Assembly: GCA_017610385.1 (NCBI GenBank)
Contig: JAFCCC010000001.1
Span: 1 to 64,000, forward strand
DNA: 64,000 nt
DNA from: Candidatus Nanohalarchaeota archaeon
Lineage (GTDB): Archaea; Nanohalarchaeota; Nanosalinia; Nanosalinales; JAFCCC01
Reading direction: 5' to 3'
Made by a program: the position numbers and the translations under genes. Each line of letters begins with the position of its first letter. Position 1 is the stretch's first letter. Shown here in pieces: positions 1 through 64,000 of this stretch. The notes beneath the pieces are model-generated. The model was given only the letters and a program-made list of their open reading frames with translations, was not told the DNA's origin and ran no database searches.

Positions 1-1
1 T

Positions 2-433
2 GCATACGATATAATCTCCGAGCCTAACAACCCTGTTTATAGAGTAAAAGCACTAAGAGATTTTAGAGATGCTATGGGAATCAAAATACCAACATCTACT
101 TTAGAAAAAATAACAGGTCACTCTTTAAGGAATTCTGAATGGACTTACCCCCACGCACTCGTAGAAATAGACGAAAAATTGGGGGATTTACCAGAATATA
201 AGAAAGTAGAAATAGATCCCACACAGGCACAGCAGGCATATATGAATTGCCTTCCTAAAATAAATGAACATAAGGACGATAACTATTCTCGTTTTTTGGC
301 ATGGCGCGACGTGCTTGGTATTGAACCCTCGGAAGAAGTTTATCGTGCCTTGTTTGATTCATTGAATGAAAGAACTTGGCCATCTGTACCGGACACATTA
401 GATGCATTTAGAAGTGAGGGGGTAGAAGGATGA
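2..433 (+). CDS. Hypothetical protein, 5' end outside window
   Basis: The frame is open from base 2 with no stop before the first ATG at 74, so the gene very likely begins upstream of the window and about 143 residues are visible. I do not recognise a family. The product is soluble and mixed in charge, with no membrane segment. The stop TGA overlaps the ATG of the next gene (ATGA), so the two are translationally coupled and this is the first visible member of a three-gene operon. An internal start at 74 is possible but less likely. Confidence 0.6.
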   Translation, partial: AYDIISEPNNPVYRVKALRDFRDAMGIKIPTSTLEKITGHSLRNSEWTYPHALVEIDEKLGDLPEYKKVEIDPTQAQQAYMNCLPKINEHKDDNYSRFLAWRDVLGIEPSEEVYRALFDSLNERTWPSVPDTLDAFRSEGVEG

Positions 434-1890
434 GATTAAAACAAACACAAAAACAAAATGTTTCGAGGATAAAGAAAAATATACCCGATCAGAGGGAAGT
501 ATTAAAATATGGAAATCTTTTAATAGAAGAAAGATCAGTACCAGAATTTTTGGATCCAGCCCGCACATTCTCTTGGATGGAGGATTACTTTGAAGGGGGT
601 TTTCCATATAACATTGATACAAAATTTCGTTCAGGTAGTTATGCTAAAGAATTAAAAATAAGGCAAGAAAAAGGTTTTAGTAGGTTTCCGCACCCTCGAG
701 AGATAATGAATGTATTGTACGAATATAATGAAAATGAGGGAGCATTAATAGAACATTCTTCAAGAAAATATGATGATCGCGACGCCCTAGACAAATGTGG
801 GCCTCTTGAAGGACTTCTAGATAATTTACCAGATCTAAGTCTTAGTATAGATCCTGATCTTAAAAATTTTGCAACAGATTTCTTCAGAACGCCTTATGGG
901 GAGTGGACTAATTTAGCAATGGAACGTACTCCTGACCGCATCATACTAACTGAAATTCTTCCTTATTATACAGCAGACTCTGTTGGTGTATCTGAAAGGA
1001 AATACAAAGGTCAATTAAAAACAGATCCAAAACAAATTGAATTTAGAATATCTGAAAAAGTATTGCCTTCTGAAACTCCATTATCTTTACGAGATATATC
1101 AGAAATTTTTCATGAACGAGGGACTATCGGCACACATCTTACAACATCACCAGATACGTGGTTAGAGTTTATAAAATTAACTTGGTATTTGTTTGGAAAC
1201 ACGCAGGCGTATGTACGTAGTGAAAATCTTGGAATTTATCTTCCACCAATAGGAATGAAAGGATTTGTCTCTTTTGGAACTGGAAAGTATAAATTGCATT
1301 TAGGAACCTTTCCAGACAAAAGCGGAACACTTTATAACACAAAGGTTGGTCGTGGAGTCAGAACAACAAGAACTGATGAAATATATACTTCTTTGCTAGG
1401 AGGAAAAAAACGGAGAGGAGAAATAACTCTAAAACAATATTCTGGTAATGGCTCTGAGATTCCAGAATCAGTCATTCTTCCAAATTTGAATATTCCTAAA
1501 CAAGAAGGATTAGAAAAATATCCGTTAAGATATGAAAAAGAATCTTGTGGTTGGCAGGGCATAAAGATGTCTTTTAAGGATGGAGAAACTTTTTTAACTG
1601 TAGAAGATTTTGCAGACCTATTAACTGATAGACCTACAGCCGAGATTTGGGAGAAAACTCATGGAAGAAAAAATATCTTTGCAGGAGAATGGGAAAGCCC
1701 ATTACAAGGAATTCGGGGTCCTGGTTTGTTTGGAGTGCGAGAAAGATTAAAGGGATATCCACATTTGGCAGATGTTCTTTCGGTTTGGGATGGTTTAAAC
1801 AGCTTATGCGAATCCTATGACGTACTCAAAAACAAGACTGGAAGACTTAGTCTTATTCCTAAAAAGAATAATCAGGGTGATGAAAAATGA
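430..1890 (+). CDS. Hypothetical protein (486 aa), middle gene of coupled trio
   Basis: This 486-residue soluble protein belongs to no family I recognise. It has no signal peptide, membrane span, Walker motif or zinc motif that I can see. Its start overlaps the stop of the gene before it (ATGA) and its own stop overlaps the next start in the same way. The three proteins are therefore probably made together and may act together. The mixed acidic and basic composition is like its neighbours and gives no hint of function. Accessory or mobile-element origin is possible but not shown. Confidence 0.65.
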   Translation: MRLKQTQKQNVSRIKKNIPDQREVLKYGNLLIEERSVPEFLDPARTFSWMEDYFEGGFPYNIDTKFRSGSYAKELKIRQEKGFSRFPHPREIMNVLYEYNENEGALIEHSSRKYDDRDALDKCGPLEGLLDNLPDLSLSIDPDLKNFATDFFRTPYGEWTNLAMERTPDRIILTEILPYYTADSVGVSERKYKGQLKTDPKQIEFRISEKVLPSETPLSLRDISEIFHERGTIGTHLTTSPDTWLEFIKLTWYLFGNTQAYVRSENLGIYLPPIGMKGFVSFGTGKYKLHLGTFPDKSGTLYNTKVGRGVRTTRTDEIYTSLLGGKKRRGEITLKQYSGNGSEIPESVILPNLNIPKQEGLEKYPLRYEKESCGWQGIKMSFKDGETFLTVEDFADLLTDRPTAEIWEKTHGRKNIFAGEWESPLQGIRGPGLFGVRERLKGYPHLADVLSVWDGLNSLCESYDVLKNKTGRLSLIPKKNNQGDEK

Positions 1891-2657
1891 ACTTAATTCA
1901 ACGACATCGAGAGAAGAAGATCCTCGGTTATATGGCACAGGAGTTAGAATACGATCTTGATGGCAAAACTTGGGCAACTATTGAAAAATTAACAAATAAA
2001 CATGACTCGGAAGACATAGGATTTATGGTATATATTGGACCTCGACCGAGAGACAAAATCCAGGAACCAGACTACGACTTTGAATACGGCATAGAGGGAG
2101 TCATAATAGAAGGAACTAGGATAAGATTTATGGGGTGTGAGGAAGGACTAATTGATAAAATAGCATATGCAGAATTTATTCGTAGAGTTCCTAGTCGTTG
2201 GGAATTGGAAAACCATCTTAGTAGAGGGGCAAGGAATACCTTAGCACGTGGGGTCATCTATAGCTCTGACATTCGTGCATATCAAGTGGTAAGAGAAGAT
2301 AAGGAGGGTTTTTACTTAGTCTTTGATGAGGAACATGATAAAATTTCAGGAAGAATAGACGCATTAGAAATAGGTTCATACCATGCTTCAACAACAAGAT
2401 TCTCAAATGGAGTAGTATTACAAGGCAATATGCCTCCAATATATGGAGAAAAAGGTATAGAACCTTATGCGGGCGTAGGATATGGTTCAGGAATATATAG
2501 TCCAAAAGATGGTTCTAGAAGTCGTATTTCGCTCAAAAAAAGAGATGAGTTAAAAGACATGTTAAATCAAATAGAGAATAAAAAAGACATCCAGGGATTT
2601 TTAGTTCAAAGGGATTTGCAGGAGATTTTGCGTAGAACAAAAAACCTAGTTGAATAA
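1887..2657 (+). CDS. Hypothetical protein (256 aa), last gene of coupled trio
   Basis: The product is a soluble 256-residue protein of unknown function. The start codon overlaps the upstream stop (ATGA). No recognisable catalytic or binding motif was found. The residues around 185-205 are rich in Gly and Tyr (GYGSGIYSP). The methyltransferase gene follows after only 13 bases, so it may belong to the same transcript. Confidence 0.65.
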   Translation: MNLIQRHREKKILGYMAQELEYDLDGKTWATIEKLTNKHDSEDIGFMVYIGPRPRDKIQEPDYDFEYGIEGVIIEGTRIRFMGCEEGLIDKIAYAEFIRRVPSRWELENHLSRGARNTLARGVIYSSDIRAYQVVREDKEGFYLVFDEEHDKISGRIDALEIGSYHASTTRFSNGVVLQGNMPPIYGEKGIEPYAGVGYGSGIYSPKDGSRSRISLKKRDELKDMLNQIENKKDIQGFLVQRDLQEILRRTKNLVE

Positions 2658-2670
2658 AGAGATGTAAAAA

Positions 2671-3816
2671 ATGAGTAAATGGTTTAATTTAAACAATAAG
2701 GAGTTGATAAAATCTTGCAAACCAGCACTTAAAGAGCTCTTTCAAAAAAGTAAGAAAAAATATATTGAACTCTTTTTGCAGGAGAAAGATACTGAAATTA
2801 AAGGAATTAATTTGGATCCTCTTCTTAAAACTGAAATAATTAAAAGAGTTGGAAACAAATTTCGGGCCAATGTTCAGGTTTTCCCTCTTTCAGGAAAATT
2901 TGTATGTACAGACTTCATATTTTCAATTCATAGAATCAAAAACAGTCGATTTATAAGACGAATAAATGATGTTTGGGCAATATTGCCTTATGAATCTGCT
3001 TACATAGCAAAAAAAGCGATAGTAAATGAAAAGGATTTTGTTCTTGATTTGGCTACTGGTTCTGGAATAATTGCAATTTTTTGTGCAGACAAGGCAAAAA
3101 AAGTGATTGCTACAGATATAAATCCCAAAGCAGTAAATTATGCGAAATTTAATGTAATTCTAAATGATTTAGAAGATAAAATTGAAGTTAGGGAAGGGAA
3201 TTTATTTGAACCTGTAAATGATTTAAAGTTTGATTTAATTATCTGGAATGGGCCAACAGTTGCCGTCCCAAAAACACCAGAGAAATATCCAATTTATGCT
3301 TATGGTGGTTTAGATGGTTTGGATTTTACGAGAAAATTTATTAAACAATCTCCAAAACACCTACAGAAAAAGGGTAGAATACAATGGTTAGAATTTGGGA
3401 TAGGAAATGTAAACCGGCCAGAAATTCTTAAAATAATTGAAAAAGAATGGCAAAATCTTAATTTTAAAGTTTTATTTGAGAGAAGAGTAAAACCAGCAGA
3501 TCTTTTTAGAGTTATAAATTATCATGACGAAAGAATGGAAGAAAATCCTTTAAATCGCCCATCTTTTCCTCTGTGGATAAAACCTATTAATAAGGAAGAA
3601 GAACAAAATTGGCACAATTTCCTTAAAAAAAATAATTTTACTCACATTCATAGTGGAGTTATTAAAGTTTATCCTAACACACATTTTGAGATAAAAATAG
3701 CTTCTTTAGAAGAAAAAGAATCATTTAAAAGGATGTTGTATTTTCTGCCAAATGATTGGCATTTTTTGGGTTATAAAAGAATCTTACAAATACTTAAAAT
3801 CTGCGAAAATTATTAA
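2671..3816 (+). CDS. Class I SAM-dependent methyltransferase
   Basis: The 381-residue protein has a Rossmann-type methyltransferase core. The SAM-binding motif I, VLDLATGSG, lies near residue 124, followed by an acidic motif II with DINPKA. Motif IV near residue 190 reads IIWNGPT where HemK/RsmC-like N-methyltransferases have NPPY, so the substrate atom may differ. An N-terminal extension of about 115 residues and a C-terminal domain of about 130 residues flank the core. The substrate is unknown; protein or RNA is plausible from the PrmC/RsmC resemblance. It follows the orphan trio closely and converges on a DUF5654-like gene. Confidence 0.8.
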   Translation: MSKWFNLNNKELIKSCKPALKELFQKSKKKYIELFLQEKDTEIKGINLDPLLKTEIIKRVGNKFRANVQVFPLSGKFVCTDFIFSIHRIKNSRFIRRINDVWAILPYESAYIAKKAIVNEKDFVLDLATGSGIIAIFCADKAKKVIATDINPKAVNYAKFNVILNDLEDKIEVREGNLFEPVNDLKFDLIIWNGPTVAVPKTPEKYPIYAYGGLDGLDFTRKFIKQSPKHLQKKGRIQWLEFGIGNVNRPEILKIIEKEWQNLNFKVLFERRVKPADLFRVINYHDERMEENPLNRPSFPLWIKPINKEEEQNWHNFLKKNNFTHIHSGVIKVYPNTHFEIKIASLEEKESFKRMLYFLPNDWHFLGYKRILQILKICENY

Positions 3817-3824
3817 AAATCAAT

Positions 3825-4064
3825 CTATTTTTTTATAGTCTTTTCATCTAGATTTTCAAGGGTTTTACCGATCCAAATAGTTACAAGTACGGCCAGAATA
3901 GTCACAATAACCGCATAAACCCAAACCCCTCCTGAAGCTAAAAAATGTAATGGCCCTCCAACTGCAAAAAGAGATTTAATTGCTTCGTTCCACGCTAATG
4001 CAGCTACAAGTCCAAATGCGGCAGTAATCAGAGCAGCTAATTTTTCAATCACTTGCTTATTCAT
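3825..4064 (-). CDS. Small two-helix membrane protein (DUF5654-like)
   Basis: The 79-residue protein has two hydrophobic helices (about 10-32 and 42-66) joined by a Gly-rich turn, and a charged C-terminal tail. It resembles the archaeal DUF5654 family, whose function is unknown. It lies alone on the minus strand, converging with the methyltransferase gene nine bases away. Confidence 0.7.
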   Translation of the reverse strand: MNKQVIEKLAALITAAFGLVAALAWNEAIKSLFAVGGPLHFLASGGVWVYAVIVTILAVLVTIWIGKTLENLDEKTIKK

Positions 4065-4137
4065 AAGATCCCTTCCTAAAAACTAATGGGCTAAAATATA
4101 AATCCGTATGTTTTTTCAAAGAAGCAATATGCTTTTT

Positions 4138-4713
4138 TTAAAGTCCAACTTGGTCAGAAATCTTTTGAATCGCGGAAATAGATAATTCAAAAAATTCAGT
4201 TAGGCTTAATCCTAATTCTTCACATTCTTTAATAACATCCCTATTTATTTTTCTGGCAAAGCTCAGATCCTTAAACTTTTTATTTAGACCTTTAACCTTC
4301 ATTTCATTCATACCACCACGCATAAGTGCATACGCATGAATTAATCCCGTCAAGGTTTCTGCACAAGCCAGTGCATGTTCAATAGGTTTAGTTCTTACCT
4401 GGTCTTTAAGACCAGCACAATCAAATCCATATCCATGGGATTTAATTACTTCAATAAATTCTTCGCCAAATCCATTTTCCTTTAAAATTTGCGGTGCTTT
4501 TGTCAAATGATTTTTCTCATTTTCACGCGTAAGTTCCCAATCAATATCATGTAGTAACCCTAACATGCCCCAAGATTCTTCATTTTTCCCTAGTTTCTTC
4601 GCTAGAGCCTTCATAATCGCCTCGCTCTCAAGATAATGATTAAGACTTGTAGAGTCTTTATTATACTTCTTAACTAATTCCCAAGCAGATTCTCTGGTAA
4701 TTGGTAAATTCAT
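4138..4713 (-). CDS. HD-domain phosphohydrolase
   Basis: This 191-residue HD superfamily protein shows His near residue 26, the HD pair in GLLHDIDWE near 52-60, a further His in KSHGYG near 90, and an Ala-rich helix with downstream acidic residues (ETLTGL). These are the expected metal ligands of HDIG-type metal-dependent phosphohydrolases. The substrate cannot be read from the sequence; nucleotides are typical of the superfamily. The gene follows eS27 on the same strand and may be last in that operon. Confidence 0.8.
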   Translation of the reverse strand: MNLPITRESAWELVKKYNKDSTSLNHYLESEAIMKALAKKLGKNEESWGMLGLLHDIDWELTRENEKNHLTKAPQILKENGFGEEFIEVIKSHGYGFDCAGLKDQVRTKPIEHALACAETLTGLIHAYALMRGGMNEMKVKGLNKKFKDLSFARKINRDVIKECEELGLSLTEFFELSISAIQKISDQVGL

Positions 4714-4748
4714 TTTAACCTAAACTAAAATACGTAAAAAATAATAAA

Positions 4749-4994
4749 TTAATTTTCTTTTGGTTTTTCAGTTTCTTCGTTTTCTACTTTTTCAACTGTG
4801 GTTTTTTCCTCAAGGGATTCTTTCTCAATGGGTTTTACGGGTGTTTTAGCAATAGTGGAATACCCGCATTTTCCACAAGTAAGTCTGTTTTTATGATTTG
4901 CTAAAAGACCTCCACAGCGCGGACATCGTTCCCCTTTTAAAGTTCCATCAGAACCATATTTTTCATAAAGCTTAACTTTTGCATGTTTTGGCAT
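4749..4994 (-). CDS. rps27ae: 30S ribosomal protein eS27/S27ae with acidic tail
   Basis: The zinc-ribbon ribosomal protein has CPRCGG and CGKCGYS cysteine pairs at about residues 24-43, typical of archaeal S27ae in the small-subunit head. After residue 50 it carries a low-complexity Glu/Lys tail of about 30 residues not needed for the fold. The start directly abuts the stop of S24e upstream. The tail ends in ETEKPKEN, closely resembling the end of the neighbouring S24e tail. Confidence 0.93.
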   Translation of the reverse strand: MPKHAKVKLYEKYGSDGTLKGERCPRCGGLLANHKNRLTCGKCGYSTIAKTPVKPIEKESLEEKTTVEKVENEETEKPKEN

Positions 4995-5474
4995 TTAGAT
5001 CGCCTCTGTATTCTCTTCAGGTTTTTCAGTTTCTTCTACTTTTAATTCTTCTTTTGCAGTTTTCTTTATTTTTTCATTAGAAGGGTTTTCTTTAGCGATA
5101 ACCGCAGTTTTTTCTTCAACAGAAGTTTTTTCTATAGTTTCCACTTTTTCTTCTGCGGGAGTTTCCTTATTTTTTTCTTCGATAGCAGAAGTCTTTTCTT
5201 CTTCTTTTGCAACTTCTACTATTTCTTCTTTTAGTTTCAAACGTTCCTGAGATTCGTCCCAGACCTTAATTATGCCTTTAGAAAATGGAGATCCATAAAT
5301 AGAATGAATAAATTTAACTTCAATTCTATTTAAATCCCAATCTTTTTCAGTAGACAATTTTCTTCTAATAGATTCTTTAGAGGGAGTTGCACCACCTTCA
5401 TGATCAATAATCACTTCTAAATCTAATCTTTTCAATAATGAATTTCTTTCCTCTTTTTGGATTTTAAATTTCAT
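4995..5474 (-). CDS. rps24e: 30S ribosomal protein eS24 with long Glu/Lys tail
   Basis: Residues 1-90 match archaeal S24e (IIDHEGGATPSKESIRRKL and a KVWDES motif near 75). A further 65 or so residues form a low-complexity tail of Glu, Lys, Thr and Ala with repeated EEKT-like units, probably disordered. Archaeal S24e is usually about 100 residues, so the tail is an unusual extension. The gene lies between spt4 and rps27ae in a typical archaeal operon. Confidence 0.93.
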   Translation of the reverse strand: MKFKIQKEERNSLLKRLDLEVIIDHEGGATPSKESIRRKLSTEKDWDLNRIEVKFIHSIYGSPFSKGIIKVWDESQERLKLKEEIVEVAKEEEKTSAIEEKNKETPAEEKVETIEKTSVEEKTAVIAKENPSNEKIKKTAKEELKVEETEKPEENTEAI

Positions 5475-5483
5475 TTAATCACC

Positions 5484-5669
5484 TTATGCTCTTACTCGAA
5501 TTGCATATCTGCCGGGAGAAGTAATTCCTACTTTTTTGGCAATCTCACTCTCAGCATCATAAACAATTAATAAACCACTCCAAGACGCAGTTAAATCTTT
5601 ACTTCTACAAATTGGACATTCATTACCCGTCGTTATAAGTCTTCTACAGTTTTTACAGGCTTTTTCCAT
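5484..5669 (-). CDS. spt4: Transcription elongation factor Spt4 (RpoE'')
   Basis: The 61-residue zinc protein has CKNCRR and CPICRS cysteine pairs and the Spt4 core (SWSGLLIVYD). Spt4 pairs with Spt5 (NusG) and binds the RNA polymerase clamp to raise processivity. The start abuts the end of rpo7, the normal archaeal arrangement. Confidence 0.93.
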   Translation of the reverse strand: MEKACKNCRRLITTGNECPICRSKDLTASWSGLLIVYDAESEIAKKVGITSPGRYAIRVRA

Positions 5670-6239
5670 TTATTTTTCCGCCTCTAGTTTCTTTTTCTTT
5701 TCTTCTTCTTTTTCAGAAATCCAAGTTATACTTCCTAAACCGGGCTGTCTCATTGTCAAATTTACCTTATTAACTTCCCTTTTATCCAAAGAAACTGCAG
5801 TAACCCTAGTAATAACTTCATCTCCAACCTGCAAACTTCTTTTATTATCTCGCCCAACAAACCTATTTTGTTTATCATCATAACTCACAAAATCATCCAT
5901 AATTTGTGAAACATGACATAAACCATCTAAAGGTCCAATTCTTACAAAAGAACCAAATTCTGTAATCTCAGTAACTTCTCCTTTAATAATTTCATGCAGT
6001 TCTGGCTGAAAAACAACTGCACGGTATTTTGTATCGAAAAATACGCCTGCATCTTCTGGTTCAATAAGGCCGTCTCCTATATCTGAAACATCTAAAATAG
6101 CTAAAAAAACTCCAGCATCTCTGCTTACTTTACCTTCTAATGAATCAGCAAGACTACTAATTATAGCTTCTTTTACGTTTGTGCCTAATTTTTCAGGAGG
6201 CACCCTTATACGATCTTCAATTGTGAGAATTCTGTACAT
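5670..6239 (-). CDS. rpo7: DNA-directed RNA polymerase subunit Rpo7 (RpoE')
   Basis: The product is the stalk subunit Rpo7. The N-terminal tip domain begins MYRILTIEDRIRVPPEKLG and is followed by an S1/OB domain (ITEFGSFVRIGPLDGLCHVS near 80-100). I chose the ATG at 6239 over a longer frame beginning at 6311. A TATA-like box lies inside the longer frame at 6273-6282 and a Shine-Dalgarno-like GGTAGGAG sits about ten bases before 6239. The resulting 189 residues are normal for the family. It heads the spt4-eS24-eS27 operon. Confidence 0.94.
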   Translation of the reverse strand: MYRILTIEDRIRVPPEKLGTNVKEAIISSLADSLEGKVSRDAGVFLAILDVSDIGDGLIEPEDAGVFFDTKYRAVVFQPELHEIIKGEVTEITEFGSFVRIGPLDGLCHVSQIMDDFVSYDDKQNRFVGRDNKRSLQVGDEVITRVTAVSLDKREVNKVNLTMRQPGLGSITWISEKEEEKKKKLEAEK

Positions 6240-6272
6240 AACAATCGCTCTCCTACCGAATGTATTAAATAT

Positions 6273-6282
6273 CTTTATAAAG
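6273..6282 (-). promoter_or_regulatory. TATA box of rpo7 operon
   Basis: CTTTATAAAG on the minus strand lies about 35-40 bases before the rpo7 ATG and just upstream of the ribosome-binding site GGTAGGAG. It supports the internal start of rpo7 and transcription of the four-gene operon from here. Confidence 0.6.
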
Positions 6283-6359
6283 TAATTTCTTCTTGGATGA
6301 AGTTTAAACAATAAAACATTAAAAGATTTCTTTTATATTTCTAAAAATTAAGCAAATAA

Positions 6360-6743
6360 TTATTTAAATCGATCAAATTGTTCTAATTGCAATTTATTCT
6401 TTTGCCGCATGAAAATATGATTAACTCGTTTTTTGTACAAGTGTGATCTTAATTCTTTATCATTAGTCGCAATAATGTACCCTACCGTGCCTAATTCTAA
6501 AAGTAGATCATCTACTGGAATATTTTTTTCGTTCTCTAAGATCGTAATATTATGCAAATCTATAATTTTTTTACACAAAGACACATAGCGCCCATTTTCT
6601 AAATGATAAAGTTCATCAACGCTTCTTTCTAATAAATACAGTTTGAAATTATCTAAAAGTCTGTTAAATTCTGAAAAAATATCTACATGAAACTGAATTG
6701 GAATTAAAATAAAATTAGTATCTAATATAATTTTTTCTAACAT
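6360..6743 (-). CDS. PIN-domain protein, Fcf1/VapC9-like
   Basis: The 127-residue protein has the PIN nuclease layout. The first acidic residue is in IILDTNF (residue 8), a second is in SVDELYHL near 42, and a third is in IIATNDKELR near 95. It resembles the archaeal PIN proteins related to Fcf1/Utp24, which cleave pre-rRNA in eukaryotes, rather than toxins with an adjacent antitoxin; no antitoxin gene is next to it. Its place among ribosomal and aIF2 genes fits a role in rRNA processing (inference). Confidence 0.8.
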   Translation of the reverse strand: MLEKIILDTNFILIPIQFHVDIFSEFNRLLDNFKLYLLERSVDELYHLENGRYVSLCKKIIDLHNITILENEKNIPVDDLLLELGTVGYIIATNDKELRSHLYKKRVNHIFMRQKNKLQLEQFDRFK

Positions 6744-6837
6744 AAATAAAACTTAGAAATCAATATTTAAAAATAAGAGAAAGTATAAAAATAAAAATTC
6801 ATATTGTGTGTAGTAATTAAACTACATCACTACGAGA

Positions 6838-6984
6838 CTACCAATCTTCATCTTCAAAATCTTCATCTAAAGGATCGTCAGCCTCATCTGGGTTTTCATT
6901 TTTTTCCTTTTCTTTTTTATCTGCTTCGTCGTCCCAAAAAGCCCCTTCATCATCATCCATGGTATGAATCCAATTTTTAATCAT
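6838..6984 (-). CDS. Very acidic 48-residue protein
   Basis: This short frame encodes MIKNWIHTMDDDEGAFWDDE and continues with alternating Lys/Glu and Asp/Glu runs, ending in EDEDW. A Shine-Dalgarno-like GGAGATGA stands eight bases before the ATG, and a TATA-like TATTTAAATG lies upstream near 7030-7040, so it is probably a real gene. Nearly half the residues are acidic. It sits between aIF2-gamma and the PIN gene. Function unknown; a nucleic-acid mimic or a charged chaperone-like peptide is only a guess. Confidence 0.6.
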   Translation of the reverse strand: MIKNWIHTMDDDEGAFWDDEADKKEKEKNENPDEADDPLDEDFEDEDW

Positions 6985-7091
6985 ATTAAATCATCTCCAT
7001 GTATTCTTAATCGAGAAATGTTGTGCACATTTAAATACTTTATTATATTTTTTGCGCTTAGAACAAATATATACTTTTGAAATAATTTAAA

Positions 7092-8312
7092 TTAGTTTTT
7101 AATCATGCCGTATCCAATAAGTCTCCATCGAGATCCAACAATTCTAGAAATAACTACTTTTTGATTTTTTTCTGTACAAACTGGCAGATTTAGTCGAATG
7201 GTTGTAATTTTACCAACATCTAGAATGGTTCCGGAAGTTTTGGCAGTGCCAACACTAAGCAGTATAACTTCTCCTTTTTTTAAAGCACTAATTTTTTCTT
7301 CATCTCCACTACCAAGAACTCTTTCCATTAAAGTAATCTCTAAGTCCAAGGCGTCTTGTGCATCAGGAACTTGACCTATATTTCCAAGAACATTTCCCAC
7401 CAAGGCATCTGCTTTAGTTAGGGAAGGATCTAAATAAGTTTCAATTGCCAATAATCCTCCTGGAGAACCAATATCTAAATCTTCATTTCCTTGTCTAATA
7501 TTCTTTATTTTTGTGAAAACCGGTTTCCAAGAATTTTTTTCTTTAAATCCCGGCCTAATCTCAATTTCATCTCCAATTTTTAAGGATCCGGAAATCAAAC
7601 TACCTCCCAAAACACCTCCATGCAATTTATCAATAGGCGTTGCTGGACGATTAATATCAAAACTTCGTGCAATTAACATTCGTGCATTTGCCTTTATATT
7701 CCTTTTAGGTGTTTTAATCGTATTCTGAATTGTTTCTATTAATAAATCAATATTTACCTTGTGTTGTGCGGATATAGGAATAATTGGTGCGTTTTCTGCA
7801 ATTGTATTCTTAACAAACTTTAAAATTTCTTGATAGCTTTCTTTTGCACGTTCTAAAGAAACGGCATCGATTTTATTTTGAACAATTATAATATTTTTAA
7901 TTCCAACTATATCTAAAACAGCTAAATGCTCTTTGGTTTGTGGTTGAGGGCACGCTTCATCAGCAGAGATTACTAATAAGGCCCCATCCATTATTGCAGC
8001 ACCACTTAACATATTTGCCATAAGCGTCTCGTGTCCGGGAGCATCAACCAAACTAACTGTTCTAAGAATATCTGTCTTTTCATTACAATGACTGCATTTT
8101 TTAGCAGTAGTATATGCTACAGATCCCTGACATTTCTTACATTTTCGTATAGCAATATCCGCATAACCTAATCTAATCGTAATACCTCTTTTAATTTCTT
8201 CAGAATGAGTATCAACCCACAGTCCACTTAGAGCCTGAACTAGAGTTGTCTTTCCAGAATCTACATGACCTACTAATCCAATATTTACTTCGGGAATTAA
8301 TTTATTTGACAT
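7092..8312 (-). CDS. eif2g: Translation initiation factor aIF2, gamma subunit
   Basis: This GTPase subunit of aIF2 delivers initiator Met-tRNA to the ribosome. Visible signatures are G1 GHVDSGKTTL near residue 15, a four-cysteine zinc knuckle (CKKC...CSHC) near 57-79, G3 DAPGHETLM near 90, G4 NKID near 145, and the two beta-barrel domains. Length (406) is normal. The alpha subunit gene is not in this window; beta is at 31132. Ribosomal protein eS6 lies just upstream, a common archaeal pair. Confidence 0.96.
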   Translation of the reverse strand: MSNKLIPEVNIGLVGHVDSGKTTLVQALSGLWVDTHSEEIKRGITIRLGYADIAIRKCKKCQGSVAYTTAKKCSHCNEKTDILRTVSLVDAPGHETLMANMLSGAAIMDGALLVISADEACPQPQTKEHLAVLDIVGIKNIIIVQNKIDAVSLERAKESYQEILKFVKNTIAENAPIIPISAQHKVNIDLLIETIQNTIKTPKRNIKANARMLIARSFDINRPATPIDKLHGGVLGGSLISGSLKIGDEIEIRPGFKEKNSWKPVFTKIKNIRQGNEDLDIGSPGGLLAIETYLDPSLTKADALVGNVLGNIGQVPDAQDALDLEITLMERVLGSGDEEKISALKKGEVILLSVGTAKTSGTILDVGKITTIRLNLPVCTEKNQKVVISRIVGSRWRLIGYGMIKN

Positions 8313-8378
8313 ATGGCCTACTTTAACAACGAGCTTTTAATAATTGACTCAAAGATCATAGGAATTTTGTTTCTAATC

Positions 8379-8801
8379 CTATGTGCTTTTAGAATTTTTA
8401 TCTTCTACAGTTTCTATATTATTTAAATTCCAAAGTTCTTCAACAGATTTTTTTCCCTCTTTAATAATCTTAATATTTAATTGAGCAATTTGTTCAGAAA
8501 TAGTATTGCCTCTAATAGATTTTCTACGTCTATATCCATTTCTATTAGCGTTTTTGAAACCGATACCAGGAGTTAAAACAATAGAGACTCTATTTGCTCC
8601 TTCGATATTTCTTTTAGAGGGAAATCCTTCTTTATCGCTGGCACCAGTCACTTGTAAGTTATATCCCATTAAACCCACCAATGATCCATCGAATTCATCT
8701 CCGATTTTTAATCCTACTATATTCTCTATTTGATTTTCTTCAATCTCTTTTTGAAAAGTTTTTCCTGTTTTAGTTCCGATAACCAGTATTATTTTAATCA
8801 C
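8379..8801 (-). CDS. rps6e: 30S ribosomal protein eS6
   Basis: The product is archaeal S6e. The core LVGLMGYNLQVTGASDKEGFP lies near residues 41-61 and the basic GYRRRKSIRGNTI near 90-103. The 140-residue length is slightly above the archaeal norm because of a C-terminal tail. It precedes aIF2-gamma on the same strand with a 66-base gap. Confidence 0.93.
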   Translation of the reverse strand: MIKIILVIGTKTGKTFQKEIEENQIENIVGLKIGDEFDGSLVGLMGYNLQVTGASDKEGFPSKRNIEGANRVSIVLTPGIGFKNANRNGYRRRKSIRGNTISEQIAQLNIKIIKEGKKSVEELWNLNNIETVEDKNSKST

Positions 8802-8930
8802 TCAATAAACAGTTTTCAAATAAGCTTTTATAGCTTTGTACAATCATGCTGATTTTTGAATAATTTTATTTACGCTCCTAACTCAAACAAACATAATTGA
8901 TTTAAGGCAGTTTCAAGAAAGTATTGTCAT

Positions 8931-10769
8931 ATGGACTTATCTCCTCTCTTGTTAAAATTAGGAATACAGTTAAATTCAGAATTTAGCATATTGTTTACTA
9001 TTGGAATTATCATTATTACTGCAGCATTAATGGGTCTAATCGCTAGAGTATTAAAACAGCCACTAATTTTAGGATATTTATTCGCCGGATTAATTTTGGG
9101 CCCGAATTGTTTAGGATTAGTTACGAGTCATGAAATAATTGCTGCTTTCGCGGAACTTGGTGTAGCATTCTTATTATTTCTAGTAGGATTAGAATTAGAT
9201 TTATCTAAATTAAAGGAATGTGGAAAAGTCGCATTATTAGCAGGCATAATTGAAGTTTTGACGGTTTTTTCATTGGGATTTTTTATAGCCACTTTATTCA
9301 AATTTGGGTTGCTGTCCGCAGTGTATATGGGTATGATTCTATCGTTCAGTTCTACGGCCATTTTAATTCAGTTATTATCAAATAAAAGAAAACTCAGTAC
9401 ATTACATGGCAGAATTATTTTGGGAATTTTATTGGTTCAAGATGTTTTAGCTGTTATAGCATTGTCTATTTTAACTACTATTGGAAATTTTTCAATCGGG
9501 GCACTCGGTTCGTCATTATTAATTGGAGTAGGATTGGTGGCTTTAGCGATATTTCTAAGTCAATATCTTGTGCCAATCATATTCAAAAAAATCCAAAAAT
9601 CACCAGAATTAATGTTTTTAATCTCAATAGCGGTACTTTTCTTGTTTATTGGATTAACCACTAAGGTAGGTTTATCTTCTGCGATTGGCGGATTTATTGC
9701 CGGGATCAGTCTAAGTGCATTTCCATATAATGTAGAAATTATGAGTCGCGCAAAATCATTAAAGGATTTTTTTGTGACTATATTTTTTGTTTCTTTGGGC
9801 TTAATTATAGATCTATCCAATTTTTCTGCGATGATACTTCCTTTTTTAGCATTTTTAGGTGTTGTAATGATATTTAAACCATTTATTGTAACTTTAATAA
9901 TACACTTACAAGGATATAGACGTAGAACCGCATTGCTCTCTGGAATTTCTTTAGGGCAGATAAGCGAATTTTCGCTTGTATTGGCATTAACTGGATTAAG
10001 TTTAGGCCACATTAGCTCTCAAACATTTTCATTGGCGGCGCTGTTACTAATTGTTACGGTGATACTTACATCATACATAATTAAATTTGATAATCAAATA
10101 GCGAATAAACTTTCTTGGCTATTTTATTTTTCAGATAGCAAAAAAACAAGAAAAGAATCAGAAATTGAAAATATTCCAAAACACATTTCTAAACATATTG
10201 TACTGTTTGGAGCTCATGAAAAGGGCAGAAAAACCATAGATTACTTAAAGAAAAAGGGTATGCAGATCATAGCAGTAGATTATGATCCAGAAGTAGTTAG
10301 AAGACTGAAAAAAAGAGGTATTCCTTGTTTATATGGGGATGCAATGCATCCTGAAATTTTAGAAAGATTAAATCTAAAAAAAGCAGAATTGGTAATCTCA
10401 ACACTAATAGATTTTGATGATAATTTATTTTTAGTAAAAACAATTAAAGAATTAAATCCAGATGTTTTGGTATTTGTCTCAGCAGAAGATTTAGATTCTG
10501 CTTTAAGGTTATATGATAAAGGTGCAGATTATGTGTTGTGCCCAAAAACCGTTGCTAGTGAAGCATTATTAAGTGCAGTTGTAAACGCAATACATACAAA
10601 AGATAGATTAGAAAGACTTAAAATTTCTCAAATTCGGGAATTAGAACATAAGAAAGAAGAAGATGTATTAGGTACATTTGGACCAACATTCTTAAAAGAT
10701 ATAAAAAGAAGGATTAGTGAGAAATCTTGGAGAAGTAATAAAAATGAAACTGATCAAAAGCGGCGCTGA
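8931..10769 (+). CDS. Kef/CPA2-type cation:proton antiporter with TrkA-N domain
   Basis: The 612-residue protein has about 12-13 membrane helices in residues 1-390 (CPA2 antiporter fold, LGELGVAFLLF-type segments and GFIAGISLS). A cytosolic TrkA-N/RCK domain follows from about 420 to 535 (HIVLFGAHEKGRKTI, a nucleotide-binding Rossmann motif, and YGDAMHPEIL). The family exchanges K+ or Na+ for H+ and is gated by NAD(H) or similar ligands. The C-terminal 26 bases overlap bud32, so the two genes are coupled. Confidence 0.9.
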   Translation: MDLSPLLLKLGIQLNSEFSILFTIGIIIITAALMGLIARVLKQPLILGYLFAGLILGPNCLGLVTSHEIIAAFAELGVAFLLFLVGLELDLSKLKECGKVALLAGIIEVLTVFSLGFFIATLFKFGLLSAVYMGMILSFSSTAILIQLLSNKRKLSTLHGRIILGILLVQDVLAVIALSILTTIGNFSIGALGSSLLIGVGLVALAIFLSQYLVPIIFKKIQKSPELMFLISIAVLFLFIGLTTKVGLSSAIGGFIAGISLSAFPYNVEIMSRAKSLKDFFVTIFFVSLGLIIDLSNFSAMILPFLAFLGVVMIFKPFIVTLIIHLQGYRRRTALLSGISLGQISEFSLVLALTGLSLGHISSQTFSLAALLLIVTVILTSYIIKFDNQIANKLSWLFYFSDSKKTRKESEIENIPKHISKHIVLFGAHEKGRKTIDYLKKKGMQIIAVDYDPEVVRRLKKRGIPCLYGDAMHPEILERLNLKKAELVISTLIDFDDNLFLVKTIKELNPDVLVFVSAEDLDSALRLYDKGADYVLCPKTVASEALLSAVVNAIHTKDRLERLKISQIRELEHKKEEDVLGTFGPTFLKDIKRRISEKSWRSNKNETDQKRR

Positions 10770-11334
10770 AGCAGAAATATATCTTAAAAAAAATTCTATA
10801 ATTAAACGGAGAATTAATAAAGGGTATAGACAAGCAGAATTAGATTCAAAACTTATAAATAGTAGAACAAAATCTGAAGTAAAGATCTTAAGTAAATTAG
10901 AGAGGTTGGGTGTTCCTGTTCCAACAATAAAATTTTCTAACAAATCTGAAATAGAAATGGAATACTTAGACGGACCTATTTTAAAAAACATAATAGAAAA
11001 GAATTTAGATTTATGTGAAAAAATAGGAAACAATATCGCACTCTTGCATAAAAATGGGATAATTCATGGAGATTTAACAACATCAAATATGATTTTAAAA
11101 GATTCTAAAGTTTATTTTATTGATTTGGGACTTGGTTTTTTCTCAGATAGAATAGAAGACAAAGCAGTAGATTTACATTTATTATATCAGGTTTTAGAGA
11201 GCACTCATTCTAGCGTAGCGAATGAAGCATTCTCTAAAATTCTAAAAGCGTATCAGAAAAATTATATTAAAGGAAAGGAAGTCATAAATCGCTTAGAAAA
11301 GGTTGAGCTTAGAGGACGATATAAAAAGAATTAA
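10744..11334 (+). CDS. bud32: KEOPS kinase/ATPase Bud32
   Basis: This small atypical kinase of the KEOPS complex is needed for t6A in ANN-decoding tRNAs. Motifs are the minimal N-lobe KSGAEAEIYL with Lys in IIKRRI, the catalytic loop IIHGDLTTSN near 108-117 and DLGLGF near 128. I chose ATG 10744 because GGAG lies about ten bases before it and the family begins at this point. Many archaea fuse Bud32 to Kae1 beside S27ae; here it stands alone after the antiporter, and no Kae1 is in the window. Confidence 0.92.
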   Translation: MKLIKSGAEAEIYLKKNSIIKRRINKGYRQAELDSKLINSRTKSEVKILSKLERLGVPVPTIKFSNKSEIEMEYLDGPILKNIIEKNLDLCEKIGNNIALLHKNGIIHGDLTTSNMILKDSKVYFIDLGLGFFSDRIEDKAVDLHLLYQVLESTHSSVANEAFSKILKAYQKNYIKGKEVINRLEKVELRGRYKKN

Positions 11335-11948
11335 TTTTCTAATAAAGTTTTCATTCCTTTAACGTGCCCGGCACCGACAAAAACCAATATTTTCTCAAAT
11401 TCGGTTTCTAACAACTTTAATTTTTGAACCATAAGTTTATTTCTATCAGAAATTAAAACTTTGTAAAATTGAGGCAAAAATTTCTTAAATTCTTTTAAAA
11501 CCATATCAATTAATTTCTGAGACGGAACTTCTTTTAGATCCAACTGTAAATTTTTTTTACTATTAAATGGAACAAAAATAGATAACAGAGCGAACACGAT
11601 CTTAATTTTTTCTCTCGCTGGAATTCTTTTGAATTTTAGAACAGTAATTCCAATATCTTGATCAATTAACGCCATAGGAATTTTTCTAATTTTTGCTTGA
11701 TTATATGCCTCAAGCATTTCTCTACCAGGAATAATATTTACTTTTTTTCCAAAATATTTTTGTACTCTTTCCATTAAGAAAAAAATAGGGGTTCTGCTCT
11801 TTTTTAATCCTTTTTCGCCTAATAGTGCTTTAAGTCTTAATTCATCTAATTCTATAGCAATCAAATCTGGTTTTTCTTTATCAATTATTGTTTTAATCTG
11901 ATTAACTATCTTCTCGGAAATATGAGATGTGCCATAAATAGAAATCAT
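11331..11948 (-). CDS. TraB/PrgY-like protein
   Basis: The 205-residue protein matches the TraB/PrgY/GumN family. It starts ISIYGTSHISEK, has DLIAIELDELR near 30-41 and IPMALIDQDIG near 95, and ends with VFVGAGHVKGM near 190. The conserved His and Glu residues suggest a metallo-hydrolase-like (Tiki) fold. Many archaeal members have a C-terminal membrane region; this one is short and lacks it. The role is unknown. It converges with bud32, overlapping by four bases. Confidence 0.75.
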   Translation of the reverse strand: MISIYGTSHISEKIVNQIKTIIDKEKPDLIAIELDELRLKALLGEKGLKKSRTPIFFLMERVQKYFGKKVNIIPGREMLEAYNQAKIRKIPMALIDQDIGITVLKFKRIPAREKIKIVFALLSIFVPFNSKKNLQLDLKEVPSQKLIDMVLKEFKKFLPQFYKVLISDRNKLMVQKLKLLETEFEKILVFVGAGHVKGMKTLLEN

Positions 11949-11990
11949 AAAAAGGACATTAAATTAAAGTCTTTAATAGCTTTGTTATTT

Positions 11991-12723
11991 TTATTTGGAA
12001 ATTACCAAATAATTCAAAGCGTCCTGAATTGTTTTTACTTCTTTAATTGAAATTCCTGTTTGTTCTGAAAGATTTATTTTTTTACTGGTCAGTTCTGCAG
12101 CACAAAATTCTGCTTTTCCATAAATTTGACAATAATCCTCTGTCGTAGTCTCAATTAACTCACTTTGAGTGTATGGAACTAAAAATAAGGATTTGCCAAG
12201 TGATTTAGCTGCTTCTGCTTTTTCAGTAAGACCCTTTGCAGGACCAATTGTTCCATCGTGATTAATTGTGCCTGTAATTATTACATCATTATTTAAGGTA
12301 TAATTTAACAAAGCAGAAATGGTTGCTATTGTTAATGCGGCACCTGCAGAAGCACCTTCTATTGCTGGTGCATCAATATCTATGTGATAAACAACATCAT
12401 ACTTGTTTAAATCCTTTTTGGTATATTTAAAAGCATAATATGCGGCGGTTCTAGCAGAATATTCTGTATCTTCGTTGAGTAGAATATTTCCAACATCCGT
12501 TAGTATTAAACCGGTTCCTTTTTTGATTATAACTACAACCCGTCCAGCTATACCTGTTTCATCAGAAGAAATTGCGGGAATACTGATTATTGGAAAGTTC
12601 TCGGAAAAAACCGTGGGAGGTATTAATTCCAAAACCCACAAAGAAAGCTAAAATAACCATAATTAATAGTAAAATAACATAAATGTTAGTAGGAATTACG
12701 TGGTTTTTTGAAGTTTTTTCCAT
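11991..12723 (-). CDS. Membrane-anchored Lon-like (S16) protease, frame interrupted
   Basis: The main frame (11991-12641) encodes a Lon-type proteolytic domain with the catalytic Ser in GASAGAAL and Lys in GLTEKAEAAK. It has no ATPase domain and resembles archaeal exported S16 proteases (COG1750-like). That frame is closed by a stop just upstream of 12641. An ATG at 12723 in another frame encodes a short basic N-terminus and one strong membrane helix (YVILLLIMVILAFFVGFG), with a TATA box 27 bases before it. The two halves make one expected protein but need a +1 shift between about 12600 and 12650. A six-T run lies there on the coding strand. Confidence 0.65.
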
Positions 12724-12744
12724 AGCTATCTTTTCTAAAATTTC

Positions 12745-12754
12745 ATATATAAAA
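12745..12754 (-). promoter_or_regulatory. TATA box of Lon-like protease gene
   Basis: TTTTATATAT on the minus strand is centred about 27 bases before the ATG at 12723. This is the spacing expected for a leaderless archaeal mRNA, and it supports the upstream start in the membrane-helix frame. Confidence 0.5.
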
Positions 12755-12769
12755 TAATGGGAATGCCAG

Positions 12770-13019
12770 AAAATGGACTTCTTTGAAAATCAGGTTAATC
12801 CATATCTTTTCTCTCCTCCGCGACCCCACAAACATTCAAAATACAGTTTATGGCTGCTCCCGTCAAGGTCTGACCCATTCGCTGCAAGTTAAATCCTGCA
12901 GGACGGAGAATCAACGTCCAGATATGGGCCATCTCCTCGAAGTAGCCTCTTCTCTGACTTCGACTCCGCTATAGAGGGTTTGCGGTAACAAGTTTCCCCT
13001 AAAAACCCAGTCTATCCCA
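12770..13019 (-). ncRNA. ffs: Signal recognition particle (7S) RNA
   Basis: On the minus strand the sequence has the SRP RNA landmarks. A UGUUA (UGUNR) motif lies in the 5' Alu part, several nested helices follow (for example GGACG...CGTCC), and domain IV has GGGTCAG followed within ten bases by GGGAGCAGCC, the Ffh/SRP54-binding internal loop. A TATA box lies 25 bases before the 5' end. The domain IV tip reads CCTTGACGG, not the usual GNAR tetraloop. The 5' end is inferred from the TATA box; the 3' end is approximate. An open frame on the opposite strand (12783-12974) is a shadow. Confidence 0.88.
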
Positions 13020-13040
13020 ATGTAAAAATTCATCAGCATT

Positions 13041-13047
13041 TATATAA
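13041..13047 (-). promoter_or_regulatory. TATA box of SRP RNA
   Basis: TTATATA on the minus strand, within GGTTATATAAATG, lies about 25 bases upstream of the inferred 5' end of the SRP RNA. Confidence 0.6.
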
Positions 13048-13195
13048 CCTTTATGCCTGATTTTAGAAACAAATTTAAATCTGAATACAAAGTTATAGAA
13101 TAGGACAATGAAAAGTGATTGCCTTTGTCGGTGCCATTAACGGTCAAATTCTTTTATCAAGTTTAAAAACTAAAAAATCAATTAATTTAAAAAAT

Positions 13196-13266
13196 GCTGG
13201 GATGGCAGATCGGCCATGCGTCCGCCTGCAGAGCGGAATAGAGGGGTTCGACTCCCTTTCCTAGCT
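13196..13266 (+). tRNA. tRNA-Cys (GCA)
   Basis: The cloverleaf is intact: acceptor GCTGGGA/TCCTAGC, a three-pair D stem, anticodon stem TCCGC/GCGGA with loop CTGCAGA (anticodon GCA), and T arm AGGGG-TTCGACT-CCCTT. No intron and no encoded CCA. A TATA-like GTTTAAAAAC lies about 30 bases upstream. The Shine-Dalgarno of the next gene begins eight bases after the tRNA, so tRNA-Cys probably forms the start of the transcript that carries cysS. Confidence 0.95.
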
Positions 13267-13290
13267 TTCAAAAATTAGGAGGTAAGAGTT

Positions 13291-13662
13291 ATGATTACAG
13301 AGAAAGAGCAAAAAAGAACCGCAGTAAGACGTGGAGACCGATTAGATGTAGGTTATTCGTATCTTGGCGCAGAAGTAATCCAAATAGAAGAAGAATTAAG
13401 AGATTTGGGTTATTATCCTACCACAGAAAAAGGACACTTAAAAGCAGAAGTAGCTGGAGGATTCGCTTATTTTGGGGAATTTAAAGCGAGAGTTTGTCCA
13501 ACACACCCAACAATAGACTTAGATCCAGATGTGCTAAAGATACTTTATGATTATTACCCACATTCAACGTCGGGTCGGAGGGAACTTTTAAATATTGTTG
13601 TCGGAATATCCTTTGCCAATTATGCATATCTAGGACTTATACTGGAGAAATATCTCTCTTAA
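13291..13662 (+). CDS. Hypothetical protein (123 aa) between tRNA-Cys and cysS
   Basis: The product is a soluble 123-residue protein with no family I can name. The start is fixed by a strong Shine-Dalgarno AGGAGG at about 13275-13280, ten bases before the ATG. It ends nine bases before cysS. Aromatic residues are frequent (GYSYLG, GYYPTT, YDYYPHS). Its position suggests co-expression with tRNA-Cys and cysteinyl-tRNA synthetase, but nothing in the sequence shows a link in function. Confidence 0.7.
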   Translation: MITEKEQKRTAVRRGDRLDVGYSYLGAEVIQIEEELRDLGYYPTTEKGHLKAEVAGGFAYFGEFKARVCPTHPTIDLDPDVLKILYDYYPHSTSGRRELLNIVVGISFANYAYLGLILEKYLS

Positions 13663-13670
13663 GTATCGCA

Positions 13671-15071
13671 ATGAAAAAAATTTCAGTAGTTTTGTTTAAC
13701 ACCCTCTCACGAGAGAAAGAAGTTTTCAAACCAATTAAAGAGAAAACGGTGGGTCTTTACTCGTGTGGGCCAACCGTCTATCTTCATGCACATATAGGAA
13801 ATATGCGAGCGTATCTTTTTGTGGATTTCCTTCGCAGAACTTTAGAATACAATGGATTTAAAGTGAAACACGTAATGAACATTACAGATGTAGGACACTT
13901 ATTTGGAGACGAAGATGATGGCAAAGACAAAATGGAAGAAAGCGCTAAAAGAGAGAAAAAGAATATTTGGGATGTTGCAAAACATTATACAGATCTTTTT
14001 CTTAAGGACATTGATTCTTTGAATATATTAAGAGCAAATATACTGCCCCGAGCAACAGATCACATAAAAGATCAGATTGAATTGATTAAAACTTTAGAGA
14101 AGAAAGGTTACACTTACAGAATTTCTGATGGGATTTATTTTGATACCTCAAAATTAAAAGAATATGGTAAATTAGCGCGTTTGAATTTGAAAGGACTAAA
14201 GGAAGGTGCTAGAGTTAAAAAAAATATTGAAAAGAAAAATCCAACAGATTTTGCGCTTTGGAAATTCTCTCCAAAAGATAAGAAAAGGCAAATGGAATGG
14301 GATTCTCCATGGGGAATTGGTTTTCCTGGCTGGCACATAGAGTGTTCTACAATGTCTACAAAATACCTGGGGCAACCATTTGACATTCACACAGGAGGAA
14401 TTGACCACATTCCTGTTCATCACGTAAACGAAATTGCGCAAAGCGAAGCAGCATATGATAAACCATTAGCAAATTTTTGGATGCATAATGCATTTTTAAA
14501 CTTAAAAAATGGTAAAATGAGCAAATCAGAAGGTAAAATTTTAGTTTTGGATGATTTAATAAAAATGGGTTTCAGTGCATTAGACTTTAGATATTTAGTT
14601 TTAACGTCTCATTATCGTTCAGAGTTGAAATTTTCTAAAGAATCAATGATTGCTGCGCATAATACGTTTAATAGATTGAAAGAATATGTAATAGAACTTA
14701 AAAAAACTGCAAAAAATAAAATAAACAATGAAAATATTGAAAAATTCAAAGAGATGTTCTTAAAAGCAATTAATACTGATCTAAATACACCCGAAGCCTT
14801 AAGCGTTCTTTGGAAGGTTATTCGTTCGAATTTGAACACAGAAGAAAAATTAATTTTGATTGAAGATTTTGATCAGGTGTTAGGTTTGGGTTTGAAAGAT
14901 CTTAAAAACGAGTCAAAAATACCAAAAGAAATAGAAAAAGTAGTAAAAAAACGAGAAATTGCTCGCAAAGGAAAAAAATGGGCGGAAGCAGACAAACTAA
15001 GAAATTTAATTCTAGAAAAAGGATTTATTGTAGAAGACAGAAAAAGTGGACCAATGATAAAAAAGGCTTAA
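13671..15071 (+). CDS. cysS: Cysteinyl-tRNA synthetase
   Basis: This class I synthetase charges tRNA-Cys. The zinc/Cys-binding SCGPTVYLHAHIGN (HIGH-like HIGN) is near residues 31-44, FPGWHIECS is near 222, HHVNE near 251, and KMSKSEGK (KMSKS loop) is near 283-290. Length (466) is normal. The first ATG of the frame lies nine bases after the upstream stop. The cognate tRNA gene lies 405 bases upstream on the same strand. Confidence 0.96.
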   Translation: MKKISVVLFNTLSREKEVFKPIKEKTVGLYSCGPTVYLHAHIGNMRAYLFVDFLRRTLEYNGFKVKHVMNITDVGHLFGDEDDGKDKMEESAKREKKNIWDVAKHYTDLFLKDIDSLNILRANILPRATDHIKDQIELIKTLEKKGYTYRISDGIYFDTSKLKEYGKLARLNLKGLKEGARVKKNIEKKNPTDFALWKFSPKDKKRQMEWDSPWGIGFPGWHIECSTMSTKYLGQPFDIHTGGIDHIPVHHVNEIAQSEAAYDKPLANFWMHNAFLNLKNGKMSKSEGKILVLDDLIKMGFSALDFRYLVLTSHYRSELKFSKESMIAAHNTFNRLKEYVIELKKTAKNKINNENIEKFKEMFLKAINTDLNTPEALSVLWKVIRSNLNTEEKLILIEDFDQVLGLGLKDLKNESKIPKEIEKVVKKREIARKGKKWAEADKLRNLILEKGFIVEDRKSGPMIKKA

Positions 15072-15111
15072 TTTTTATAAAGTGAAGAATTCAATTTATA
15101 CTTGATAAATT

Positions 15112-15363
15112 ATGGAAGATCTTCCCGAAGGCAAATTAATAGTATTTTGGATTGCGGGTTCTTTAGCAATCGTTTTTGGTGCATGGATTGCGGGTCATGT
15201 AGAAACAACCTTGGGTGTCACCACAGGAAGTTATGCATTAGCAATTATAATTGCAACACTATTGATAATGTTCGGAGGACTTTCTTGGATTGCGGTAGCA
15301 GTTACTGTAGCGCAGGAAAAGGAATTAGAAATAGAACGCGCAAAAAAACACAGAAAACATTAA
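15112..15363 (+). CDS. Small membrane protein, two helices
   Basis: The 83-residue protein has two hydrophobic segments (about 9-30 and 40-66) and a basic, charged tail ending in KKHRKH. No family is recognised. It lies 40 bases after cysS. A longer frame overlapping it in another register (15102-15416) is Cys-rich, low in membrane logic and judged to be a shadow. Confidence 0.65.
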   Translation: MEDLPEGKLIVFWIAGSLAIVFGAWIAGHVETTLGVTTGSYALAIIIATLLIMFGGLSWIAVAVTVAQEKELEIERAKKHRKH

Positions 15364-15476
15364 TTTTTATTTCTATAAAGATCTCTTTTTACCATTTCTG
15401 CAATATTCGTACCTAAAAATCCTTTAATAAAATTTACCTGTTTTGCTTTTTCTTCTTCTGTTGGGGACATATTCAT
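15360..15476 (-). CDS. Possible 38-residue protein
   Basis: A short minus-strand frame begins MNMSPTEEEKAKQVNFIKGF and ends RDLYRNKN, overlapping the upstream gene's stop by four bases. The amphipathic composition looks protein-like. The upstream region has a TATA-like TTTTTATAGG but no clear Shine-Dalgarno. Real status is uncertain. Confidence 0.35.
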   Translation of the reverse strand: MNMSPTEEEKAKQVNFIKGFLGTNIAEMVKRDLYRNKN

Positions 15477-15527
15477 AATTTTTACAGATTCCTATAAAAA
15501 TGTTCGTGTTATAGATAAATGTAATAT

Positions 15528-15763
15528 AGCCCGGTAGTGTAGTGGCCAAATAATCTTTTGATTAGGCTAGGCATAGGGGGTTTTGGGCGAACTTCCGTTC
15601 AAAACAGTGAGCACAGTTGTGCGGTGATCGGAAAAATCCCTCTGACTCAGGTTCGAATTCGAACTGCTGTCAGTTCGATCAATAAAGGCGACATTCATTT
15701 AGTGAAGTCTCCTTACCATACTTTTAATGACTGACACATTCAACGAAAATCCTGGCCGGGCTA
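15528..15763 (+). tRNA. tRNA-Gln (TTG) with three introns
   Basis: Acceptor strands AGCCCGG (15528-15534) and CCGGGCT (15756-15762) pair perfectly but lie 221 bases apart. Exons are 15528-15549, 15571-15586, 15637-15657 and 15750-15763, giving a 73-base cloverleaf. The D stem is GTGT/GCAT, the anticodon stem GGGGG/CCCTC with loop TTTTGGT (anticodon TTG), and the T arm TCAGG-TTCGAAT-CCTGG. The introns are 21 bases in the D loop, 50 after position 37 and 92 in the T loop. Each boundary fits a bulge-helix-bulge: GGCC/GGCT with bulges AAA and AGG; TTTT/GAAA with bulges GGG and AAT; TTCG/CGAA with bulges AAT and AAT. A TATA box CCTATAAAAA lies about 30 bases upstream. Confidence 0.88.
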
Positions 15764-15786
15764 TTCTTTTATTTTTAATACTTAGA

Positions 15787-15840
15787 ACTCCGAGCGCTCG
15801 GAGTACGAGTAACTGAATTACTCTATAGTGTTTACCTATA
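15787..15840. other. Run of three back-to-back hairpins after tRNA-Gln
   Basis: Three inverted repeats follow each other with almost no spacing: ACTCCGAGC/GCTCGGAGT (15787-15804), GAGTAA/TTACTC (15807-15823) and TATAG/CTATA (15824-15840). They lead directly into the repeat motif at 15843. The stretch could be a transcription end for tRNA-Gln, part of a structured RNA, or a recombination-type site. Strand and role are unknown. Confidence 0.45.
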
Positions 15841-15842
15841 GA

Positions 15843-15900
15843 CCTCTCTGATTTGCGCGGTAAAAGGATGTGGGGGAATCTGGTTTCGGAGTTTGAGGGG
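15843..15900 (+). repeat. Island hairpin motif, copy A
   Basis: The core TGATTTGCGCGGTAAAAG forms a short hairpin TTTGC-GCG-GTAAA. It is enclosed by CCTCTC/GAGGGG (15843-15848 with 15895-15900). Copies B, C and D stand before the next three genes. Copy A matches copy C best (TGATTTRCRYGGTAAAAG). Confidence 0.5.
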
Positions 15901-15953
15901 AAGCGTATGGATTCATTACAAAAGATTAAAAACCTTTAGAACAATGCTAAAGT

Positions 15954-16402
15954 ATGAGCCTTAACTATGACACTCTAAGGCGAACCGCATCTGGTATCTG
16001 GGAAAAATTAAAGTTCCATGTTATTTTCTTGCAGGAGCATCCCTGGCGGCTATCTTAGCAGGACTATCTGATTTAGATAAGACATATCGAGAGGAAATAA
16101 ATCAGAATTTAGTTAGAATGAGACTACTTGCAGATTCTGTAATTTCAACAACAATAAACTTAAATGGAAATCCAAATGATCTTACTTGGGAAGAACAAAG
16201 GGCTTTGCTATCCGGAATAAAATTTGAAGGGTTACAAATAGAAGGAACACCTATAGAAGTATTGCCTTGGTATTCTAAAGATGTTAAGGGATTTCAAACT
16301 CCAGAATATGGTCTGATGGTTGTGTACGGGAACAATAGACAAATTATATCCCCTGAAGTTGCTGAAGCATATCTTCAAGAAAATAATTCTTCTTCCAAAT
16401 AA
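15954..16402 (+). CDS. Small membrane-anchored protein, frame interrupted
   Basis: From 15957 to 16402 one frame (3' part) encodes a hydrophobic segment VPCYFLAGASLAAILAGL followed by about 110 soluble residues, but it has no ATG, GTG or TTG before the membrane segment. An ATG at 15954 in another frame, about 24 bases after a TATA-like ATTAAAAAC, encodes MSLNYDTLRRTASGIWEK. A -1 shift near the A run at 16003-16007 would join it to IKVPCYFLAG. The joined protein would be an N-in membrane-anchored protein of unknown function. The first in-frame ATG of the main frame is at 16118, but this would lose the membrane helix. Confidence 0.5.
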
Positions 16403-16452
16403 CCTCCACACCTTCTATCGGGGGTTTTTCCTTTGGGAGGGAATGCAATCGG

Positions 16453-16486
16453 CTCTGAGAGTTACACGGTGGAAGTATATAGGAGA
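16453..16486 (+). repeat. Island hairpin motif, copy B
   Basis: CTCTGAGAGTTACACGGT followed by GGAAGTATATAGGAGA. It matches copy D at 30 of 34 positions and contains the hairpin TTAC-ACG-GTGG. It lies in the gap before the nucleosidase-like gene, directly upstream of that gene's TATA-like box. Confidence 0.6.
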
Positions 16487-16513
16487 TTTAAAATAAGAAA
16501 ACAAATAAGTGGT

Positions 16514-17263
16514 ATGGCATATCAGGAACTAAAAAAGAAGGATTTTTTAAATGACTTCGAAATGACAGAAGATCTAATTCCAGACTTCCTCGTAGTTGAA
16601 GGATTATATGATTTCAACAATCAGCTAAAAAAACGACAGAAATTTTTTGATAAGATAATTTTTGAAAGTAAGAGCAATTTCTTTTTTATTGGGGAGAAAA
16701 AAGGATTAAAAATTGGGTACTGTTGTGCTTATGGTCCAACACTTTCAGGTGAACTTGTTCATCAATTTGCTGTATTCGGTTCAAAAATTATACAAATTGG
16801 TTGTTATGGAGGACTCCAAAAAAAGAGCAATATCGGAGATTTCTTAATTGCCTCAGAAGTTAAGGCATTGGATGGGGTGTCTAAGTTTTATCAAAATAAT
16901 ACAGAAAAGATACTGCCGTCACAAAAGCTTTTGACAGTTATTGAAAAAGAAATTAAAACTCAAAGATTGCCATATTATAAAGAAAAACTTATTTCTTCGC
17001 CGACAATGTTGGGAGAATCTATAAAAATAATAAAAAGTTGGTCTAACGCAGGATTTTTTGGTGTAGATATGGAAACGGCATCGACACTTGCAATTGCCAA
17101 CCATTTCAACGTAGCTTCAGCATCAATATTGTATCTATTTGATTTAGTTATCCACGGACAAACAGTTCTTGATAAAAACACAGAAGACCAGAAAATTCGA
17201 AAGTTAAGAGATGAACAGATGATGTCTATAGTCTTTAATGTAATTAAAAATTACCGGGAATAG
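16514..17263 (+). CDS. Nucleoside phosphorylase/nucleosidase family protein
   Basis: The 249-residue protein belongs to the PNP/UDP phosphorylase (MTAN-like) superfamily. It has QIGCYGGLQKKSNIGDFLIA near residues 94-113 (the family's GxxGGL...xGD element) and GFFGVDMETASTLAIANHF near 178-196, the DMEsa motif that binds the ribose. I chose ATG 16514 because a TATA-like GATTTAAAAT lies about 24 bases before it and the longer frame from 16433 would translate repeat copy B. The substrate (purine nucleoside or MTA/SAH) cannot be told. Confidence 0.75.
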   Translation: MAYQELKKKDFLNDFEMTEDLIPDFLVVEGLYDFNNQLKKRQKFFDKIIFESKSNFFFIGEKKGLKIGYCCAYGPTLSGELVHQFAVFGSKIIQIGCYGGLQKKSNIGDFLIASEVKALDGVSKFYQNNTEKILPSQKLLTVIEKEIKTQRLPYYKEKLISSPTMLGESIKIIKSWSNAGFFGVDMETASTLAIANHFNVASASILYLFDLVIHGQTVLDKNTEDQKIRKLRDEQMMSIVFNVIKNYRE

Positions 17264-17301
17264 TATTTTAATTTCAATAATCCCTCACTTTCTGTCAGAA
17301 A

Positions 17302-17374
17302 CCGTCTCTATGATTTACATGGTAAAAGTAGATAAGAAGTTCGGAGTATGGTAAGTTTTTGTAGTTCGAGACGG
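17302..17374 (+). repeat. Island hairpin motif, copy C
   Basis: CTCTATGATTTACATGGTAAAAG (17306-17328) contains the hairpin TTTAC-ATG-GTAAA and is enclosed by CCGTCTC (17302-17308) and GAGACGG (17368-17374), a perfect seven-base stem. A small hairpin TTTCT-GTC-AGAAA precedes it. It lies between the nucleosidase-like gene and the gene at 17431. Confidence 0.55.
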
Positions 17375-17430
17375 GAATACGATACAAAAACAATACACTC
17401 CTTTTTAAAAAGTGAGCCGAACAGTTAATC

Positions 17431-17832
17431 ATGGCTGAAAAGCCGACAAAATACAAAGAGCCAACTGCAGAAGGTATTGCATATCTTGAAGCACGAGGTT
17501 TTGAACTTAGAGAATGGGATAAAAAGTTATCTCCTGCACAAAGACCTATTCCTAGATTAGAATTGACTCGTGGAGCATTTTATAAGAACGTGCCGTCTGG
17601 GGGCGTTCTAGGTACAAGCGGTGCAACACCATGGAATCCCACAAACGGTGAAACAGAGGCCTTGGTTAACGCACTCGCGTATATGATTTCAGAAACAAGA
17701 GACGATGGAAATCTAACTAGACATACTGAGCCAGGCGAACCAATACCTATTTTTATTAAACAGGATACGTATCCTTCTTGGAGAGACGCTATCGAAGCAT
17801 TGATTGAAAGATTCCCACCCACTTCCCAATAA
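17431..17832 (+). CDS. Hypothetical protein (133 aa), island gene
   Basis: The product is a soluble protein of unknown function. The N-terminal half is rich in Lys/Glu; the centre has a Gly-rich stretch (PSGGVLGTSGATPWNPTNGE, residues 53-72). A TATA-like CTTTTTAAAAAG stands about 25 bases before the ATG, so the mRNA is probably leaderless and starts well after repeat copy C. No homology is recognised and no neighbour suggests a role. Confidence 0.6.
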   Translation: MAEKPTKYKEPTAEGIAYLEARGFELREWDKKLSPAQRPIPRLELTRGAFYKNVPSGGVLGTSGATPWNPTNGETEALVNALAYMISETRDDGNLTRHTEPGEPIPIFIKQDTYPSWRDAIEALIERFPPTSQ

Positions 17833-17864
17833 CCTAATGACTATTTCTTCCTGAATAAAACCTG

Positions 17865-17899
17865 CTCTGAGAGTTACACGGTAAAAGCATATAGGAAAG
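17865..17899 (+). repeat. Island hairpin motif, copy D
   Basis: CTCTGAGAGTTACACGGT followed by AAAAGCATATAGGAAAG. Nearly identical to copy B; hairpin TTAC-ACG-GTAA. It lies in the gap between the genes at 17431 and 17970, upstream of the TATA-like box of the latter. Confidence 0.6.
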
Positions 17900-17969
17900 T
17901 AGATCTATGAGAACATTCTGGAATTTAAGCAATACATAATTTTAAATTTCTTGTAGATACTTTCAAGAT

Positions 17970-18299
17970 ATGGAAACCACAAAACCCCACACACTTCTAA
18001 GTTTTACAGGATATATTCATCATCCAGTTAAATATACTAGAACTTATCAAATCCAAGAAAATGGATTAAATAGATCGCTTATTGGAGAAACTCCAAGTAC
18101 TTTAGAGAACACTTACGGAATAACCCCGTTAAGAATTGGTCCAAGAACTCGCTGTAGGCATAATAGTGCGCACCAAAAAATTATACATGGGACAAAAATA
18201 GAAATCTGCGCAGGAGAAGAAACATTGCGTGATTTCGAAGAGGCAGTGGGTTTAGCTTCAGAAGAAGATCTTAATTTTGAACCAGAAGACACATATTGA
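17970..18299 (+). CDS. Hypothetical protein (109 aa), island gene
   Basis: The product is a soluble 109-residue protein with an acidic C-terminus (SEEDLNFEPEDTY) and a basic centre (RIGPRTRCRHNSAHQK). No family is recognised. A TATA-like ATTTTAAAT lies about 28 bases before the ATG, as for its upstream neighbour. It is the last gene of the island before a hairpin-rich stretch. Confidence 0.6.
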   Translation: METTKPHTLLSFTGYIHHPVKYTRTYQIQENGLNRSLIGETPSTLENTYGITPLRIGPRTRCRHNSAHQKIIHGTKIEICAGEETLRDFEEAVGLASEEDLNFEPEDTY

Positions 18300-18355
18300 G
18301 CGATTTAGCAAAATATTTAGAGGAGAGTAGTTTAGAATCCGTTAGAATCTGAAAT

Positions 18356-18454
18356 GAGGTGGGTTGCTTGCACCTCGCTGTGCTTGTGAATTTTGTTCAC
18401 AAGTTAGGAAAACTCGTAAGAGTTTTACGTGGTGATCAAACTTCTTGAAGTTTG
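18356..18454. ncRNA. Possible structured RNA: four consecutive perfect hairpins
   Basis: Four perfect stems follow one another: GAGGTG/CACCTC (18356-18376), CTTGTGAA/TTCACAAG (18383-18403), AAAACTC/GAGTTTT with GTAA loop (18409-18426) and CAAACTT/AAGTTTG with CTTG loop (18437-18454). The last abuts the stop codon of the minus-strand eS1 gene. A plus-strand TATA-like AATATTTAG near 18312 could drive it. GTGGGTTGCTTGCA in the first hairpin recurs in the tRNA-Leu leader at 47573. It could be a small RNA or a bidirectional terminator region. Confidence 0.4.
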
Positions 18455-19012
18455 TTATAGAACTTCTGTTTTTCTAACTTCTAGAACTCTTAAAGGATAA
18501 ATTGTTTTAACAGACCTAAGAATTTTCTTTTGTAATGAATTCAAGAAAATTTCAGTCATAAAGCCGTTAAAATCTTTTTCTGCGGCGGCATTTACAACCA
18601 TCTCAGAAATCTTTGCTCTTAAATCATGTTTTGTCGCACTCTCTGTTCTTTTTAAAGTTATGGCTACTAATTTAACTCTTATTTTACTGCCGTCTTTGGT
18701 TTTAACATCTTGAATGATGTCTAATTTTGTGCTTCCTTTTCTTGCTAATCTAAATATATAAGAACGAGTGCAATCATGACCTTTTAAAACAGTTAAGGCT
18801 TTTTCTCCTTCAATAGATTTAACTTGTAAAAAAACATAAACATAATGTTTATCACTATTTTGCATTACTTTTTTTAATCCTATTTTCATTAGTCTATTCT
18901 TTAATTTCTTTGGGTCATCTGTCAAAGTCTCAGAAACCTCAACATCATTAAAAATATTTGGGGCAATGATTTTATACCAGGATTTTTTTGGTGTTTTAGT
19001 TTTTCTTGCCAT
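18455..19012 (-). CDS. rps3ae: 30S ribosomal protein eS1 (S3Ae)
   Basis: The product is archaeal S3Ae: basic start MARKTKTPKKSWYKIIAPNI, SETLTDDPKK near 28-37, DCTRSYIFRLARKGSTKLD near 80-98 and YPLRVLEVRKTE at the end. The 185 residues are normal. The start overlaps the end of the DHH nuclease gene upstream by 17 bases, so the two are coupled. Confidence 0.94.
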   Translation of the reverse strand: MARKTKTPKKSWYKIIAPNIFNDVEVSETLTDDPKKLKNRLMKIGLKKVMQNSDKHYVYVFLQVKSIEGEKALTVLKGHDCTRSYIFRLARKGSTKLDIIQDVKTKDGSKIRVKLVAITLKRTESATKHDLRAKISEMVVNAAAEKDFNGFMTEIFLNSLQKKILRSVKTIYPLRVLEVRKTEVL

Positions 19013-20372
19013 TTTTTTCCTCTAAATTAAATCTCTTGACAACTTCATTTAAAAGGTTTATAAACTTTTCCTCATTTTCTTGGGGAATTCTTCCGCCGGC
19101 AGCTAATTTATGCCCACCTGCTTTTCCACCACAATCAGAACAAATTTCTGATAATATACTATTTATACAAAAGTTTTTATTTAATGCTTCTTGAGAAGAT
19201 CTGCCAGAAATTTTGATAGAATCATTTTCTGCATAAGCAGTACCAATTAGTACAGAGCACTTTAAAGTATTTGATCGATGCAAAATGGAGGTGATTGTTC
19301 CAATCATATTCGCATGAACTTTATTCTTTGCAATAATTACCTTTACCCAGTCCATCTGTCGAATAACTTCTGGATTTTGTATATTTTGCTCAACGTAATT
19401 TAAATATCTTGCAATTTTTCTTCCGTATTCTTTTGAAAGTTTATTTGCAATTTCCATATTATTAGTTAAACAGAGTTCTAACCCAACATCTGCTTTTTCT
19501 AAACGACCACAGGCATTCAACATAGACGAAAACTCAGAAATTTCCCAACCATTATCTAAAATCAAAATTTCACCTAGAAGTTCCTCTGCAGGGTAACCTC
19601 TAATTAACAATCCATTGATGATTTTTTTTTCTTCATCTAAATCTAAATCCTGAAAAGTCCTCCATTTTCCGTTTACCTTTAAGGGAATTCCTAATTCAGA
19701 AATAAATTGAACTGCACCGGATTCATTATATGTTATCCCTGGCAAATATGGTTCAGTTGTATAAGTTAATGCTTGGGGAATCGGTTTTCTTCCTCGACCA
19801 TAAATTTTTAAACCTTTTTTAGTTTTTAAAAGACCTAGTCGTTTAGCATCTTCTAAAAAACCTCTATTTAATCCTAAAAAACCATTTTCATCATTTTGAA
19901 TATCTCCTGTAGCACCAATCAAAGCAAAAGGAAGTAAATCTATGTTTTTGGAGTCAATCATTTTCATTAATAAATAAGTAATACCCGCACCAGAGATATC
20001 TTTTCCACCATCTATTCCAACTAGGTGTGGATTTAATTGAATCAACTTTGTTTCTTTCTCTGGCTGATGATGATCTGAAATAATTATTTTTTTAGTCTTT
20101 GCAATTTCTTCTAAGTTTGAAATTTGGCCAGAACCAATATCTGTAAATAAAATCAAAGGTTCTTCAAAGGTTTTAATTAATTCAACTTCTTTATCACCAA
20201 TTTCTTTTACAAAAGTGAATTTAACAGGAATATTTTCTCGTTTTAGGGCTTTATAAACTATGGCGGCGCTAGCGATACCGTCACAATCGTAATGAGAAAC
20301 ACAGTGAACACTTTTACTGGTTTTAAATTCATTAGATACTTTTTGTGCTAATTCAATCAGTTCTTTATTCAT
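18996..20372 (-). CDS. DHH-family exonuclease (archaeal RecJ/GAN-like)
   Basis: The 458-residue phosphoesterase has the DHH motifs SHYDCDGIASA near residue 26, DIGSGQ near 76 and SDHHQPE near 97. The C-terminal DHHA1 domain has GGKAGGHKLAAGGRI near 414-428. Archaeal relatives are GAN (a GINS-associated 5'-3' nuclease) and RecJ2. This one is full length. It lies between uS15 and eS1, the common archaeal arrangement. Confidence 0.9.
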   Translation of the reverse strand: MNKELIELAQKVSNEFKTSKSVHCVSHYDCDGIASAAIVYKALKRENIPVKFTFVKEIGDKEVELIKTFEEPLILFTDIGSGQISNLEEIAKTKKIIISDHHQPEKETKLIQLNPHLVGIDGGKDISGAGITYLLMKMIDSKNIDLLPFALIGATGDIQNDENGFLGLNRGFLEDAKRLGLLKTKKGLKIYGRGRKPIPQALTYTTEPYLPGITYNESGAVQFISELGIPLKVNGKWRTFQDLDLDEEKKIINGLLIRGYPAEELLGEILILDNGWEISEFSSMLNACGRLEKADVGLELCLTNNMEIANKLSKEYGRKIARYLNYVEQNIQNPEVIRQMDWVKVIIAKNKVHANMIGTITSILHRSNTLKCSVLIGTAYAENDSIKISGRSSQEALNKNFCINSILSEICSDCGGKAGGHKLAAGGRIPQENEEKFINLLNEVVKRFNLEEKNGKKN

Positions 20373-20387
20373 TCACATCACAAGAAT

Positions 20388-20801
20388 TTATTTGTTTGAA
20401 ACGTTCAAACCTTTTTTGGTGTAATATTTAACTAATCTTCTAATTTTCGCTTTGGTTAATCCCAAATATCTCTTGGCGTTCATATCTTTCTTATTTTTTT
20501 CTAAATGACCACCAATACTTTTTGCTTTATTTTTTAGATTAGATAAATCCTCTGGTTCTTTGTAAAGGTTTTCTTTCTTGAGTACAGAAGTAATACTTTC
20601 TCCTAAAATGGATTTTACATCGGGAATGCCATATTTATCCCTTAAAATTAAGCCAATCTTGGCGGCAGGAATATTTTTCTTCCTAAAATTAATAATCAAT
20701 TCTCTAATTTCTTCTTTTTTATATTTCACAAAATCAAGAGATTGTCCCCTTGGCTTTTTTGAGCCAGATTTTCCTTTTTTTCGCGAGTGCATTCTTGCCA
20801 T
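20388..20801 (-). CDS. rps15: 30S ribosomal protein uS15
   Basis: The product starts MARMHSRKKGKSGSKKPRG, the archaeal/eukaryotic N-terminal extension of S15, with the core helices after residue 50 (KIGLILRDKYGIPDVKSI) and a C-terminal KRYLGLTKAKIRRLVKYY. I chose ATG 20801 over longer frames up to 20876 because the family starts here and a TATA-like GTTTAAAAAC lies about 30 bases upstream. The C-terminus seems somewhat short at 137 residues. Confidence 0.93.
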   Translation of the reverse strand: MARMHSRKKGKSGSKKPRGQSLDFVKYKKEEIRELIINFRKKNIPAAKIGLILRDKYGIPDVKSILGESITSVLKKENLYKEPEDLSNLKNKAKSIGGHLEKNKKDMNAKRYLGLTKAKIRRLVKYYTKKGLNVSNK

Positions 20802-20885
20802 TTTTACTAAGTTTACTTTATGCATAAAGTTTTTAAACGTTTGCTGACCGAAAAGCTTTTTTAAAGAGATATACAAAAATAAAAT

Positions 20886-21497
20886 ATGATCTCAAAAGCA
20901 ACTCAAAAAAAGAGACTTCATCAAAATAAAATCATAATTATCTCAATTCTATTAGTCCTTGGAGGGGTAATAAGCATATATCTTTATCAATTTTCGGAAA
21001 TTTGGTGTGACTTGTGTATAGACCCACCTTCTGTTGAATATATAGCTCATACGTGTAACAGCACATGCAATATACTTTCCCAGCAAGAAGTAGATAGTGC
21101 AGAATATTTAGATACCGTTTGGGAATATTGCTATACGTGGGTAGGTGAGGCTGCGGGAGACTATCCTACACAATTAAGAAAAATGGATGATGGAAATTAT
21201 TTCTGTAAAGACGGAGTTCATTGCTTTAATCTACTAGAAAATTACTGCGAAGTAGAGGGCCAAATCATTACTCCAGAATATTGTAAAGATATTGCGTGTA
21301 GAATACTAAAAAATTCAGGAAAAACAGAGAAGGAATCCGAGAGGATTATTAAGAATAGGATAAATGAAGGTAGTTGTAGTTTAACAAAAGGTCATACACT
21401 TTGGGCCGGACTTAAAAAAAAGAAAATTACAGAAGAAACTTGGTGGGAATTATACTTTGAAAATCCGGATTGTTCTGCAGTTTTCAACAGTTCTTAA
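20886..21497 (+). CDS. Cys-rich secreted or membrane-anchored protein
   Basis: A basic N-terminus and one membrane helix (IIIISILLVLGGVISIYLY, about 20-38) are followed by about 165 extracytoplasmic residues with some 15 cysteines (WCDLCIDPP, TCNSTCNIL, DGVHCF, NYCEVEG, CKDIACR). Disulphides are likely. The family is not recognised. It diverges from uS15 and precedes a set of tiny membrane proteins. Confidence 0.65.
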   Translation: MISKATQKKRLHQNKIIIISILLVLGGVISIYLYQFSEIWCDLCIDPPSVEYIAHTCNSTCNILSQQEVDSAEYLDTVWEYCYTWVGEAAGDYPTQLRKMDDGNYFCKDGVHCFNLLENYCEVEGQIITPEYCKDIACRILKNSGKTEKESERIIKNRINEGSCSLTKGHTLWAGLKKKKITEETWWELYFENPDCSAVFNSS

Positions 21498-21528
21498 CTT
21501 TTTATTCCAAAGGCAATAAATAGGTTTT

Positions 21529-21722
21529 ATGAATCTTGATTTAATTTTAAAATCAATAAAAGAAAAATCATTTTCTTTGGAGTTTCACTTATTTTAGTAA
21601 TTTACGTAGCAACAATGTTTTCAATTCCGCACCAAACTTTTGGTACAGGTTTGATGTTGCCAGTTTGGGCGAAGGTCATTTTGGCACCCTTATTACCCTT
21701 TTTAATTTTAGGGGGGTTTTAG
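21529..21722 (+). CDS. Small membrane protein, frame interrupted
   Basis: The 3' frame encodes KINKRKIIFFGVSLILVIYV and a second hydrophobic segment ending FLILGGF, but is closed upstream by a stop with no usable start. An ATG at 21529, about 25 bases after a TATA-like CTTTTTATT, encodes MNLDLILKSIKEK in another frame. A -1 shift at the four-A run would yield one small two-helix protein. It may be a decayed gene or a sequence error. Confidence 0.4.
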
Positions 21723-21732
21723 TTCTATAGTT

Positions 21733-21822
21733 ATGCTCTTTTTGATTTTACAAATTGTATATCTTTATCTTCTATGTGCAGTTATGATAACATTTGGGAA
21801 CAATAAAAAAGTCAGGCAGTGA
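21733..21822 (+). CDS. 29-residue membrane micropeptide
   Basis: MLFLILQIVYLYLLCAVMIT followed by FGNNKKVRQ: a single membrane helix with a basic end. Its stop overlaps a GTG start of the next micropeptide (GTGA), the same coupling seen in larger genes here. Confidence 0.4.
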   Translation: MLFLILQIVYLYLLCAVMITFGNNKKVRQ

Positions 21823-21896
21823 TAAAATTGTTTATGATCTTTTATTTTATCGCGTCGATCTTACCTTTCGTCATACTCTTTTTATTCATACAATAA
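21819..21896 (+). CDS. 25-residue membrane micropeptide
   Basis: The frame starts with GTG and encodes MIKLFMIFYFIASILPFVIL and five more residues, almost wholly hydrophobic. It overlaps the preceding micropeptide's stop by four bases and ends 12 bases before the nuclease-like gene. Not proven to be expressed. Confidence 0.35.
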   Translation: MIKLFMIFYFIASILPFVILFLFIQ

Positions 21897-21908
21897 CAAG
21901 ATATCTGT

Positions 21909-22370
21909 ATGCAAAATTTTGAAATGGAATTGGTTAACTCTTTTAATAAATTCTTTGAAGAGAAAAAAATAAAGGCCATTGCATATAGAAGAAAACAAGC
22001 TAAATTCGCTGATCAATTCTGTGACGTTTTAGTAGATTCTGGTCATTCTGAATTTTATTTGGCAATTGAAAATAAATCAGTTAATTTAAATTCAACTAAA
22101 AAACTGTATTTTAGCCAACATTTCCATTGCAACGAACGAGATCAATTAGAAAGAATTACTGATTTCTTAGAAAAATCAGGAAGGAAGGGTTTTTTAGCTT
22201 TAGAGATCCGGGAAGGTCGCGGAAAACTAAAGCGCGCATTTCTAATTGATTGGGAAGTCATTTGGGAAAAATATCAGAATGGGGAAAAAGGATTAGATCT
22301 AACACAAATCAAAAAGCTGAAAGGTATAAAAGAATTGAAACGACAGTCTAAATATTACTTGATGGGGTGA
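21909..22370 (+). CDS. PD-(D/E)XK nuclease-like protein (Hjc/RecU type)
   Basis: The 153-residue protein shows FADQFCDVLVDSG near residues 32-44 and YLAIENKSV near 50-58, matching the D...ExK catalytic pattern of Holliday junction resolvase-like nucleases. Conserved-looking Gln/Arg residues follow (QLERITDFL). It may process DNA branches or act as an accessory nuclease. The stop overlaps the GTG of the next gene. Confidence 0.6.
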   Translation: MQNFEMELVNSFNKFFEEKKIKAIAYRRKQAKFADQFCDVLVDSGHSEFYLAIENKSVNLNSTKKLYFSQHFHCNERDQLERITDFLEKSGRKGFLALEIREGRGKLKRAFLIDWEVIWEKYQNGEKGLDLTQIKKLKGIKELKRQSKYYLMG

Positions 22371-22966
22371 AATTAATGAGGTGGTTCATATACACCAAAC
22401 GAGAGGTTGGTGATTTAATAATTTCTTGTTTAATTATGGGATTTTCATTCATGGTTCTCTTATTTGAACGTAGCATTGTTGGATATTTTTTGGCACTAGG
22501 TTTGTCTATTCTCTGTTTTATGCCTAAAGAATTATTGCAAAGAGGGTATGCAAGAAAACTTTCTATGTACTCTCAATATAAGATTTGGATTCCTGGATTA
22601 ATTATGGCCATAATTTCTCCATTCATGGGGTTTGCATTTGTTACGCCGGGTCACGTAGATTTTTCTTCAAAATATTATGAAAGATATGGAAGAAAGCAAA
22701 TTTCAATTTCAATGAAACAAATTGGAATAATTATAAATGCAGGATTTTGGTTTAGTATGGGTTTTGGGATATTTTCAATGATCTTGGGCATTAGTGGATT
22801 AACTATTTTTTCAACAATAGCTAAAATGAACTTCTATATTGCATTTTTCAATATGTGGCCTCTTGCAAATTTAGATGGAGTTAAAATTATCAGGTGGAAA
22901 CCATCTTTATGGGTTTTTTATATAATTCTGAGTTTAGGTTTTCTAATCGGCTCATATTTTGTATAG
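22367..22966 (+). CDS. Degenerate M50/site-2-protease-like membrane protein
   Basis: The protein has about 5-6 membrane helices arranged as in archaeal M50 proteases. The family's HExxH position reads KELLQRGYARKL near residues 54-65, so both zinc-binding His residues are missing. The second motif, normally xxDG, is kept as ANLDG near 165-169. It is therefore probably inactive as a protease. A GTG start overlaps the nuclease-like gene's stop; ATG at 22376 is an alternative. Confidence 0.65.
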   Translation: MKLMRWFIYTKREVGDLIISCLIMGFSFMVLLFERSIVGYFLALGLSILCFMPKELLQRGYARKLSMYSQYKIWIPGLIMAIISPFMGFAFVTPGHVDFSSKYYERYGRKQISISMKQIGIIINAGFWFSMGFGIFSMILGISGLTIFSTIAKMNFYIAFFNMWPLANLDGVKIIRWKPSLWVFYIILSLGFLIGSYFV

Positions 22967-23014
22967 ATTAATCAACTTTTTTATTTAAGCGAAAATAATA
23001 TAGTATTGACTATT

Positions 23015-24307
23015 ATGCCAAAGATTACTATTGGACGAAGTAGAGGAGATTTACAAAAATTTGGACCGGATTTAGGAACAGCCTATTTAGGAAGAAGCCT
23101 GGTTGGAGAAAAGCGTGAATCCCATGCTGCAAATATGTTGCGCATGGATATTGCTAGACCGCATGTAATTGGCGTCTTTGGTAAAAGAGGCTCTGGAAAG
23201 TCTTATACTTTGGCTGTAATAGCAGAAGAATTAATGAATGCTCCTCCAGAGATCAAAGAAAATATTTCAGTCATAATTGTGGATACAATGGGTATTTATT
23301 GGTCTATGAAATATCCCAATGATCGAGAAGCAGTTTTACTAGAAAAATGGCATTTAAAACCAACTGCAATTGGCATGGAACATTATATTCCAGAGGGACA
23401 AGTAAAAACATTTCAAAAAAACAACATCCCATTTGACAAGACATTTATGTTAAATCCAGGCGATTTAGATTCTTCTGATTGGGCTATGTCATTTAATATT
23501 GACCCAAATGAACCGATGGGAATTTTATTAGATCGAGCCATTAGAAACGTAAGAGAAACTATCGGAGATGTTTTTTCTATTGAAGAAATTATTGAAAGTG
23601 TTCGTACTATTCAGGGATTCGAAAAAAAAGAACAAGAAGCATTAATAAATAGATTTTATAATGCGATGGAGTGGGGGGTTTTTTCAAAAAATTACACAAA
23701 CCTAAGTGATTTAATGTTAAGAGGAAAAGTTTCTGTTTTAGATGTGAGTTTATTTGGAGAAATAACCGGTGGTTGGTCTGTTAGATCATTAGTCGTAGGT
23801 TTACTTGCCAAAAAAATACTGAGAGACAGAATGGAAGCTAGAAGAGTTGAAGAACTTGAAGAAATGGAAGGTGCTGCTACGATGAATATGCCAATTGTTT
23901 GGATGATTTTAGATGAAGCACATACTTTTGCACCAAGAAAAGAAAAGACACCCGCGTCCGTACCTTTACAACAATGGGTTAAATTGGGAAGGCAACCAGG
24001 GGTCTCATTAGTTGTGGCCACACAAATGCCTAATAAACTTCATGAAGACATTATTGCACAAATGGATTTAGTAATAAGTCATAGATTAACCGCGAGCTCT
24101 GATTTGAATTCTCTAAAAGAAATCATGCAAACCTACATGAGATACGATCTTTCAACATATATAGATAATCTTCCTCGAAAGGCGGGTGCTGCGATTTGTT
24201 TGGATGATAATTCTGAAAGATTATACGCTTTGCAGGTAAGACCCAGATTGTCTTGGCATGGAGGAGATACCCCAATAGCAATCAAAAGAAGCAAGAAAAT
24301 AATATAA
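23015..24307 (+). CDS. HerA-like DNA translocase/ATPase
   Basis: This FtsK/HerA-superfamily ATPase has Walker A GVFGKRGSGKSYT near residues 54-66, Walker B VWMILDEAHTFAPRK near 297-311, a sensor-like VVATQMPNKL near 333 and an arginine in LTASSDLNSL. The start is ATG 23015 (MPKITIGRS). It lacks the usual N-terminal HAS barrel in obvious form. HerA proteins pump DNA in repair with NurA; no NurA gene adjoins it, so the partner is unknown. Confidence 0.85.
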   Translation: MPKITIGRSRGDLQKFGPDLGTAYLGRSLVGEKRESHAANMLRMDIARPHVIGVFGKRGSGKSYTLAVIAEELMNAPPEIKENISVIIVDTMGIYWSMKYPNDREAVLLEKWHLKPTAIGMEHYIPEGQVKTFQKNNIPFDKTFMLNPGDLDSSDWAMSFNIDPNEPMGILLDRAIRNVRETIGDVFSIEEIIESVRTIQGFEKKEQEALINRFYNAMEWGVFSKNYTNLSDLMLRGKVSVLDVSLFGEITGGWSVRSLVVGLLAKKILRDRMEARRVEELEEMEGAATMNMPIVWMILDEAHTFAPRKEKTPASVPLQQWVKLGRQPGVSLVVATQMPNKLHEDIIAQMDLVISHRLTASSDLNSLKEIMQTYMRYDLSTYIDNLPRKAGAAICLDDNSERLYALQVRPRLSWHGGDTPIAIKRSKKII

Positions 24308-24344
24308 ATACAACTATTTCAAGTTCACATTCTAAAAAAGAATT

Positions 24345-26537
24345 ATGCCTTTTATAGAACATCCTCTTCTCAAAAAAAATCAGATTGAACAGAGACTTTA
24401 TCAAGAAATAATGGTTGCACAAGCAATCAAAAACAATTTAATGTGTGTAATACCTACCGGATTAGGAAAAACTGCGATTGCATTAGTACTCGCGGCATAT
24501 AGATTACAAAAATTTACAAGCTCTAAAATAATTATGATGGCACCCACTAAACCCCTAGTAGAACAACACAAGAATTATTTTCAAAATTTGTTTGAACTTC
24601 CAGAAAAAGATTTTATAACACTTACTGGAAAAACACAACCTGCAGAACGGAAAGAACTATGGAAAACTGGGAAATTATTTTTTGCTACACCACAGGTTGT
24701 TGAGAATGATATTATTACTGGAATTCTAAATTTAGAAAACTTTTCATTAATTATTTTTGATGAATGTCACAGAGCAGTACGTGATTATCCGTATTCTTAC
24801 ATTGCAAATAAATATATGCAAAGCAGTAAATTCCCAAGAATATTGGCTCTAACTGCCTCTCCAGGCGGAACTAAATCTAAAATCGAATCTGTTGCACAAA
24901 ATTTATTTATTGAGGCCTATGAAATAAGAACTGATGAAGATCTTGATGTAAGACCATATATACAGAAAAAGAACATTGAATGGATTCGAGTTCCACTTTC
25001 AAGAAATTTTGAAAGAGTTAAAGTCAACTTAGATAGAGTCTATCGCAATATTTTAAAACAATTAAAAGAACTGGGCATAATTACTTCTATTTTAGGTATA
25101 AAAAAAAGTGGTTTATTAAAAATTAGGGGTTCTTTATCCTCGCGACTTTCTCAGGAAAACGATCCGAAAATTTACAAAGCCATTTCCTTAATTGCAGCAG
25201 CCATTAAACTACAATACGCGCTTGAACTATTACAAACTCAAGGAATATTTCCAGTATATAAATATTTAGAAAAATTGAAAAAAGATCATTCGAAAGCGGC
25301 TCAAAAATTATTAAATGATCCGCTAATTCAAAATGTTTACGCAATTGTAGAATGGATGTATAATAATCAAGAAGAACATCCAAAACTCATAAAATTAGAA
25401 GAGTTGCTTAAGAACTTTAAGGGAAAATGTATTGTTTTTACACAATATAGAAATACTGTAGATTTAATTTTTGAAAGATTGAAAAATAATAAAAATCTCT
25501 CGCCAGTAAAGTTTAAAGGCCAAAAAGAGGGATTTACTCAGAAAAAACAAATAGAGATTCTAGATAAATTTAGAAGTGGTAAATTTAATACATTAATATC
25601 TACCTCAGTAGGAGAAGAAGGATTAGATATACCGAATGTAGATTTAGTAGTTTTTTATGAACCCATTCCTTCAGAGATAAGATCCATACAAAGAAGAGGA
25701 CGAACTGCGAGACAGAAGGAAGGTAAAATTTGTGTATTAATCACCAAAGATACATTGGATGAAGCATATTACTGGAGTTCATTTCATAAAGAAAGAGAAA
25801 TGAAAAATACTTTAAAAATGTTGAGGGGTGATTCTGTAAATATGATAACAAAAAGAGAGAGACCGTTAGATTCATTTATACAATCCAAAAAGGAAGAAAA
25901 AGTTATAATATATTGCGATGATCGAGAAAGAAAATTAATCAAAGAATTAAGTAATTCAGACATAATAATTAGATCAGTTAGACTTCCAATCGCAGATTTT
26001 GTTATTTCAGAAAGAGTAGGCGTTGAAAGAAAAACTTCAAGCGATTTTGTTAATTCAATAATAGATCAGAGATTATTTATTCAATTAAAAGAACTTAAGA
26101 AAGAGTTTGAACTTCCAATTTTACTAATTGAAGGGAACTCTTTTTTTGAAAGGGGAGTACATCCGAATGCAATTTTTGGTGCGCTTTCGTCTATTGCATT
26201 AGATTTTCAGATCCCAATTTTATGGTCTTCTAATTTAAAAGAAACTAAAGGAATTTTGATTTCTTTAGCCAAGCGCGAACAATGTGAATCTAAAAAAAGT
26301 TTTAGCATCCGTGGGGCAAGAAAAATGAAAAATGCATTTGAATTGCAAAAATTCATTGTGAGTGGTCTCCCAAACATCAACAATTTGTTAGCAGAGAGGT
26401 TGTTGTCTCATTTCAAATCTATAAAAAAGATTTTTAGTGCATCTGAGAGCGAGCTTAAAGAAATTGAAGGTATTGGAAAAGAGAAATCAAAAAGGATTTT
26501 TGATATAATAAATTATCAACATAACAACAAAGATTAG
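24345..26537 (+). CDS. hef: Hef: SF2 helicase fused to XPF-type nuclease
   Basis: The N-terminal helicase has Walker A CVIPTGLGKTA near residue 38, DECHRA near 140 and motif VI QRRGRTARQ near 450. The C-terminal XPF nuclease has ERCC4 motif residues DDRERK near 525 and VERKTSSDF near 560, followed by tandem helix-hairpin-helix (LPNINNLLAERLL, IEGIGKEKSKRIF). Hef processes stalled forks. The 730-residue length and full motifs suggest it is active. Confidence 0.95.
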   Translation: MPFIEHPLLKKNQIEQRLYQEIMVAQAIKNNLMCVIPTGLGKTAIALVLAAYRLQKFTSSKIIMMAPTKPLVEQHKNYFQNLFELPEKDFITLTGKTQPAERKELWKTGKLFFATPQVVENDIITGILNLENFSLIIFDECHRAVRDYPYSYIANKYMQSSKFPRILALTASPGGTKSKIESVAQNLFIEAYEIRTDEDLDVRPYIQKKNIEWIRVPLSRNFERVKVNLDRVYRNILKQLKELGIITSILGIKKSGLLKIRGSLSSRLSQENDPKIYKAISLIAAAIKLQYALELLQTQGIFPVYKYLEKLKKDHSKAAQKLLNDPLIQNVYAIVEWMYNNQEEHPKLIKLEELLKNFKGKCIVFTQYRNTVDLIFERLKNNKNLSPVKFKGQKEGFTQKKQIEILDKFRSGKFNTLISTSVGEEGLDIPNVDLVVFYEPIPSEIRSIQRRGRTARQKEGKICVLITKDTLDEAYYWSSFHKEREMKNTLKMLRGDSVNMITKRERPLDSFIQSKKEEKVIIYCDDRERKLIKELSNSDIIIRSVRLPIADFVISERVGVERKTSSDFVNSIIDQRLFIQLKELKKEFELPILLIEGNSFFERGVHPNAIFGALSSIALDFQIPILWSSNLKETKGILISLAKREQCESKKSFSIRGARKMKNAFELQKFIVSGLPNINNLLAERLLSHFKSIKKIFSASESELKEIEGIGKEKSKRIFDIINYQHNNKD

Positions 26538-27008
26538 CGCGTTAATGAATATTTTTTAATTCAGAATCGCTTTCTTTGGAATTTATAAATTTTTGTGAGA
26601 TTTTATTTTAATCTATAATCTTGAAAGTACCATAAAAAGTGTATAAAACGTTTAGAGAGCATATAAAGAACACTGGAGGGCGCATACAGATAAAAAAATT
26701 TTATAAAATTGTATAAAATAATTAGAGATAGAATCATAGGTTAATTTAATAAAGAACTGATTTTAAATTTCTGATTTATTAAAAGAAAATTATACAGCAG
26801 TCTTAAGTAATAATACGTTCTATCTGATTATAATAGTGCTCTGTTGATTTTCTGCAGGAGTTATAAAATTTATAGAGTGAAATAACCAAAAGAACAGATT
26901 AGTTTTCTAAAACGATGTCTATGCTATACGTTTTAAAGCAATAAAAAGGACACGGGGATTATGACTTCAAGTTAATAATATACAATAATCTAATTAATAT
27001 ACAAAGAA
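26538..27008. other. AT-rich gap without a recognisable gene
   Basis: No open frame with a credible start and no tRNA or known RNA is visible in these 471 bases. There are several TATA-like stretches. An imperfect 19-base direct repeat, TGTATAAAACGTTTAGAGA (26640-26658) and TGTATAAAATAATTAGAGA (26710-26728), is present. An unannotated small RNA or regulatory region is possible. Confidence 0.4.
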
Positions 27009-27587
27009 ATGAGGAATATTTATTTTTTTCAGAAACTCAGAAGATATTTTCAAAAATTAGAAAAGAGAATCACAAAGAAGTTTAATAATACTCAAATGCA
27101 ACTTTGGAATATTTTTATTTTCTTAATGATTTTTGCAAGTTCTGCTTTAATTTTACATCTTTTAATTTGGATAAATTGGAATCCTGTCATGCTTCAAAAG
27201 ATAGATGCATGGCTGGTTTCAAAGATATTAAATTTAATAGGAATAAATACTATCTGGATAGGAACTTACATTAAAATAAGTGGTTTTGGTCTCATAGAAA
27301 TTATTAAAGATTGTCTTGGTTGGAAATCTTTTATTGCATTAACTAGTTTGATTGTGGCAAGCAATTTTGTTTCATGGAAAAATAAACTTTTAGGAATCTT
27401 TTTTGGAATGATATTCGTTTTTATTATAAATATTATTAGATTAGTCACTACATTTTATTTGGCAACTAAACAAATTATTAGCTTTGAAGTAATTCATTCT
27501 ATTTTATGGCGATGGGGCTTAACTTTGTTTATACTTTTATTTTGGTATATTTGGATTAAAATTTATGATAATCACAAAAAGGTGTAA
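27009..27587 (+). CDS. Archaeosortase/exosortase family protein
   Basis: The 192-residue membrane protein has about six helices. It keeps the sortase-like catalytic set: Cys in DCLGWKS near residue 102, Arg in NIIRLVTTF near 143 and His in VIHSILWRWG near 162. Archaeosortases cut C-terminal sorting signals of surface proteins and may attach lipid. No gene with an evident PGF/PEF-CTERM signal is in the window; the S-layer protein at 36372 lacks a C-terminal hydrophobic tail. Confidence 0.82.
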   Translation: MRNIYFFQKLRRYFQKLEKRITKKFNNTQMQLWNIFIFLMIFASSALILHLLIWINWNPVMLQKIDAWLVSKILNLIGINTIWIGTYIKISGFGLIEIIKDCLGWKSFIALTSLIVASNFVSWKNKLLGIFFGMIFVFIINIIRLVTTFYLATKQIISFEVIHSILWRWGLTLFILLFWYIWIKIYDNHKKV

Positions 27588-27705
27588 TGATGAAAGAATT
27601 TGTAATAATAAAAGCAGAAAACAATGTAATGTTCTTTTTTTAGGGGGTTATTTTTAAAAGATTTGGTTTTATAAAGGATATTAAGCTTCTTATGAGGGGG
27701 TCAAT

Positions 27706-28278
27706 ATGGAAACTAAAAACATGAAAAATAATCAAAATGAAATAAAGATTGAAAATGTTGTTGCTTCTTGTGATTTAGAAACAAAACTGCCTTTAGATAA
27801 AATCGCAATGCAGATAGATAACACAGAATATGAACCAGAGCAATTTCCTGGTTTAGTATATAGAATAAAGGATCCCAAAGCAGCGGCTTTGTTATTTGGA
27901 TCAGGAAAAGTTGTTTGTACCGGTACAAAATCACCAGAACAAGCAAAGATTGCAGTACAAAAAATAATAGAAGAATTAAATCAATCAAACATCCCTGTAA
28001 AAAGTAATCCTATAATCCATGTACAAAATATTGTAGCGTCAGCATCCTTACACGAAAAATTAAACTTGAACAAAATCGCTTTTGACTTGGAAGGTACAGA
28101 ATATGAACCAGAGCAATTTCCTGGTTTAGTATATAGATTAAAAGTACCGAAAGTTGCATTTTTGTTGTTCAGCTCCGGAAAGATTGTCTGTACGGGGGGA
28201 AAGAAGTATGAAGATGTTGAGATTGGAATAGAGAAAATGAAAGACAATTTGAGAGAAATCAACGCCTTAAAAGGTTAA
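27706..28278 (+). CDS. tbp: TATA-box binding protein
   Basis: This archaeal TBP is made of two direct repeats of about 90 residues, each with YEPEQFPGLVYR followed by a Gly/Ser-rich FGSGK or FSSGK and VCTG. It binds TATA boxes to recruit TFB and RNA polymerase. GAGGGGGTCA forms a Shine-Dalgarno before the ATG. MCM follows after one base. Confidence 0.97.
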   Translation: METKNMKNNQNEIKIENVVASCDLETKLPLDKIAMQIDNTEYEPEQFPGLVYRIKDPKAAALLFGSGKVVCTGTKSPEQAKIAVQKIIEELNQSNIPVKSNPIIHVQNIVASASLHEKLNLNKIAFDLEGTEYEPEQFPGLVYRLKVPKVAFLLFSSGKIVCTGGKKYEDVEIGIEKMKDNLREINALKG

Positions 28279-28279
28279 A

Positions 28280-30304
28280 ATGGAACTAAAAACATCCCAG
28301 AAATTAAATTTTCAAGATAAAATTGATCAGTTTGAAGAGTTCTTTAGAGATCAGTATAGTTCAGAAATAGCTATAATTTTGAGTGAAGGAATAACTCATC
28401 TAAAAATAGATTATCAAATTCTACAAAAATTCAATACACAATTAGCAGATATACTATTAGAGGATCCAGAAGAATGCCTTCAGTCGGCGCAAAAAGCATT
28501 AGAAAACATAAATGTGTTAGAAGGGATCTCGGTAGTTCCGCGCTTCTTTAATCTTAATAAAGAAGATTGTATACGAATTCGGGATCTAAGAAGCATTCAT
28601 ATCGGTAAATTAATTACAATTGAAGGCATGATTAAAAGAGCATCAGAAGTACGTCCAGAAGTTATTTCTGCTGTTTTTGAATGTTCAAATTGTGGTCAAA
28701 CGTATGAAAAAGAACAGAAATCTACAGAATTGAGATCTCCCTATGAATGTAGCAATTGTGGTCAAAGAAAATTTGAAATTGTTCAAAAGAAAATGATAGA
28801 TGTACAAGTAATAACTATTGAAGAAAGTCCAGAAGACATTGAAGGCACAGAACAACCAAGCAGAATATCCGGATATTTAAGAGGGGATTTAGTAGATCCA
28901 GAATTCAGAAAAAAGGTTGTTCCAGGAAACAAAGTTTCGCTTACTGGTGTTCTAAAGGAGTCTCCAATGAAATCAACATCTAAAAGATATGATCTTTTCA
29001 TGGAGGTTGGTTATTTAGAACCTAAAGAAATGGAATTTGAAGAGTTGGCGATTTTACCGAAAGAAGAAAAAGAGATTTTAAAATTATCTAAGGATCCTAT
29101 GATTTTAGAAAAAATAGTGGATTCTATGGCTCCATCAATTTATGGTTTCAGAGAAGTCAAAAAGTCAATAGCACTACAGTTATTTTCAGGAGTTAGAAAA
29201 GAAAGACTTGATGGGACAGTAACGAGAGGAGACATGCATATCTTACTTATTGGAGAACCAGGAACTGGTAAATCAATGATTTTAAAATTCGTTGGAAAAT
29301 TAGCGCCTAAAGGGAGATATATTGTGGGAAAATCTAGTACGGCGGCAGGAATTACTGCATCCGTAGTCAAAGATGAATTAACAGAGGGTTATGCCCTTGA
29401 AGCTGGTGCATTGGTCTTAGCAAATAAGGGTATTGCGTGTATAGATGAAATAGATAAGATGAGATCCGAGGATCGCAGTGCACTACATGAAGCAATGGAA
29501 CAACAAACAATCACAGTTAGTAAAGCAAATATTCATGCCACCTTACAATCTAGAACATCCGTTTTAGCTGCTGGTAATCCAAAATTTGGTAGATTTGATC
29601 CTTTTAAACCCGTAGCAGAGCAAATTAACATTTCAGATAGTTTATTATCCCGTTTTGATTTAATATTCCCCATAAGAGATATACCAAACAAAGAAAATGA
29701 TCTCAAATTAGTTAATCATATTTTGAGTATGCATAGAGAACCAAACAAAAAACGAGCAGTAATTGATCAAAAATTATTAAGAAAATATATTGCTTATGCT
29801 AAAAGAAATATTCATCCTAACCTTACTAATGACGCGGAAGACGAAATTAAAAAATTTTATATAGGCATAAGAACTAAAAAGGGTGCTAGAGAAGAAGGAG
29901 ATTTATCTATACCAATTTCAGCTAGACAACTAGAAGCTTTAATTAGATTATCAGAAGCAGCAGCAAAATCTAGGTTAAGTGAAGTTGTAGAAGTAAAAGA
30001 TACAAAAGTGGCAATAGATTCTCTAACTTTTTGTTTAAAAGAAGTTGGCATAGATCCTGAAACAGGTGAATTTGACATAGATAGAATAGAATCTGGCATT
30101 ACTACATCTCAAAGAAGCAGAATTAAGATTATCATGGATATAATACAAAATTTGAGTAACGAATTAGGAGAAGCGGTTCCAATAGAAGACGTAATTGCAG
30201 AATCTGAAGAACAAGGAATTACTGGCGTAGACGATATTATTAAAAAATTAAAGCAAGAAGGAGAAATATTTGAACCAAAATCCGGACACATACAAAAAAT
30301 TTAG
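28280..30304 (+). CDS. mcm: Replicative helicase MCM
   Basis: The replicative helicase is 674 residues long. The N-terminal domain has a zinc finger (two CSNCG pairs near 134-163). The AAA+ core has Walker A GEPGTGKSMI near 323, Walker B ACIDEIDKM near 383, the arginine finger in LLSRFDLIFPI near 455, and a C-terminal winged helix. No intein. It lies between tbp and an OB-fold gene, both probably in one operon of information-processing genes. Confidence 0.97.
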   Translation: MELKTSQKLNFQDKIDQFEEFFRDQYSSEIAIILSEGITHLKIDYQILQKFNTQLADILLEDPEECLQSAQKALENINVLEGISVVPRFFNLNKEDCIRIRDLRSIHIGKLITIEGMIKRASEVRPEVISAVFECSNCGQTYEKEQKSTELRSPYECSNCGQRKFEIVQKKMIDVQVITIEESPEDIEGTEQPSRISGYLRGDLVDPEFRKKVVPGNKVSLTGVLKESPMKSTSKRYDLFMEVGYLEPKEMEFEELAILPKEEKEILKLSKDPMILEKIVDSMAPSIYGFREVKKSIALQLFSGVRKERLDGTVTRGDMHILLIGEPGTGKSMILKFVGKLAPKGRYIVGKSSTAAGITASVVKDELTEGYALEAGALVLANKGIACIDEIDKMRSEDRSALHEAMEQQTITVSKANIHATLQSRTSVLAAGNPKFGRFDPFKPVAEQINISDSLLSRFDLIFPIRDIPNKENDLKLVNHILSMHREPNKKRAVIDQKLLRKYIAYAKRNIHPNLTNDAEDEIKKFYIGIRTKKGAREEGDLSIPISARQLEALIRLSEAAAKSRLSEVVEVKDTKVAIDSLTFCLKEVGIDPETGEFDIDRIESGITTSQRSRIKIIMDIIQNLSNELGEAVPIEDVIAESEEQGITGVDDIIKKLKQEGEIFEPKSGHIQKI

Positions 30305-30313
30305 GGGAATAAT

Positions 30314-31129
30314 GTGATAAGAAAAAGACAAATTGCGAGAAAAGCAGTAATAAAGGAAATAACTGCGGCAAAATATTTTAAAAAAGAAGGTTTTGAGCCA
30401 AATTATATAATAACACGGACTGGCCGAAAAATTTCAAGGGTTTCTTTTATTGCAACAATAGTAGATACTTATAAAAACGACGCAGGAACATACGGTGCAA
30501 TAACTTTTGATGATGGAACAGATACAATAAGAGCCAAATATTTTAAGGATTTAACAGACATGGAAGCTGCTTCAAAGGGAGAAATAGTGGAAGTGATAGG
30601 TAAAGTGAAAGAATATGGTGAAGAAGTGTACATAATTACAGAACACATGTTCCCGCGCGATGCATCCTTTGAATTATTAAGAAAAGTTGAACACAAACAA
30701 ATTATTTCTAAGTGGTTGCCTTTGGTTGATAAATTACGAGAAAAAATTAAGTCCAATGCATCACTTGAAGAGATTCTTATGGAATTTAATGGAAAACTAA
30801 CTGAGGAAGAAATTCAGGGGTTGTCTGAATTTTACTCTATAGAATCTGAATTTGGGGTTAAAAAAGAATCTGAGACGGTGGAATCACGGGCTTTAGAAGA
30901 AAAAGTAAGGGGAAATGCTTCCGAATCCAAAGAAAGTGAAAAGGTTTTAAGTAATGAAAAACTAATTTTGAAAATTGTAGACGAAGTAGATGATGGGTTA
31001 GGAGCAGAATATTCTCAAATAATACAAAAAGCCGACTTAAGTTCAGAGCAAGTTGAATCAACAATAAATAATTTATTAAGTGATGGTACGTGTTATGAAC
31101 CGCGACCAGGAAAAATAAAGAGGTTGTAA
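30314..31129 (+). CDS. OB-fold protein (RPA-like) with C-terminal winged helix
   Basis: The start is GTG at 30314 with GGGGAA just upstream. Residues about 40-115 form an OB fold (RVSFIATIVDTYKNDAGTYG, DDGTDTIRAKYF) like archaeal RPA32-type single-strand DNA-binding subunits. The C-terminal 70 residues look like a winged helix (YSQIIQKADLSSEQVESTIN). An acidic linker separates them. The position after MCM supports a role in replication; the function is inferred. Confidence 0.75.
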   Translation: MIRKRQIARKAVIKEITAAKYFKKEGFEPNYIITRTGRKISRVSFIATIVDTYKNDAGTYGAITFDDGTDTIRAKYFKDLTDMEAASKGEIVEVIGKVKEYGEEVYIITEHMFPRDASFELLRKVEHKQIISKWLPLVDKLREKIKSNASLEEILMEFNGKLTEEEIQGLSEFYSIESEFGVKKESETVESRALEEKVRGNASESKESEKVLSNEKLILKIVDEVDDGLGAEYSQIIQKADLSSEQVESTINNLLSDGTCYEPRPGKIKRL

Positions 31130-31131
31130 AT

Positions 31132-31521
31132 ATGAATTATGAAGAAATGTTAAATAGAGGAAGAAGCAGTATGCCAAAAGAAACAGGAGATAATCATAGA
31201 TTTGAAATTCCAAAACTAAAAGCCAGATTAGTGGGTAATAAAACCCTTATTCAGAATTTTAAAGAATTGTCTTTTACACTAAATCGAAGTGAGAATTTGC
31301 TTTCCAAACAATTATTAAAAGAAATTGGCACTTATGGAACTATTGAAAAACAAGGTTTATTGCTTAATGGAAAATTTTCACTAGTATTTTTAAATCAAAA
31401 ATTAAAAGACTATTGTAAAAAATACATTTTGTGTGAAAAATGTAATAGACCAGATACGAAGATTATCAAAAATGGAACTTTTCTAAAATGTGAGGCCTGT
31501 GGATTTACTAAACCGTTATAA
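31132..31521 (+). CDS. eif2b: Translation initiation factor aIF2, beta subunit
   Basis: The 129-residue beta subunit has a central alpha-beta domain (KLKARLVGNKTLIQNFKELS near 29-48) and a C-terminal zinc ribbon with CEKCNRPD and CEACGF. It is close to the family length. It follows the OB-fold gene after two bases. Confidence 0.93.
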   Translation: MNYEEMLNRGRSSMPKETGDNHRFEIPKLKARLVGNKTLIQNFKELSFTLNRSENLLSKQLLKEIGTYGTIEKQGLLLNGKFSLVFLNQKLKDYCKKYILCEKCNRPDTKIIKNGTFLKCEACGFTKPL

Positions 31522-31608
31522 CTCTGATCTTGCATTCAAAATTCATGAAAATCTAAATTCTATGTGCAAGTAGTCAAGGTTTAAAAAGAATCCTTTCAAT
31601 GGTTATGC

Positions 31609-31944
31609 ATGGTTAGAAAAAATAGCAAGAAGACTCAACAGAATCCAGAAGAAATAATTACTAGAGCAAGACTTCCTAAATCTGGAGAAGTACTGGGAGT
31701 AGTGCTTTCAAAAATGGGTGGACGGCATTTTAGAGTATTTTGCTCAGACAAAAAAGAAAGACTTTGTAGAATTCCTGGTGGAAAAAAACGAGGAATGTGG
31801 ATTGATATTGATTCTTTTGTACTTGTTAAAATATGGGAAATTCAAGGAGACGAACGAGGAGATATTATTTGGAAATATAGAAAAGCGCAGATTAGATGGT
31901 TAGAAAAGAATGGTCATTTAAAAGATATGAAAGAGTTTCTATAA
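31609..31944 (+). CDS. eif1a: Translation initiation factor aIF1A
   Basis: This OB-fold initiation factor has ARLPKSGEVLGVVLSKMGGR near residues 19-38, RLCRIPGGKKRGMWI near 52-66 and GDIIWKYRKAQIRWL near 84-98. A TATA-like GGTTTAAAAAG lies about 27 bases before the ATG, suggesting a leaderless message. An overlapping frame at 31718 is a shadow. Confidence 0.94.
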   Translation: MVRKNSKKTQQNPEEIITRARLPKSGEVLGVVLSKMGGRHFRVFCSDKKERLCRIPGGKKRGMWIDIDSFVLVKIWEIQGDERGDIIWKYRKAQIRWLEKNGHLKDMKEFL

Positions 31945-32008
31945 ACTAACACATAACTGGTGTTTTATAGTAGAATAATATTTATATATTCGTATATAGT
32001 ATAATAAT

Positions 32009-32515
32009 ATGCAGCTAATACTGATTCCGGAAAAAAGGGCATCTATACTCCTTAAAAATAGAAAAAAGAACGTTGAGAAGATTGAGAATTTACTTCATGC
32101 GAAGATTAAGGCCACAAAAACCGGTGAAGTAGAAGTCTCATGCACAGATGCTATTGAAGAACTAATTACTTGCGATATCATCAAAGCTATCGGCAGGGGA
32201 TTTTCAGTAGAAGACTCGTTAAAATTGTTAGAAGATAATTCCGGATTTCAAGTCATATCCATAACAGATTTTGTAAACACAAAGGCTGCGGAAATACGAC
32301 TAAAGGGGCGTATAATTGGAAGGGAAGGAAAAATCAAATCCTTTCTTGAAAAAGAATTAGATATAAATATGTGCATTTACGGAAAAACAGTATCAGTTAT
32401 TGGCAACTACAATAATATTGAAGTTGCAAAACAAATTATTGAACTTCTTTTGAAGGGCGGATCTTACGCGTCAATGCGTAAAATAATCCAAAAGAATTCA
32501 GAAAATATTCGGTGA
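32009..32515 (+). CDS. KH-domain protein (Dim2/Pno1-like)
   Basis: The protein has two KH-like modules. The second has RLKGRIIGREGKIKSFLE near residues 93-110, containing a GxxG loop (IIGREGK). The layout matches archaeal Dim2/Pno1, which binds the 3' end of 16S rRNA and aIF2-alpha. In many archaea it sits between aIF1A, a RIO kinase and topoisomerase VI; here the RIO gene is missing from the interval. Its stop overlaps the top6B start. Confidence 0.85.
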   Translation: MQLILIPEKRASILLKNRKKNVEKIENLLHAKIKATKTGEVEVSCTDAIEELITCDIIKAIGRGFSVEDSLKLLEDNSGFQVISITDFVNTKAAEIRLKGRIIGREGKIKSFLEKELDINMCIYGKTVSVIGNYNNIEVAKQIIELLLKGGSYASMRKIIQKNSENIR

Positions 32516-34149
32516 AATTAATGGACGAGCATAGAGAGATTAGCATTGCAGAGTTTTTTGAAAAAAATAGACATCTATTAGGATTTAGCAATTTCCAAAA
32601 AGCAATAGTTACTTGTGTAAAAGAAGCAGTTGATAATTCATTAGATGCAGCAGAAGAGGAGGACATACTTCCTGAAGTGCACGTAATAATAGAAGATTTA
32701 GGAAAAGATAGATTAAGACTAACTTTTAAAGATAATGCGTCGGGTATTGCTAAAAAACATATTCCAAAAGTCTTTGGAAAATTATTGTATGGAAGTAAAT
32801 TTCATAAATTGATGCAGAGCAGAGGACAGCAAGGCATAGGAATTTCTGCTGCCGCATTATACGCACAACTAACTACAGGAAATCCAATACAGATTATTTC
32901 AAAATTAAAAGGATCTACAAAAGTTCATGCGTTTACTTTACATTTGGATACTAGAAAAAACGAACCAGAAATTATTAAAGAAGAACTACTAGACACATAT
33001 GAATTCCCTCATGGAACATCTATTCAAATGGATATAGAAGCAAAATATACTCGAGGGACTCATTCTGTATTTCAGTATTTAAAAAGTGTAGCAATTGTAA
33101 ATCCGTCAGCAAAGCTCATACTACAAGAACCTGACGGAAAAATTTATGAATTCCCAAGAGTAACTAAAGACTTGCCGAAAAAAGCTAAAGAAATTAAACC
33201 ACACCCATATGGAGTCGAGCTCGGAATTTTAATGAGAATGCTAAAAGAAACTAAAGCTAGAACTATAGGTTCATTCTTGATGTCGGAATTTACTCGAGTT
33301 GGCAAGACCACTGCACAACAAATCTGTAAAGCTGCTGAGATTGATGTTGTAAATGGCATACGGTTTGTTACGGGATGGGAAAGACGCCCGAATACACTTT
33401 CTAAAGACGATATTGAAAGAATTTTAAGAGCAATGCAAACGACTAACATTCAGAATCCTCCAACAGATTGCCTAGCACCAATCGGAGAAGAATTACTGAA
33501 TAAAGGACTAATAAAAGAACTCAATCCAGAATTCTCCGCAGTAGTTACCAGAAATCCCTCTGTATATAGAGGAATGCCATTTCAGATAGAAACTGCAATA
33601 GCATATGGTGGTGGGATTACTGAAGGACGTTTGATGAGATTTGCCAATAAAGTTCCATTACTATATCAACAAAGTGCAGGAGTAACTATGAAAGCTTTAA
33701 AAAGCACGGATTGGCCAAGATATGGTTTAAAACAATCTGGAGATCTTCCACAGGGTCCTGTACTAGTATTAATGCATATGTGTTCTGTGTGGGTTCCATT
33801 TACATCTGAGGGTAAACAAGCAATTGCAGATTACCCAGAAATACTAAAAGAAATGAAACTTGCTCTTCAAGAAGTTGGAAGAAAACTGAGAACATATATA
33901 AGTAAAAAAAGAAAAGGCCAAATAGAAGAGAAAAAGTTTAAAACGCTTACCGCATATGCTAAAGAAATGGTTGAACCACTTGCTTATTTGGTGGAAACAA
34001 CAACAAAAGAAGACATATCTATGTATTTTGAAGCACTTTTAAAGTCTAAATATACGATGATTGGTGGTGTCGCAATAGATAATGAAACATTAAAAGAATT
34101 GCAAAAAGAGGTATCACAACAGGAGGAAGAAAATGCCAGCACTGAGTGA
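32512..34149 (+). CDS. top6B: DNA topoisomerase VI subunit B
   Basis: This GHKL ATPase subunit has VKEAVDNSLDAAEE (N box) near residue 37, DNASGI near 76 and QQGIGISAAALYA (G2 loop) near 106-118. Length 545 is normal. A GTG at 32512 overlaps the KH gene stop; ATG 32521 (MDEHREIS) is an equally plausible start. The end overlaps top6A by 17 bases. Confidence 0.96.
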   Translation: MKLMDEHREISIAEFFEKNRHLLGFSNFQKAIVTCVKEAVDNSLDAAEEEDILPEVHVIIEDLGKDRLRLTFKDNASGIAKKHIPKVFGKLLYGSKFHKLMQSRGQQGIGISAAALYAQLTTGNPIQIISKLKGSTKVHAFTLHLDTRKNEPEIIKEELLDTYEFPHGTSIQMDIEAKYTRGTHSVFQYLKSVAIVNPSAKLILQEPDGKIYEFPRVTKDLPKKAKEIKPHPYGVELGILMRMLKETKARTIGSFLMSEFTRVGKTTAQQICKAAEIDVVNGIRFVTGWERRPNTLSKDDIERILRAMQTTNIQNPPTDCLAPIGEELLNKGLIKELNPEFSAVVTRNPSVYRGMPFQIETAIAYGGGITEGRLMRFANKVPLLYQQSAGVTMKALKSTDWPRYGLKQSGDLPQGPVLVLMHMCSVWVPFTSEGKQAIADYPEILKEMKLALQEVGRKLRTYISKKRKGQIEEKKFKTLTAYAKEMVEPLAYLVETTTKEDISMYFEALLKSKYTMIGGVAIDNETLKELQKEVSQQEEENASTE

Positions 34150-35254
34150 AGATAAAAATACAATTGAAAAATTAACGAATCTGGGTAAAAAATTACTTAG
34201 TGAATTAAAACAAAAGGAAAGTCCTTATTTTGATCGGCCAGTTAGGTCTCTTTCTAATGTCATATTTGATGAGAAGGCAGGAACCTTAAAATTAGGAGAT
34301 AGAACATCTAGAAGAACTTTTTTGAATATCGGACACGCACGAACTTTTATGCAATCGGTTATGATTGCGGCAAAATGTAAAGAATTAGTCAAAAATGAAA
34401 GATCTGCATCTATCAGAGAATTATATTATCAATTAAAACATACTATTCCGGGCCTTACTGACAATACTTTGGAAGGACAAGAAGAAAGCAATCCAGTAAT
34501 CGTAGATTTAGAAACTGCATTAGATGCATTAAGAGAATATTTACACTTAACAGCAGATCGAAGTGGTCAATTATTTGGACCATTAACAATAGAAGATCAG
34601 GGAGATAAAATAGATTGTTTGAGGTTAGGAAAATCAGGATTATCTATTCCATCCATTGTTGATGATTATAAATTCTTAGATCATGATGCTGAGTTTATTT
34701 TAGTCGTTGAAACAGGCGCTATGGGAGATAGATTAGTTGAAGAAAAATTTCATATAAAAAACAAAGCTATATTAGTATCAAGCGGGGGTCAGCCTTCTAG
34801 AGGAGTTAGGAGATTAACTCATTTACTGCATCAAAAGTTAGAATTACCAGTATACGTATTTACAGATGGGGATCCGTGGGGATTCTATATATATTCTGTT
34901 CTGAAAACAGGTTCAATGAACTTAGCTTTTGAATCTAAAAGATTAGCGACACCGTCTTCTAAATTCATTGGAATGACCATTGAAGATATTGAAAAATATG
35001 GTTTGAAAAAAGTTACAGAAAAATTAAAGGGCATTCCAGCCAAAAAAGCAGGAGGTCCTACAGAAGATTATAAAAGAGCTATTGAATTGAAAAATTATGC
35101 GTGGTTCAAACACGAACTATGGCAAAAAGAATTAGATAAAATGTTAGCAACGGGTATGAGAATAGAGCAACAGGCTTTGGCATCTAAAAAATTAGAGTTC
35201 GTGTCTGATACGTATCTTCCTGAAAAAATCAAAAATCACGAATTCCTCCCATAA
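34133..35254 (+). CDS. top6A: DNA topoisomerase VI subunit A
   Basis: This cleaving subunit is related to Spo11. The catalytic Tyr lies in SIRELYYQLKH near residues 96-106. The Toprim domain has VVETGAMGDRL near 192 and TDGDPWGFYIY near 243. Together with top6B it relaxes supercoils by double-strand passage. It is complete at 373 residues. Confidence 0.96.
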   Translation: MPALSEDKNTIEKLTNLGKKLLSELKQKESPYFDRPVRSLSNVIFDEKAGTLKLGDRTSRRTFLNIGHARTFMQSVMIAAKCKELVKNERSASIRELYYQLKHTIPGLTDNTLEGQEESNPVIVDLETALDALREYLHLTADRSGQLFGPLTIEDQGDKIDCLRLGKSGLSIPSIVDDYKFLDHDAEFILVVETGAMGDRLVEEKFHIKNKAILVSSGGQPSRGVRRLTHLLHQKLELPVYVFTDGDPWGFYIYSVLKTGSMNLAFESKRLATPSSKFIGMTIEDIEKYGLKKVTEKLKGIPAKKAGGPTEDYKRAIELKNYAWFKHELWQKELDKMLATGMRIEQQALASKKLEFVSDTYLPEKIKNHEFLP

Positions 35255-35298
35255 GTTGGTTCAGCTTTTTATTTGTTTCCACAGAATACTTTATAGAC

Positions 35299-35372
35299 GG
35301 GACAATAGCTCAGCCTGGGAGAGCGCTCGGCTGAAGACCGAGGTGTCGTGGGTTCAAATCCCACTTGTCCCA
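35299..35372 (+). tRNA. tRNA-Phe (GAA)
   Basis: Cloverleaf without intron: acceptor GGGACAA/TTGTCCC, anticodon loop CTGAAGA, T loop TTCAAAT. No encoded CCA. A TATA-like CTTTTTATTTG lies about 27 bases upstream. Confidence 0.96.
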
Positions 35373-35479
35373 CACATAAATAATATATTACATACTCAAG
35401 TTCTGAATAATATTTGTAGTTAATTAACAAATTGATTTTACTATATATTTTTATATTAGCACACAATAAATGCTTAATT

Positions 35480-36226
35480 ATGCGCGCACTTAAAGGAACC
35501 TTTCATATTTATGGCCGGCAACCAGTAGTAGAAGCATTAAAATCTAATTATCTAGTCGAACAAGTTTGGCTTGCTAAAGACATTCAAGAAAAAATAATCG
35601 ATGAAGTAAGATATCTCGCAGGAAAAAAAGGTGTTCCTATAAAATTTGTAGATAAAAATGAAATTCAAAAAATAAGTGGTGCGGTTGTACATCAAGGAAT
35701 TGCTGCGGTCATGGATCACATTAAAATACAGTCTTTTGATAATCTAGGATCATTTTTAAAAAGGAAAAAAAATCCATTTTTAATAATTTTAGATCAGGTT
35801 CAGGATCCACATAATGTGGGAGCTATTCTAAGGACTGCCGAAAGCTGTGGAGCAGATGGAATTATCATCCCAGAAAAAGGCTCTGCACCATTAAATGATA
35901 CTGTTGCTAAAACAAGTGTTGGTGCGATATTTCATCTGAATATATTTAAAGTAAATAAATTAGAAAAAGTAATTGAATTTTTAAATGATCAACAAATAAA
36001 AACATGTGCACTCATGCCAAATTCTGAAACATCTATGTATAAAATTAATTTAAAATCTGGGGTGGCAATTCTTGTGGGTAGCGAAGGAGCAGGTGTACGT
36101 AAAAACATAAGGAAATTATGCTCAAATAAAATCACAATTCCTCAATTCGGTAAAATTGATTCGTTAAATGCGTCTGTAGCAACCGCAGTTGTTTTGTATG
36201 AAGTAGTACGTCAGAGACATTCTTAA
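35480..36226 (+). CDS. SpoU/TrmH-family RNA 2'-O-methyltransferase (RlmB-like)
   Basis: The 248-residue protein has an N-terminal substrate-binding domain (IYGRQPVVEALKSN) and a knotted SPOUT domain. The latter has DQVQDPHNVGAILRTAES near 110-127, ILVGSEGAGV near 196 and DSLNASVATAVVLYE near 226-240, the three TrmH motifs. The ATG at 35480 is chosen; the frame upstream to 35432 covers the promoter (ATATATTTTTATA). It probably methylates a ribose in rRNA. Confidence 0.9.
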   Translation: MRALKGTFHIYGRQPVVEALKSNYLVEQVWLAKDIQEKIIDEVRYLAGKKGVPIKFVDKNEIQKISGAVVHQGIAAVMDHIKIQSFDNLGSFLKRKKNPFLIILDQVQDPHNVGAILRTAESCGADGIIIPEKGSAPLNDTVAKTSVGAIFHLNIFKVNKLEKVIEFLNDQQIKTCALMPNSETSMYKINLKSGVAILVGSEGAGVRKNIRKLCSNKITIPQFGKIDSLNASVATAVVLYEVVRQRHS

Positions 36227-36299
36227 AACGAGTTAAAACACATTAATTCTTTGATTTGAGATAAAAAGTAATTATGAAAATTCAAACTATTTCGATTTG

Positions 36300-36341
36300 A
36301 AATAAAAAAGAAAAGAAATTTGGAAGAGTATTTAGCTCTTC
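36300..36341 (-). terminator. Terminator after the S-layer gene
   Basis: On the minus strand GAAGAG-CTAAATA-CTCTTC forms a hairpin about 30 bases after the S-layer stop and is followed by a T-rich run. Confidence 0.5.
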
Positions 36342-36371
36342 ACGAATTTAACTTGACTATTCATCCAACAA

Positions 36372-39011
36372 TTAACTTGGATATTCTGCGCTTGTCAAAG
36401 TAATTTCACTTACACCTGTTGCTGCTTTGTCGCTAAATGGTGCTACATCATATGTAGCAACTGCTTTGCTTGCAGATCTGGTATCGTCGGCGCTGTGACC
36501 AGCTACGACTAATGCTACTTTTCCTGAGACAAATGCGTCTTCAACCAAGACAACTTGAGCCATACCATCGTGTGCTCCATCTCTCCAGGTATCTAAATCC
36601 CAGACAGTAGAACCTTCTTGTGCAGATAAATCAGCTACCAAAGTATTGATTGCTGGTCCACCTATCAAGATTAAGTTGTTATCGCTCTTAATTGATGGTG
36701 TTACTTCAGTGTCTAACCATGCAGCGTTAGCTAATAAGTCACCTTGTGTGCTTTCTGTGTAGGTAACATCAGTTGAACCGCCACCAATAGTTATAACTGG
36801 TTCTTCTCCTACTGCAACAGCTGCAATGGATTGCTCATCTGGATAATAGATGGTAATTGTTCCTTGTTCGTATGTGTACTGTTTTACGAAAGCACCATAT
36901 CGATCAACTGTTTTGTAGGTGTATGTGTCACCAATCATATTGTCTTTGTAGTTTGTTGCAGGTGCAGATGCATCTGTATAAACTACAGTTGAACTCCATC
37001 CCATTTTCATAGGCGCTGTTCCAGACGTTCCACCAATTGCAATGATTGCATCTCTTACTTCAGATCCACCACTATTCTTGCCTTTTTCTTCTAATAACAA
37101 GACCATTGGATGTAACAAAGGAAGGACTCCACCGATTGTAGTTATATTGGAGGTAGACATACCATTTGTCAAGGCGTATGTAATTCTTCCTGCACTAACA
37201 GACGTTGTTGCATTGGTAATCCCGACAATAGTTGTTCCTGCACTGCCACCGGGTACTTCATAATACGTTGTAGTGAGATTGCCATTAGCCAATCCTTGTG
37301 TTGAAACGTTGTTTAGGAAAGTTAGAAACTCTCCATTTGCTCCCTTGATTAAGGGGAATAGAGTGGTTATATTTCCTGTACTACCGAAGGTTGCTGTGTC
37401 AGTTGAATCTGCGTTCCAGGTAAATTTAGCTACAGCAGATGTTGCGTTGACAAAGTATGTCAATCCATCAATATATGCGGTTGCATTTGTATATCCTGGT
37501 GCTTCCAGATAGATTGTCGTTTTGTCGCCAGACATCATATCTGTTAACTCAACTTGTGGTGTTCCAGATGAATCTCCTACATCATCAATGTTTGATACTT
37601 GGAAGATGTGTGAGAAGTCTCCTTGAGATAGCAACACATATTCGTATTCAGGTACTGCTTCTCCTTCTATTACATGATACACCCTTGCGCTTGTATCTGT
37701 TAGGGTAGGAGTAACTGTTCCTGTGACTGTGTCGTTATCATAACCAATTGACAAAGTCTTTTCATATCCTCTGTAATCAGTGAACTTTAAGGTTTGTGCG
37801 TTATCCCCAGAGGTAGCTAAGTAGGTTTGTGATCTGCCAGCGTCTTCTAAGTCAGGACTTACACCACCGAAAGCCACTTTGAAAGATCCAAAAACTGGGT
37901 CTACAAATGAATTTCCTTTTGCGATGTAATCTCCGGTTGCGTCTGGTGCTGCAACAGCAACTTCTAATTTAGAGATACCAGAATACTGTGTACCTGTATT
38001 AGTTGTATAAGTTCCATCAACAGAAGTTAAACTTGTTCCGGTTTTTACTTTATTTGCATTGTCTAAGCTAATTTTTTCAGAACCTAAGCTCAACGTTGCG
38101 TAGTTCTGTGTTAGGTCTGTACTACTTGCGTAAAATACGCTTTTAATGTAGATATTTAGACCTTCCAAGGTTGTACTTTCTCCTTGTGCGTAAGTTGAAC
38201 CGTCACTTACTCCATTAACTGTAAATGCAACATTGGAACTCGTGTCTACGACAGCCTTAACTACATAGTCTGTTCCACCAACAGTAACTGTTTGTTCTAC
38301 TCCGTGTGTAAATTGATCAGTTACACCATATCCATAAAGAATTAGTGTATTGTAATCTGATCCACTACCAATAGTGTAATCTTTGTTGAACAAAGTTAAT
38401 GTCTTACCTTGTACTCTGGAATTAGATATATTCAATAATTTATTGAACACAACTCTTGCAGTATATAATGGTGCTGCAACATTAGTTCCACCAGTACCTG
38501 AATCTACATACATTACGGGATCTATACTTTCGCCAGATTTTCCAAACGTAACTGTTCGGCTTCCCATGACCAAGTATTGATCATAGGTGTAATCTACACC
38601 TGAAACACTAAGGGTACCAGATGCAAGAAGATTTGGTAATTCGTTTTTAGTTATTGTCGTTTTCGCGCTGTTTATGGCGTCGCCTAAATATAGTTTTGTA
38701 TTTGCAGTGTCTAAGGATTCACCACCTGTTACTGAAACAGATGCTGAGCCTGTTGCTGCAGTTGCGGTTTTTTCTTCGCTTGTTATAGCCAAGTTACCTA
38801 ATCGCTCTGCGATCTGGATACCACCAACTACGTCGGCAGTCATAGCCCCACTCCCAACTACAATTTGTGATGCAATATTTCCATTGCTCACAAAAGGACT
38901 TGGAAAGTCAGCTAGATCAAATGCGGAAACCATACCTAATGTGGCCCCCATCATTAATGCTCCAGATGCTAGTGCGCCAATCTTTCTGATCGTCGCTTTT
39001 AAATTTTGCAT
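36372..39011 (-). CDS. S-layer protein
   Basis: The 879-residue secreted protein has a Sec signal peptide (KIGALASGALMMGATLGMVS, about 11-30), then ADFPSPFVSNGN and VVGSGAMTADVVGGIQIAER. This is the archaeal S-layer N-terminal signature (MJ-type). The body is rich in Thr, Ser, Gly and Val, as expected for beta domains. The C-terminal part again has the VVAGHSADDTRSA type of motif found in the same family. There is no C-terminal membrane anchor. A strong Shine-Dalgarno (AAAGGTG at 39020-39026) precedes the start. It probably covers the cell. Confidence 0.88.
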   Translation of the reverse strand: MQNLKATIRKIGALASGALMMGATLGMVSAFDLADFPSPFVSNGNIASQIVVGSGAMTADVVGGIQIAERLGNLAITSEEKTATAATGSASVSVTGGESLDTANTKLYLGDAINSAKTTITKNELPNLLASGTLSVSGVDYTYDQYLVMGSRTVTFGKSGESIDPVMYVDSGTGGTNVAAPLYTARVVFNKLLNISNSRVQGKTLTLFNKDYTIGSGSDYNTLILYGYGVTDQFTHGVEQTVTVGGTDYVVKAVVDTSSNVAFTVNGVSDGSTYAQGESTTLEGLNIYIKSVFYASSTDLTQNYATLSLGSEKISLDNANKVKTGTSLTSVDGTYTTNTGTQYSGISKLEVAVAAPDATGDYIAKGNSFVDPVFGSFKVAFGGVSPDLEDAGRSQTYLATSGDNAQTLKFTDYRGYEKTLSIGYDNDTVTGTVTPTLTDTSARVYHVIEGEAVPEYEYVLLSQGDFSHIFQVSNIDDVGDSSGTPQVELTDMMSGDKTTIYLEAPGYTNATAYIDGLTYFVNATSAVAKFTWNADSTDTATFGSTGNITTLFPLIKGANGEFLTFLNNVSTQGLANGNLTTTYYEVPGGSAGTTIVGITNATTSVSAGRITYALTNGMSTSNITTIGGVLPLLHPMVLLLEEKGKNSGGSEVRDAIIAIGGTSGTAPMKMGWSSTVVYTDASAPATNYKDNMIGDTYTYKTVDRYGAFVKQYTYEQGTITIYYPDEQSIAAVAVGEEPVITIGGGSTDVTYTESTQGDLLANAAWLDTEVTPSIKSDNNLILIGGPAINTLVADLSAQEGSTVWDLDTWRDGAHDGMAQVVLVEDAFVSGKVALVVAGHSADDTRSASKAVATYDVAPFSDKAATGVSEITLTSAEYPS

Positions 39012-39589
39012 TATTTTTTCACCTTTCTCAAATCAATTTTTGTTTTTCTCATTTTTCTCTGAACTAAGATTATCATCTATAAAACAATAGAGATAATTGT
39101 AAGTATCAAAGATGTTCTAAGAAGTATATTCTATAGATTCACATATATAACTGACTTGAAACCTTTGTGAAACCATTTTTAATCTGAATAAACATGCGCT
39201 TTATATGTTATTCTAGTATCACTTACTCCGTTCAATTGTTCCAATAGGCCCAAAAGACGGTAAAACTTGAAAGTAAGAGTATATAGCAGTTTTCGAATAT
39301 GTGAGTTTATTTTATTAATCTATTCTTTTAAATCCCTTCATATCCCTAAAAAGAAGTTATTATAACTTAAAGAACCTTATCGACAGCTTATCTATAAATA
39401 AGCTATGAGAAATAGTGATTTTTTGCATACAATCTAAAAAGTTATGATATTTTTAATAATTTTTCTTCATATTATTGTCGGTTTTGTTTGTTTTAGAAAT
39501 GTTTTAGAAGTATACTCTTAATAATTTTGTGACAATATATTAAAGTATTAATAACTGTTGAATAAACATATTACAAGTTATTCAAATTT
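39012..39589. other. Upstream region of S-layer gene
   Basis: No gene is visible. On the minus strand a TATA-like TTATATATGTG lies at 39141-39151, leaving a leader of about 100 bases before the S-layer ATG. The rest is AT-rich up to tRNA-Asn. Confidence 0.5.
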
Positions 39590-39675
39590 GCCTTGGTAGC
39601 TTAGCTGGTAGAGCGCGTGGCTGTTAAAATTTTGCAGTAACCACGAGGTCGCAGGTTCAAGTCCTGCCCAAGGCG
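39590..39675 (+). tRNA. tRNA-Asn (GTT) with 13-base intron
   Basis: Acceptor GCCTTGG/CCAAGGC, anticodon stem CGTGG/CCACG, loop CTGTTA-intron-A, T arm GCAGG-TTCAAGT-CCTGC. The intron 39627-39639 lies after position 37. Exon CTGT pairs with intron GCAG, flanked by three-base bulges TAA on both strands, the classical splicing motif. Confidence 0.94.
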
Positions 39676-39732
39676 CACTGTTCTTAAAAATAAAACTATT
39701 ACATTTTTATCTCATTGATTTCAATTAGATGT

Positions 39733-40074
39733 ATGGAAATTAAACAAGTTATTCTTCTAAGAACGGATTTAAAAATGAGTATAGGAAAGAGTGTAGCTCA
39801 GGCATGTCATGCGTCTTTAGAATCATATAAATTAGCAGATAAAAAATCAGTGAAGTCGTGGGAAAGGCAAGGCATGAAAAAGGTTATACTTAAAGTAGAT
39901 CAAGAAACAATATTAGACACATACAAAAAAGTGAAAGGGGAAAAGCTGCCTTGTTATCTCGTAAAAGATGCTGGTAGAACAGAATTAGCTTCGGGAACTA
40001 TAACTGCTTTGGGTATTGGACCCACAGAAGAAGACAAAATAAATAAATTTACAAAAGATCTAAAACTATTATGA
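39733..40074 (+). CDS. pth2: Peptidyl-tRNA hydrolase, archaeal type
   Basis: Pth2 frees tRNA from peptidyl-tRNA. It shows MEIKQVILLRTDLKMSIGKS, VAQACHASLE near 24-33 and TELASGTITALGIGP near 84-98. ATG 39733 gives 113 residues, the family length; a longer frame starts at TTG 39715. It is followed by truD after seven bases, a common archaeal pair. Confidence 0.95.
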   Translation: MEIKQVILLRTDLKMSIGKSVAQACHASLESYKLADKKSVKSWERQGMKKVILKVDQETILDTYKKVKGEKLPCYLVKDAGRTELASGTITALGIGPTEEDKINKFTKDLKLL

Positions 40075-40081
40075 GGTAAAA

Positions 40082-41227
40082 ATGAGTGAAAATTTTAATT
40101 GGGGTTATTATTCAAGGACCTCCGGGGTACGTGGAACAATTAAAGAACAAATAGACGATTTTATAGTTAGAGAAAGAGCTACACACGATTTAGAAAAAGG
40201 AAATCATCTTATTCTCAAAATGACTAAATATAATTTAACTACTTTGGAAGCATTAAGAGAACTTTCAAATATTCTTCATGTGCCACTGGAAATTTTTGGA
40301 TATGCAGGAAATAAAGATAAAAGAGCGATAACAACACAACACATCTCTGCAAAAAACATGGACAGGGAACAATTTAAGAGGGTTTTTATTCCAAATATAG
40401 AATTAGAACCTTTGGGCTATGGTAAACATATTTCTTTGGGTCAGTTAGAAAGCAATAGTTTTGATATAACCATTAGAAAGATTAATGTAGATAGTGAAGA
40501 TATAATTGCAAGACTAAATGAAATCTGGAAGGAACTTAACGGAAGAATACCAAATTATTTTGGAGATCAACGATTTGGCACTGTTAGACCCATAACGCAC
40601 ATTATTGGTAAACACATTCTACAAGGAGATTATGATGCAGCAGTTTGGACATATATTGGAAAATCAGTTGAGACAGAACCAGAAAGAATTAGAAAAGTAA
40701 GAAAAGAGCTTTGGGAATCTCGAGACGCATCCAGGGCCGCAGAAAAATTCCCGAAACAGTTTGTTTATGAGAAAGTTTTATTATACTACCTTGCAAAAAG
40801 ACCCAAGGATTCTGTAGGTGCTATAAAACAATTGCCGTTAGGTTTACAAAAGTTATTTGTCCACGGATATCAATCGTATTTATTTAATATTGTTCTTTCA
40901 GAACTAATCAAAAAAGGCTTTGATAAAGAGTATGAGTTACCTTTGGTGGGATATAAAACTACATTTAAAAATTCAGAACCAGATCAGAAACTCAAAGAAC
41001 TATTAGAAAAAGAAAAAATGGATATAAGTTCTTTCAAGTTGTATGATCTTCCGTATTTAAAATTAGAAGGTTCTTATAGATCGTGTTTTGCCAAAGTAAA
41101 AAATTTCCGTATCATAAAAGCAGGAGAAGATGAATTAAATATGGGCAAAAACAAAGCAAAAATTAGTTTCGAACTAGGAAAAGGCTGTTATGCTACATCT
41201 GTTCTTAGAGAATTTATGAAGAAATAA
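40082..41227 (+). CDS. truD: tRNA pseudouridine synthase TruD
   Basis: TruD makes pseudouridine 13 in tRNA. It shows FGYAGNKDKRAITTQ near residues 77-91, with the catalytic Asp, and NYFGDQRFGTVRP near 158-170, plus the TRUD insertion domain. The 381-residue length is normal. Confidence 0.95.
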   Translation: MSENFNWGYYSRTSGVRGTIKEQIDDFIVRERATHDLEKGNHLILKMTKYNLTTLEALRELSNILHVPLEIFGYAGNKDKRAITTQHISAKNMDREQFKRVFIPNIELEPLGYGKHISLGQLESNSFDITIRKINVDSEDIIARLNEIWKELNGRIPNYFGDQRFGTVRPITHIIGKHILQGDYDAAVWTYIGKSVETEPERIRKVRKELWESRDASRAAEKFPKQFVYEKVLLYYLAKRPKDSVGAIKQLPLGLQKLFVHGYQSYLFNIVLSELIKKGFDKEYELPLVGYKTTFKNSEPDQKLKELLEKEKMDISSFKLYDLPYLKLEGSYRSCFAKVKNFRIIKAGEDELNMGKNKAKISFELGKGCYATSVLREFMKK

Positions 41228-41253
41228 AAACCTTGACTATCCTATAATACTGT

Positions 41254-42501
41254 ATGGCATTTTCACCAATAGACGGAATATATCTTACATATTCAACAAT
41301 CGGGATATTTATTTTTAGTGTGTTTGTTTTATTACATCTTCAAAATAAATCTAAATTTTATGATCAACCTAAACTAAAATACACGCCATTAGTAAGCATC
41401 ATTGTTCCTGCATGGAATGAAGAAAACGTTTTATCCGGTACTTTGGATTCTATAAATAAATTGAATTGGCCTAGAGACAAACTAGAAGTTATTGTAGTAA
41501 ATGATGGAAGTACAGATAAGACTTCAGAAGTAGCTAAAAGGTATGGTTGGGTAAAATTAATTGAAAAAGAAAATGGAGGAAAAGCTAGTGCATTGAATGC
41601 GGGTATAAAAAAAGCTCAGGGGGGCTTTATTGCATGCATAGATTCTGATTCTTATCCAGAACCAGATGCATTAAAATATCTAATGCCTCATTTTGAGGAA
41701 GATGGGGTTGGTGCGGTAGTTGCAACCATATTGCCAAAATCTCCCAAAACGTTTATTCAAAAATTGCAAGCCATAGAATATACTGTTATAGCATGGAATA
41801 GAAAACTCCTGCAATTTATTGATGCGATTTATGTTACACCCGGTGCCTTGGCAATTTATAGAAAAGACGCTCTTGAAAAAATCGGTAATTTTGATGAAAA
41901 ATGCATCACAGAAGACATTGAAATAACCTGGAGACTTCAAAGAGCTAGATACAAGGTACGAGCAAGTTTAAATGCAAGAGTATATACAGATGTGCCAAAA
42001 ACACTACGAGTGTGGTGGAAACAAAGACTAAGATGGCATCTTGGAGGCGAACAAACTATTCTAAAACATAGAGGCGCATTTTTTGACAAAAATAAAAATA
42101 AAGTAAAAACATTTATTGCACCCTATCAAATTTCATCGTATATAGTAAGCATTTTAGGGATAAGTACTGGATTTTACATCTTCGCTCGTTTGATGTATAG
42201 ATTGATCTTGTTTGGCTCATTAGCCAGTAAAGTTGGGCTTACATTCAAAGAACAGACTAAGCTATTTGCACCAGTTTTTCTACCAAATATTTTCCTGATT
42301 TTTGGACTTTTAATTTTCACAACATCTATTATATTTACAAAGTTAGCAACCAGTAGCGTTAAATACGAGCAGGTAAGTACATTCTCCAGCATAAAATATG
42401 CAATTAGACTGCTAATCTATGTATCTTTATATGTTATGATATTCCCATTTGTACTTATACACTCCTTATGGAGGTTAGCAATTAGGAGGATTGATTGGTA
42501 A
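41254..42501 (+). CDS. Processive family 2 glycosyltransferase, membrane-bound
   Basis: The 415-residue protein has an N-terminal membrane helix, a GT-A domain (VVNDGSTDKT near 86-95, CIDSDSYPE near 129) and an acceptor part with TEDIEITWRLQRA near 218-230. The Q-x-x-RW motif in WKQRLRWHLGG near 255 marks polysaccharide synthases, and three to four C-terminal helices follow. It probably builds a surface polysaccharide such as poly-N-acetylglucosamine-like chains; the sugar is unknown. Confidence 0.85.
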   Translation: MAFSPIDGIYLTYSTIGIFIFSVFVLLHLQNKSKFYDQPKLKYTPLVSIIVPAWNEENVLSGTLDSINKLNWPRDKLEVIVVNDGSTDKTSEVAKRYGWVKLIEKENGGKASALNAGIKKAQGGFIACIDSDSYPEPDALKYLMPHFEEDGVGAVVATILPKSPKTFIQKLQAIEYTVIAWNRKLLQFIDAIYVTPGALAIYRKDALEKIGNFDEKCITEDIEITWRLQRARYKVRASLNARVYTDVPKTLRVWWKQRLRWHLGGEQTILKHRGAFFDKNKNKVKTFIAPYQISSYIVSILGISTGFYIFARLMYRLILFGSLASKVGLTFKEQTKLFAPVFLPNIFLIFGLLIFTTSIIFTKLATSSVKYEQVSTFSSIKYAIRLLIYVSLYVMIFPFVLIHSLWRLAIRRIDW

Positions 42502-42502
42502 A

Positions 42503-43174
42503 ATGAAAAAATTGATTTTAACTGCGGCCACAATAACTGCAACGGTTGTTCTTTTGGGTCTATTGATGGGTTATTGGATGGAAAATCGCAGGGTCTCTTC
42601 TATCAGTAAAGAAATCGAAGATCTAAGTATTCAAAACAATGATGCACTTCTTCAAATGGCTTATTTTGAAACGTTTCAGACTAAAGAAAATTTCTGCGAA
42701 TCTGTGGTACCAACAACAATAGACTTGCTGCGAAACGCCATTGATAAAGGAATGAAATTGGAAAGATATGAAACAATTAATCGGCTTGCACCGGGGTATA
42801 TTTTAGAAAAGAAAAAATATGCCACTATCTTGTTAAGATTGTGGTTTAATGTAATCCAATTAAGAGAAATTTGTGACGAAAACTATTCTACGATTATTTA
42901 TTTGTACAATCATGATCCAATTAATGGAGCAGAAAAAACAAGACAGGATATTCAAAGTAGAGCATTATTAGAATTAGAGCACGTATGTGGAAAAGAAAAA
43001 ATACTGTTGTTTGCATTACCTTCAGATTTAGAACTCACTACGATAACACTACTCAAAAAACAATATAATATCACTCAAGTACCAAGCATAATCATTAATG
43101 AAAAATACGTTTTTAAAGGTATAACAAATTATAATGAAATAATTCCGTATACGAATTGTGATTTAAATGGCTGA
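42503..43174 (+). CDS. Membrane-anchored thioredoxin-fold-like protein
   Basis: One N-terminal helix (LILTAATITATVVLLGLLMG) anchors about 195 outer residues. The C-terminal half has YNITQVPSIIINEKYVFKGI, the cis-Pro strand of a thioredoxin/DsbA fold, but no CxxC. Four scattered Cys residues remain. It is therefore unlikely to be a normal oxidoreductase. It starts just after the glycosyltransferase stop and overlaps the next gene. Confidence 0.65.
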   Translation: MKKLILTAATITATVVLLGLLMGYWMENRRVSSISKEIEDLSIQNNDALLQMAYFETFQTKENFCESVVPTTIDLLRNAIDKGMKLERYETINRLAPGYILEKKKYATILLRLWFNVIQLREICDENYSTIIYLYNHDPINGAEKTRQDIQSRALLELEHVCGKEKILLFALPSDLELTTITLLKKQYNITQVPSIIINEKYVFKGITNYNEIIPYTNCDLNG

Positions 43175-43499
43175 AAAAAAATCAACTAAAGAAATGTCTT
43201 TTAGATCAAAAATCTATTTCTTGATTCTGTTAGCCGTAATTATTTTTGCGGTAATTTTACTTTATAAATATTTTGATAATCAGGCAGTATTACGAGAATG
43301 TGCAGAAATAGAACAAGAAATTTTAATGAATCCAGAACTTCAAAAATTGAATTCAACATGCATTTGTCAGCCAGGACGATTATATAAAAATAAAATTAAC
43401 TATAGTGCGGAACTCGATAGCAAAGCAGAACTAAGATATATGGTAATTTGCCAGTCAAATAATCAAACAAGGCTTTATCCTATTTGGAAGTCTAAGTAA
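43167..43499 (+). CDS. Small single-helix membrane protein with Cys residues
   Basis: The 110-residue protein has a membrane helix (IYFLILLAVIIFAVILLY) and an outer domain containing four Cys (REC, STCICQ, VICQ). Function unknown. It overlaps the thioredoxin-like gene by eight bases and is probably co-translated. Confidence 0.6.
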   Translation: MAEKKSTKEMSFRSKIYFLILLAVIIFAVILLYKYFDNQAVLRECAEIEQEILMNPELQKLNSTCICQPGRLYKNKINYSAELDSKAELRYMVICQSNNQTRLYPIWKSK

Positions 43500-43536
43500 A
43501 AATTAAGAGGCGTTATTGTCTAAGTAAAAATTAAGA
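43490..43536. repeat. Perfect 19-base direct repeat
   Basis: GTCTAAGTAAAAATTAAGA occurs at 43490-43508 and 43518-43536, with a period of 28 bases. The first copy includes the stop of the plus-strand gene and the second enters the end of the minus-strand regulator. It looks like a small slipped duplication. Confidence 0.8.
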
Positions 43537-44475
43537 TGTGCTGTCTAATTTACCAATTTCTCGTTCAATCACAATCAAATTTGTTCTTCCGCGTTTTGTT
43601 TTTTTGATCAAATCTCTTTTTTCTAGATTATGAATCAGTCTAGATGCCTTTGCCTTTGATAGATTTAATTCTCGCACAATATTTCGTTGAGTGCTTTTCT
43701 TATCTTTTTTGATTAGAAATTCAAGAATCTGTTTTTCATCATCTGTTAAAGCAGGCATTAGGGACGCAATACTACCTGAGTTTTTCCTTAAAGTTCTTTT
43801 ATTATTAATTATAAAGAATACAATGACAATTGCAAAAATCACCCCAAGAGGTATAAAAACAAATATGGGGAAGTTACCGAAAAAGCCGATTTTTTCATAA
43901 TATGCTCTAAAATGCAAAGTTGTGCCTAAAACTACTTTGGCATCTGTCCAATCTATAGTTATCTGACGTCCAGTACTACCGATAATTCCTGTTGGTGGAT
44001 CTATTGGAATTACAGAACTATCATTTTCTTTAAAAATAACATATCCTTCAGGAAGAATCAATTTAACCGCATATAATTTAGTAGGATCTACAATACTGTG
44101 TTGATATTCAAATCGCTCTATTTTATCTTTTTGTGATACTAAATCTTTTGTCTGAAATGATAATTTAACACTATAATTCTCTTTAAATGTGGGAATACAA
44201 ATAAACTCTGTACCAATATTTAGGATTCTTATTTCACAATTAAGTCTTCCAAATGAATCGGAAGCAATAAATTTTTGAACATTATATGGAACCAAATACG
44301 AAAGCTTATCTGATGTTAGTTCTCGGTAGAATAACGTAATATCTACCGATGTAGACTTCCCCAGAGAAATACTTACTTCTTCGCGCGATATTTCTGTTCC
44401 GTGCACCACAAACACCAAAAACTGGGCTAATACCAATAATGAAACTATTTGGAACAGTCTACGAAGGATTCTCAT
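43531..44475 (-). CDS. Membrane-bound winged-helix regulator
   Basis: The protein has a signal-like N-terminal helix, about 165 outer residues rich in beta strands, a second helix (IFVFIPLGVIFAIVIVFFII, near 205-224) and a cytosolic winged helix (TDDEKQILEFLIKKDKKSTQ, then LSKAKASRLIHNLEKRDLI). This layout fits archaeal one-component membrane regulators that sense an outside signal and bind DNA inside. Targets are unknown; it faces the histone gene divergently. Confidence 0.8.
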   Translation of the reverse strand: MRILRRLFQIVSLLVLAQFLVFVVHGTEISREEVSISLGKSTSVDITLFYRELTSDKLSYLVPYNVQKFIASDSFGRLNCEIRILNIGTEFICIPTFKENYSVKLSFQTKDLVSQKDKIERFEYQHSIVDPTKLYAVKLILPEGYVIFKENDSSVIPIDPPTGIIGSTGRQITIDWTDAKVVLGTTLHFRAYYEKIGFFGNFPIFVFIPLGVIFAIVIVFFIINNKRTLRKNSGSIASLMPALTDDEKQILEFLIKKDKKSTQRNIVRELNLSKAKASRLIHNLEKRDLIKKTKRGRTNLIVIEREIGKLDSTS

Positions 44476-44580
44476 AATGAAAATTTGGTGTAATGATAAT
44501 ATAAAACTATGTAAAATTTCCCAAAAACAGACTAATCTTTAAAAAGCGCCAAAGATATATACTGTAATAGGTGAAATTAA

Positions 44581-44784
44581 ATGACTGAACTACCAAAAGC
44601 ACCAGTTAAAAGAATACTTGCTAATGCGGGAGCCAGAAGGGTTTCAAATAATGCTGTAGATGCGTTTGTTAAGGCATTAGAAAAATTTACTGCTGAACTT
44701 ACAAAAGACGCAGTAAAAATGGCAAAAAGAACTGGTCGCAAAACAATCCAAAAGAAAGATGTTCTTGCAGCAAGAAGAGCATAG
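44581..44784 (+). CDS. Archaeal histone
   Basis: The 67-residue histone fold starts ELPKAPVKRILANAGARRVS and ends with RTGRKTIQKKDVLAARRA. It wraps DNA as dimers and multimers. The protein has no tails. A T-rich run follows the stop. Confidence 0.96.
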   Translation: MTELPKAPVKRILANAGARRVSNNAVDAFVKALEKFTAELTKDAVKMAKRTGRKTIQKKDVLAARRA

Positions 44785-44826
44785 AAAAATGGGGACTTTT
44801 TAATTTATTTTTACTCCCTTTTATTT

Positions 44827-45237
44827 TTATTCTCGATCTAAAATAACTAAGCCACCAAGACCAGATTCTAAGAATTTGTGCATCATTCCGGCAACAGAAT
44901 TAACACCATCTTGAAGTTCCCCTAGATTAATTTCGATCTTTTTCGGTTCTAGAATTTCAATCATTGTAGGTCCATAATTTAAAGTAATATTAATTAAACT
45001 AGAAAAGCCATTAACAACGAATTCAATTTCACAAATTTGAGAATAACCTTTTTCTACTTTGGGGTGTGGTTTATCTATCTCCTGAACTTCTTCAAATGTT
45101 TCTTTGGTAAAACTAACTGTTTTCTCGTCTTTCAAGGATTTAATATGGTCTTTTAATGATTTTTCAGCTAGGGTTTTATCTGTAGCTAAAATTTCAAACA
45201 AGGCCCACACCATAATCTGCCCCTTTTTAAGTTCCAT
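44827..45237 (-). CDS. Hypothetical protein (136 aa)
   Basis: The soluble protein starts MELKKGQIMVWALFEILATD; ATG 45237 follows a short alternative start at 45255. Residues 60-110 alternate strands (ICEIEFVVNGFSSLINITL) and the end has GGLVILDRE. The family is not recognised. Confidence 0.65.
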   Translation of the reverse strand: MELKKGQIMVWALFEILATDKTLAEKSLKDHIKSLKDEKTVSFTKETFEEVQEIDKPHPKVEKGYSQICEIEFVVNGFSSLINITLNYGPTMIEILEPKKIEINLGELQDGVNSVAGMMHKFLESGLGGLVILDRE

Positions 45238-45370
45238 AAAATCAAATTTGAACAAACTCTTAAGTAAGTTACGATTTTATTACCAAATATAAATCTTTAC
45301 ATTCACAGTTTGCATAAGTAGTAGATAAGCTTTTCAAATAAAAGCGAATAAACTGACGGGCATTTTAGCT

Positions 45371-45508
45371 GCCACAGTGGCTCAATTGGCAGAGCAGCTG
45401 CTTCGTATTGTAATGAGGAGGACACTTATTCCGATAAAATATGAGGACGTGAACACCCCCCGAACAAGAATCAGCAGCAGGTTGTGGGTTCAACTCCCAT
45501 CTGTGGCT
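45371..45508 (+). tRNA. tRNA-Thr (CGT) with 65-base intron
   Basis: Acceptor GCCACAG/CTGTGGC, anticodon stem GCTGC/GCAGC, loop TTCGTA-intron-A (anticodon CGT), T arm GTGGG-TTCAACT-CCCAT. The intron (45408-45472) lies after position 37. Exon TTC pairs with intron GAA before three-base bulges TAT and TCA; the fourth pair would be G with A. Confidence 0.9.
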
Positions 45509-45792
45509 ATAGTAAATAAAATAACAATAGAAAAATACATCAAAACATTTTGAAAATAGAAAGTGTATCATAATACGTTTTGAGGTGAGATTAACTGATT
45601 TTAACTATAAAGTATACGGGATATTGGTATTAAACAATAGAAAAATGCAACAAAAGAATTAACAGGATGATAACCTTGATTTGAAGTATCATTTAAATTT
45701 AATGCAAAAGATAGGGAAAATGTTTCACACAAAGGAAGAATTAGAAAATAGAGGCATAGTTATTTTAGGTATAAGAAACAAATATAGGTATA
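45509..45792. other. AT-rich gap with imperfect direct repeat
   Basis: No gene is recognised. AACAATAGAAAAATACATC plus AAAA (45523-45545) recurs at 45633-45655 with two mismatches. Confidence 0.5.
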
Positions 45793-46098
45793 ATGATAAT
45801 AGAGAAAAAAACATGGCCTGAACTTTTTCAGGATATATCTGATGGGAAGAAAAAATTCGATGTCAGAATGGCTGACTTTAAATGTCGGGTAGGGGATACA
45901 CTAATTCTAAAAGAATGGCTTCCAGATAAAGAAGATTATACGGGAAGAGAATTAGAAAAAGAAGTAAGTTATGTTTTAAAAACGAAATATCATCCCTTTT
46001 GGAGTAAAGATCAATCGAGCAAATATGGATTCCAAATAATAGGATTTAAACAAGAGGAAGAGAAAAAACCAGAAGAAATTATTAAAAGTGAAAACTAA
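45793..46098 (+). CDS. DUF3850/ASCH-like protein
   Basis: The 101-residue protein starts with KTWPELFQDISDGKKKFDVR and has FKCRVGDTLILKEW near 29-42 and KYGFQIIGF near 77-85. This is the layout of small ASCH/PUA-like DUF3850 proteins, which probably bind RNA. A charged tail ends it. It converges with the glycosyltransferase gene, overlapping by four bases. Confidence 0.75.
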   Translation: MIIEKKTWPELFQDISDGKKKFDVRMADFKCRVGDTLILKEWLPDKEDYTGRELEKEVSYVLKTKYHPFWSKDQSSKYGFQIIGFKQEEEKKPEEIIKSEN

Positions 46099-47093
46099 GA
46101 TTTTCCATTAAGAATTTCCTCATAAACGTGAATGTATTTGTTTGCAGTTTTATCTAAAGAGCGTGCTTTAGCTGCATTTCTTCCGTTTTTGATAAACCTT
46201 TCCCTAATTTTTGGATGTTCTATTAGTTTAGATAATTTTTCTTTAAGATCTAATGTGTCTTGGCATAAAAAACAATTTTTTCTATCTTTCAATAATCCAT
46301 GATATGCAGGAATATCGCGCGCAACAATAGCGGTGCCACAACCCAATGCCTCCAAAACAACTAAACCCTCTGTTTCAAATTTAGAACATTGTAAAAATAC
46401 TTTAGCGGAATTATACGCACCAATCATCTCAGTTTGAGATAAATAACCCAAAAAATTAAAGTTTGGTGGAGCTTTAATGTGATTAAATAGCCGTTTAGCA
46501 AAAGACGTTGGGAAGATAGGTAAAATCTCTCCGGCATGCGCAAACTCGTATTCAGTTTCGCTAGCTATCTTTATTGCTGTTTTTAAATCTTTTCTTGGAT
46601 CATTTATTCTTCCAATTACAAAAACAAAGTCTTTTAATCCGAAATTATCTTCAAAGTGCTTTTTTAAGTCATTATTTCGACGCATAGTTCTTAAATCAAT
46701 TCCATTAGAAATTGTAATTACTTTTTCGAAATTTTGCGTTCTCATTGCAGATTCAACATGTTTTGTAGGTGTAATTAGTAAATCGAACTTAGAATAGAAT
46801 TTTTTGTAAAAATCCCAACTTAATTTGTTCACAAACTCAAACGGCACATATGCATTTTTGAAATCATTTGGATTCGCGTGAATCGTTCCAACAAATTTCT
46901 TATCAGGATACTTATTCAATACATAATGCGCAATATGCAATGGAGAGTGAGCATGAATTATATCTGCATCTTTAAATCCATTATTCCTATAAACTGTGAT
47001 TCCTTTTTCTTCTAACCTTTGTATAATACGATTAACAGCATATGTTCTTCCATAACCAATCGTTTCAAATTCCGAAATAAAGGAAACTTTCAT
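46095..47093 (-). CDS. Family 4 glycosyltransferase
   Basis: The 332-residue GT-B enzyme has ADIIHAHSPLHIAHYVL near residue 45, FVFVIGRINDPRKDLKTAI near 150 and the nucleotide-sugar motif SKFETEGLVVLEALGCG near 237-253. It transfers a sugar from a nucleotide donor, probably for lipid or protein glycans. Confidence 0.88.
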   Translation of the reverse strand: MKVSFISEFETIGYGRTYAVNRIIQRLEEKGITVYRNNGFKDADIIHAHSPLHIAHYVLNKYPDKKFVGTIHANPNDFKNAYVPFEFVNKLSWDFYKKFYSKFDLLITPTKHVESAMRTQNFEKVITISNGIDLRTMRRNNDLKKHFEDNFGLKDFVFVIGRINDPRKDLKTAIKIASETEYEFAHAGEILPIFPTSFAKRLFNHIKAPPNFNFLGYLSQTEMIGAYNSAKVFLQCSKFETEGLVVLEALGCGTAIVARDIPAYHGLLKDRKNCFLCQDTLDLKEKLSKLIEHPKIRERFIKNGRNAAKARSLDKTANKYIHVYEEILNGKS

Positions 47094-47157
47094 CTTTTAT
47101 TTAATTAATCTTGGCAAAGTTTTTAATATTCTTTTCGCACATAATAAAGTGATAAAT

Positions 47158-47514
47158 ATGGAAGAACTACAAAAAAAAGCGGATTCTATTTTTGTAAAGG
47201 TTGATGGATACAGAATTATTCTTCAAGATTTAGAAGGTACAAAACAGATTATTGAGAATTTGAAGGAAGCAATCTCTGTGTTAAATCGGGTTACAGAAGT
47301 AAAAGAAAAAAGTGTGTCTGCGGTTATAGATAACATTGCCAGATTAAATGAAAAACTAATTTCAATTTCTTCACAATTACCCGATGTAAGAGAACCAATT
47401 TTAAATCCAATAATGTCTCAGCAAATGCCGTCGCAAGGAATCATTAAAGATACGGTAAATGATCTCAGAGGAGAACTTGAAACACTAAAGAATGATCTCT
47501 CTAAAATCAGATAA
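47158..47514 (+). CDS. Coiled-coil hypothetical protein
   Basis: The 118-residue protein is mostly helical with heptad-like spacing (residues 1-70 and 95-118) and a Pro/Gln/Met-rich break (IMSQQMPSQG). The start is ATG 47158 rather than GTG 47149. Function unknown. Confidence 0.65.
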   Translation: MEELQKKADSIFVKVDGYRIILQDLEGTKQIIENLKEAISVLNRVTEVKEKSVSAVIDNIARLNEKLISISSQLPDVREPILNPIMSQQMPSQGIIKDTVNDLRGELETLKNDLSKIR

Positions 47515-47572
47515 TTTTGTCTTTAGACAGATATTTAAATTTGTTCTCAGAATGAAAGGGTAGTGGGTTGCT

Positions 47573-47607
47573 TGCAACTCGCAGGTGTGTTAACTGGCAT
47601 TTCAGTT
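47573..47607 (+). other. Hairpin-rich leader of tRNA-Leu
   Basis: Between a TATA-like ATATTTAAATT (about 47528-47540) and the tRNA lie two hairpins, GTTG-CTTG-CAAC and AACTG-GCATT-CAGTT. GTGGGTTGCTTGCA here matches the first hairpin of the structured stretch at 18356. The leader would be removed by RNase P. Confidence 0.45.
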
Positions 47608-47721
47608 GCGGGGGTAGCCAAGTGGTCAACGGCGATAGGCTCAAGTACTGAATTTGAGATCTGATTTAATGAAGAAACCTATTCCCATAGGGGTTCGTCG
47701 GTTCGAATCCGGCCTCCCGCA
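47608..47721 (+). tRNA. tRNA-Leu (CAA) with 31-base intron
   Basis: Acceptor GCGGGGG/CTCCCGC, anticodon stem ATAGG/CCTAT, loop CTCAAG-intron-A (anticodon CAA), long variable arm CCC-ATA-GGG, T arm GTCGG-TTCGAAT-CCGGC. The intron needed to give a normal loop is 47646-47676. Exon CTCA can pair with TGAG inside the intron (47655-47658) perfectly, or less well with the 3' end (47670-47674), so the splice motif is relaxed. Confidence 0.92.
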
Positions 47722-47847
47722 CAATCCCAAAATCTTGATTTAATTCTAATTGGCGCCGAAAAAGTGAACGAACTATCAAATAGATTAAGAAAAGATGGCT
47801 TTAGTGTTATTCAAAAAGAAATACTGGGATGGCTTGTGAATTTATTC

Positions 47848-48180
47848 TCATTTCTTTGGTTCTAATATTTGAAATTCAAATCCGTTTGTCAATTTTGCAT
47901 TTCTGTTGCAGATTGGACAGCGAGCATTACTCATTCCTTTATGTGTAATTCCTTCTCCTTCATAACCACATTCGCATTTAATCAGAGAGCGGGTTGTTAC
48001 AATATCTAATGTGGTATGAGTCAGTTGTGTATTTTTGGTCATTAAATCAAAAATCATTCTAAACGTGGTGGGGTCCGCTAGAACAGAACCTAATCTCAAT
48101 ACAATTGATCCATTATATTTTCTATTTAGAACCTCTAAAATAGTATTCATTACCAAATCTGCTTCCTTCATTTTCTTCAC
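47848..48180 (-). CDS. HypA-like zinc protein
   Basis: The 110-residue protein resembles the HypA/HybF nickel chaperone. The C-terminal zinc domain has CECGYEG and CPICNRNA. The N-terminal MHE nickel-binding start is missing (it begins MKKMKEADLVMN), so nickel delivery as in true HypA is doubtful. No hydrogenase genes are in the window. It overlaps the next gene by four bases. Confidence 0.7.
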   Translation of the reverse strand: MKKMKEADLVMNTILEVLNRKYNGSIVLRLGSVLADPTTFRMIFDLMTKNTQLTHTTLDIVTTRSLIKCECGYEGEGITHKGMSNARCPICNRNAKLTNGFEFQILEPKK

Positions 48181-48602
48181 TTAATTTTTTGAATCTGTGA
48201 ACAGTAGGTGTATATTTCGTATTCGTCTTTATATTTCTGAAATTTTCCTTCAACACTCACACGATCTCCTATAGTTAGATCGCTTTTACCTTTATAGGCA
48301 CTACAAAAAATCAGAATTTCATTTGATCCATCAGAAACCTTAAGTCGTTGATAAACGTAACCTTTTTTAGAAGTATAATCCTTCAAAACAGCAGAAATAT
48401 TGCCTGCTACTTTAATATTTTGATCTAAAGGACGCTTAGACAACAACTGGGTTATTGTATATGTTCCACTATTCTTGGTTGAATCAAATTGTGTTGAATT
48501 GGACATAGAAGAAGCTGTTGTATCAGAAAATATTAAAGAAATCAAAACAGTTCCAATAATTAAAATTGTGACGTAAATGAATCTTTTTAACTCTTTATCC
48601 AT
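48177..48602 (-). CDS. Exported OB-fold protein
   Basis: A membrane helix (FIYVTILIIGTVLISLIF) is followed by an OB fold (TITQLLSKRPLDQNIKVAGN, GDRVSVEGKFQKYKDEYEI). Residues begin at ATG 48602 (MDKELKRF); a longer start at 48629 is possible. OB-fold proteins exported in archaea have unclear roles, possibly DNA binding at the surface. It overlaps the DUF457 gene. Confidence 0.7.
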   Translation of the reverse strand: MDKELKRFIYVTILIIGTVLISLIFSDTTASSMSNSTQFDSTKNSGTYTITQLLSKRPLDQNIKVAGNISAVLKDYTSKKGYVYQRLKVSDGSNEILIFCSAYKGKSDLTIGDRVSVEGKFQKYKDEYEIYTYCSQIQKIK

Positions 48603-49015
48603 ACAATCAACCTCTGATGATATTTCCATAAAACAAAAATTAAAAGTGAAAATAAAATAATCATTAAGTTTCCTAGTAGACTACTAGAATAAACTAAATT
48701 TAAAGAGTAGTATTTTTCATACGGAAAAAGCCACATAATTCCCATAGGCGTTAATGAATCTAAAAATAAATGAGTTAAAAAACCAATGGCAAAAGCCAAA
48801 GTCGAACTTTTATTTTGGGTTATTAAATAGAACAGAGTCGTTAGAACAATTAGCGCAATAGGCGTGTGCAGAATTCCTCTATGTACTAAAGGAAAAGCGA
48901 AGGTAAAGGTTAAATCCAAATCAGGGAGAATAGAGCTAATTATTCCTGCGACAATAGGCAATCTTAGAATATAAATTAGTGAAAATGCGAAAATCACATG
49001 AGTTAATCCGATCAT
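48587..49015 (-). CDS. DUF457/YdjM-like membrane protein
   Basis: The 142-residue protein has four to five helices with ISSILPDLDLTF near 26-37, VHRGILHTPIAL near 44-55 and HLFLDSLTPMGIMWLFP near 81-97. This is the His/Asp pattern of the membrane-bound metal-dependent hydrolase-like family. Its activity is not established. Confidence 0.8.
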   Translation of the reverse strand: MIGLTHVIFAFSLIYILRLPIVAGIISSILPDLDLTFTFAFPLVHRGILHTPIALIVLTTLFYLITQNKSSTLAFAIGFLTHLFLDSLTPMGIMWLFPYEKYYSLNLVYSSSLLGNLMIILFSLLIFVLWKYHQRLIVWIKS

Positions 49016-49112
49016 TGAATTATAATTAAATTCTTGGCCATAAATTTATAACGGAACAAGAGGAATGGCGCTTAAAGCGAGTTTAAACGTGCTTAAGACA
49101 AATAAAAAGAAA

Positions 49113-49218
49113 TAGCGAGAGATGGATTTGAATTCGACAGATTTGGCCATGACCAATAATCTTCCATCGACCTTCGGGTTATGAGCCCGACGAGCACTCC
49201 TGACTGCTCCATCTCGCT
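49113..49218 (-). tRNA. Initiator tRNA-Met (CAT) with T-arm intron
   Basis: Acceptor AGCGAGA/TCTCGCT begins with A as archaeal initiators do. The anticodon stem has the GGG/CCC pairs (TCGGG-CTCATAA-CCCGA), an initiator hallmark. The T stem GATGG is separated from T loop TTCAAAT and CCATC by 31 bases (49133-49163), so the intron lies between positions 53 and 54. Exon CGAT pairs with intron GTCG with bulges GGA and AAT, and the intron itself folds (AGAT/ATCT, TTGG/CCAA). Confidence 0.9.
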
Positions 49219-49268
49219 ATATAATCTACATTAATTTTATACATAAACCTTATAAACGTGATGCCACC

Positions 49269-49970
49269 ATGTTCAAAACTTCGCCTGCTGTTTTAAATTT
49301 AAGTCCTAATCTTTCACGCTGTGTGGGGTTGTGGTTAGCGGAAGGAGATAATAAAACTAAATCAGAAATAACATTTACTAATTCTTGTGCCGATTTAGTT
49401 GACTTTTTTGCTGAGACAATTATTCAGGAATTTGCGTTCAAAGGAAATCCAAGAATATACTGTTATTCTCATGAAAATCTTATGAAACTAAAGAAAATTG
49501 GAATCGCCGATTTGCATCCTCTAAAGAAAATTGCATTCGAACGAATGGTTGAAACTTACAAAGAAATTCATTATCCTGCCCATTTTTTGAAAAATAGAAT
49601 TTGGAAAGATCTTAAAGTACCTCATACATCTCAACAACTTTCGAAAAAATCTGATCGTTCTATTGCGAGAATACAAGATATAGTGATACAGCTTAAGAAA
49701 GATGGTAAAATTAAAGATTTTAGAGTGGAAAGTACAAACTATTGGATTCGGAGTGATCAGAATATGATAATCATCTCCAACACAAAAAAGAAATATCTGG
49801 ATCTATTGGGAGCTGAAGCTCTGTCAATAAAAAAAATATCTTCTCATTTCGAAGTGAGACTGCGTTCTTCGTACAAAATTCTTAAGAGATTAGAACAATT
49901 GAGATTAATTAAAAAAGATAATCATAAATGGAGAAAAGTTCATACAAATAAGAAGGTGATTGTTTTGTGA
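49269..49970 (+). CDS. LAGLIDADG-like N-terminus with winged helices
   Basis: Residues 15-45 (CVGLWLAEGDNKTKSEITFT then NSCADLVDFF) resemble one LAGLIDADG homing-endonuclease half domain. Two winged-helix segments follow (DRSIARIQDIVIQLKKDGKI near 130 and KISSHFEVRLRSSYKILKRL near 195). Only one LAGLIDADG-like motif is seen, so it may be a WhiA-like regulator or a domesticated endonuclease, not an active one. Its stop overlaps the GTG of rnhB, which carries an intron. Confidence 0.6.
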   Translation: MFKTSPAVLNLSPNLSRCVGLWLAEGDNKTKSEITFTNSCADLVDFFAETIIQEFAFKGNPRIYCYSHENLMKLKKIGIADLHPLKKIAFERMVETYKEIHYPAHFLKNRIWKDLKVPHTSQQLSKKSDRSIARIQDIVIQLKKDGKIKDFRVESTNYWIRSDQNMIIISNTKKKYLDLLGAEALSIKKISSHFEVRLRSSYKILKRLEQLRLIKKDNHKWRKVHTNKKVIVL

Positions 49971-50674
49971 AAGAAATTAAACTAATATTAGGCATCGATG
50001 AGGCGGGCAGATCTTGAAAGTCTCTTGGTTTTCAGGGGCCCAAAGGGCCTGTAATCGGTAGCATGTTCGTAGCAGGGGCAGTCATAGAAGAAAACCGAGA
50101 ATCTGAATTAAAAAAACTGGGAGTAAAAGACTCTAAAATGCTCAAAGAAAAAGATAGAGAAAGAATGGCTGCGGAATTACCCGGAATTCTTAATAAATAC
50201 GCAGTTAAAGAAGTTACAGCTATGCAAATCGATGAATTAATGAAAACAATTAATTTGAATGTTATTGAAATGCAAATGTTCGCTAAAATAATTCAAGAAT
50301 TAAAGCCAGATAAAGTAATAATAGACCTTCCGGAAAATAATGCTGAAAAATTCATCTTGAAAGTAAAAAAATTCATGGATCCAAAACAGTATAAAAATCT
50401 TGAGTTTGTTGCAGAACACAAAGCAGATGAAAATTATCCGATTGTAAGTGCAGCTTCAATTTTAGCGAAGAGTGCAAGAGAAAAACATGTAAAAGATCTT
50501 TATGGGGAATATGGTTATTTCCGAACAGGTTATCCTCATGATGAAGACACAATAAATATGCTTGAAAGGTATGTTAAAGCAAACAAAAAGCTTCCAGAAA
50601 TAGCCAGACATTCATGGAGTACATCTAAACGAATTTTAAAGAAGTTCGCCCAGAAAAAATTAGGGCAATTTTGA
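49967..50674 (+). CDS. rnhB: Ribonuclease HII, gene interrupted by an intron
   Basis: RNase HII removes ribonucleotides from DNA. The first exon starts at GTG 49967 (overlapping the upstream stop as GTGA) and reads KEIKLILGIDEAGR; a TGA in frame follows at 50015. Removing 50011-50043 joins it to GPVIGSMFVAGAVI, giving the catalytic DEAGRGPVIG. Later motifs are KDSKML near 44-49, the acidic IIDLPENN near 95 and EHKADENYPIVSAASILAKS near 130-149. The spliced protein is 224 residues, normal for the family. Without splicing, translation could only restart at ATG 50063, losing the first active-site Asp and Glu. Confidence 0.9.
50011..50043 (+). other. Bulge-helix-bulge intron in rnhB
   Basis: These 33 bases contain an in-frame TGA. 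Exon GGGC (50005-50008) pairs with intron GCCC (50038-50041). The bulges are AGA (50009-50011) and AAA (50042-50044), each cut after the second base. A nine-pair inner helix joins 50012-50020 to 50029-50037. Cutting and joining gives GGC AGA GGG CCT, reading Gly-Arg-Gly-Pro. The outer helix is weak. Confidence 0.85.
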
Positions 50675-50708
50675 AATTTATTTATATAATCTAAACCTTA
50701 TTAAAACT

Positions 50709-50849
50709 ATGCTTGGTCATATAAAAAAATTAAGTAAAAAGCAATTAATTTCTACATTTGCGATTGTTCTACTTATTTTGGTGTTTGGTATATTGATATT
50801 CAATGGAACAATAACAGGAAGCGTAATTAGAAATGCACTTTTAAGATAA
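50709..50849 (+). CDS. 46-residue single-helix membrane protein
   Basis: MLGHIKKLSKKQLISTFAIV leads into a membrane helix ending FGILIFNGTITGSVI. A TATA-like TTTATATAAT stands about 25 bases before the ATG, which favours a real leaderless gene. The TITGSVI end resembles a motif I associate with DPANN surface proteins. Confidence 0.6.
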   Translation: MLGHIKKLSKKQLISTFAIVLLILVFGILIFNGTITGSVIRNALLR

Positions 50850-50903
50850 TTCATCTCGCAAAGAATAAAAAGATTTTAAAAGAACTTATTGAAAAGAGTT
50901 ATT

Positions 50904-52214
50904 ATGAACTTAAAAGATCGAATCACAATTTCTGAGGCATTAAAAACAAAAGAAGGATCTAAAGTAAGTGTTGCTGGTTGGCTAGAAAATCTAAATGTTT
51001 TGGGCAAGATTGCCTTTCTGAAACTAAGAGATGGAACAAGCATAATGCAACTGGTTGTTTCTAACAAAAAATTATTAGAAGAATTAAAATTAATCCACCC
51101 AGAAACAGTTGTTTTAGTCGAAGGACTTATACAAAAAGGCCAACAAAAGTCAGGTGATAGGGAATTAGTCGCTGAAAAATTTGAATATTTGGGCTTTGCT
51201 GAGGCACCATTACCTATTGATTTTTCTGGAAAGATTGCAACGTCTATGGATAAAAAATTGGATTGGAGGTGCTTAAGCTTAAGAAATAAGAAAGATCACT
51301 CAATTTTCAAAGTTCAAGCCAAATTAATAGAAGGAATTCAGGAATGGCTAAATAAAAATGGATTTTATCAAGTATTTACTCCTTGTATTATGGGTACGCC
51401 GTCAGAATCTGGAAGTGAAGTTTTTGAAATTAAGTATTACAATAAAAAAGCATTTTTGAGACAAGATCCGCAGTTGCATAGACAATTAACAATTGCAGGA
51501 GGACTAACAAAAATTTATGACATTGGGCCTAGTTGGAGAGCTGAAAAGAGTCATACAAGTAGACATTTATGTGAGCATAGAACTTGTGCAGTTGAAATTG
51601 GATTTATTAAATCAGAACAAGATACTATGCGAATTGAAGAACAAGTTATTATTTCAGCATTTAGAAAAGTTAATGAATCCTGCCAAGCAGAATTAAAAGA
51701 ATTACAAATTAAATTAAAAATCCCAAAAGCACCATTTCTAGAACTGAAATTTCCAGAAGTATATTCTATCTTAGAAAAAATGAATAAAAAGAAGCAAATT
51801 GGGGATACATTAGATACAGAAGATGATAAATTATTGTGGGAATACATTCAAAAAGAATATCCTGCATGCGAATTTTACTTTATTAATGGGTTTCCCTTTG
51901 CTCATAAACCATTTTACGTGATGAATAATGAGAATTCAAAATACGCCAGAAGCGTTGATTTATATTATAAAGGAATAGAAATGTCTTCTGGAGGACAAAG
52001 AGAACACAGATACAATAAACTTATAGATGCAATTAAAGAAAAGAAATTGAATCCAAAATCTGTGGAGTGGTTTACAAAATTTTTCAAATATGGGGTTCCA
52101 CCACACGGAGGTTTTGCTTTAGGTATTGAAAGAATCACAATGGCCTTATTGGATTTAGATAACATTCGAAAGGCGGTTTTATTTCCTCGGGATTCAGAAA
52201 GATTCTCACCATAG
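50904..52214 (+). CDS. aspS: Aspartyl-tRNA synthetase
   Basis: This class IIb synthetase has an N-terminal OB fold (GWLENLNVLGKIAFLKLRDG near 25-44). Motif 2 is YDIGPSWRAEKSHTSRHLCE near 205-224 and motif 3 GGFALGIERITMALLDLDNI near 406-425, followed by FPRDSERFSP. The ATG at 50904 is used rather than TTG 50889. Whether it also charges tRNA-Asn cannot be read here. Confidence 0.93.
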   Translation: MNLKDRITISEALKTKEGSKVSVAGWLENLNVLGKIAFLKLRDGTSIMQLVVSNKKLLEELKLIHPETVVLVEGLIQKGQQKSGDRELVAEKFEYLGFAEAPLPIDFSGKIATSMDKKLDWRCLSLRNKKDHSIFKVQAKLIEGIQEWLNKNGFYQVFTPCIMGTPSESGSEVFEIKYYNKKAFLRQDPQLHRQLTIAGGLTKIYDIGPSWRAEKSHTSRHLCEHRTCAVEIGFIKSEQDTMRIEEQVIISAFRKVNESCQAELKELQIKLKIPKAPFLELKFPEVYSILEKMNKKKQIGDTLDTEDDKLLWEYIQKEYPACEFYFINGFPFAHKPFYVMNNENSKYARSVDLYYKGIEMSSGGQREHRYNKLIDAIKEKKLNPKSVEWFTKFFKYGVPPHGGFALGIERITMALLDLDNIRKAVLFPRDSERFSP

Positions 52215-52261
52215 TCTTTTCGAGAAAATATTTATAACCTTCTCGAATAAATAAGAAAGAT

Positions 52262-54805
52262 ATGGCAAGGATTAATAAACTTACAATGGAAGGTTTCAAG
52301 TCGTTCCAACGGAAAACCGCCATACCATTCTTTCCCGGTTTAACTGCGATTGTTGGAGAAAATGGCGCAGGTAAAACCAACATTTTAGATGCGTTATTCT
52401 TTGTTATGGGTAATCGTACATCAAAGTTAAGAACAGATAAAATGACTCATCTAATTTTTAATGGTGGAAAAAATCATAAACCAGCGGAATATGCTATGGT
52501 TACCTTGCATATTAATAATAAAGACAAGTTATTTGACGAATATCTGGGTGGTGCTCATGCAGAAGAAATTACAATTGCTAGAAAAGTGACTCGGGCGTCC
52601 TCAACATATAAATTCATGGGGAAAAATTGCCAAAGAAATATTGTTGATGAAATTCTTTCTAAATTAGCGCTAGACTCTTTTGAAAATAGCTTCATAAAAC
52701 AAAATGAAATTACTAGAATAGTAAAAAAGAATGCTCTTGAACGAAGAAAAATTGTGGATGAACTTTCAGGTGTGGCCGCCTTTGAAGAAAAAAAACAAAA
52801 AGCGATGAAAGAGTTAGAAAAAGTTGAATTAAACCTAAGAGAAAAAGATATTATTTTAGAGGAAAGAAAAACATTATTATTAAAATTAAAGTATGAAAAA
52901 GACAGCGCCTTGAAATACAAGAACCTTGACGAGTTGAAAAATAAATTAGAATTTGCAATTCTCATGTTACGAAAGAAAGTACTAATGGCTCAGGTAGAAA
53001 AAAACATTGAAAAAATCAAAGAATTAAAAATCAGAGAAAGTGAATTTACCACAGATTTAAGTGAATTAGATGTATCTTTGGATTCTACGGAAGAAGAAAT
53101 GGGTAGTTTGGATGAAGGAATTGAAAAAAACCAAGAACTATCTATTTTTAGAGAAATAGAGCATTTGAAAAACCAGGTTTTCAGGAGACAAGGCGAAATT
53201 AAAAGTAAATTATCTGAAATACGAACAATAGAACAATCTATTGAAGAAATTAACAATCTACGAAACAGATATCAAGGACGAGGTGAAAACAAGGCAGTTC
53301 GGTCAATTCTTGAATTAAATTGGATGGGGGTACATGGAACTGTAAGAGAATTAATTAGTGTGCCAGAGAGATATTCTATTGCATTAGAAACCGCTGCAGG
53401 AGGACATCTATCCGATTTGGTGGTAAATACTCGAGAAATTTCAATTAAGTGTATAAACTACCTGAAAAAAGAAAATCTAGGGCGAGTTAGGATTTTGCCA
53501 TTAGAAAAACTATCAAATCATGCTAAAAATCCAAGAACCGAGAGAGCATTACAAAATCCGGGAGTTATAGATTATGCAATTAATTTGATAAGTTTTGAAC
53601 CAAATTTCGGAAAAGCAGTAAGATATGTTTTGCAAGATACTTTGGTGGCAGAAAATTTGGAAGCAGTTAAAAATGTCGAAGGAGTACGTGTAGTTACTTT
53701 AGAAGGGGACTCTCTAAGTGCGGGTGGTGCAATGGTTGGCGGGTCAAAAATTCAATCAAGGAAAACAGAAACCAAATCTTTTGATGTATCACACAAAATA
53801 AAACGCGTTGAACTTCTAAAAAAAGAAATTGAAGATTTAAAAAGAGAGATTGGAGATTTAAATGGTGTTTTAGATCAAAAGAGATCTTTAGAAGAAAAAG
53901 AGAGTACAGATTCTAGAAGTCTAATTGATAAAAGGAAAGATATTACCAAAAGATTAGATGATTTAAGAAAATCAAGAGAGAATAGTTATTCTGAGCTATC
54001 TAATACGAAAATGACTTTGAATAAATTAGAAGGAAGTAATTTGCATTTTGAAAATGAATTAACAGAAATTGAACAAATGAGAAAAGAAATTAAAGAGTAT
54101 AAAGACAAAGAAATTGAAGAATTCATGACGTCTACTGTAGAGACTTTAAAATATAAAAGAACCTCTGCGATTAAAAAGCTCAATAACATAGGTATTGTTA
54201 ATTTTAAATCAATAGACGAGTATGACCAGTTCAAAGAAGAATATGACAAGTATAAAAACAAGGTAGAAGGCATACGAATAGAAAAAGAAGAAATTGAACA
54301 GATAATTAAAGAGGCAGAAAATAGAAAGAAAGAAAAATTTATGATTTCTTTCAAAAAACTGACAAATGATTTTGACAAGGTTTTCAAAAAAATATTTGAT
54401 GGAGGAGAAGCTTTTCTGGAGTTGGAAGATTCAGAAAATATTGAAAGTGGATTGATTATCAAAGCGCATCCACCACACAAGAAACCACATGTTATAGATT
54501 CTTTAAGTGGGGGAGAACAGACTTTAACAGCCATAGCGTTTATTTTTGCTGTTCAAGAACAAAAAAAGAGTCCTTTTTACATTTTAGACGAAATTGATGC
54601 TTCATTAGATGCAAGTAATTCTAAAAAAGTGGCGAAACTATTAAAGAAATACGCGGAAAATTTACAATTGATTATGGTTTCACATAACCAAGAAACAGTA
54701 AGATTTGCTGACCGTGTTTATGGGGTTTCCATGGAATCTGGAGTTTCCAAAATAAGATCTATTGATTTAAGTAATATTATGGATACCAAAGAATCAAATA
54801 ATTAA
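52262..54805 (+). CDS. smc: SMC chromosome-condensation ATPase, short arms
   Basis: Walker A (VGENGAGKTNILDALFF) lies near residues 32-48. The signature DSLSGGEQTLTAIAF and Walker B FYILDEIDASLDA lie near 748-778. The hinge is around 340-480 (MGVHGTVREL...GDSLSAGGAMVGG). With 847 residues in place of the usual 1,150 or so, the coiled-coil arms are much shorter than in other SMCs, while head and hinge are complete. It heads an operon with scpA and scpB. Confidence 0.95.
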   Translation: MARINKLTMEGFKSFQRKTAIPFFPGLTAIVGENGAGKTNILDALFFVMGNRTSKLRTDKMTHLIFNGGKNHKPAEYAMVTLHINNKDKLFDEYLGGAHAEEITIARKVTRASSTYKFMGKNCQRNIVDEILSKLALDSFENSFIKQNEITRIVKKNALERRKIVDELSGVAAFEEKKQKAMKELEKVELNLREKDIILEERKTLLLKLKYEKDSALKYKNLDELKNKLEFAILMLRKKVLMAQVEKNIEKIKELKIRESEFTTDLSELDVSLDSTEEEMGSLDEGIEKNQELSIFREIEHLKNQVFRRQGEIKSKLSEIRTIEQSIEEINNLRNRYQGRGENKAVRSILELNWMGVHGTVRELISVPERYSIALETAAGGHLSDLVVNTREISIKCINYLKKENLGRVRILPLEKLSNHAKNPRTERALQNPGVIDYAINLISFEPNFGKAVRYVLQDTLVAENLEAVKNVEGVRVVTLEGDSLSAGGAMVGGSKIQSRKTETKSFDVSHKIKRVELLKKEIEDLKREIGDLNGVLDQKRSLEEKESTDSRSLIDKRKDITKRLDDLRKSRENSYSELSNTKMTLNKLEGSNLHFENELTEIEQMRKEIKEYKDKEIEEFMTSTVETLKYKRTSAIKKLNNIGIVNFKSIDEYDQFKEEYDKYKNKVEGIRIEKEEIEQIIKEAENRKKEKFMISFKKLTNDFDKVFKKIFDGGEAFLELEDSENIESGLIIKAHPPHKKPHVIDSLSGGEQTLTAIAFIFAVQEQKKSPFYILDEIDASLDASNSKKVAKLLKKYAENLQLIMVSHNQETVRFADRVYGVSMESGVSKIRSIDLSNIMDTKESNN

Positions 54806-54883
54806 TATTAAACAAATGAAAGAAAGCTTTTAATACTATAGAGAGGTATATGTTTGAAAAGGGGGGCGGGCAAAGGAATTTAT

Positions 54884-55618
54884 ATGCTCGACTTAGAACT
54901 GCCAGAAACAGAGATTGCAAAGGAAGAACTTAGTATGGAGTTTATTCTAAAAAATAACTGGAATTTGGTATTAGATACACTTTCTAGAGGTCTGGATCCA
55001 TGGAATGTGGATATAACTAAACTTGCATCAAGATACAAAAAATACATTCAATCGATGGAAGATTATAACCTTAAAGTACCTGCAAGATTTATTCTTGTTT
55101 GTTCGATTCTTCTACGAATGAAAGCAGATATTTTATTTGGAAAGCGGGTTATCCATTCTGAATTACCAATAGAAGAATTTAATGAAGATTTCTTTGATAA
55201 CGACCCGCAAAAAGAGCAGTATATCCCAAATATAAGTTTTCCTGTAAGGCGTGCTCCAGTAAGAAGAGTAACTTTGGAGGACTTGAAATCTGAACTCGCA
55301 AAGGCGATGAATATTGAATACTCCCGTAAAAAAAGATGGTCTGAAAGAAAAACAGATTTTGGAATTCATTTGAAAAAATCAAATATAGAAGAAAAACTCA
55401 ATGGAATGATGGAAATACTAAGAAACGTTTTAGTAGGTCATAAAACAATTTCATTTGAAGAATTATTACAGGATAAAAATAAAAAAGAAGTGGTGGAAAA
55501 ATTCGTAAATATTTTACGATTGGAAAATAAAGATCAAATAAAATGTAGCCAAAAAGAATTTTTAGGAAAGATTCTAATAAAATTAAAAAAAGAAATGCAG
55601 GCAAGAGAAAATGAATGA
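54884..55618 (+). CDS. scpA: Segregation and condensation protein ScpA
   Basis: This kleisin joins the SMC heads. The N-terminal domain has RGLDPWNVDITKLASRYKKY near 34-53 and VPARFILVCSILLRMKADIL near 65-84; the C-terminal winged helix ends the protein. The ATG at 54884 (MLDLELPE) is preferred to TTG 54854. The stop overlaps the scpB start. Confidence 0.92.
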   Translation: MLDLELPETEIAKEELSMEFILKNNWNLVLDTLSRGLDPWNVDITKLASRYKKYIQSMEDYNLKVPARFILVCSILLRMKADILFGKRVIHSELPIEEFNEDFFDNDPQKEQYIPNISFPVRRAPVRRVTLEDLKSELAKAMNIEYSRKKRWSERKTDFGIHLKKSNIEEKLNGMMEILRNVLVGHKTISFEELLQDKNKKEVVEKFVNILRLENKDQIKCSQKEFLGKILIKLKKEMQARENE

Positions 55619-56108
55619 TAAATTGGCATTGTTAGAAGCTGCGTTGTTTTTGTCAGCGAAAGCACTTAGTGTTAATAACCTTGCAGATATTTTGGGTTTT
55701 GGTTCTCCAGGATATGTACAAAAAATAATAGATGAATTGAAAGAAGAACTAAAAAAAGATTATAGAGGCATTGAATTAATTGAAAGTAATGGAAAATATG
55801 AATTAAAGGTTAAATCGAGTTTAATTAATAAAGTTGCATATCTTGCTCCAGATCAAGATATTTCCTCGGGAACTCTTAGAACACTATCTCTAATAGCCTA
55901 TGAAACACCAGTTCAACAAAGCAAAATAATTGAAATTAGGGGAAATCGAGGATATTATCAAATTCAAGAATTAAAGGAAAGGGGTTTTGTAACTTCTGAA
56001 AGAAAGGGAAGGACCAATGTTTTAAGTATCACCAAAAGCTTCTTGGATTATTTTGGATTAGAAACTCCCGAAGAATTTAGAATGAATTTTTCAGCTGATT
56101 CTCAGTAA
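55611..56108 (+). CDS. scpB: Segregation and condensation protein ScpB
   Basis: ScpB has two winged helices (LLEAALFLSAKALSVNNLAD near 5-24; LRTLSLIAYETPVQQSKIIE near 88-107) and GYYQIQELKERGFV. It binds ScpA as a dimer. The eight-base overlap with scpA fits coupled translation. Confidence 0.93.
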   Translation: MNDKLALLEAALFLSAKALSVNNLADILGFGSPGYVQKIIDELKEELKKDYRGIELIESNGKYELKVKSSLINKVAYLAPDQDISSGTLRTLSLIAYETPVQQSKIIEIRGNRGYYQIQELKERGFVTSERKGRTNVLSITKSFLDYFGLETPEEFRMNFSADSQ

Positions 56109-56153
56109 ACGCAATAGTACAGAATTATAAACTTTCAAATAGTAGAGTTTCTT

Positions 56154-58124
56154 ATGGTTTATGAAATTTCATCTATTGATTTATTGGCATTGCTTCCTGA
56201 GTTGCAACAATTAGAAGGAAGTAGAATAAGTAAAATTTATCAAAGAGATAATGAAATAATCTTGGATGTGTATAAAAGTGGGGATAAAAAATATTCCTTG
56301 TTCTTGGCTGCCGGAAAGGCATTTCTAACAAATTATAAAAGAAAAGTTCCAGAGATTCCTCCAAATTTTTGCATGTTTCTTAGGAAATATTTGTTAGGAA
56401 AATATATTACAAAAATAAAACAAAGGAGTTTTGATAGGATTTTAGAAATTCAGATAGAACATTATATTTTAATTTGTGAGGTATTCGGTTCAGGCAACTT
56501 CATTCTAGTGAGTCATGAAAAAATTTTGGCGGCTATGCATCCAAAAAAATGGAAAGACCGTTCTATTTTTAGAGGTGAGTTATACAAAGCCCCGCCTTCG
56601 TCTTTAGACCCCCGACTAATAAAACCAGAATCATTTGCAAATATAAGAAATTTTGACAAACCAATTGTTTCTGCACTTTCTACTATATTTGGAATTGGTG
56701 GGAATTACGCAGAAGAGGTATTATACAGAACTGGGGTAGATAAGAATACCTCATGTAAAACTCTAGAAATAAAACAACTAAACCTGATCTTACACACACT
56801 AATAAAACTAATTTTAGGAGTAAATACTCTTTTTAAACCGAATATTGTGTATAAGGATGGTGAACCTTTGCTAGTTCTTCCAATAGACTTTTTTAAATAC
56901 AAAAATTTTGAAAAAACATATTTTGAAACTTTTTCCAGAGCATTAGACGAATATTATACCTCCCTTGAAAAAAAAGAATCTATAGAAGAATTTATTGCGC
57001 CACAACAGAATAAAGTAGAGGAATTAGAAAGAATTAAAAAACAACAAATTGAAACACTTTCTAAATTGGAAAATGAGCATGAAAAAAGTAAGGAAAAAGC
57101 AGATTTGATATATCGTAATTATTCTCTAGTCGAAACAATTATCAGTGCTCTAAATTCTGCAAGAGGAAAATATGATCAAAAAGAAATAGAAGAAAAACTA
57201 TCACAAGAAAAAGCGCGGGGCGGTATTGAAGCAGGAGCAGTTATTTCAATTAATTTTGCAACCAAGATGGTTCTATTGGATTTGGAACAAGAAATTGAAG
57301 TTGATTTTTCGTTGGGTGTAGAAAAAAATGCTGAGCGATATTATGAACAATCGAAACAAGCCAATAGAAAAATGGGTGGCCTAAGAAAGGCCTTAGAAGA
57401 AACCAAATTAAAATTGAATAAACTTGAGAGTAAGGAAATTCCAATACAATCTGAATCATTTCGACCAATTTATAGTAATCGAAAAAAATATTGGTATGAG
57501 ACATTTCGATGGTATTTTACTAAAGAAAATATCTTGGTCATTGGTGGAAAAGATGCTATGACCAATGAAATTTTAATTAAAAAATACACAGAAAGCACAG
57601 ATATTGTAATGCACGCCGAGCTACCTGGTGCACCGTTTGTAGTAATTAAATCAAACGGAGGCAATATTTCTGAAGAAGTACTCAAAGAAGCTGCGATATT
57701 TGGTATATCTTATTCTTCTTCATGGAGCAAAGGAATAGGAAATGCAGATATTTATTATATTAAACCAGAACAGGTTGTTAAAGTTCCTGGGTTATCAAAG
57801 GGAGCGTTTCAAATACAAGGTAAGCGAAATTATATCTATCATGCACCACTAGAACTGGCTATAGGCCTTCTTGAAAAAGATTCGGATCTTCGAATCATGG
57901 GTGGCCCAATAAACTCTGTAAAAGACGTATGTAAAACATACGTGATAATTAAATATGGCGTGGATAAAAAATCAGATATTGCAAAGAAAATCAAATTCTA
58001 TTTCGAAAAAAACATTAAAGAAAAAATAGACTTAGATGAAATAATTCGAGCATTGCCTCCTGGAAATTGTAAAATTGAGAGATATTCTGAACAAATAAAT
58101 AGAACTACGAGCACTCGTAGTTAA
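56154..58124 (+). CDS. NFACT family protein (Rqc2/RqcH-like)
   Basis: The 656-residue protein has the NFACT-N domain (MVYEISSIDLLALLPELQQL; GSRISKIYQRDNEIILDVY), a central coiled coil (about 265-330 and 395-440) and NFACT-R/DUF814 (ENILVIGGKDAMTNEILIKK; HAELPGAPFVVIKS). Relatives recruit Ala-tRNA to stalled large subunits and add C-terminal tails. It is complete. The final codons form a terminator hairpin. Confidence 0.9.
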   Translation: MVYEISSIDLLALLPELQQLEGSRISKIYQRDNEIILDVYKSGDKKYSLFLAAGKAFLTNYKRKVPEIPPNFCMFLRKYLLGKYITKIKQRSFDRILEIQIEHYILICEVFGSGNFILVSHEKILAAMHPKKWKDRSIFRGELYKAPPSSLDPRLIKPESFANIRNFDKPIVSALSTIFGIGGNYAEEVLYRTGVDKNTSCKTLEIKQLNLILHTLIKLILGVNTLFKPNIVYKDGEPLLVLPIDFFKYKNFEKTYFETFSRALDEYYTSLEKKESIEEFIAPQQNKVEELERIKKQQIETLSKLENEHEKSKEKADLIYRNYSLVETIISALNSARGKYDQKEIEEKLSQEKARGGIEAGAVISINFATKMVLLDLEQEIEVDFSLGVEKNAERYYEQSKQANRKMGGLRKALEETKLKLNKLESKEIPIQSESFRPIYSNRKKYWYETFRWYFTKENILVIGGKDAMTNEILIKKYTESTDIVMHAELPGAPFVVIKSNGGNISEEVLKEAAIFGISYSSSWSKGIGNADIYYIKPEQVVKVPGLSKGAFQIQGKRNYIYHAPLELAIGLLEKDSDLRIMGGPINSVKDVCKTYVIIKYGVDKKSDIAKKIKFYFEKNIKEKIDLDEIIRALPPGNCKIERYSEQINRTTSTRS

Positions 58125-58133
58125 ACCTTTTTT
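58103..58133 (+). terminator. Hairpin plus T-run at NFACT gene end
   Basis: AACTACGA-GCAC-TCGTAGTT, whose 3' arm ends at the first base of the stop codon TAA, is followed by AACCTTTTTTT. This is a Rho-independent-like signal partly inside coding sequence. Confidence 0.55.
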
Positions 58134-58275
58134 AGTGGAATACTGGAACGCAGGTAACTACTAAGTTATGTAAAATCTTTAATAAATAAAGATAGTGTCT
58201 TAAAAAGCTTATGTGAATTAAAAATTCAGTAATAAAACGCATTTGAATTTAAGATGCAACTGGTCTGTGTTAGAA

Positions 58276-60540
58276 ATGAAAATCGAATCCTTATTAGGTA
58301 TGAATTTACCAAAATACGTTATTGATAACTTAAAGAAAAACAACATAGTTGAATTAAATCCACCACAAGAAAAAGCAATATCTTTGGGTGTGTTAACTGG
58401 TCAAAGCTTAATTGTGTCCACTCCAACCGCGTCAGGAAAAACTTTAATTGCGACTTTGGCTATTTCAAAACTCTTTACTGATTCTAAAGGAAAAGCCATT
58501 TACATAGTTCCATTAAAAGCCCTGGCTAATGAAAAATATAACTACTTCAAAGAGTTTTTTAACTCTCAAAAGATAAATGTTGGAATTTCAACAGGAGATT
58601 TTGATTCAAAAAGCCCACAGTTAGCAGATAAAGACCTAATTATTGCTACTGTAGAACGTGTTGATTCTTTGTTAAGACATAATGTTCCTTGGTTGTCTCA
58701 GGTCAAACTAGTAATAGCTGATGAGATACACCTTTTAAATGACCGTTCCCGAGGCCCAACATTAGAAGTTGCTTTAACCCGTTTAAAAGAAATTATAGAT
58801 TTTCAATTTTTAGGATTAAGCGCCACCATTAAAAATTCAGAGGAGCTTGCCGCTTGGCTAAATTGCAAAGTAATTAACAGCGAATATCGTCCAGTGGAAT
58901 TAGAAGAAGGTATTTTATATAATAATGAAATAGAGTTTTATTCTACTAAAAAAGATAAATCAGAATTTCAAAGAGGTAGTAATTTTTTGAAAGAGGGATG
59001 TAGGTCACAAAAAATCATCAAAGAATTTAACAGCGGCTTATTTGACTTAATAAAAGATACTTTAAAAAAAGATAAACAGGCATTGGTTTTTGTAAGAAGT
59101 AGAAGAAGTGGGGAAAGTACTGCTAAGAAATCAACTAAGATTTCACAATCGTTTTTGAATAAAAAGGAATCTGAAAAACTAATGCAAATGTCACTCAAAG
59201 CAGAAAATGTGCTTTCTACCCCTACTGCTCAGTGTAAAAATTTATCATACTGTTTAAAATCTGGTGTGGCATTTCATCATGCGGGTTTATTAAACGAACA
59301 AAAAAGAATAATTGAGACTGCGTTTAGAGAAGGATTAATTAAAATAATTTTTGCGACTCCGACACTTGCAATGGGTGTTTCTTTACCAGCTTATCGCGTA
59401 ATAATACAGGATTTACGTCGATATAGCAATTATGGCTTGAATTTTATCCCTGTTTTAGAATATAAACAATTTGCGGGGCGAGCGGGGCGACCAGAGCACC
59501 ATATGACAGGAGAATCGATTTGTATTGCAAAAGATCTTAAAATGAAAGAAGAAATTAAAAAAAGATATATTTTTGGCGATGTTGAAAATATTTATTCTAA
59601 ATTGGCTGTGGAACCAATTCTCAGAACGCATATTCTAAGTCTAATTGCTACGCATTCTGTTTCAAGTCAAGCAGAATTGCTGGATTTTTTTTCTAAAACC
59701 TTTTACGCATATCAGTATCGCAATTTAAGCAAAATAGAGACTCATTTAGAAAATATTATCAATAACCTAACAGAATATGGATTTATAAAACAAGGGAAAG
59801 AATTAGAAGCAGATTTTTTAGGTAAACGTGTCTCTGAATTATATATAGATCCATACACTGCCCAGTACCTCTTGAGTAATTTAGAGCCACATAAAGACCA
59901 TCAAATTCATGAAATTGGTCTTTTAAAGCTCCTTTGTGATTCAATAGAAATGAAACCGCTCTTATCCCTAAAAAAAGCAGATTACGCATACTTAGAAGGA
60001 TTATTAGAAGGAAGTGAACAAGTCCTGCTGGGAACCATTCCAAAAGAATGGGATTATAATTATGAGCAGTTTTTAAGATCATTCAAAACCGCATTGGCAA
60101 TACATGAATGGATAAATGAACAAGGAGAGGATAAATTAATGCAAACTTACGGAGTATCTCCCGGCAGCCTAAGAGTTAAATCAGAAATACTAAATTGGCT
60201 ATTATACGCGTGTAAGGAATTTTGTTCTATTAAAAAGTGGAATAATCTCTATTCACAAATTGAGTTATTAAGAATAAGATTAAAATACGGTGTAAAAGCA
60301 GAATTGCTTCCATTATTGAAATTTAGAGGGATTGGACGAGTGCGGGCGCGAAAATTATTTGATAAAAACATTAAAAACTCTCAGGATTTACTCAATTGCT
60401 CATTTGAGCGTTTAAAAACAATTGTTGGTAAACAGACTGCAATAAATATTAAAAACGAACTTGGTCAACGTCATTTTGATAGAGAAAATGTATTAGATTA
60501 CTTTAAAAATACTTCGGTGGACGATAAAATGCCGCTCTAA
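58276..60540 (+). CDS. hel308: Hel308-type DNA helicase
   Basis: This SF2 Ski2-like helicase has STPTASGKTLIA near 44-55, VIADEIHLLND near 147-157, FATPTLAMGVSLPAYRV near 358 and QFAGRAGRPEH near 396. The C-terminal ratchet and helix-loop-helix (LLKFRGIGRVRARKLF) are complete. It remodels stalled forks. ATG 58276 is used; TTG 58243 is only an alternative. The end overlaps the convergent MinD gene by 38 bases. Confidence 0.94.
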   Translation: MKIESLLGMNLPKYVIDNLKKNNIVELNPPQEKAISLGVLTGQSLIVSTPTASGKTLIATLAISKLFTDSKGKAIYIVPLKALANEKYNYFKEFFNSQKINVGISTGDFDSKSPQLADKDLIIATVERVDSLLRHNVPWLSQVKLVIADEIHLLNDRSRGPTLEVALTRLKEIIDFQFLGLSATIKNSEELAAWLNCKVINSEYRPVELEEGILYNNEIEFYSTKKDKSEFQRGSNFLKEGCRSQKIIKEFNSGLFDLIKDTLKKDKQALVFVRSRRSGESTAKKSTKISQSFLNKKESEKLMQMSLKAENVLSTPTAQCKNLSYCLKSGVAFHHAGLLNEQKRIIETAFREGLIKIIFATPTLAMGVSLPAYRVIIQDLRRYSNYGLNFIPVLEYKQFAGRAGRPEHHMTGESICIAKDLKMKEEIKKRYIFGDVENIYSKLAVEPILRTHILSLIATHSVSSQAELLDFFSKTFYAYQYRNLSKIETHLENIINNLTEYGFIKQGKELEADFLGKRVSELYIDPYTAQYLLSNLEPHKDHQIHEIGLLKLLCDSIEMKPLLSLKKADYAYLEGLLEGSEQVLLGTIPKEWDYNYEQFLRSFKTALAIHEWINEQGEDKLMQTYGVSPGSLRVKSEILNWLLYACKEFCSIKKWNNLYSQIELLRIRLKYGVKAELLPLLKFRGIGRVRARKLFDKNIKNSQDLLNCSFERLKTIVGKQTAINIKNELGQRHFDRENVLDYFKNTSVDDKMPL

Positions 60541-61261
60541 TTCTATTTTTAAGTGATTTTTCTTTTGGTTCTACACCTAAAAGCCTATATGCAGTATTCA
60601 TAAATTGTCGAGAAACTTTGGATTTAGGAGAATAAGTAACAACAGGTATTCTTAATGCAATTGCTTCTCTAACACGTTTATGATCTGTTATTTCTCCTAA
60701 AAGTCGCTGATTTAATGTCTCTTCAATGTTCTGTGCAGTTAATTGACTTTTTTCATTTCTTTTCTTATTAATTACTACACCCGAAATTGGGCGGTTATAT
60801 TTTTCAGCAAGTTTGATAATTCCAATCGCGTTAGTTATAGAAGGCATTTCTGGCTCAGTAACTATAATTATCTCGTCAGATGCCTGAATGACGCCTTCTG
60901 CTACTTTTCCAGATCCAGAAGGACCGTCTATTAAAATTACATCTCGATCTCCTGTAAAATCTAATAGAATATTTTTTAATCTTGTAATATCCTCACTATA
61001 ATCCAAAATAGATGCGGGAATAATTGCTACGCCGTTAATTTTATAAAAAGCTTCTGTAATAAATGCGCGACCGGCCATAACGTCATTTAACGTAGTCAGA
61101 GGCTCTATTCCAAAATGTTGAATCAAATTTGCACCACTTAAATCCGCATCAACAATTAAAACACTTTTACTAAGGTTAGAAAGTGCTGAACCCAGGTTTG
61201 CAACTAAAGTCGTTTTACCAACGCCTCCTTTTCCAGAAAGAACACCAATAGTTCTAGTCAT
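60503..61261 (-). CDS. MinD/ParA-family ATPase
   Basis: This deviant Walker A ATPase begins TRTIGVLSGKGGVGKTTLVA and has VDADLSGANL near 38-47 and ILIDGPSGSGK near 110-120. A basic amphipathic end (KSLKNRIRAAFYRPPKYF) could bind membrane, as in MinD. It probably positions a cell structure; no partner is adjacent. Confidence 0.88.
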   Translation of the reverse strand: MTRTIGVLSGKGGVGKTTLVANLGSALSNLSKSVLIVDADLSGANLIQHFGIEPLTTLNDVMAGRAFITEAFYKINGVAIIPASILDYSEDITRLKNILLDFTGDRDVILIDGPSGSGKVAEGVIQASDEIIIVTEPEMPSITNAIGIIKLAEKYNRPISGVVINKKRNEKSQLTAQNIEETLNQRLLGEITDHKRVREAIALRIPVVTYSPKSKVSRQFMNTAYRLLGVEPKEKSLKNRIRAAFYRPPKYF

Positions 61262-61351
61262 ACTTACCTTTTGTTAAATTTCCTTAATAAATGTAGTTGA
61301 AATTAAAAAACAGATATAAAGTTATGTTCTTGCAATAACTAACAGATAAAA

Positions 61352-61897
61352 ATGTCAATTACAGGGACGCTCGCACAAAATAAAGTTAGAGTTACAAAAG
61401 AAATAGATCAGATTCACTCAGAAAAATATTATGGAAAAATAATTTCTGATTCTGGAAAAGATGTATTAGAATTATCTCTAACAGAAACGATGCATCTAGT
61501 CAATAAAGGAGAATTAACATTAAAGGACGGTAGAAAAAAATTAAATAATGAAGTAGTTTACGAGCGATTCTGCGAAATCGATGCAGAATTTCCACAGAAA
61601 TACACAGTTTATGCGGATTTGCGGGAACGAGGATATATTGTAAAAAGTGGTTTCAAATTTGGTACACACTTTAGAGTTTATTCCAGAGGAGTAAACCCTT
61701 ACAAAGAAGGCCAAAAAGAACAAAAAGAACATACTAAATGGGTTGTACATGCAGTTCCTGAAAATTATACATTATCTTATCAAGAAATGTCAAGATCTGT
61801 CCGTTTGGCTCAAAACATTAGAACTAAAATGCTTTGGGCGGTTGTAGATTCGGAAAATGAAGTCACGTACTATGAGATATATCGTTTAAGACCATAG
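61352..61897 (+). CDS. endA: tRNA-splicing endonuclease EndA
   Basis: EndA cuts bulge-helix-bulge motifs in tRNAs and other RNAs. The catalytic triad is Tyr110 (FGTHFRVYSRG), His127 (KEHTKWVVHAV) and Lys159 (RLAQNIRTKML). The 181-residue single unit would act as a homotetramer or with another subunit. The loop between Tyr110 and His127 is longer than in the short Methanocaldococcus-type enzyme and Lys-rich (KEGQKEQK). The many introns in this window are its expected substrates, including non-canonical sites. Confidence 0.94.
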   Translation: MSITGTLAQNKVRVTKEIDQIHSEKYYGKIISDSGKDVLELSLTETMHLVNKGELTLKDGRKKLNNEVVYERFCEIDAEFPQKYTVYADLRERGYIVKSGFKFGTHFRVYSRGVNPYKEGQKEQKEHTKWVVHAVPENYTLSYQEMSRSVRLAQNIRTKMLWAVVDSENEVTYYEIYRLRP

Positions 61898-62042
61898 AAC
61901 TATGAAAGAAATCTTTACTGGCATCGATCTAAATAAAGTAGAATTAAGCACAATTAGAAGATTCTAATATAATTCTCATAATGGTTCTAAGATACTACTG
62001 ATAATAGCTAACTTGAAATAAAGAGATTCATAAATATATGGT

Positions 62043-62774
62043 ATGCAAAAGAAAGGGCAAAGTGTGGGGATTGATTTTAGTGTGGGCCTCTTTGTAATGT
62101 TACTAATTATTGGAATTTCAATAAATTATATCTCAAACTCAGTTTCTACAAAAAGTTCTTTTTCCGAACCAATTAAAAATGCAGCGTATTCTACAATAAA
62201 TAAATTAACGCGGAACTTACAATGGATTGTTTATCAAATGCCAATTTTAGTAGAAACAAATCACAGTTTAACAAATCAAAAATTAGGATTTTATTTTAAT
62301 TTTTCTAAAGTTGATGTTAATTCAGTTATATTGCTTCAAAATGGAGAAATGATTCCTTACTTACGAATAGACAATTCAGTATTATTTGAAGCGAATTTAA
62401 GTTCTGGAAAAAATCTAATTCAACTTACCTACACGAAAGACACAAATTTGGATTATATTAGTCCTATTTCATCTTTTAATAGCTCACAGCCAGAAAGCTT
62501 CTTTACATATCCTCTTAAAATTCTTTCAGAAACAGAAATAGTTGGACTATCTGAAGAGAAAATACAAGAGTATTTTCTAAAAACAAATGATCAGATCGGC
62601 GAGATTTTAAATCTTGGATCTTTTGAATTTAATATAACAATTCCAGGAGAAATAAGTGTGGGGGGAGTTTTGCCTGAATCCCAAGAAACTTATGTGCTTT
62701 CTACACCAAGGCACATTCTATATCGATTTGGAAATCAAAGCACAAAAAGAATGGAGGTAGCAATATGGGCTTAG
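62043..62774 (+). CDS. Pilin-like secreted protein 1
   Basis: The short N-terminus MQKKGQSVGIDFSVGLFVML gives a type III (pilin-like) signal: charged KKG then a hydrophobic helix. The rest (about 205 residues) is outer and rich in Ser, Asn and Ile. It opens a run of four genes with overlapping ends, each with a similar N-terminus. Precise role unknown. Confidence 0.65.
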   Translation: MQKKGQSVGIDFSVGLFVMLLIIGISINYISNSVSTKSSFSEPIKNAAYSTINKLTRNLQWIVYQMPILVETNHSLTNQKLGFYFNFSKVDVNSVILLQNGEMIPYLRIDNSVLFEANLSSGKNLIQLTYTKDTNLDYISPISSFNSSQPESFFTYPLKILSETEIVGLSEEKIQEYFLKTNDQIGEILNLGSFEFNITIPGEISVGGVLPESQETYVLSTPRHILYRFGNQSTKRMEVAIWA

Positions 62775-63406
62775 AGTCTAAGGGATTTATTAAGTCTTTA
62801 GAAGCAGTTATGTCCGCTTCATTAATTTTAATTTTCGTTATTGGAATTTTTCCAACCATGCAGTCACATTCTGAAATCAAAAACAATGTTTTTAATCTTT
62901 TATCTTTCGTAAAAAATGCAGACGATCCAGAATTTAGAATTGCGATAATAAATAAGGATAATAATAGTATTTCAGAAAAATTAAAACAAGAATTCCCAAC
63001 AAAACAGATTAACGTGGGTTTTTTAGATTTGCGTTCTACAAAAGAAACACTTACAAAGGCCAATACCCTTGTGTTTTCACTCGAAAAAGCTAAGTCCACC
63101 AAAGAAATTCTTTATATTTTTCTAGTCAATCTTGAAAATATAACCATTAAATTAAATAATGAGGAAATTTATTCTAAAAATCAATTAGAAGATAAGTTAA
63201 GCTTAGAATTTGATTTAACGAATAAAACAAATGAGGGCAATAACCAATTAGATTTATTAGGTACGTTTGAAAAATTAGATTATATTTTGGATTTTTATTA
63301 TTATGAAATTAATGCCCCAGATAAAGATACAGTTGAAAGCATCAGTTACTTTATATCTGGAAACCAAACAATATTACAACCGAGCACATTGGTGCTAATG
63401 AGGTAA
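62765..63406 (+). CDS. Pilin-like secreted protein 2
   Basis: MGLESKGFIKSLEAVMSASL begins with a charged segment before a hydrophobic helix (ILIFVIGIFPTM), as in minor pilin-like proteins. About 180 outer residues follow. It overlaps the upstream gene by ten bases. Confidence 0.6.
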   Translation: MGLESKGFIKSLEAVMSASLILIFVIGIFPTMQSHSEIKNNVFNLLSFVKNADDPEFRIAIINKDNNSISEKLKQEFPTKQINVGFLDLRSTKETLTKANTLVFSLEKAKSTKEILYIFLVNLENITIKLNNEEIYSKNQLEDKLSLEFDLTNKTNEGNNQLDLLGTFEKLDYILDFYYYEINAPDKDTVESISYFISGNQTILQPSTLVLMR

Positions 63407-63407
63407 A

Positions 63408-63905
63408 ATGAAAAAAGGAATTTCTCCATTAATATCCTTTGTACTTTATACGGCAATAGCTATAATGGCTATTTCAATGATAATTAGCGTTGGTTTTCCA
63501 TATTTAGAAAAAATTAGAGATTCTGTTGCAATTAAACAAGCCCAGGATTTTTTAGGTGTATTTGATTCTGTTGTTTCAGAAGTGGCGTTTTCTGGGCAAA
63601 ATTCAAAGGTTCCAATAACCTTAAGATTTGAAAGAGGTAAATATATTTTCTCAGACGATCAAAATGAATTGAGATTTAAAATAGAAACTGACTCAAATAT
63701 AGTTTCGCCAGGTGCCTCTGCGAGACTTGGTCCATTGAGTTTGGAAGCAGACGAAAATGCAACATATGTAATTTTAAAATATAATACAACAGAACTCATT
63801 TTAGCAGGATATAATAAAACACTATTTTCAGGAACACATAAACTTATTGTTCGGAACCTGGGCGTAGAAAATAATCAACTTATTATTGAGGTAAACTCCC
63901 AATGA
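63408..63905 (+). CDS. Pilin-like secreted protein 3
   Basis: MKKGISPLISFVLYTAIAIM is a typical archaeal type IV pilin start (KKG, then a helix beginning ISPLI). A beta-rich body of about 135 residues follows. It overlaps the next gene as ATGA. Confidence 0.75.
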   Translation: MKKGISPLISFVLYTAIAIMAISMIISVGFPYLEKIRDSVAIKQAQDFLGVFDSVVSEVAFSGQNSKVPITLRFERGKYIFSDDQNELRFKIETDSNIVSPGASARLGPLSLEADENATYVILKYNTTELILAGYNKTLFSGTHKLIVRNLGVENNQLIIEVNSQ

Positions 63906-64000
63906 GAAAGGGACAATATTTTTTAATTAGTACAATAATGTTCATTGGCATTTTAACAGCGTTAACGTTCTCGCGCGGTCACTATGTTGTATCTAATTTG
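63902..64000 (+). CDS. Pilin-like protein 4, cut by window end
   Basis: MRKGQYFLISTIMFIGILTA: charged RKG then hydrophobic helix, like its neighbours. The frame is open to the window end. Confidence 0.6.
   Translation, partial: MRKGQYFLISTIMFIGILTALTFSRGHYVVSNL

What the first reader, a model, noticed from the sequence alone, without database searches (positions are those of the whole stretch)
50011..50043. Bulge-helix-bulge intron with a stop codon inside the RNase HII active-site motif
Seen: the frame GIDEAGR is interrupted by 33 bases containing TGA, then resumes GPVIGSMFVAG. GGGC/GCCC forms a four-pair central helix with three-base bulges AGA and AAA, cut after the second base in each, plus a nine-pair inner helix. 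Splicing restores DEAGRGP without any change. The GTG start overlaps the upstream stop, so the first exon is used. Known: archaeal protein-gene introns are rare (for example cbf5 in crenarchaea); I know of none in rnhB. Inference: EndA splices this mRNA.
Basis: partly seen in the sequence, partly recalled or inferred. Interest (0 to 1): 0.95.

Follow-up and report, generated by a model that had tools for sequence, protein, structure and literature searches.

The report
Spliced intron in archaeal rnhB gene
A tiny intron splits the active-site codon of an archaeal RNase HII gene and is probably removed by the enzyme that splices transfer RNAs; introns at the same spot turn up in at least four archaeal phyla, often beside a homing-endonuclease-like gene, so gene finders will wrongly call these genes broken.

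Summary
The 33 bases at 50011-50043 form a bulge-helix-bulge (central helix GGGC/GCCC, two 3-base bulges, 11-pair inner helix); removing them restores DEAGRGP in the only rnhB found in the genome.

The strongest evidence is comparative. Introns at this Arg codon of rnhB were found in 2 of 28 genomes of the window's phylum, 35 of 227 Asgard, 26 of 371 of the Woesearchaeota phylum, 9 of 156 of the Aenigmatarchaeota phylum (plus one that the model misses) and 6 further archaea. Their helices covary. In 26 of 33 parsed non-Asgard loci the length is not a multiple of three, so read-through fails, while splicing restores the frame in all 33. A covariance model built without the window finds the window intron (45 bits).

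New here: directly upstream, in 16 of 44 non-Asgard introned loci and 0 of 130 intronless ones, lies a LAGLIDADG/winged-helix gene; in the window it is 49269-49970, its second motif deleted. One pair of relatives has gene and intron both present or both absent.

Best reading: an EndA-spliced mini-intron, probably part of an old homing element. Splicing was not observed.

The parts
49967..50010 (+). rnhB exon 1 (GTG start; VKEIKLILGIDEAG plus the first two bases of the Arg codon)
50011..50043 (+). 33-nt BHB intron; in-frame TGA at 50015-50017
   Evidence: (45.0 bits, E 2.4e-8 with a model built without it)
50005..50008 (+). central helix, 5' strand GGGC (in exon 1)
   Evidence: the corresponding pairs covary in relatives
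50009..50011 (+). 5' bulge AGA, cut inferred after AG
   Evidence: register supported by L186, whose intron starts with T after AG
50012..50022 (+). inner helix, 5' strand
50027..50037 (+). inner helix, 3' strand
50038..50041 (+). central helix, 3' strand GCCC (in the intron)
50042..50044 (+). 3' bulge AAA, cut inferred after AA
50044..50674 (+). rnhB exon 2 (third base of the Arg codon, then GPVIGSMF... to stop)
   Evidence: PF01351, 113.6 bits; TIGR00729, 158.9 bits, cut-off 123.3
49269..49970 (+). upstream gene, 233 aa: shortened member of the LAGLIDADG/winged-helix family linked to introned rnhB; first motif CVGLWLAEGD kept, roughly 105 residues with the second motif missing, C-terminal HTH kept
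   Evidence: (TrmB HTH)
49250..49257 (+). TATA-like TTATAAAC before the upstream gene (by eye, recalled archaeal TATA consensus)
   Evidence: the scanner covers bacterial sigma-70 patterns only
61352..61897 (+). endA, tRNA splicing endonuclease, 181 aa
   Evidence: TIGR00324 100.8 bits, cut-off 59.6
45371..45508 (+). tRNA gene with a long intron (probable other EndA substrate)
47608..47721 (+). tRNA gene with an intron (probable other EndA substrate)

Best explanation
rnhB is transcribed with a 33-nt intron whose 3' part pairs with the Gly codon of the GRG motif, forming a bulge-helix-bulge. The splicing endonuclease EndA (61352-61897) cuts both bulges after their second base, an RNA ligase (RtcB expected, not looked for) joins the exons, and the Arg codon AG|A is restored, giving active RNase HII. 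The intron belongs to a class found at this one position of rnhB in at least four archaeal phyla. In many non-Asgard genomes it lies 22-40 bp downstream of a LAGLIDADG gene. The likeliest history is an old homing element: the LAGLIDADG protein recognised and cut intronless rnhB at its conserved active-site sequence, repair copied gene and intron together, and the intron destroyed the target site. In the window the LAGLIDADG gene has lost its second motif, so the element is probably no longer mobile, and the intron persists because EndA removes it. Shown: sequence, structure, covariation, frame restoration, distribution, linkage to the LAGLIDADG gene. Inferred: cleavage, ligation, homing.
For: (1) Anatomy: 4-pair central helix, two 3-base bulges, 11-pair inner helix. 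(2) Covariation: 22 gapless sequences (21 Asgard and L056), 13 pairs, 86.4% of cells paired, 27 double changes against 6.8 in shuffles, slid controls 6-11; 32 sequences aligned to the model, 89.0%, 96 double changes against 28.3, slid 16-39. The silent third base of the Gly codon pairs with the intron in 32 of 32 (UG 14, CG 8, GC 6, UA 4). (3) The model built from the 22, window left out, finds the window intron at 45.0 bits; matches of intact-site length reach at most 26.6 bits. (4) Frame: in 33 parsed non-Asgard loci the lengths mod 3 are 7/17/9 for 0/1/2; spliced ORF 148-240 residues within the stretch read, unspliced 7-36. (5) One rnhB in the genome; EndA present. (6) LAGLIDADG gene upstream in 16 of 44 non-Asgard introned loci, 0 of 130 intronless loci with at least 500 nt upstream held, Fisher 2.5e-11; against 51 of these (25 Nanohalarchaeota, other DPANN-like and unassigned ones) 7.6e-7. 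(7) Occupied/empty pair L260/L104.
Against: No transcript shows splicing. 4 of 33 parsed non-Asgard introns have 3 of 4 central pairs. One covariation measure is not exceptional: pairs with a double change 11, shuffled 9.4, reached in 40 of 500. EndA of the type this one resembles (one gene, M. jannaschii-like) is said to prefer strict BHBs (recalled), and the window motif has 5 unpaired bases before its outer helix. Against homing: 28 of 44 non-Asgard and all 40 Asgard introned loci examined lack the gene; LAGLIDADG and RNase HII diverge in parallel (r 0.85) and the gene is under purifying selection (dN/dS 0.16-0.28, two of three pairs near saturation at silent sites), which speaks for long co-inheritance rather than recent spread. 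The LAGLIDADG assignment rests on weak profile matches (PF14528 in 9 of 11 members at E <= 0.01; PDB best E 0.034). The Fisher values ignore relatedness, some loci are the same genome under two ids (136 intronless rows hold 129 distinct proteins), and intronless controls from the Woesearchaeota phylum are few.
Confidence: 0.9

Rival explanations
1. The insert is translated by stop-codon read-through or recoding and adds 11 residues to RNase HII.
For: In the window the insert is 33 nt, a multiple of three, with a single TGA; all 30 parsed Asgard introns are 30 nt.
Against: 26 of 33 parsed non-Asgard inserts shift the frame; the stops inside are TAA, TAG and TGA in different Asgard genomes; the window's rnhB itself ends in TGA; the insert would split the GRG motif; read-through does not predict covariation with the Gly codon.
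Confidence: 0.03
2. rnhB is a decaying pseudogene, or the insert is an assembly error.
For: Assemblies from metagenomes; an internal stop; a second RNase H could lie in the missing 6.5% of the genome.
Against: Inserts at the same codon in about 79 genomes; exon 2 open, 67 of 75 invariant columns kept; dN/dS 0.05 in another introned pair; no second rnhB found.
Confidence: 0.03
3. Ribosomes hop over the hairpin (programmed bypassing, like phage T4 gene 60 or the byp elements of Magnusiomyces mitochondria; recalled).
For: Short hairpin inserts inside a reading frame.
Against: Bypassing needs matching take-off and landing codons (recalled); the window has AGA before the insert and AAA before GGG, most Asgard ones AGA and AAA, and L186 has no AGA on the 5' side; only L056 has AGA on both sides. 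Pairing reaches into exon 1 and covaries. EndA and intron-bearing tRNA genes are present.
Confidence: 0.02
4. The upstream LAGLIDADG/winged-helix protein is not a homing endonuclease but a maturase or transcription regulator that helps splicing or expression of rnhB, and intron and gene are simply co-inherited from an ancient ancestor.
For: Parallel divergence with RNase HII, purifying selection, predicted HTH regions, an ORF kept open in the window after loss of the second motif, and the old rnhB promoter apparently serving both genes.
Against: The LAGLIDADG glutamates are conserved (AEGD in all 11; G-E-G of the second motif in the 10 that have it); the gene sits next to the intron and is broken or partial in five further loci (L247, L252, L259, L070, L246), as homing genes often are; the intron is kept without it in 28 of 44 loci, so it is not generally needed for splicing.
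Confidence: 0.35

Closest known systems
cbf5 pre-mRNA intron of Crenarchaeota (Yokobori 2009, PMC2738675: abstract and first part of the results read; Watanabe 2002 seen only in reference lists)
   Same: BHB intron in a protein gene, cut between the second and third bulge base, patchy presence with gain and loss
   Different: Other gene and other phyla; the central pairing uses the codons of the RNase HII GRG motif; a LAGLIDADG gene lies alongside in many cases; spliced cDNA is reported for cbf5, not here
Archaeal tRNA and rRNA BHB introns cut by EndA
   Same: Structural motif and expected enzyme; this genome has intron-bearing tRNA genes
   Different: The host RNA is an mRNA
[quoted passage not shown]
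   Same: EndA substrate in an mRNA
   Different: Lies in the 5' UTR, not inside a coding frame
Free-standing homing gene next to an intron at its target, 'collaborative homing' of phage group I introns (recalled)
   Same: Endonuclease-like gene adjacent to, not inside, the intron; the intron interrupts a conserved active-site sequence
   Different: The intron is of the protein-spliced BHB type, in archaeal genomes; cutting activity untested

Membership tests
Archaeal BHB intron | 4-pair central helix flanked by two 3-base bulges on opposite strands, at the exon-intron borders | tested here: met
   GGGC/GCCC, AGA, AAA; of 33 parsed non-Asgard relatives 29 have 4/4 and 4 have 3/4 pairs
Archaeal BHB intron | structure conserved by compensatory change | tested here: met
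   (four of five measures reached by 0 of 500 shuffles, one by 40 of 500)
Archaeal BHB intron | removal restores the product exactly | tested here: met
Archaeal BHB intron | splicing endonuclease EndA in the genome | tested here: met
Archaeal BHB intron | RNA ligase RtcB in the genome | not tested
Archaeal BHB intron | cleavage by EndA and a spliced RNA | not testable with these tools
   no transcript data
Strict BHB (outer helix directly after 3-base bulges on both sides) | outer helix continuous with the bulge | tested here: inconclusive
   best fold has an AGGC/GCCU outer helix but 5 unpaired bases on the 3' side
Group I or II intron | ribozyme core recognised by Rfam models | tested here: not met
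   no such match in the window at gathering scores; the intron is only 33 nt
LAGLIDADG homing endonuclease (upstream gene) | two LAGLIDADG motifs with acidic residues | tested here: inconclusive
   motifs CVGLWLAEGD and GFFAGEGN with conserved E in the 10 full-length members used; PF14528 in 9 of 11 at E <= 0.01, best 1.5e-5, most below Pfam's cut-off in the tables seen; the window member lacks the second motif
LAGLIDADG homing endonuclease (upstream gene) | cuts the empty site | not testable with these tools
   linkage only and one occupied/empty pair

The most novel reading that the evidence does not exclude
A two-part mobile element of archaea: an EndA-spliced mini-intron (16-52 nt) that interrupts the GRG codon of rnhB, paired with a separate LAGLIDADG gene inserted about 20 bp upstream that took over the rnhB promoter and start. 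The intron gives self-protection and the host's tRNA-splicing enzyme makes it harmless. The class spans DPANN phyla and, without the gene, Asgard archaea, and would make mRNA splicing by EndA routine in many uncultured archaea.
Probability: 0.5. Interest if true: 0.95.

Novelty: new variant of a known kind. Interest (0 to 1): 0.92.

Why it matters
A 2020 paper says that, besides its own 5'-UTR case, only the crenarchaeal cbf5 mRNA had a reported BHB intron in archaea (PMC7714728, passage read). Here introns sit at one codon of a widespread repair gene in at least four phyla, Asgard archaea included. Gene finders will call these rnhB genes broken, or start them after the DE and GRG catalytic motif. 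The set gives dozens of candidate EndA substrates with known borders, a 16-nt intron near the lower size limit, and a direct test of how such introns are gained: whether the neighbouring LAGLIDADG protein cuts the empty site.

Tried and rejected
Folding energy was not decisive (z -1.76 for the window; -2.22 for L032). A scan of the window for other BHB introns that join reading frames gave 721 + 698 BHB-like candidates; the frame-joining ones listed (17 on +, the first 25 on -) look like joins of neighbouring genes, and the rnhB intron has the longest inner helix among them. No second protein intron is claimed.

Large introns with a homing gene inside: rnhB matches of 18 genomes were listed; the split ones lie on different contigs or far apart, or close together without a clear sign (G117, G001), and were not read base by base. 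The LAGLIDADG family was not confirmed in IMG/VR contigs (19 pattern matches, none confirmed) and had no match in phages or plasmids.

Rows dropped: L224-L226 match the model at about 22 bits but lie in other genes. Ten matches are 26 nt long, the length of an intact site; five of them (G347, G026, G022, G006, G012) were seen to be intact rnhB, five were not read. L254 is not rnhB. L242 and L259 were not parsed by the script and were read by eye. Of the 35 Asgard matches, 30 were parsed, G170 and G216 read, and G171, G218, G219 not read. In one search the window row was out of register by three bases, so its total (88 of 100) is not used. An earlier count gave 25 rnhB introns; the count is 26. 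A strict BHB for the two window tRNA introns was not found by a simple scan. One weak LAGLIDADG match (L209, E 0.0007) was not counted.

Full report
What is there. The window lies in a 788-kb, 18-contig archaeal assembly (93.5% complete). Its phylum holds 28 genomes here. That the phylum is Nanohalarchaeota follows from contig lengths: the rnhB contigs of G011 and G013 have the lengths (11,387 and 4,120 bases) of records of Nanoanaerosalina NHA24 and Nanohalarchaeota QJJ-5_bin.20. At 49967 a GTG codon, overlapping the stop of the gene before it, opens VKEIKLILGIDEAGR; the frame then meets TGA and resumes 33 bases later as GPVIGSMF. The 33 bases form a bulge-helix-bulge with the Gly codon of the GRG motif: GGGC/GCCC, bulges AGA and AAA, 11 inner pairs. 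Shuffled introns give 4/4 central and at least 9 inner pairs in 1 of 200,000 (mononucleotide) or 7 of 50,000 (dinucleotide) trials.

The same insert elsewhere. RNase HII was searched in the 28 genomes of the phylum; 27 have a match, and two carry a stop inside at this codon: the window genome and G013, of another family. A scan of named genomes kept the best 80 loci. Eleven have an interrupted GRG motif (ten Lokiarchaeota and L056, which is G013), L070 (Woesearchaeota) and L079 (Aenigmatarchaeota) proved interrupted on reading, and the other 67 read intact. L070's insert is 38 nt and shifts the frame. In Asgard genomes 217 of 227 have an RNase HII match; the table was cut short, and 18 of the rows shown have one or two stops inside (TAA, TAG or TGA) and a match about 30 bases longer.

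A model and its test. A covariance model was built from 22 sequences of equal intron length, 21 Asgard and L056, the window left out. In 394 archaeal genomes it gave 30 matches at E <= 0.05: 17 are rnhB introns (38.6 bits or more), the window among them at 45.0 bits; ten have the 26-nt length of an intact site (at most 26.6 bits); three are chance matches in other genes. Over 99 held sources the intact sites reached at most 26.1 bits and the introns found at least 28.9; L079 was missed. A wider model (32 sequences, window included) found introns in 26 of 371 genomes sampled from L070's phylum, 9 of 156 of L079's phylum (missing L079's own genome) and 35 of 227 Asgard genomes. With 2 of the window's phylum, L079, and 6 further genomes in unnamed groups (some may belong to L070's phylum, which was only sampled) this makes about 79 genomes.

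Covariation. On 32 sequences 89.0% of cells pair (shuffled 61.6%, slid 29-45%), and 96 cells change on both sides (shuffled 28.3, slid 16-39); the number of pairs with any double change, 11, is not exceptional (shuffled 9.4, 40 of 500 reach it). This alignment was fitted to the model and leans towards it. On the 22 of equal length, which needed no fitting, the figures are 86.4% and 27 against 6.8, and no measure was reached by a shuffle. Related sequences inflate such counts, but the third base of the Gly codon, silent in the protein, is paired with the intron in all 22 and all 32.

Frames. Of 66 loci were parsed; the parser asked for the DEAG-like and DSK motifs in the spliced reading. In the 33 non-Asgard ones, lengths run from 19 to 41 nt with remainders 7/17/9 for 0/1/2; the 30 Asgard ones are all 30 nt. 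The broader sample adds 16 nt (L214) and 52 nt (L213). The Arg codon made by splicing is AGA in 62 and CGA in 1 of the 63. L186 begins its intron with T after AG, so the cut after the second bulge base is the one that yields Arg. L079's border fits best one base earlier.

Enzyme. The window's EndA (181 aa) aligns to M. jannaschii EndA 1a79 over residues 22-181 (E 1.6e-26), with 7 extra residues between the YSRG and EHTKWVVHA segments. The nine genomes of the phylum that were searched have one PF01974 match each; ten other genomes, Lokiarchaeota, L070's, L079's and L054's, have one or two. Two tRNA genes of the window have long introns, so EndA has other work in this cell. RtcB was not looked for.

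The neighbour. Reading the loci showed one family upstream of introned rnhB: about 340 residues, motifs CVGLWLAEGD and GFFAGEGN, C-terminal winged helices, ending 22-40 bases before the intron in the 11 measured. A profile from ten of these and the window matches only introned loci: 16 of 44 non-Asgard (five of the 16, all broken or partial, were not in the profile), 0 of 130 intronless loci with at least 500 nt upstream held, and none of 40 Asgard introned loci, some of them the same genome twice. Nine of 11 members match Pfam LAGLIDADG_3 at E <= 0.01; against PDB sequences the profile's best is I-SmaMI at E 0.034. The window's copy lacks roughly 105 residues including the second motif but keeps the frame.

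Occupied and empty sites. L260 (intron and gene) and L104 (neither; RNase HII 79.5% identical) align from L260 387-470 to L104 1897-1980, which covers the region before rnhB and its start, and again from 1547 onwards to 2000 onwards. In L260 the LAGLIDADG gene follows the first codons of the old rnhB, using its upstream region and start; a second rnhB start, GTG AGT ACA ATT TTA GGC, lies at its end, and the intron a little further on. Gene and intron thus lie about 19-20 bp apart in the original sequence, within the size of a LAGLIDADG target (recalled). Six other close introned/intronless pairs gave no such clear flank match, and L213/L030, the only one with the gene, aligns only inside rnhB. 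One pair cannot tell gain from loss.

History. On a FastTree of 188 RNase HII proteins (52 introned) the intron state needs at least 18 changes, and introned genes lie mostly within their own groups; introned genes were preferred in sampling and many forks are weak, so the count is rough. LAGLIDADG and RNase HII identities run in parallel (mean 43% each, r 0.85 over 11 taxa). This favours old co-inheritance with many losses, or transfer as one block, over recent spread of the gene alone. The gene is under purifying selection (dN/dS 0.16 for L245/L249; 0.28 and 0.20 for two more distant pairs near silent saturation; rnhB exon 2 0.05 for L245/L249).

Literature. Ten searches were made. Those with RNase HII or ribonuclease HII, intron and archaea listed no paper on an rnhB intron (complete with two giant-virus papers; the 20 of 74 listed have no mention of RNase HII; the 10 of 1,071 listed have no rnhB). 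Lokiarchaeota or DPANN with intron and BHB or splicing endonuclease gave one and two papers. Only open-licence PubMed Central papers are held, so earlier reports elsewhere are possible. PMC7714728 (passages) says only cbf5 had been reported besides its own case. PMC2738675 (abstract, first part of the results) describes gain and loss of the cbf5 intron. PMC11291895 (passages) reports abundant tRNA introns in Asgard genomes. PMC12397907, PMC6379350, PMC6125680 and PMC13149111 were seen as passages.

Conclusion. The insert is an mRNA intron of the BHB type (confidence 0.9 that EndA splices it out), a member by structure of a known intron class in a new gene, with an unexpected breadth. The link to a LAGLIDADG gene is shown as a positional and statistical fact; homing as its cause is inferred (about 0.5).

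Noticed in passing
45371-45508 and 47608-47721: Two tRNA genes with introns that ARAGORN did not report and Rfam found; a strict BHB was not recovered by a simple scan, so they may be relaxed.
   Followed up: partly
L214 (reverse strand, motif at 1495): A 16-nt rnhB intron with only two inner pairs, possibly close to the lower size limit for a BHB intron.
   Followed up: partly
L254:1501-1541: The rnhB intron model also hits (28.1 bits) a hairpin before what looks by eye like the 3' half of a tRNA, next to a LAGLIDADG ORF (PF14528, 26.6 bits). Rfam did not call a tRNA there at its gathering score.
   Followed up: partly
L251 and L253, between the LAGLIDADG stop and the rnhB motif: No ATG, GTG or TTG in the rnhB frame lies between the LAGLIDADG stop and the GxDEAG motif (read by eye); the rnhB start must lie inside the upstream gene or translation is coupled in another way.
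   Followed up: no
L079, L104, L260: Among Aenigmatarchaeota relatives rnhB is found with intron plus LAGLIDADG gene (L260), with an intron alone whose border fits one base earlier (L079) and with neither (L104).
   Followed up: partly
upstream of rnhB in Lokiarchaeota loci such as L085, L098, L100, L101: A conserved ORF of about 334 aa precedes rnhB in Lokiarchaeota with and without the intron, so it is not linked to the intron.
   Followed up: partly
36372-39011 (minus strand): Large protein of 879 aa with a signal-like N-terminus, resembling a surface-layer protein by eye.
   Followed up: no
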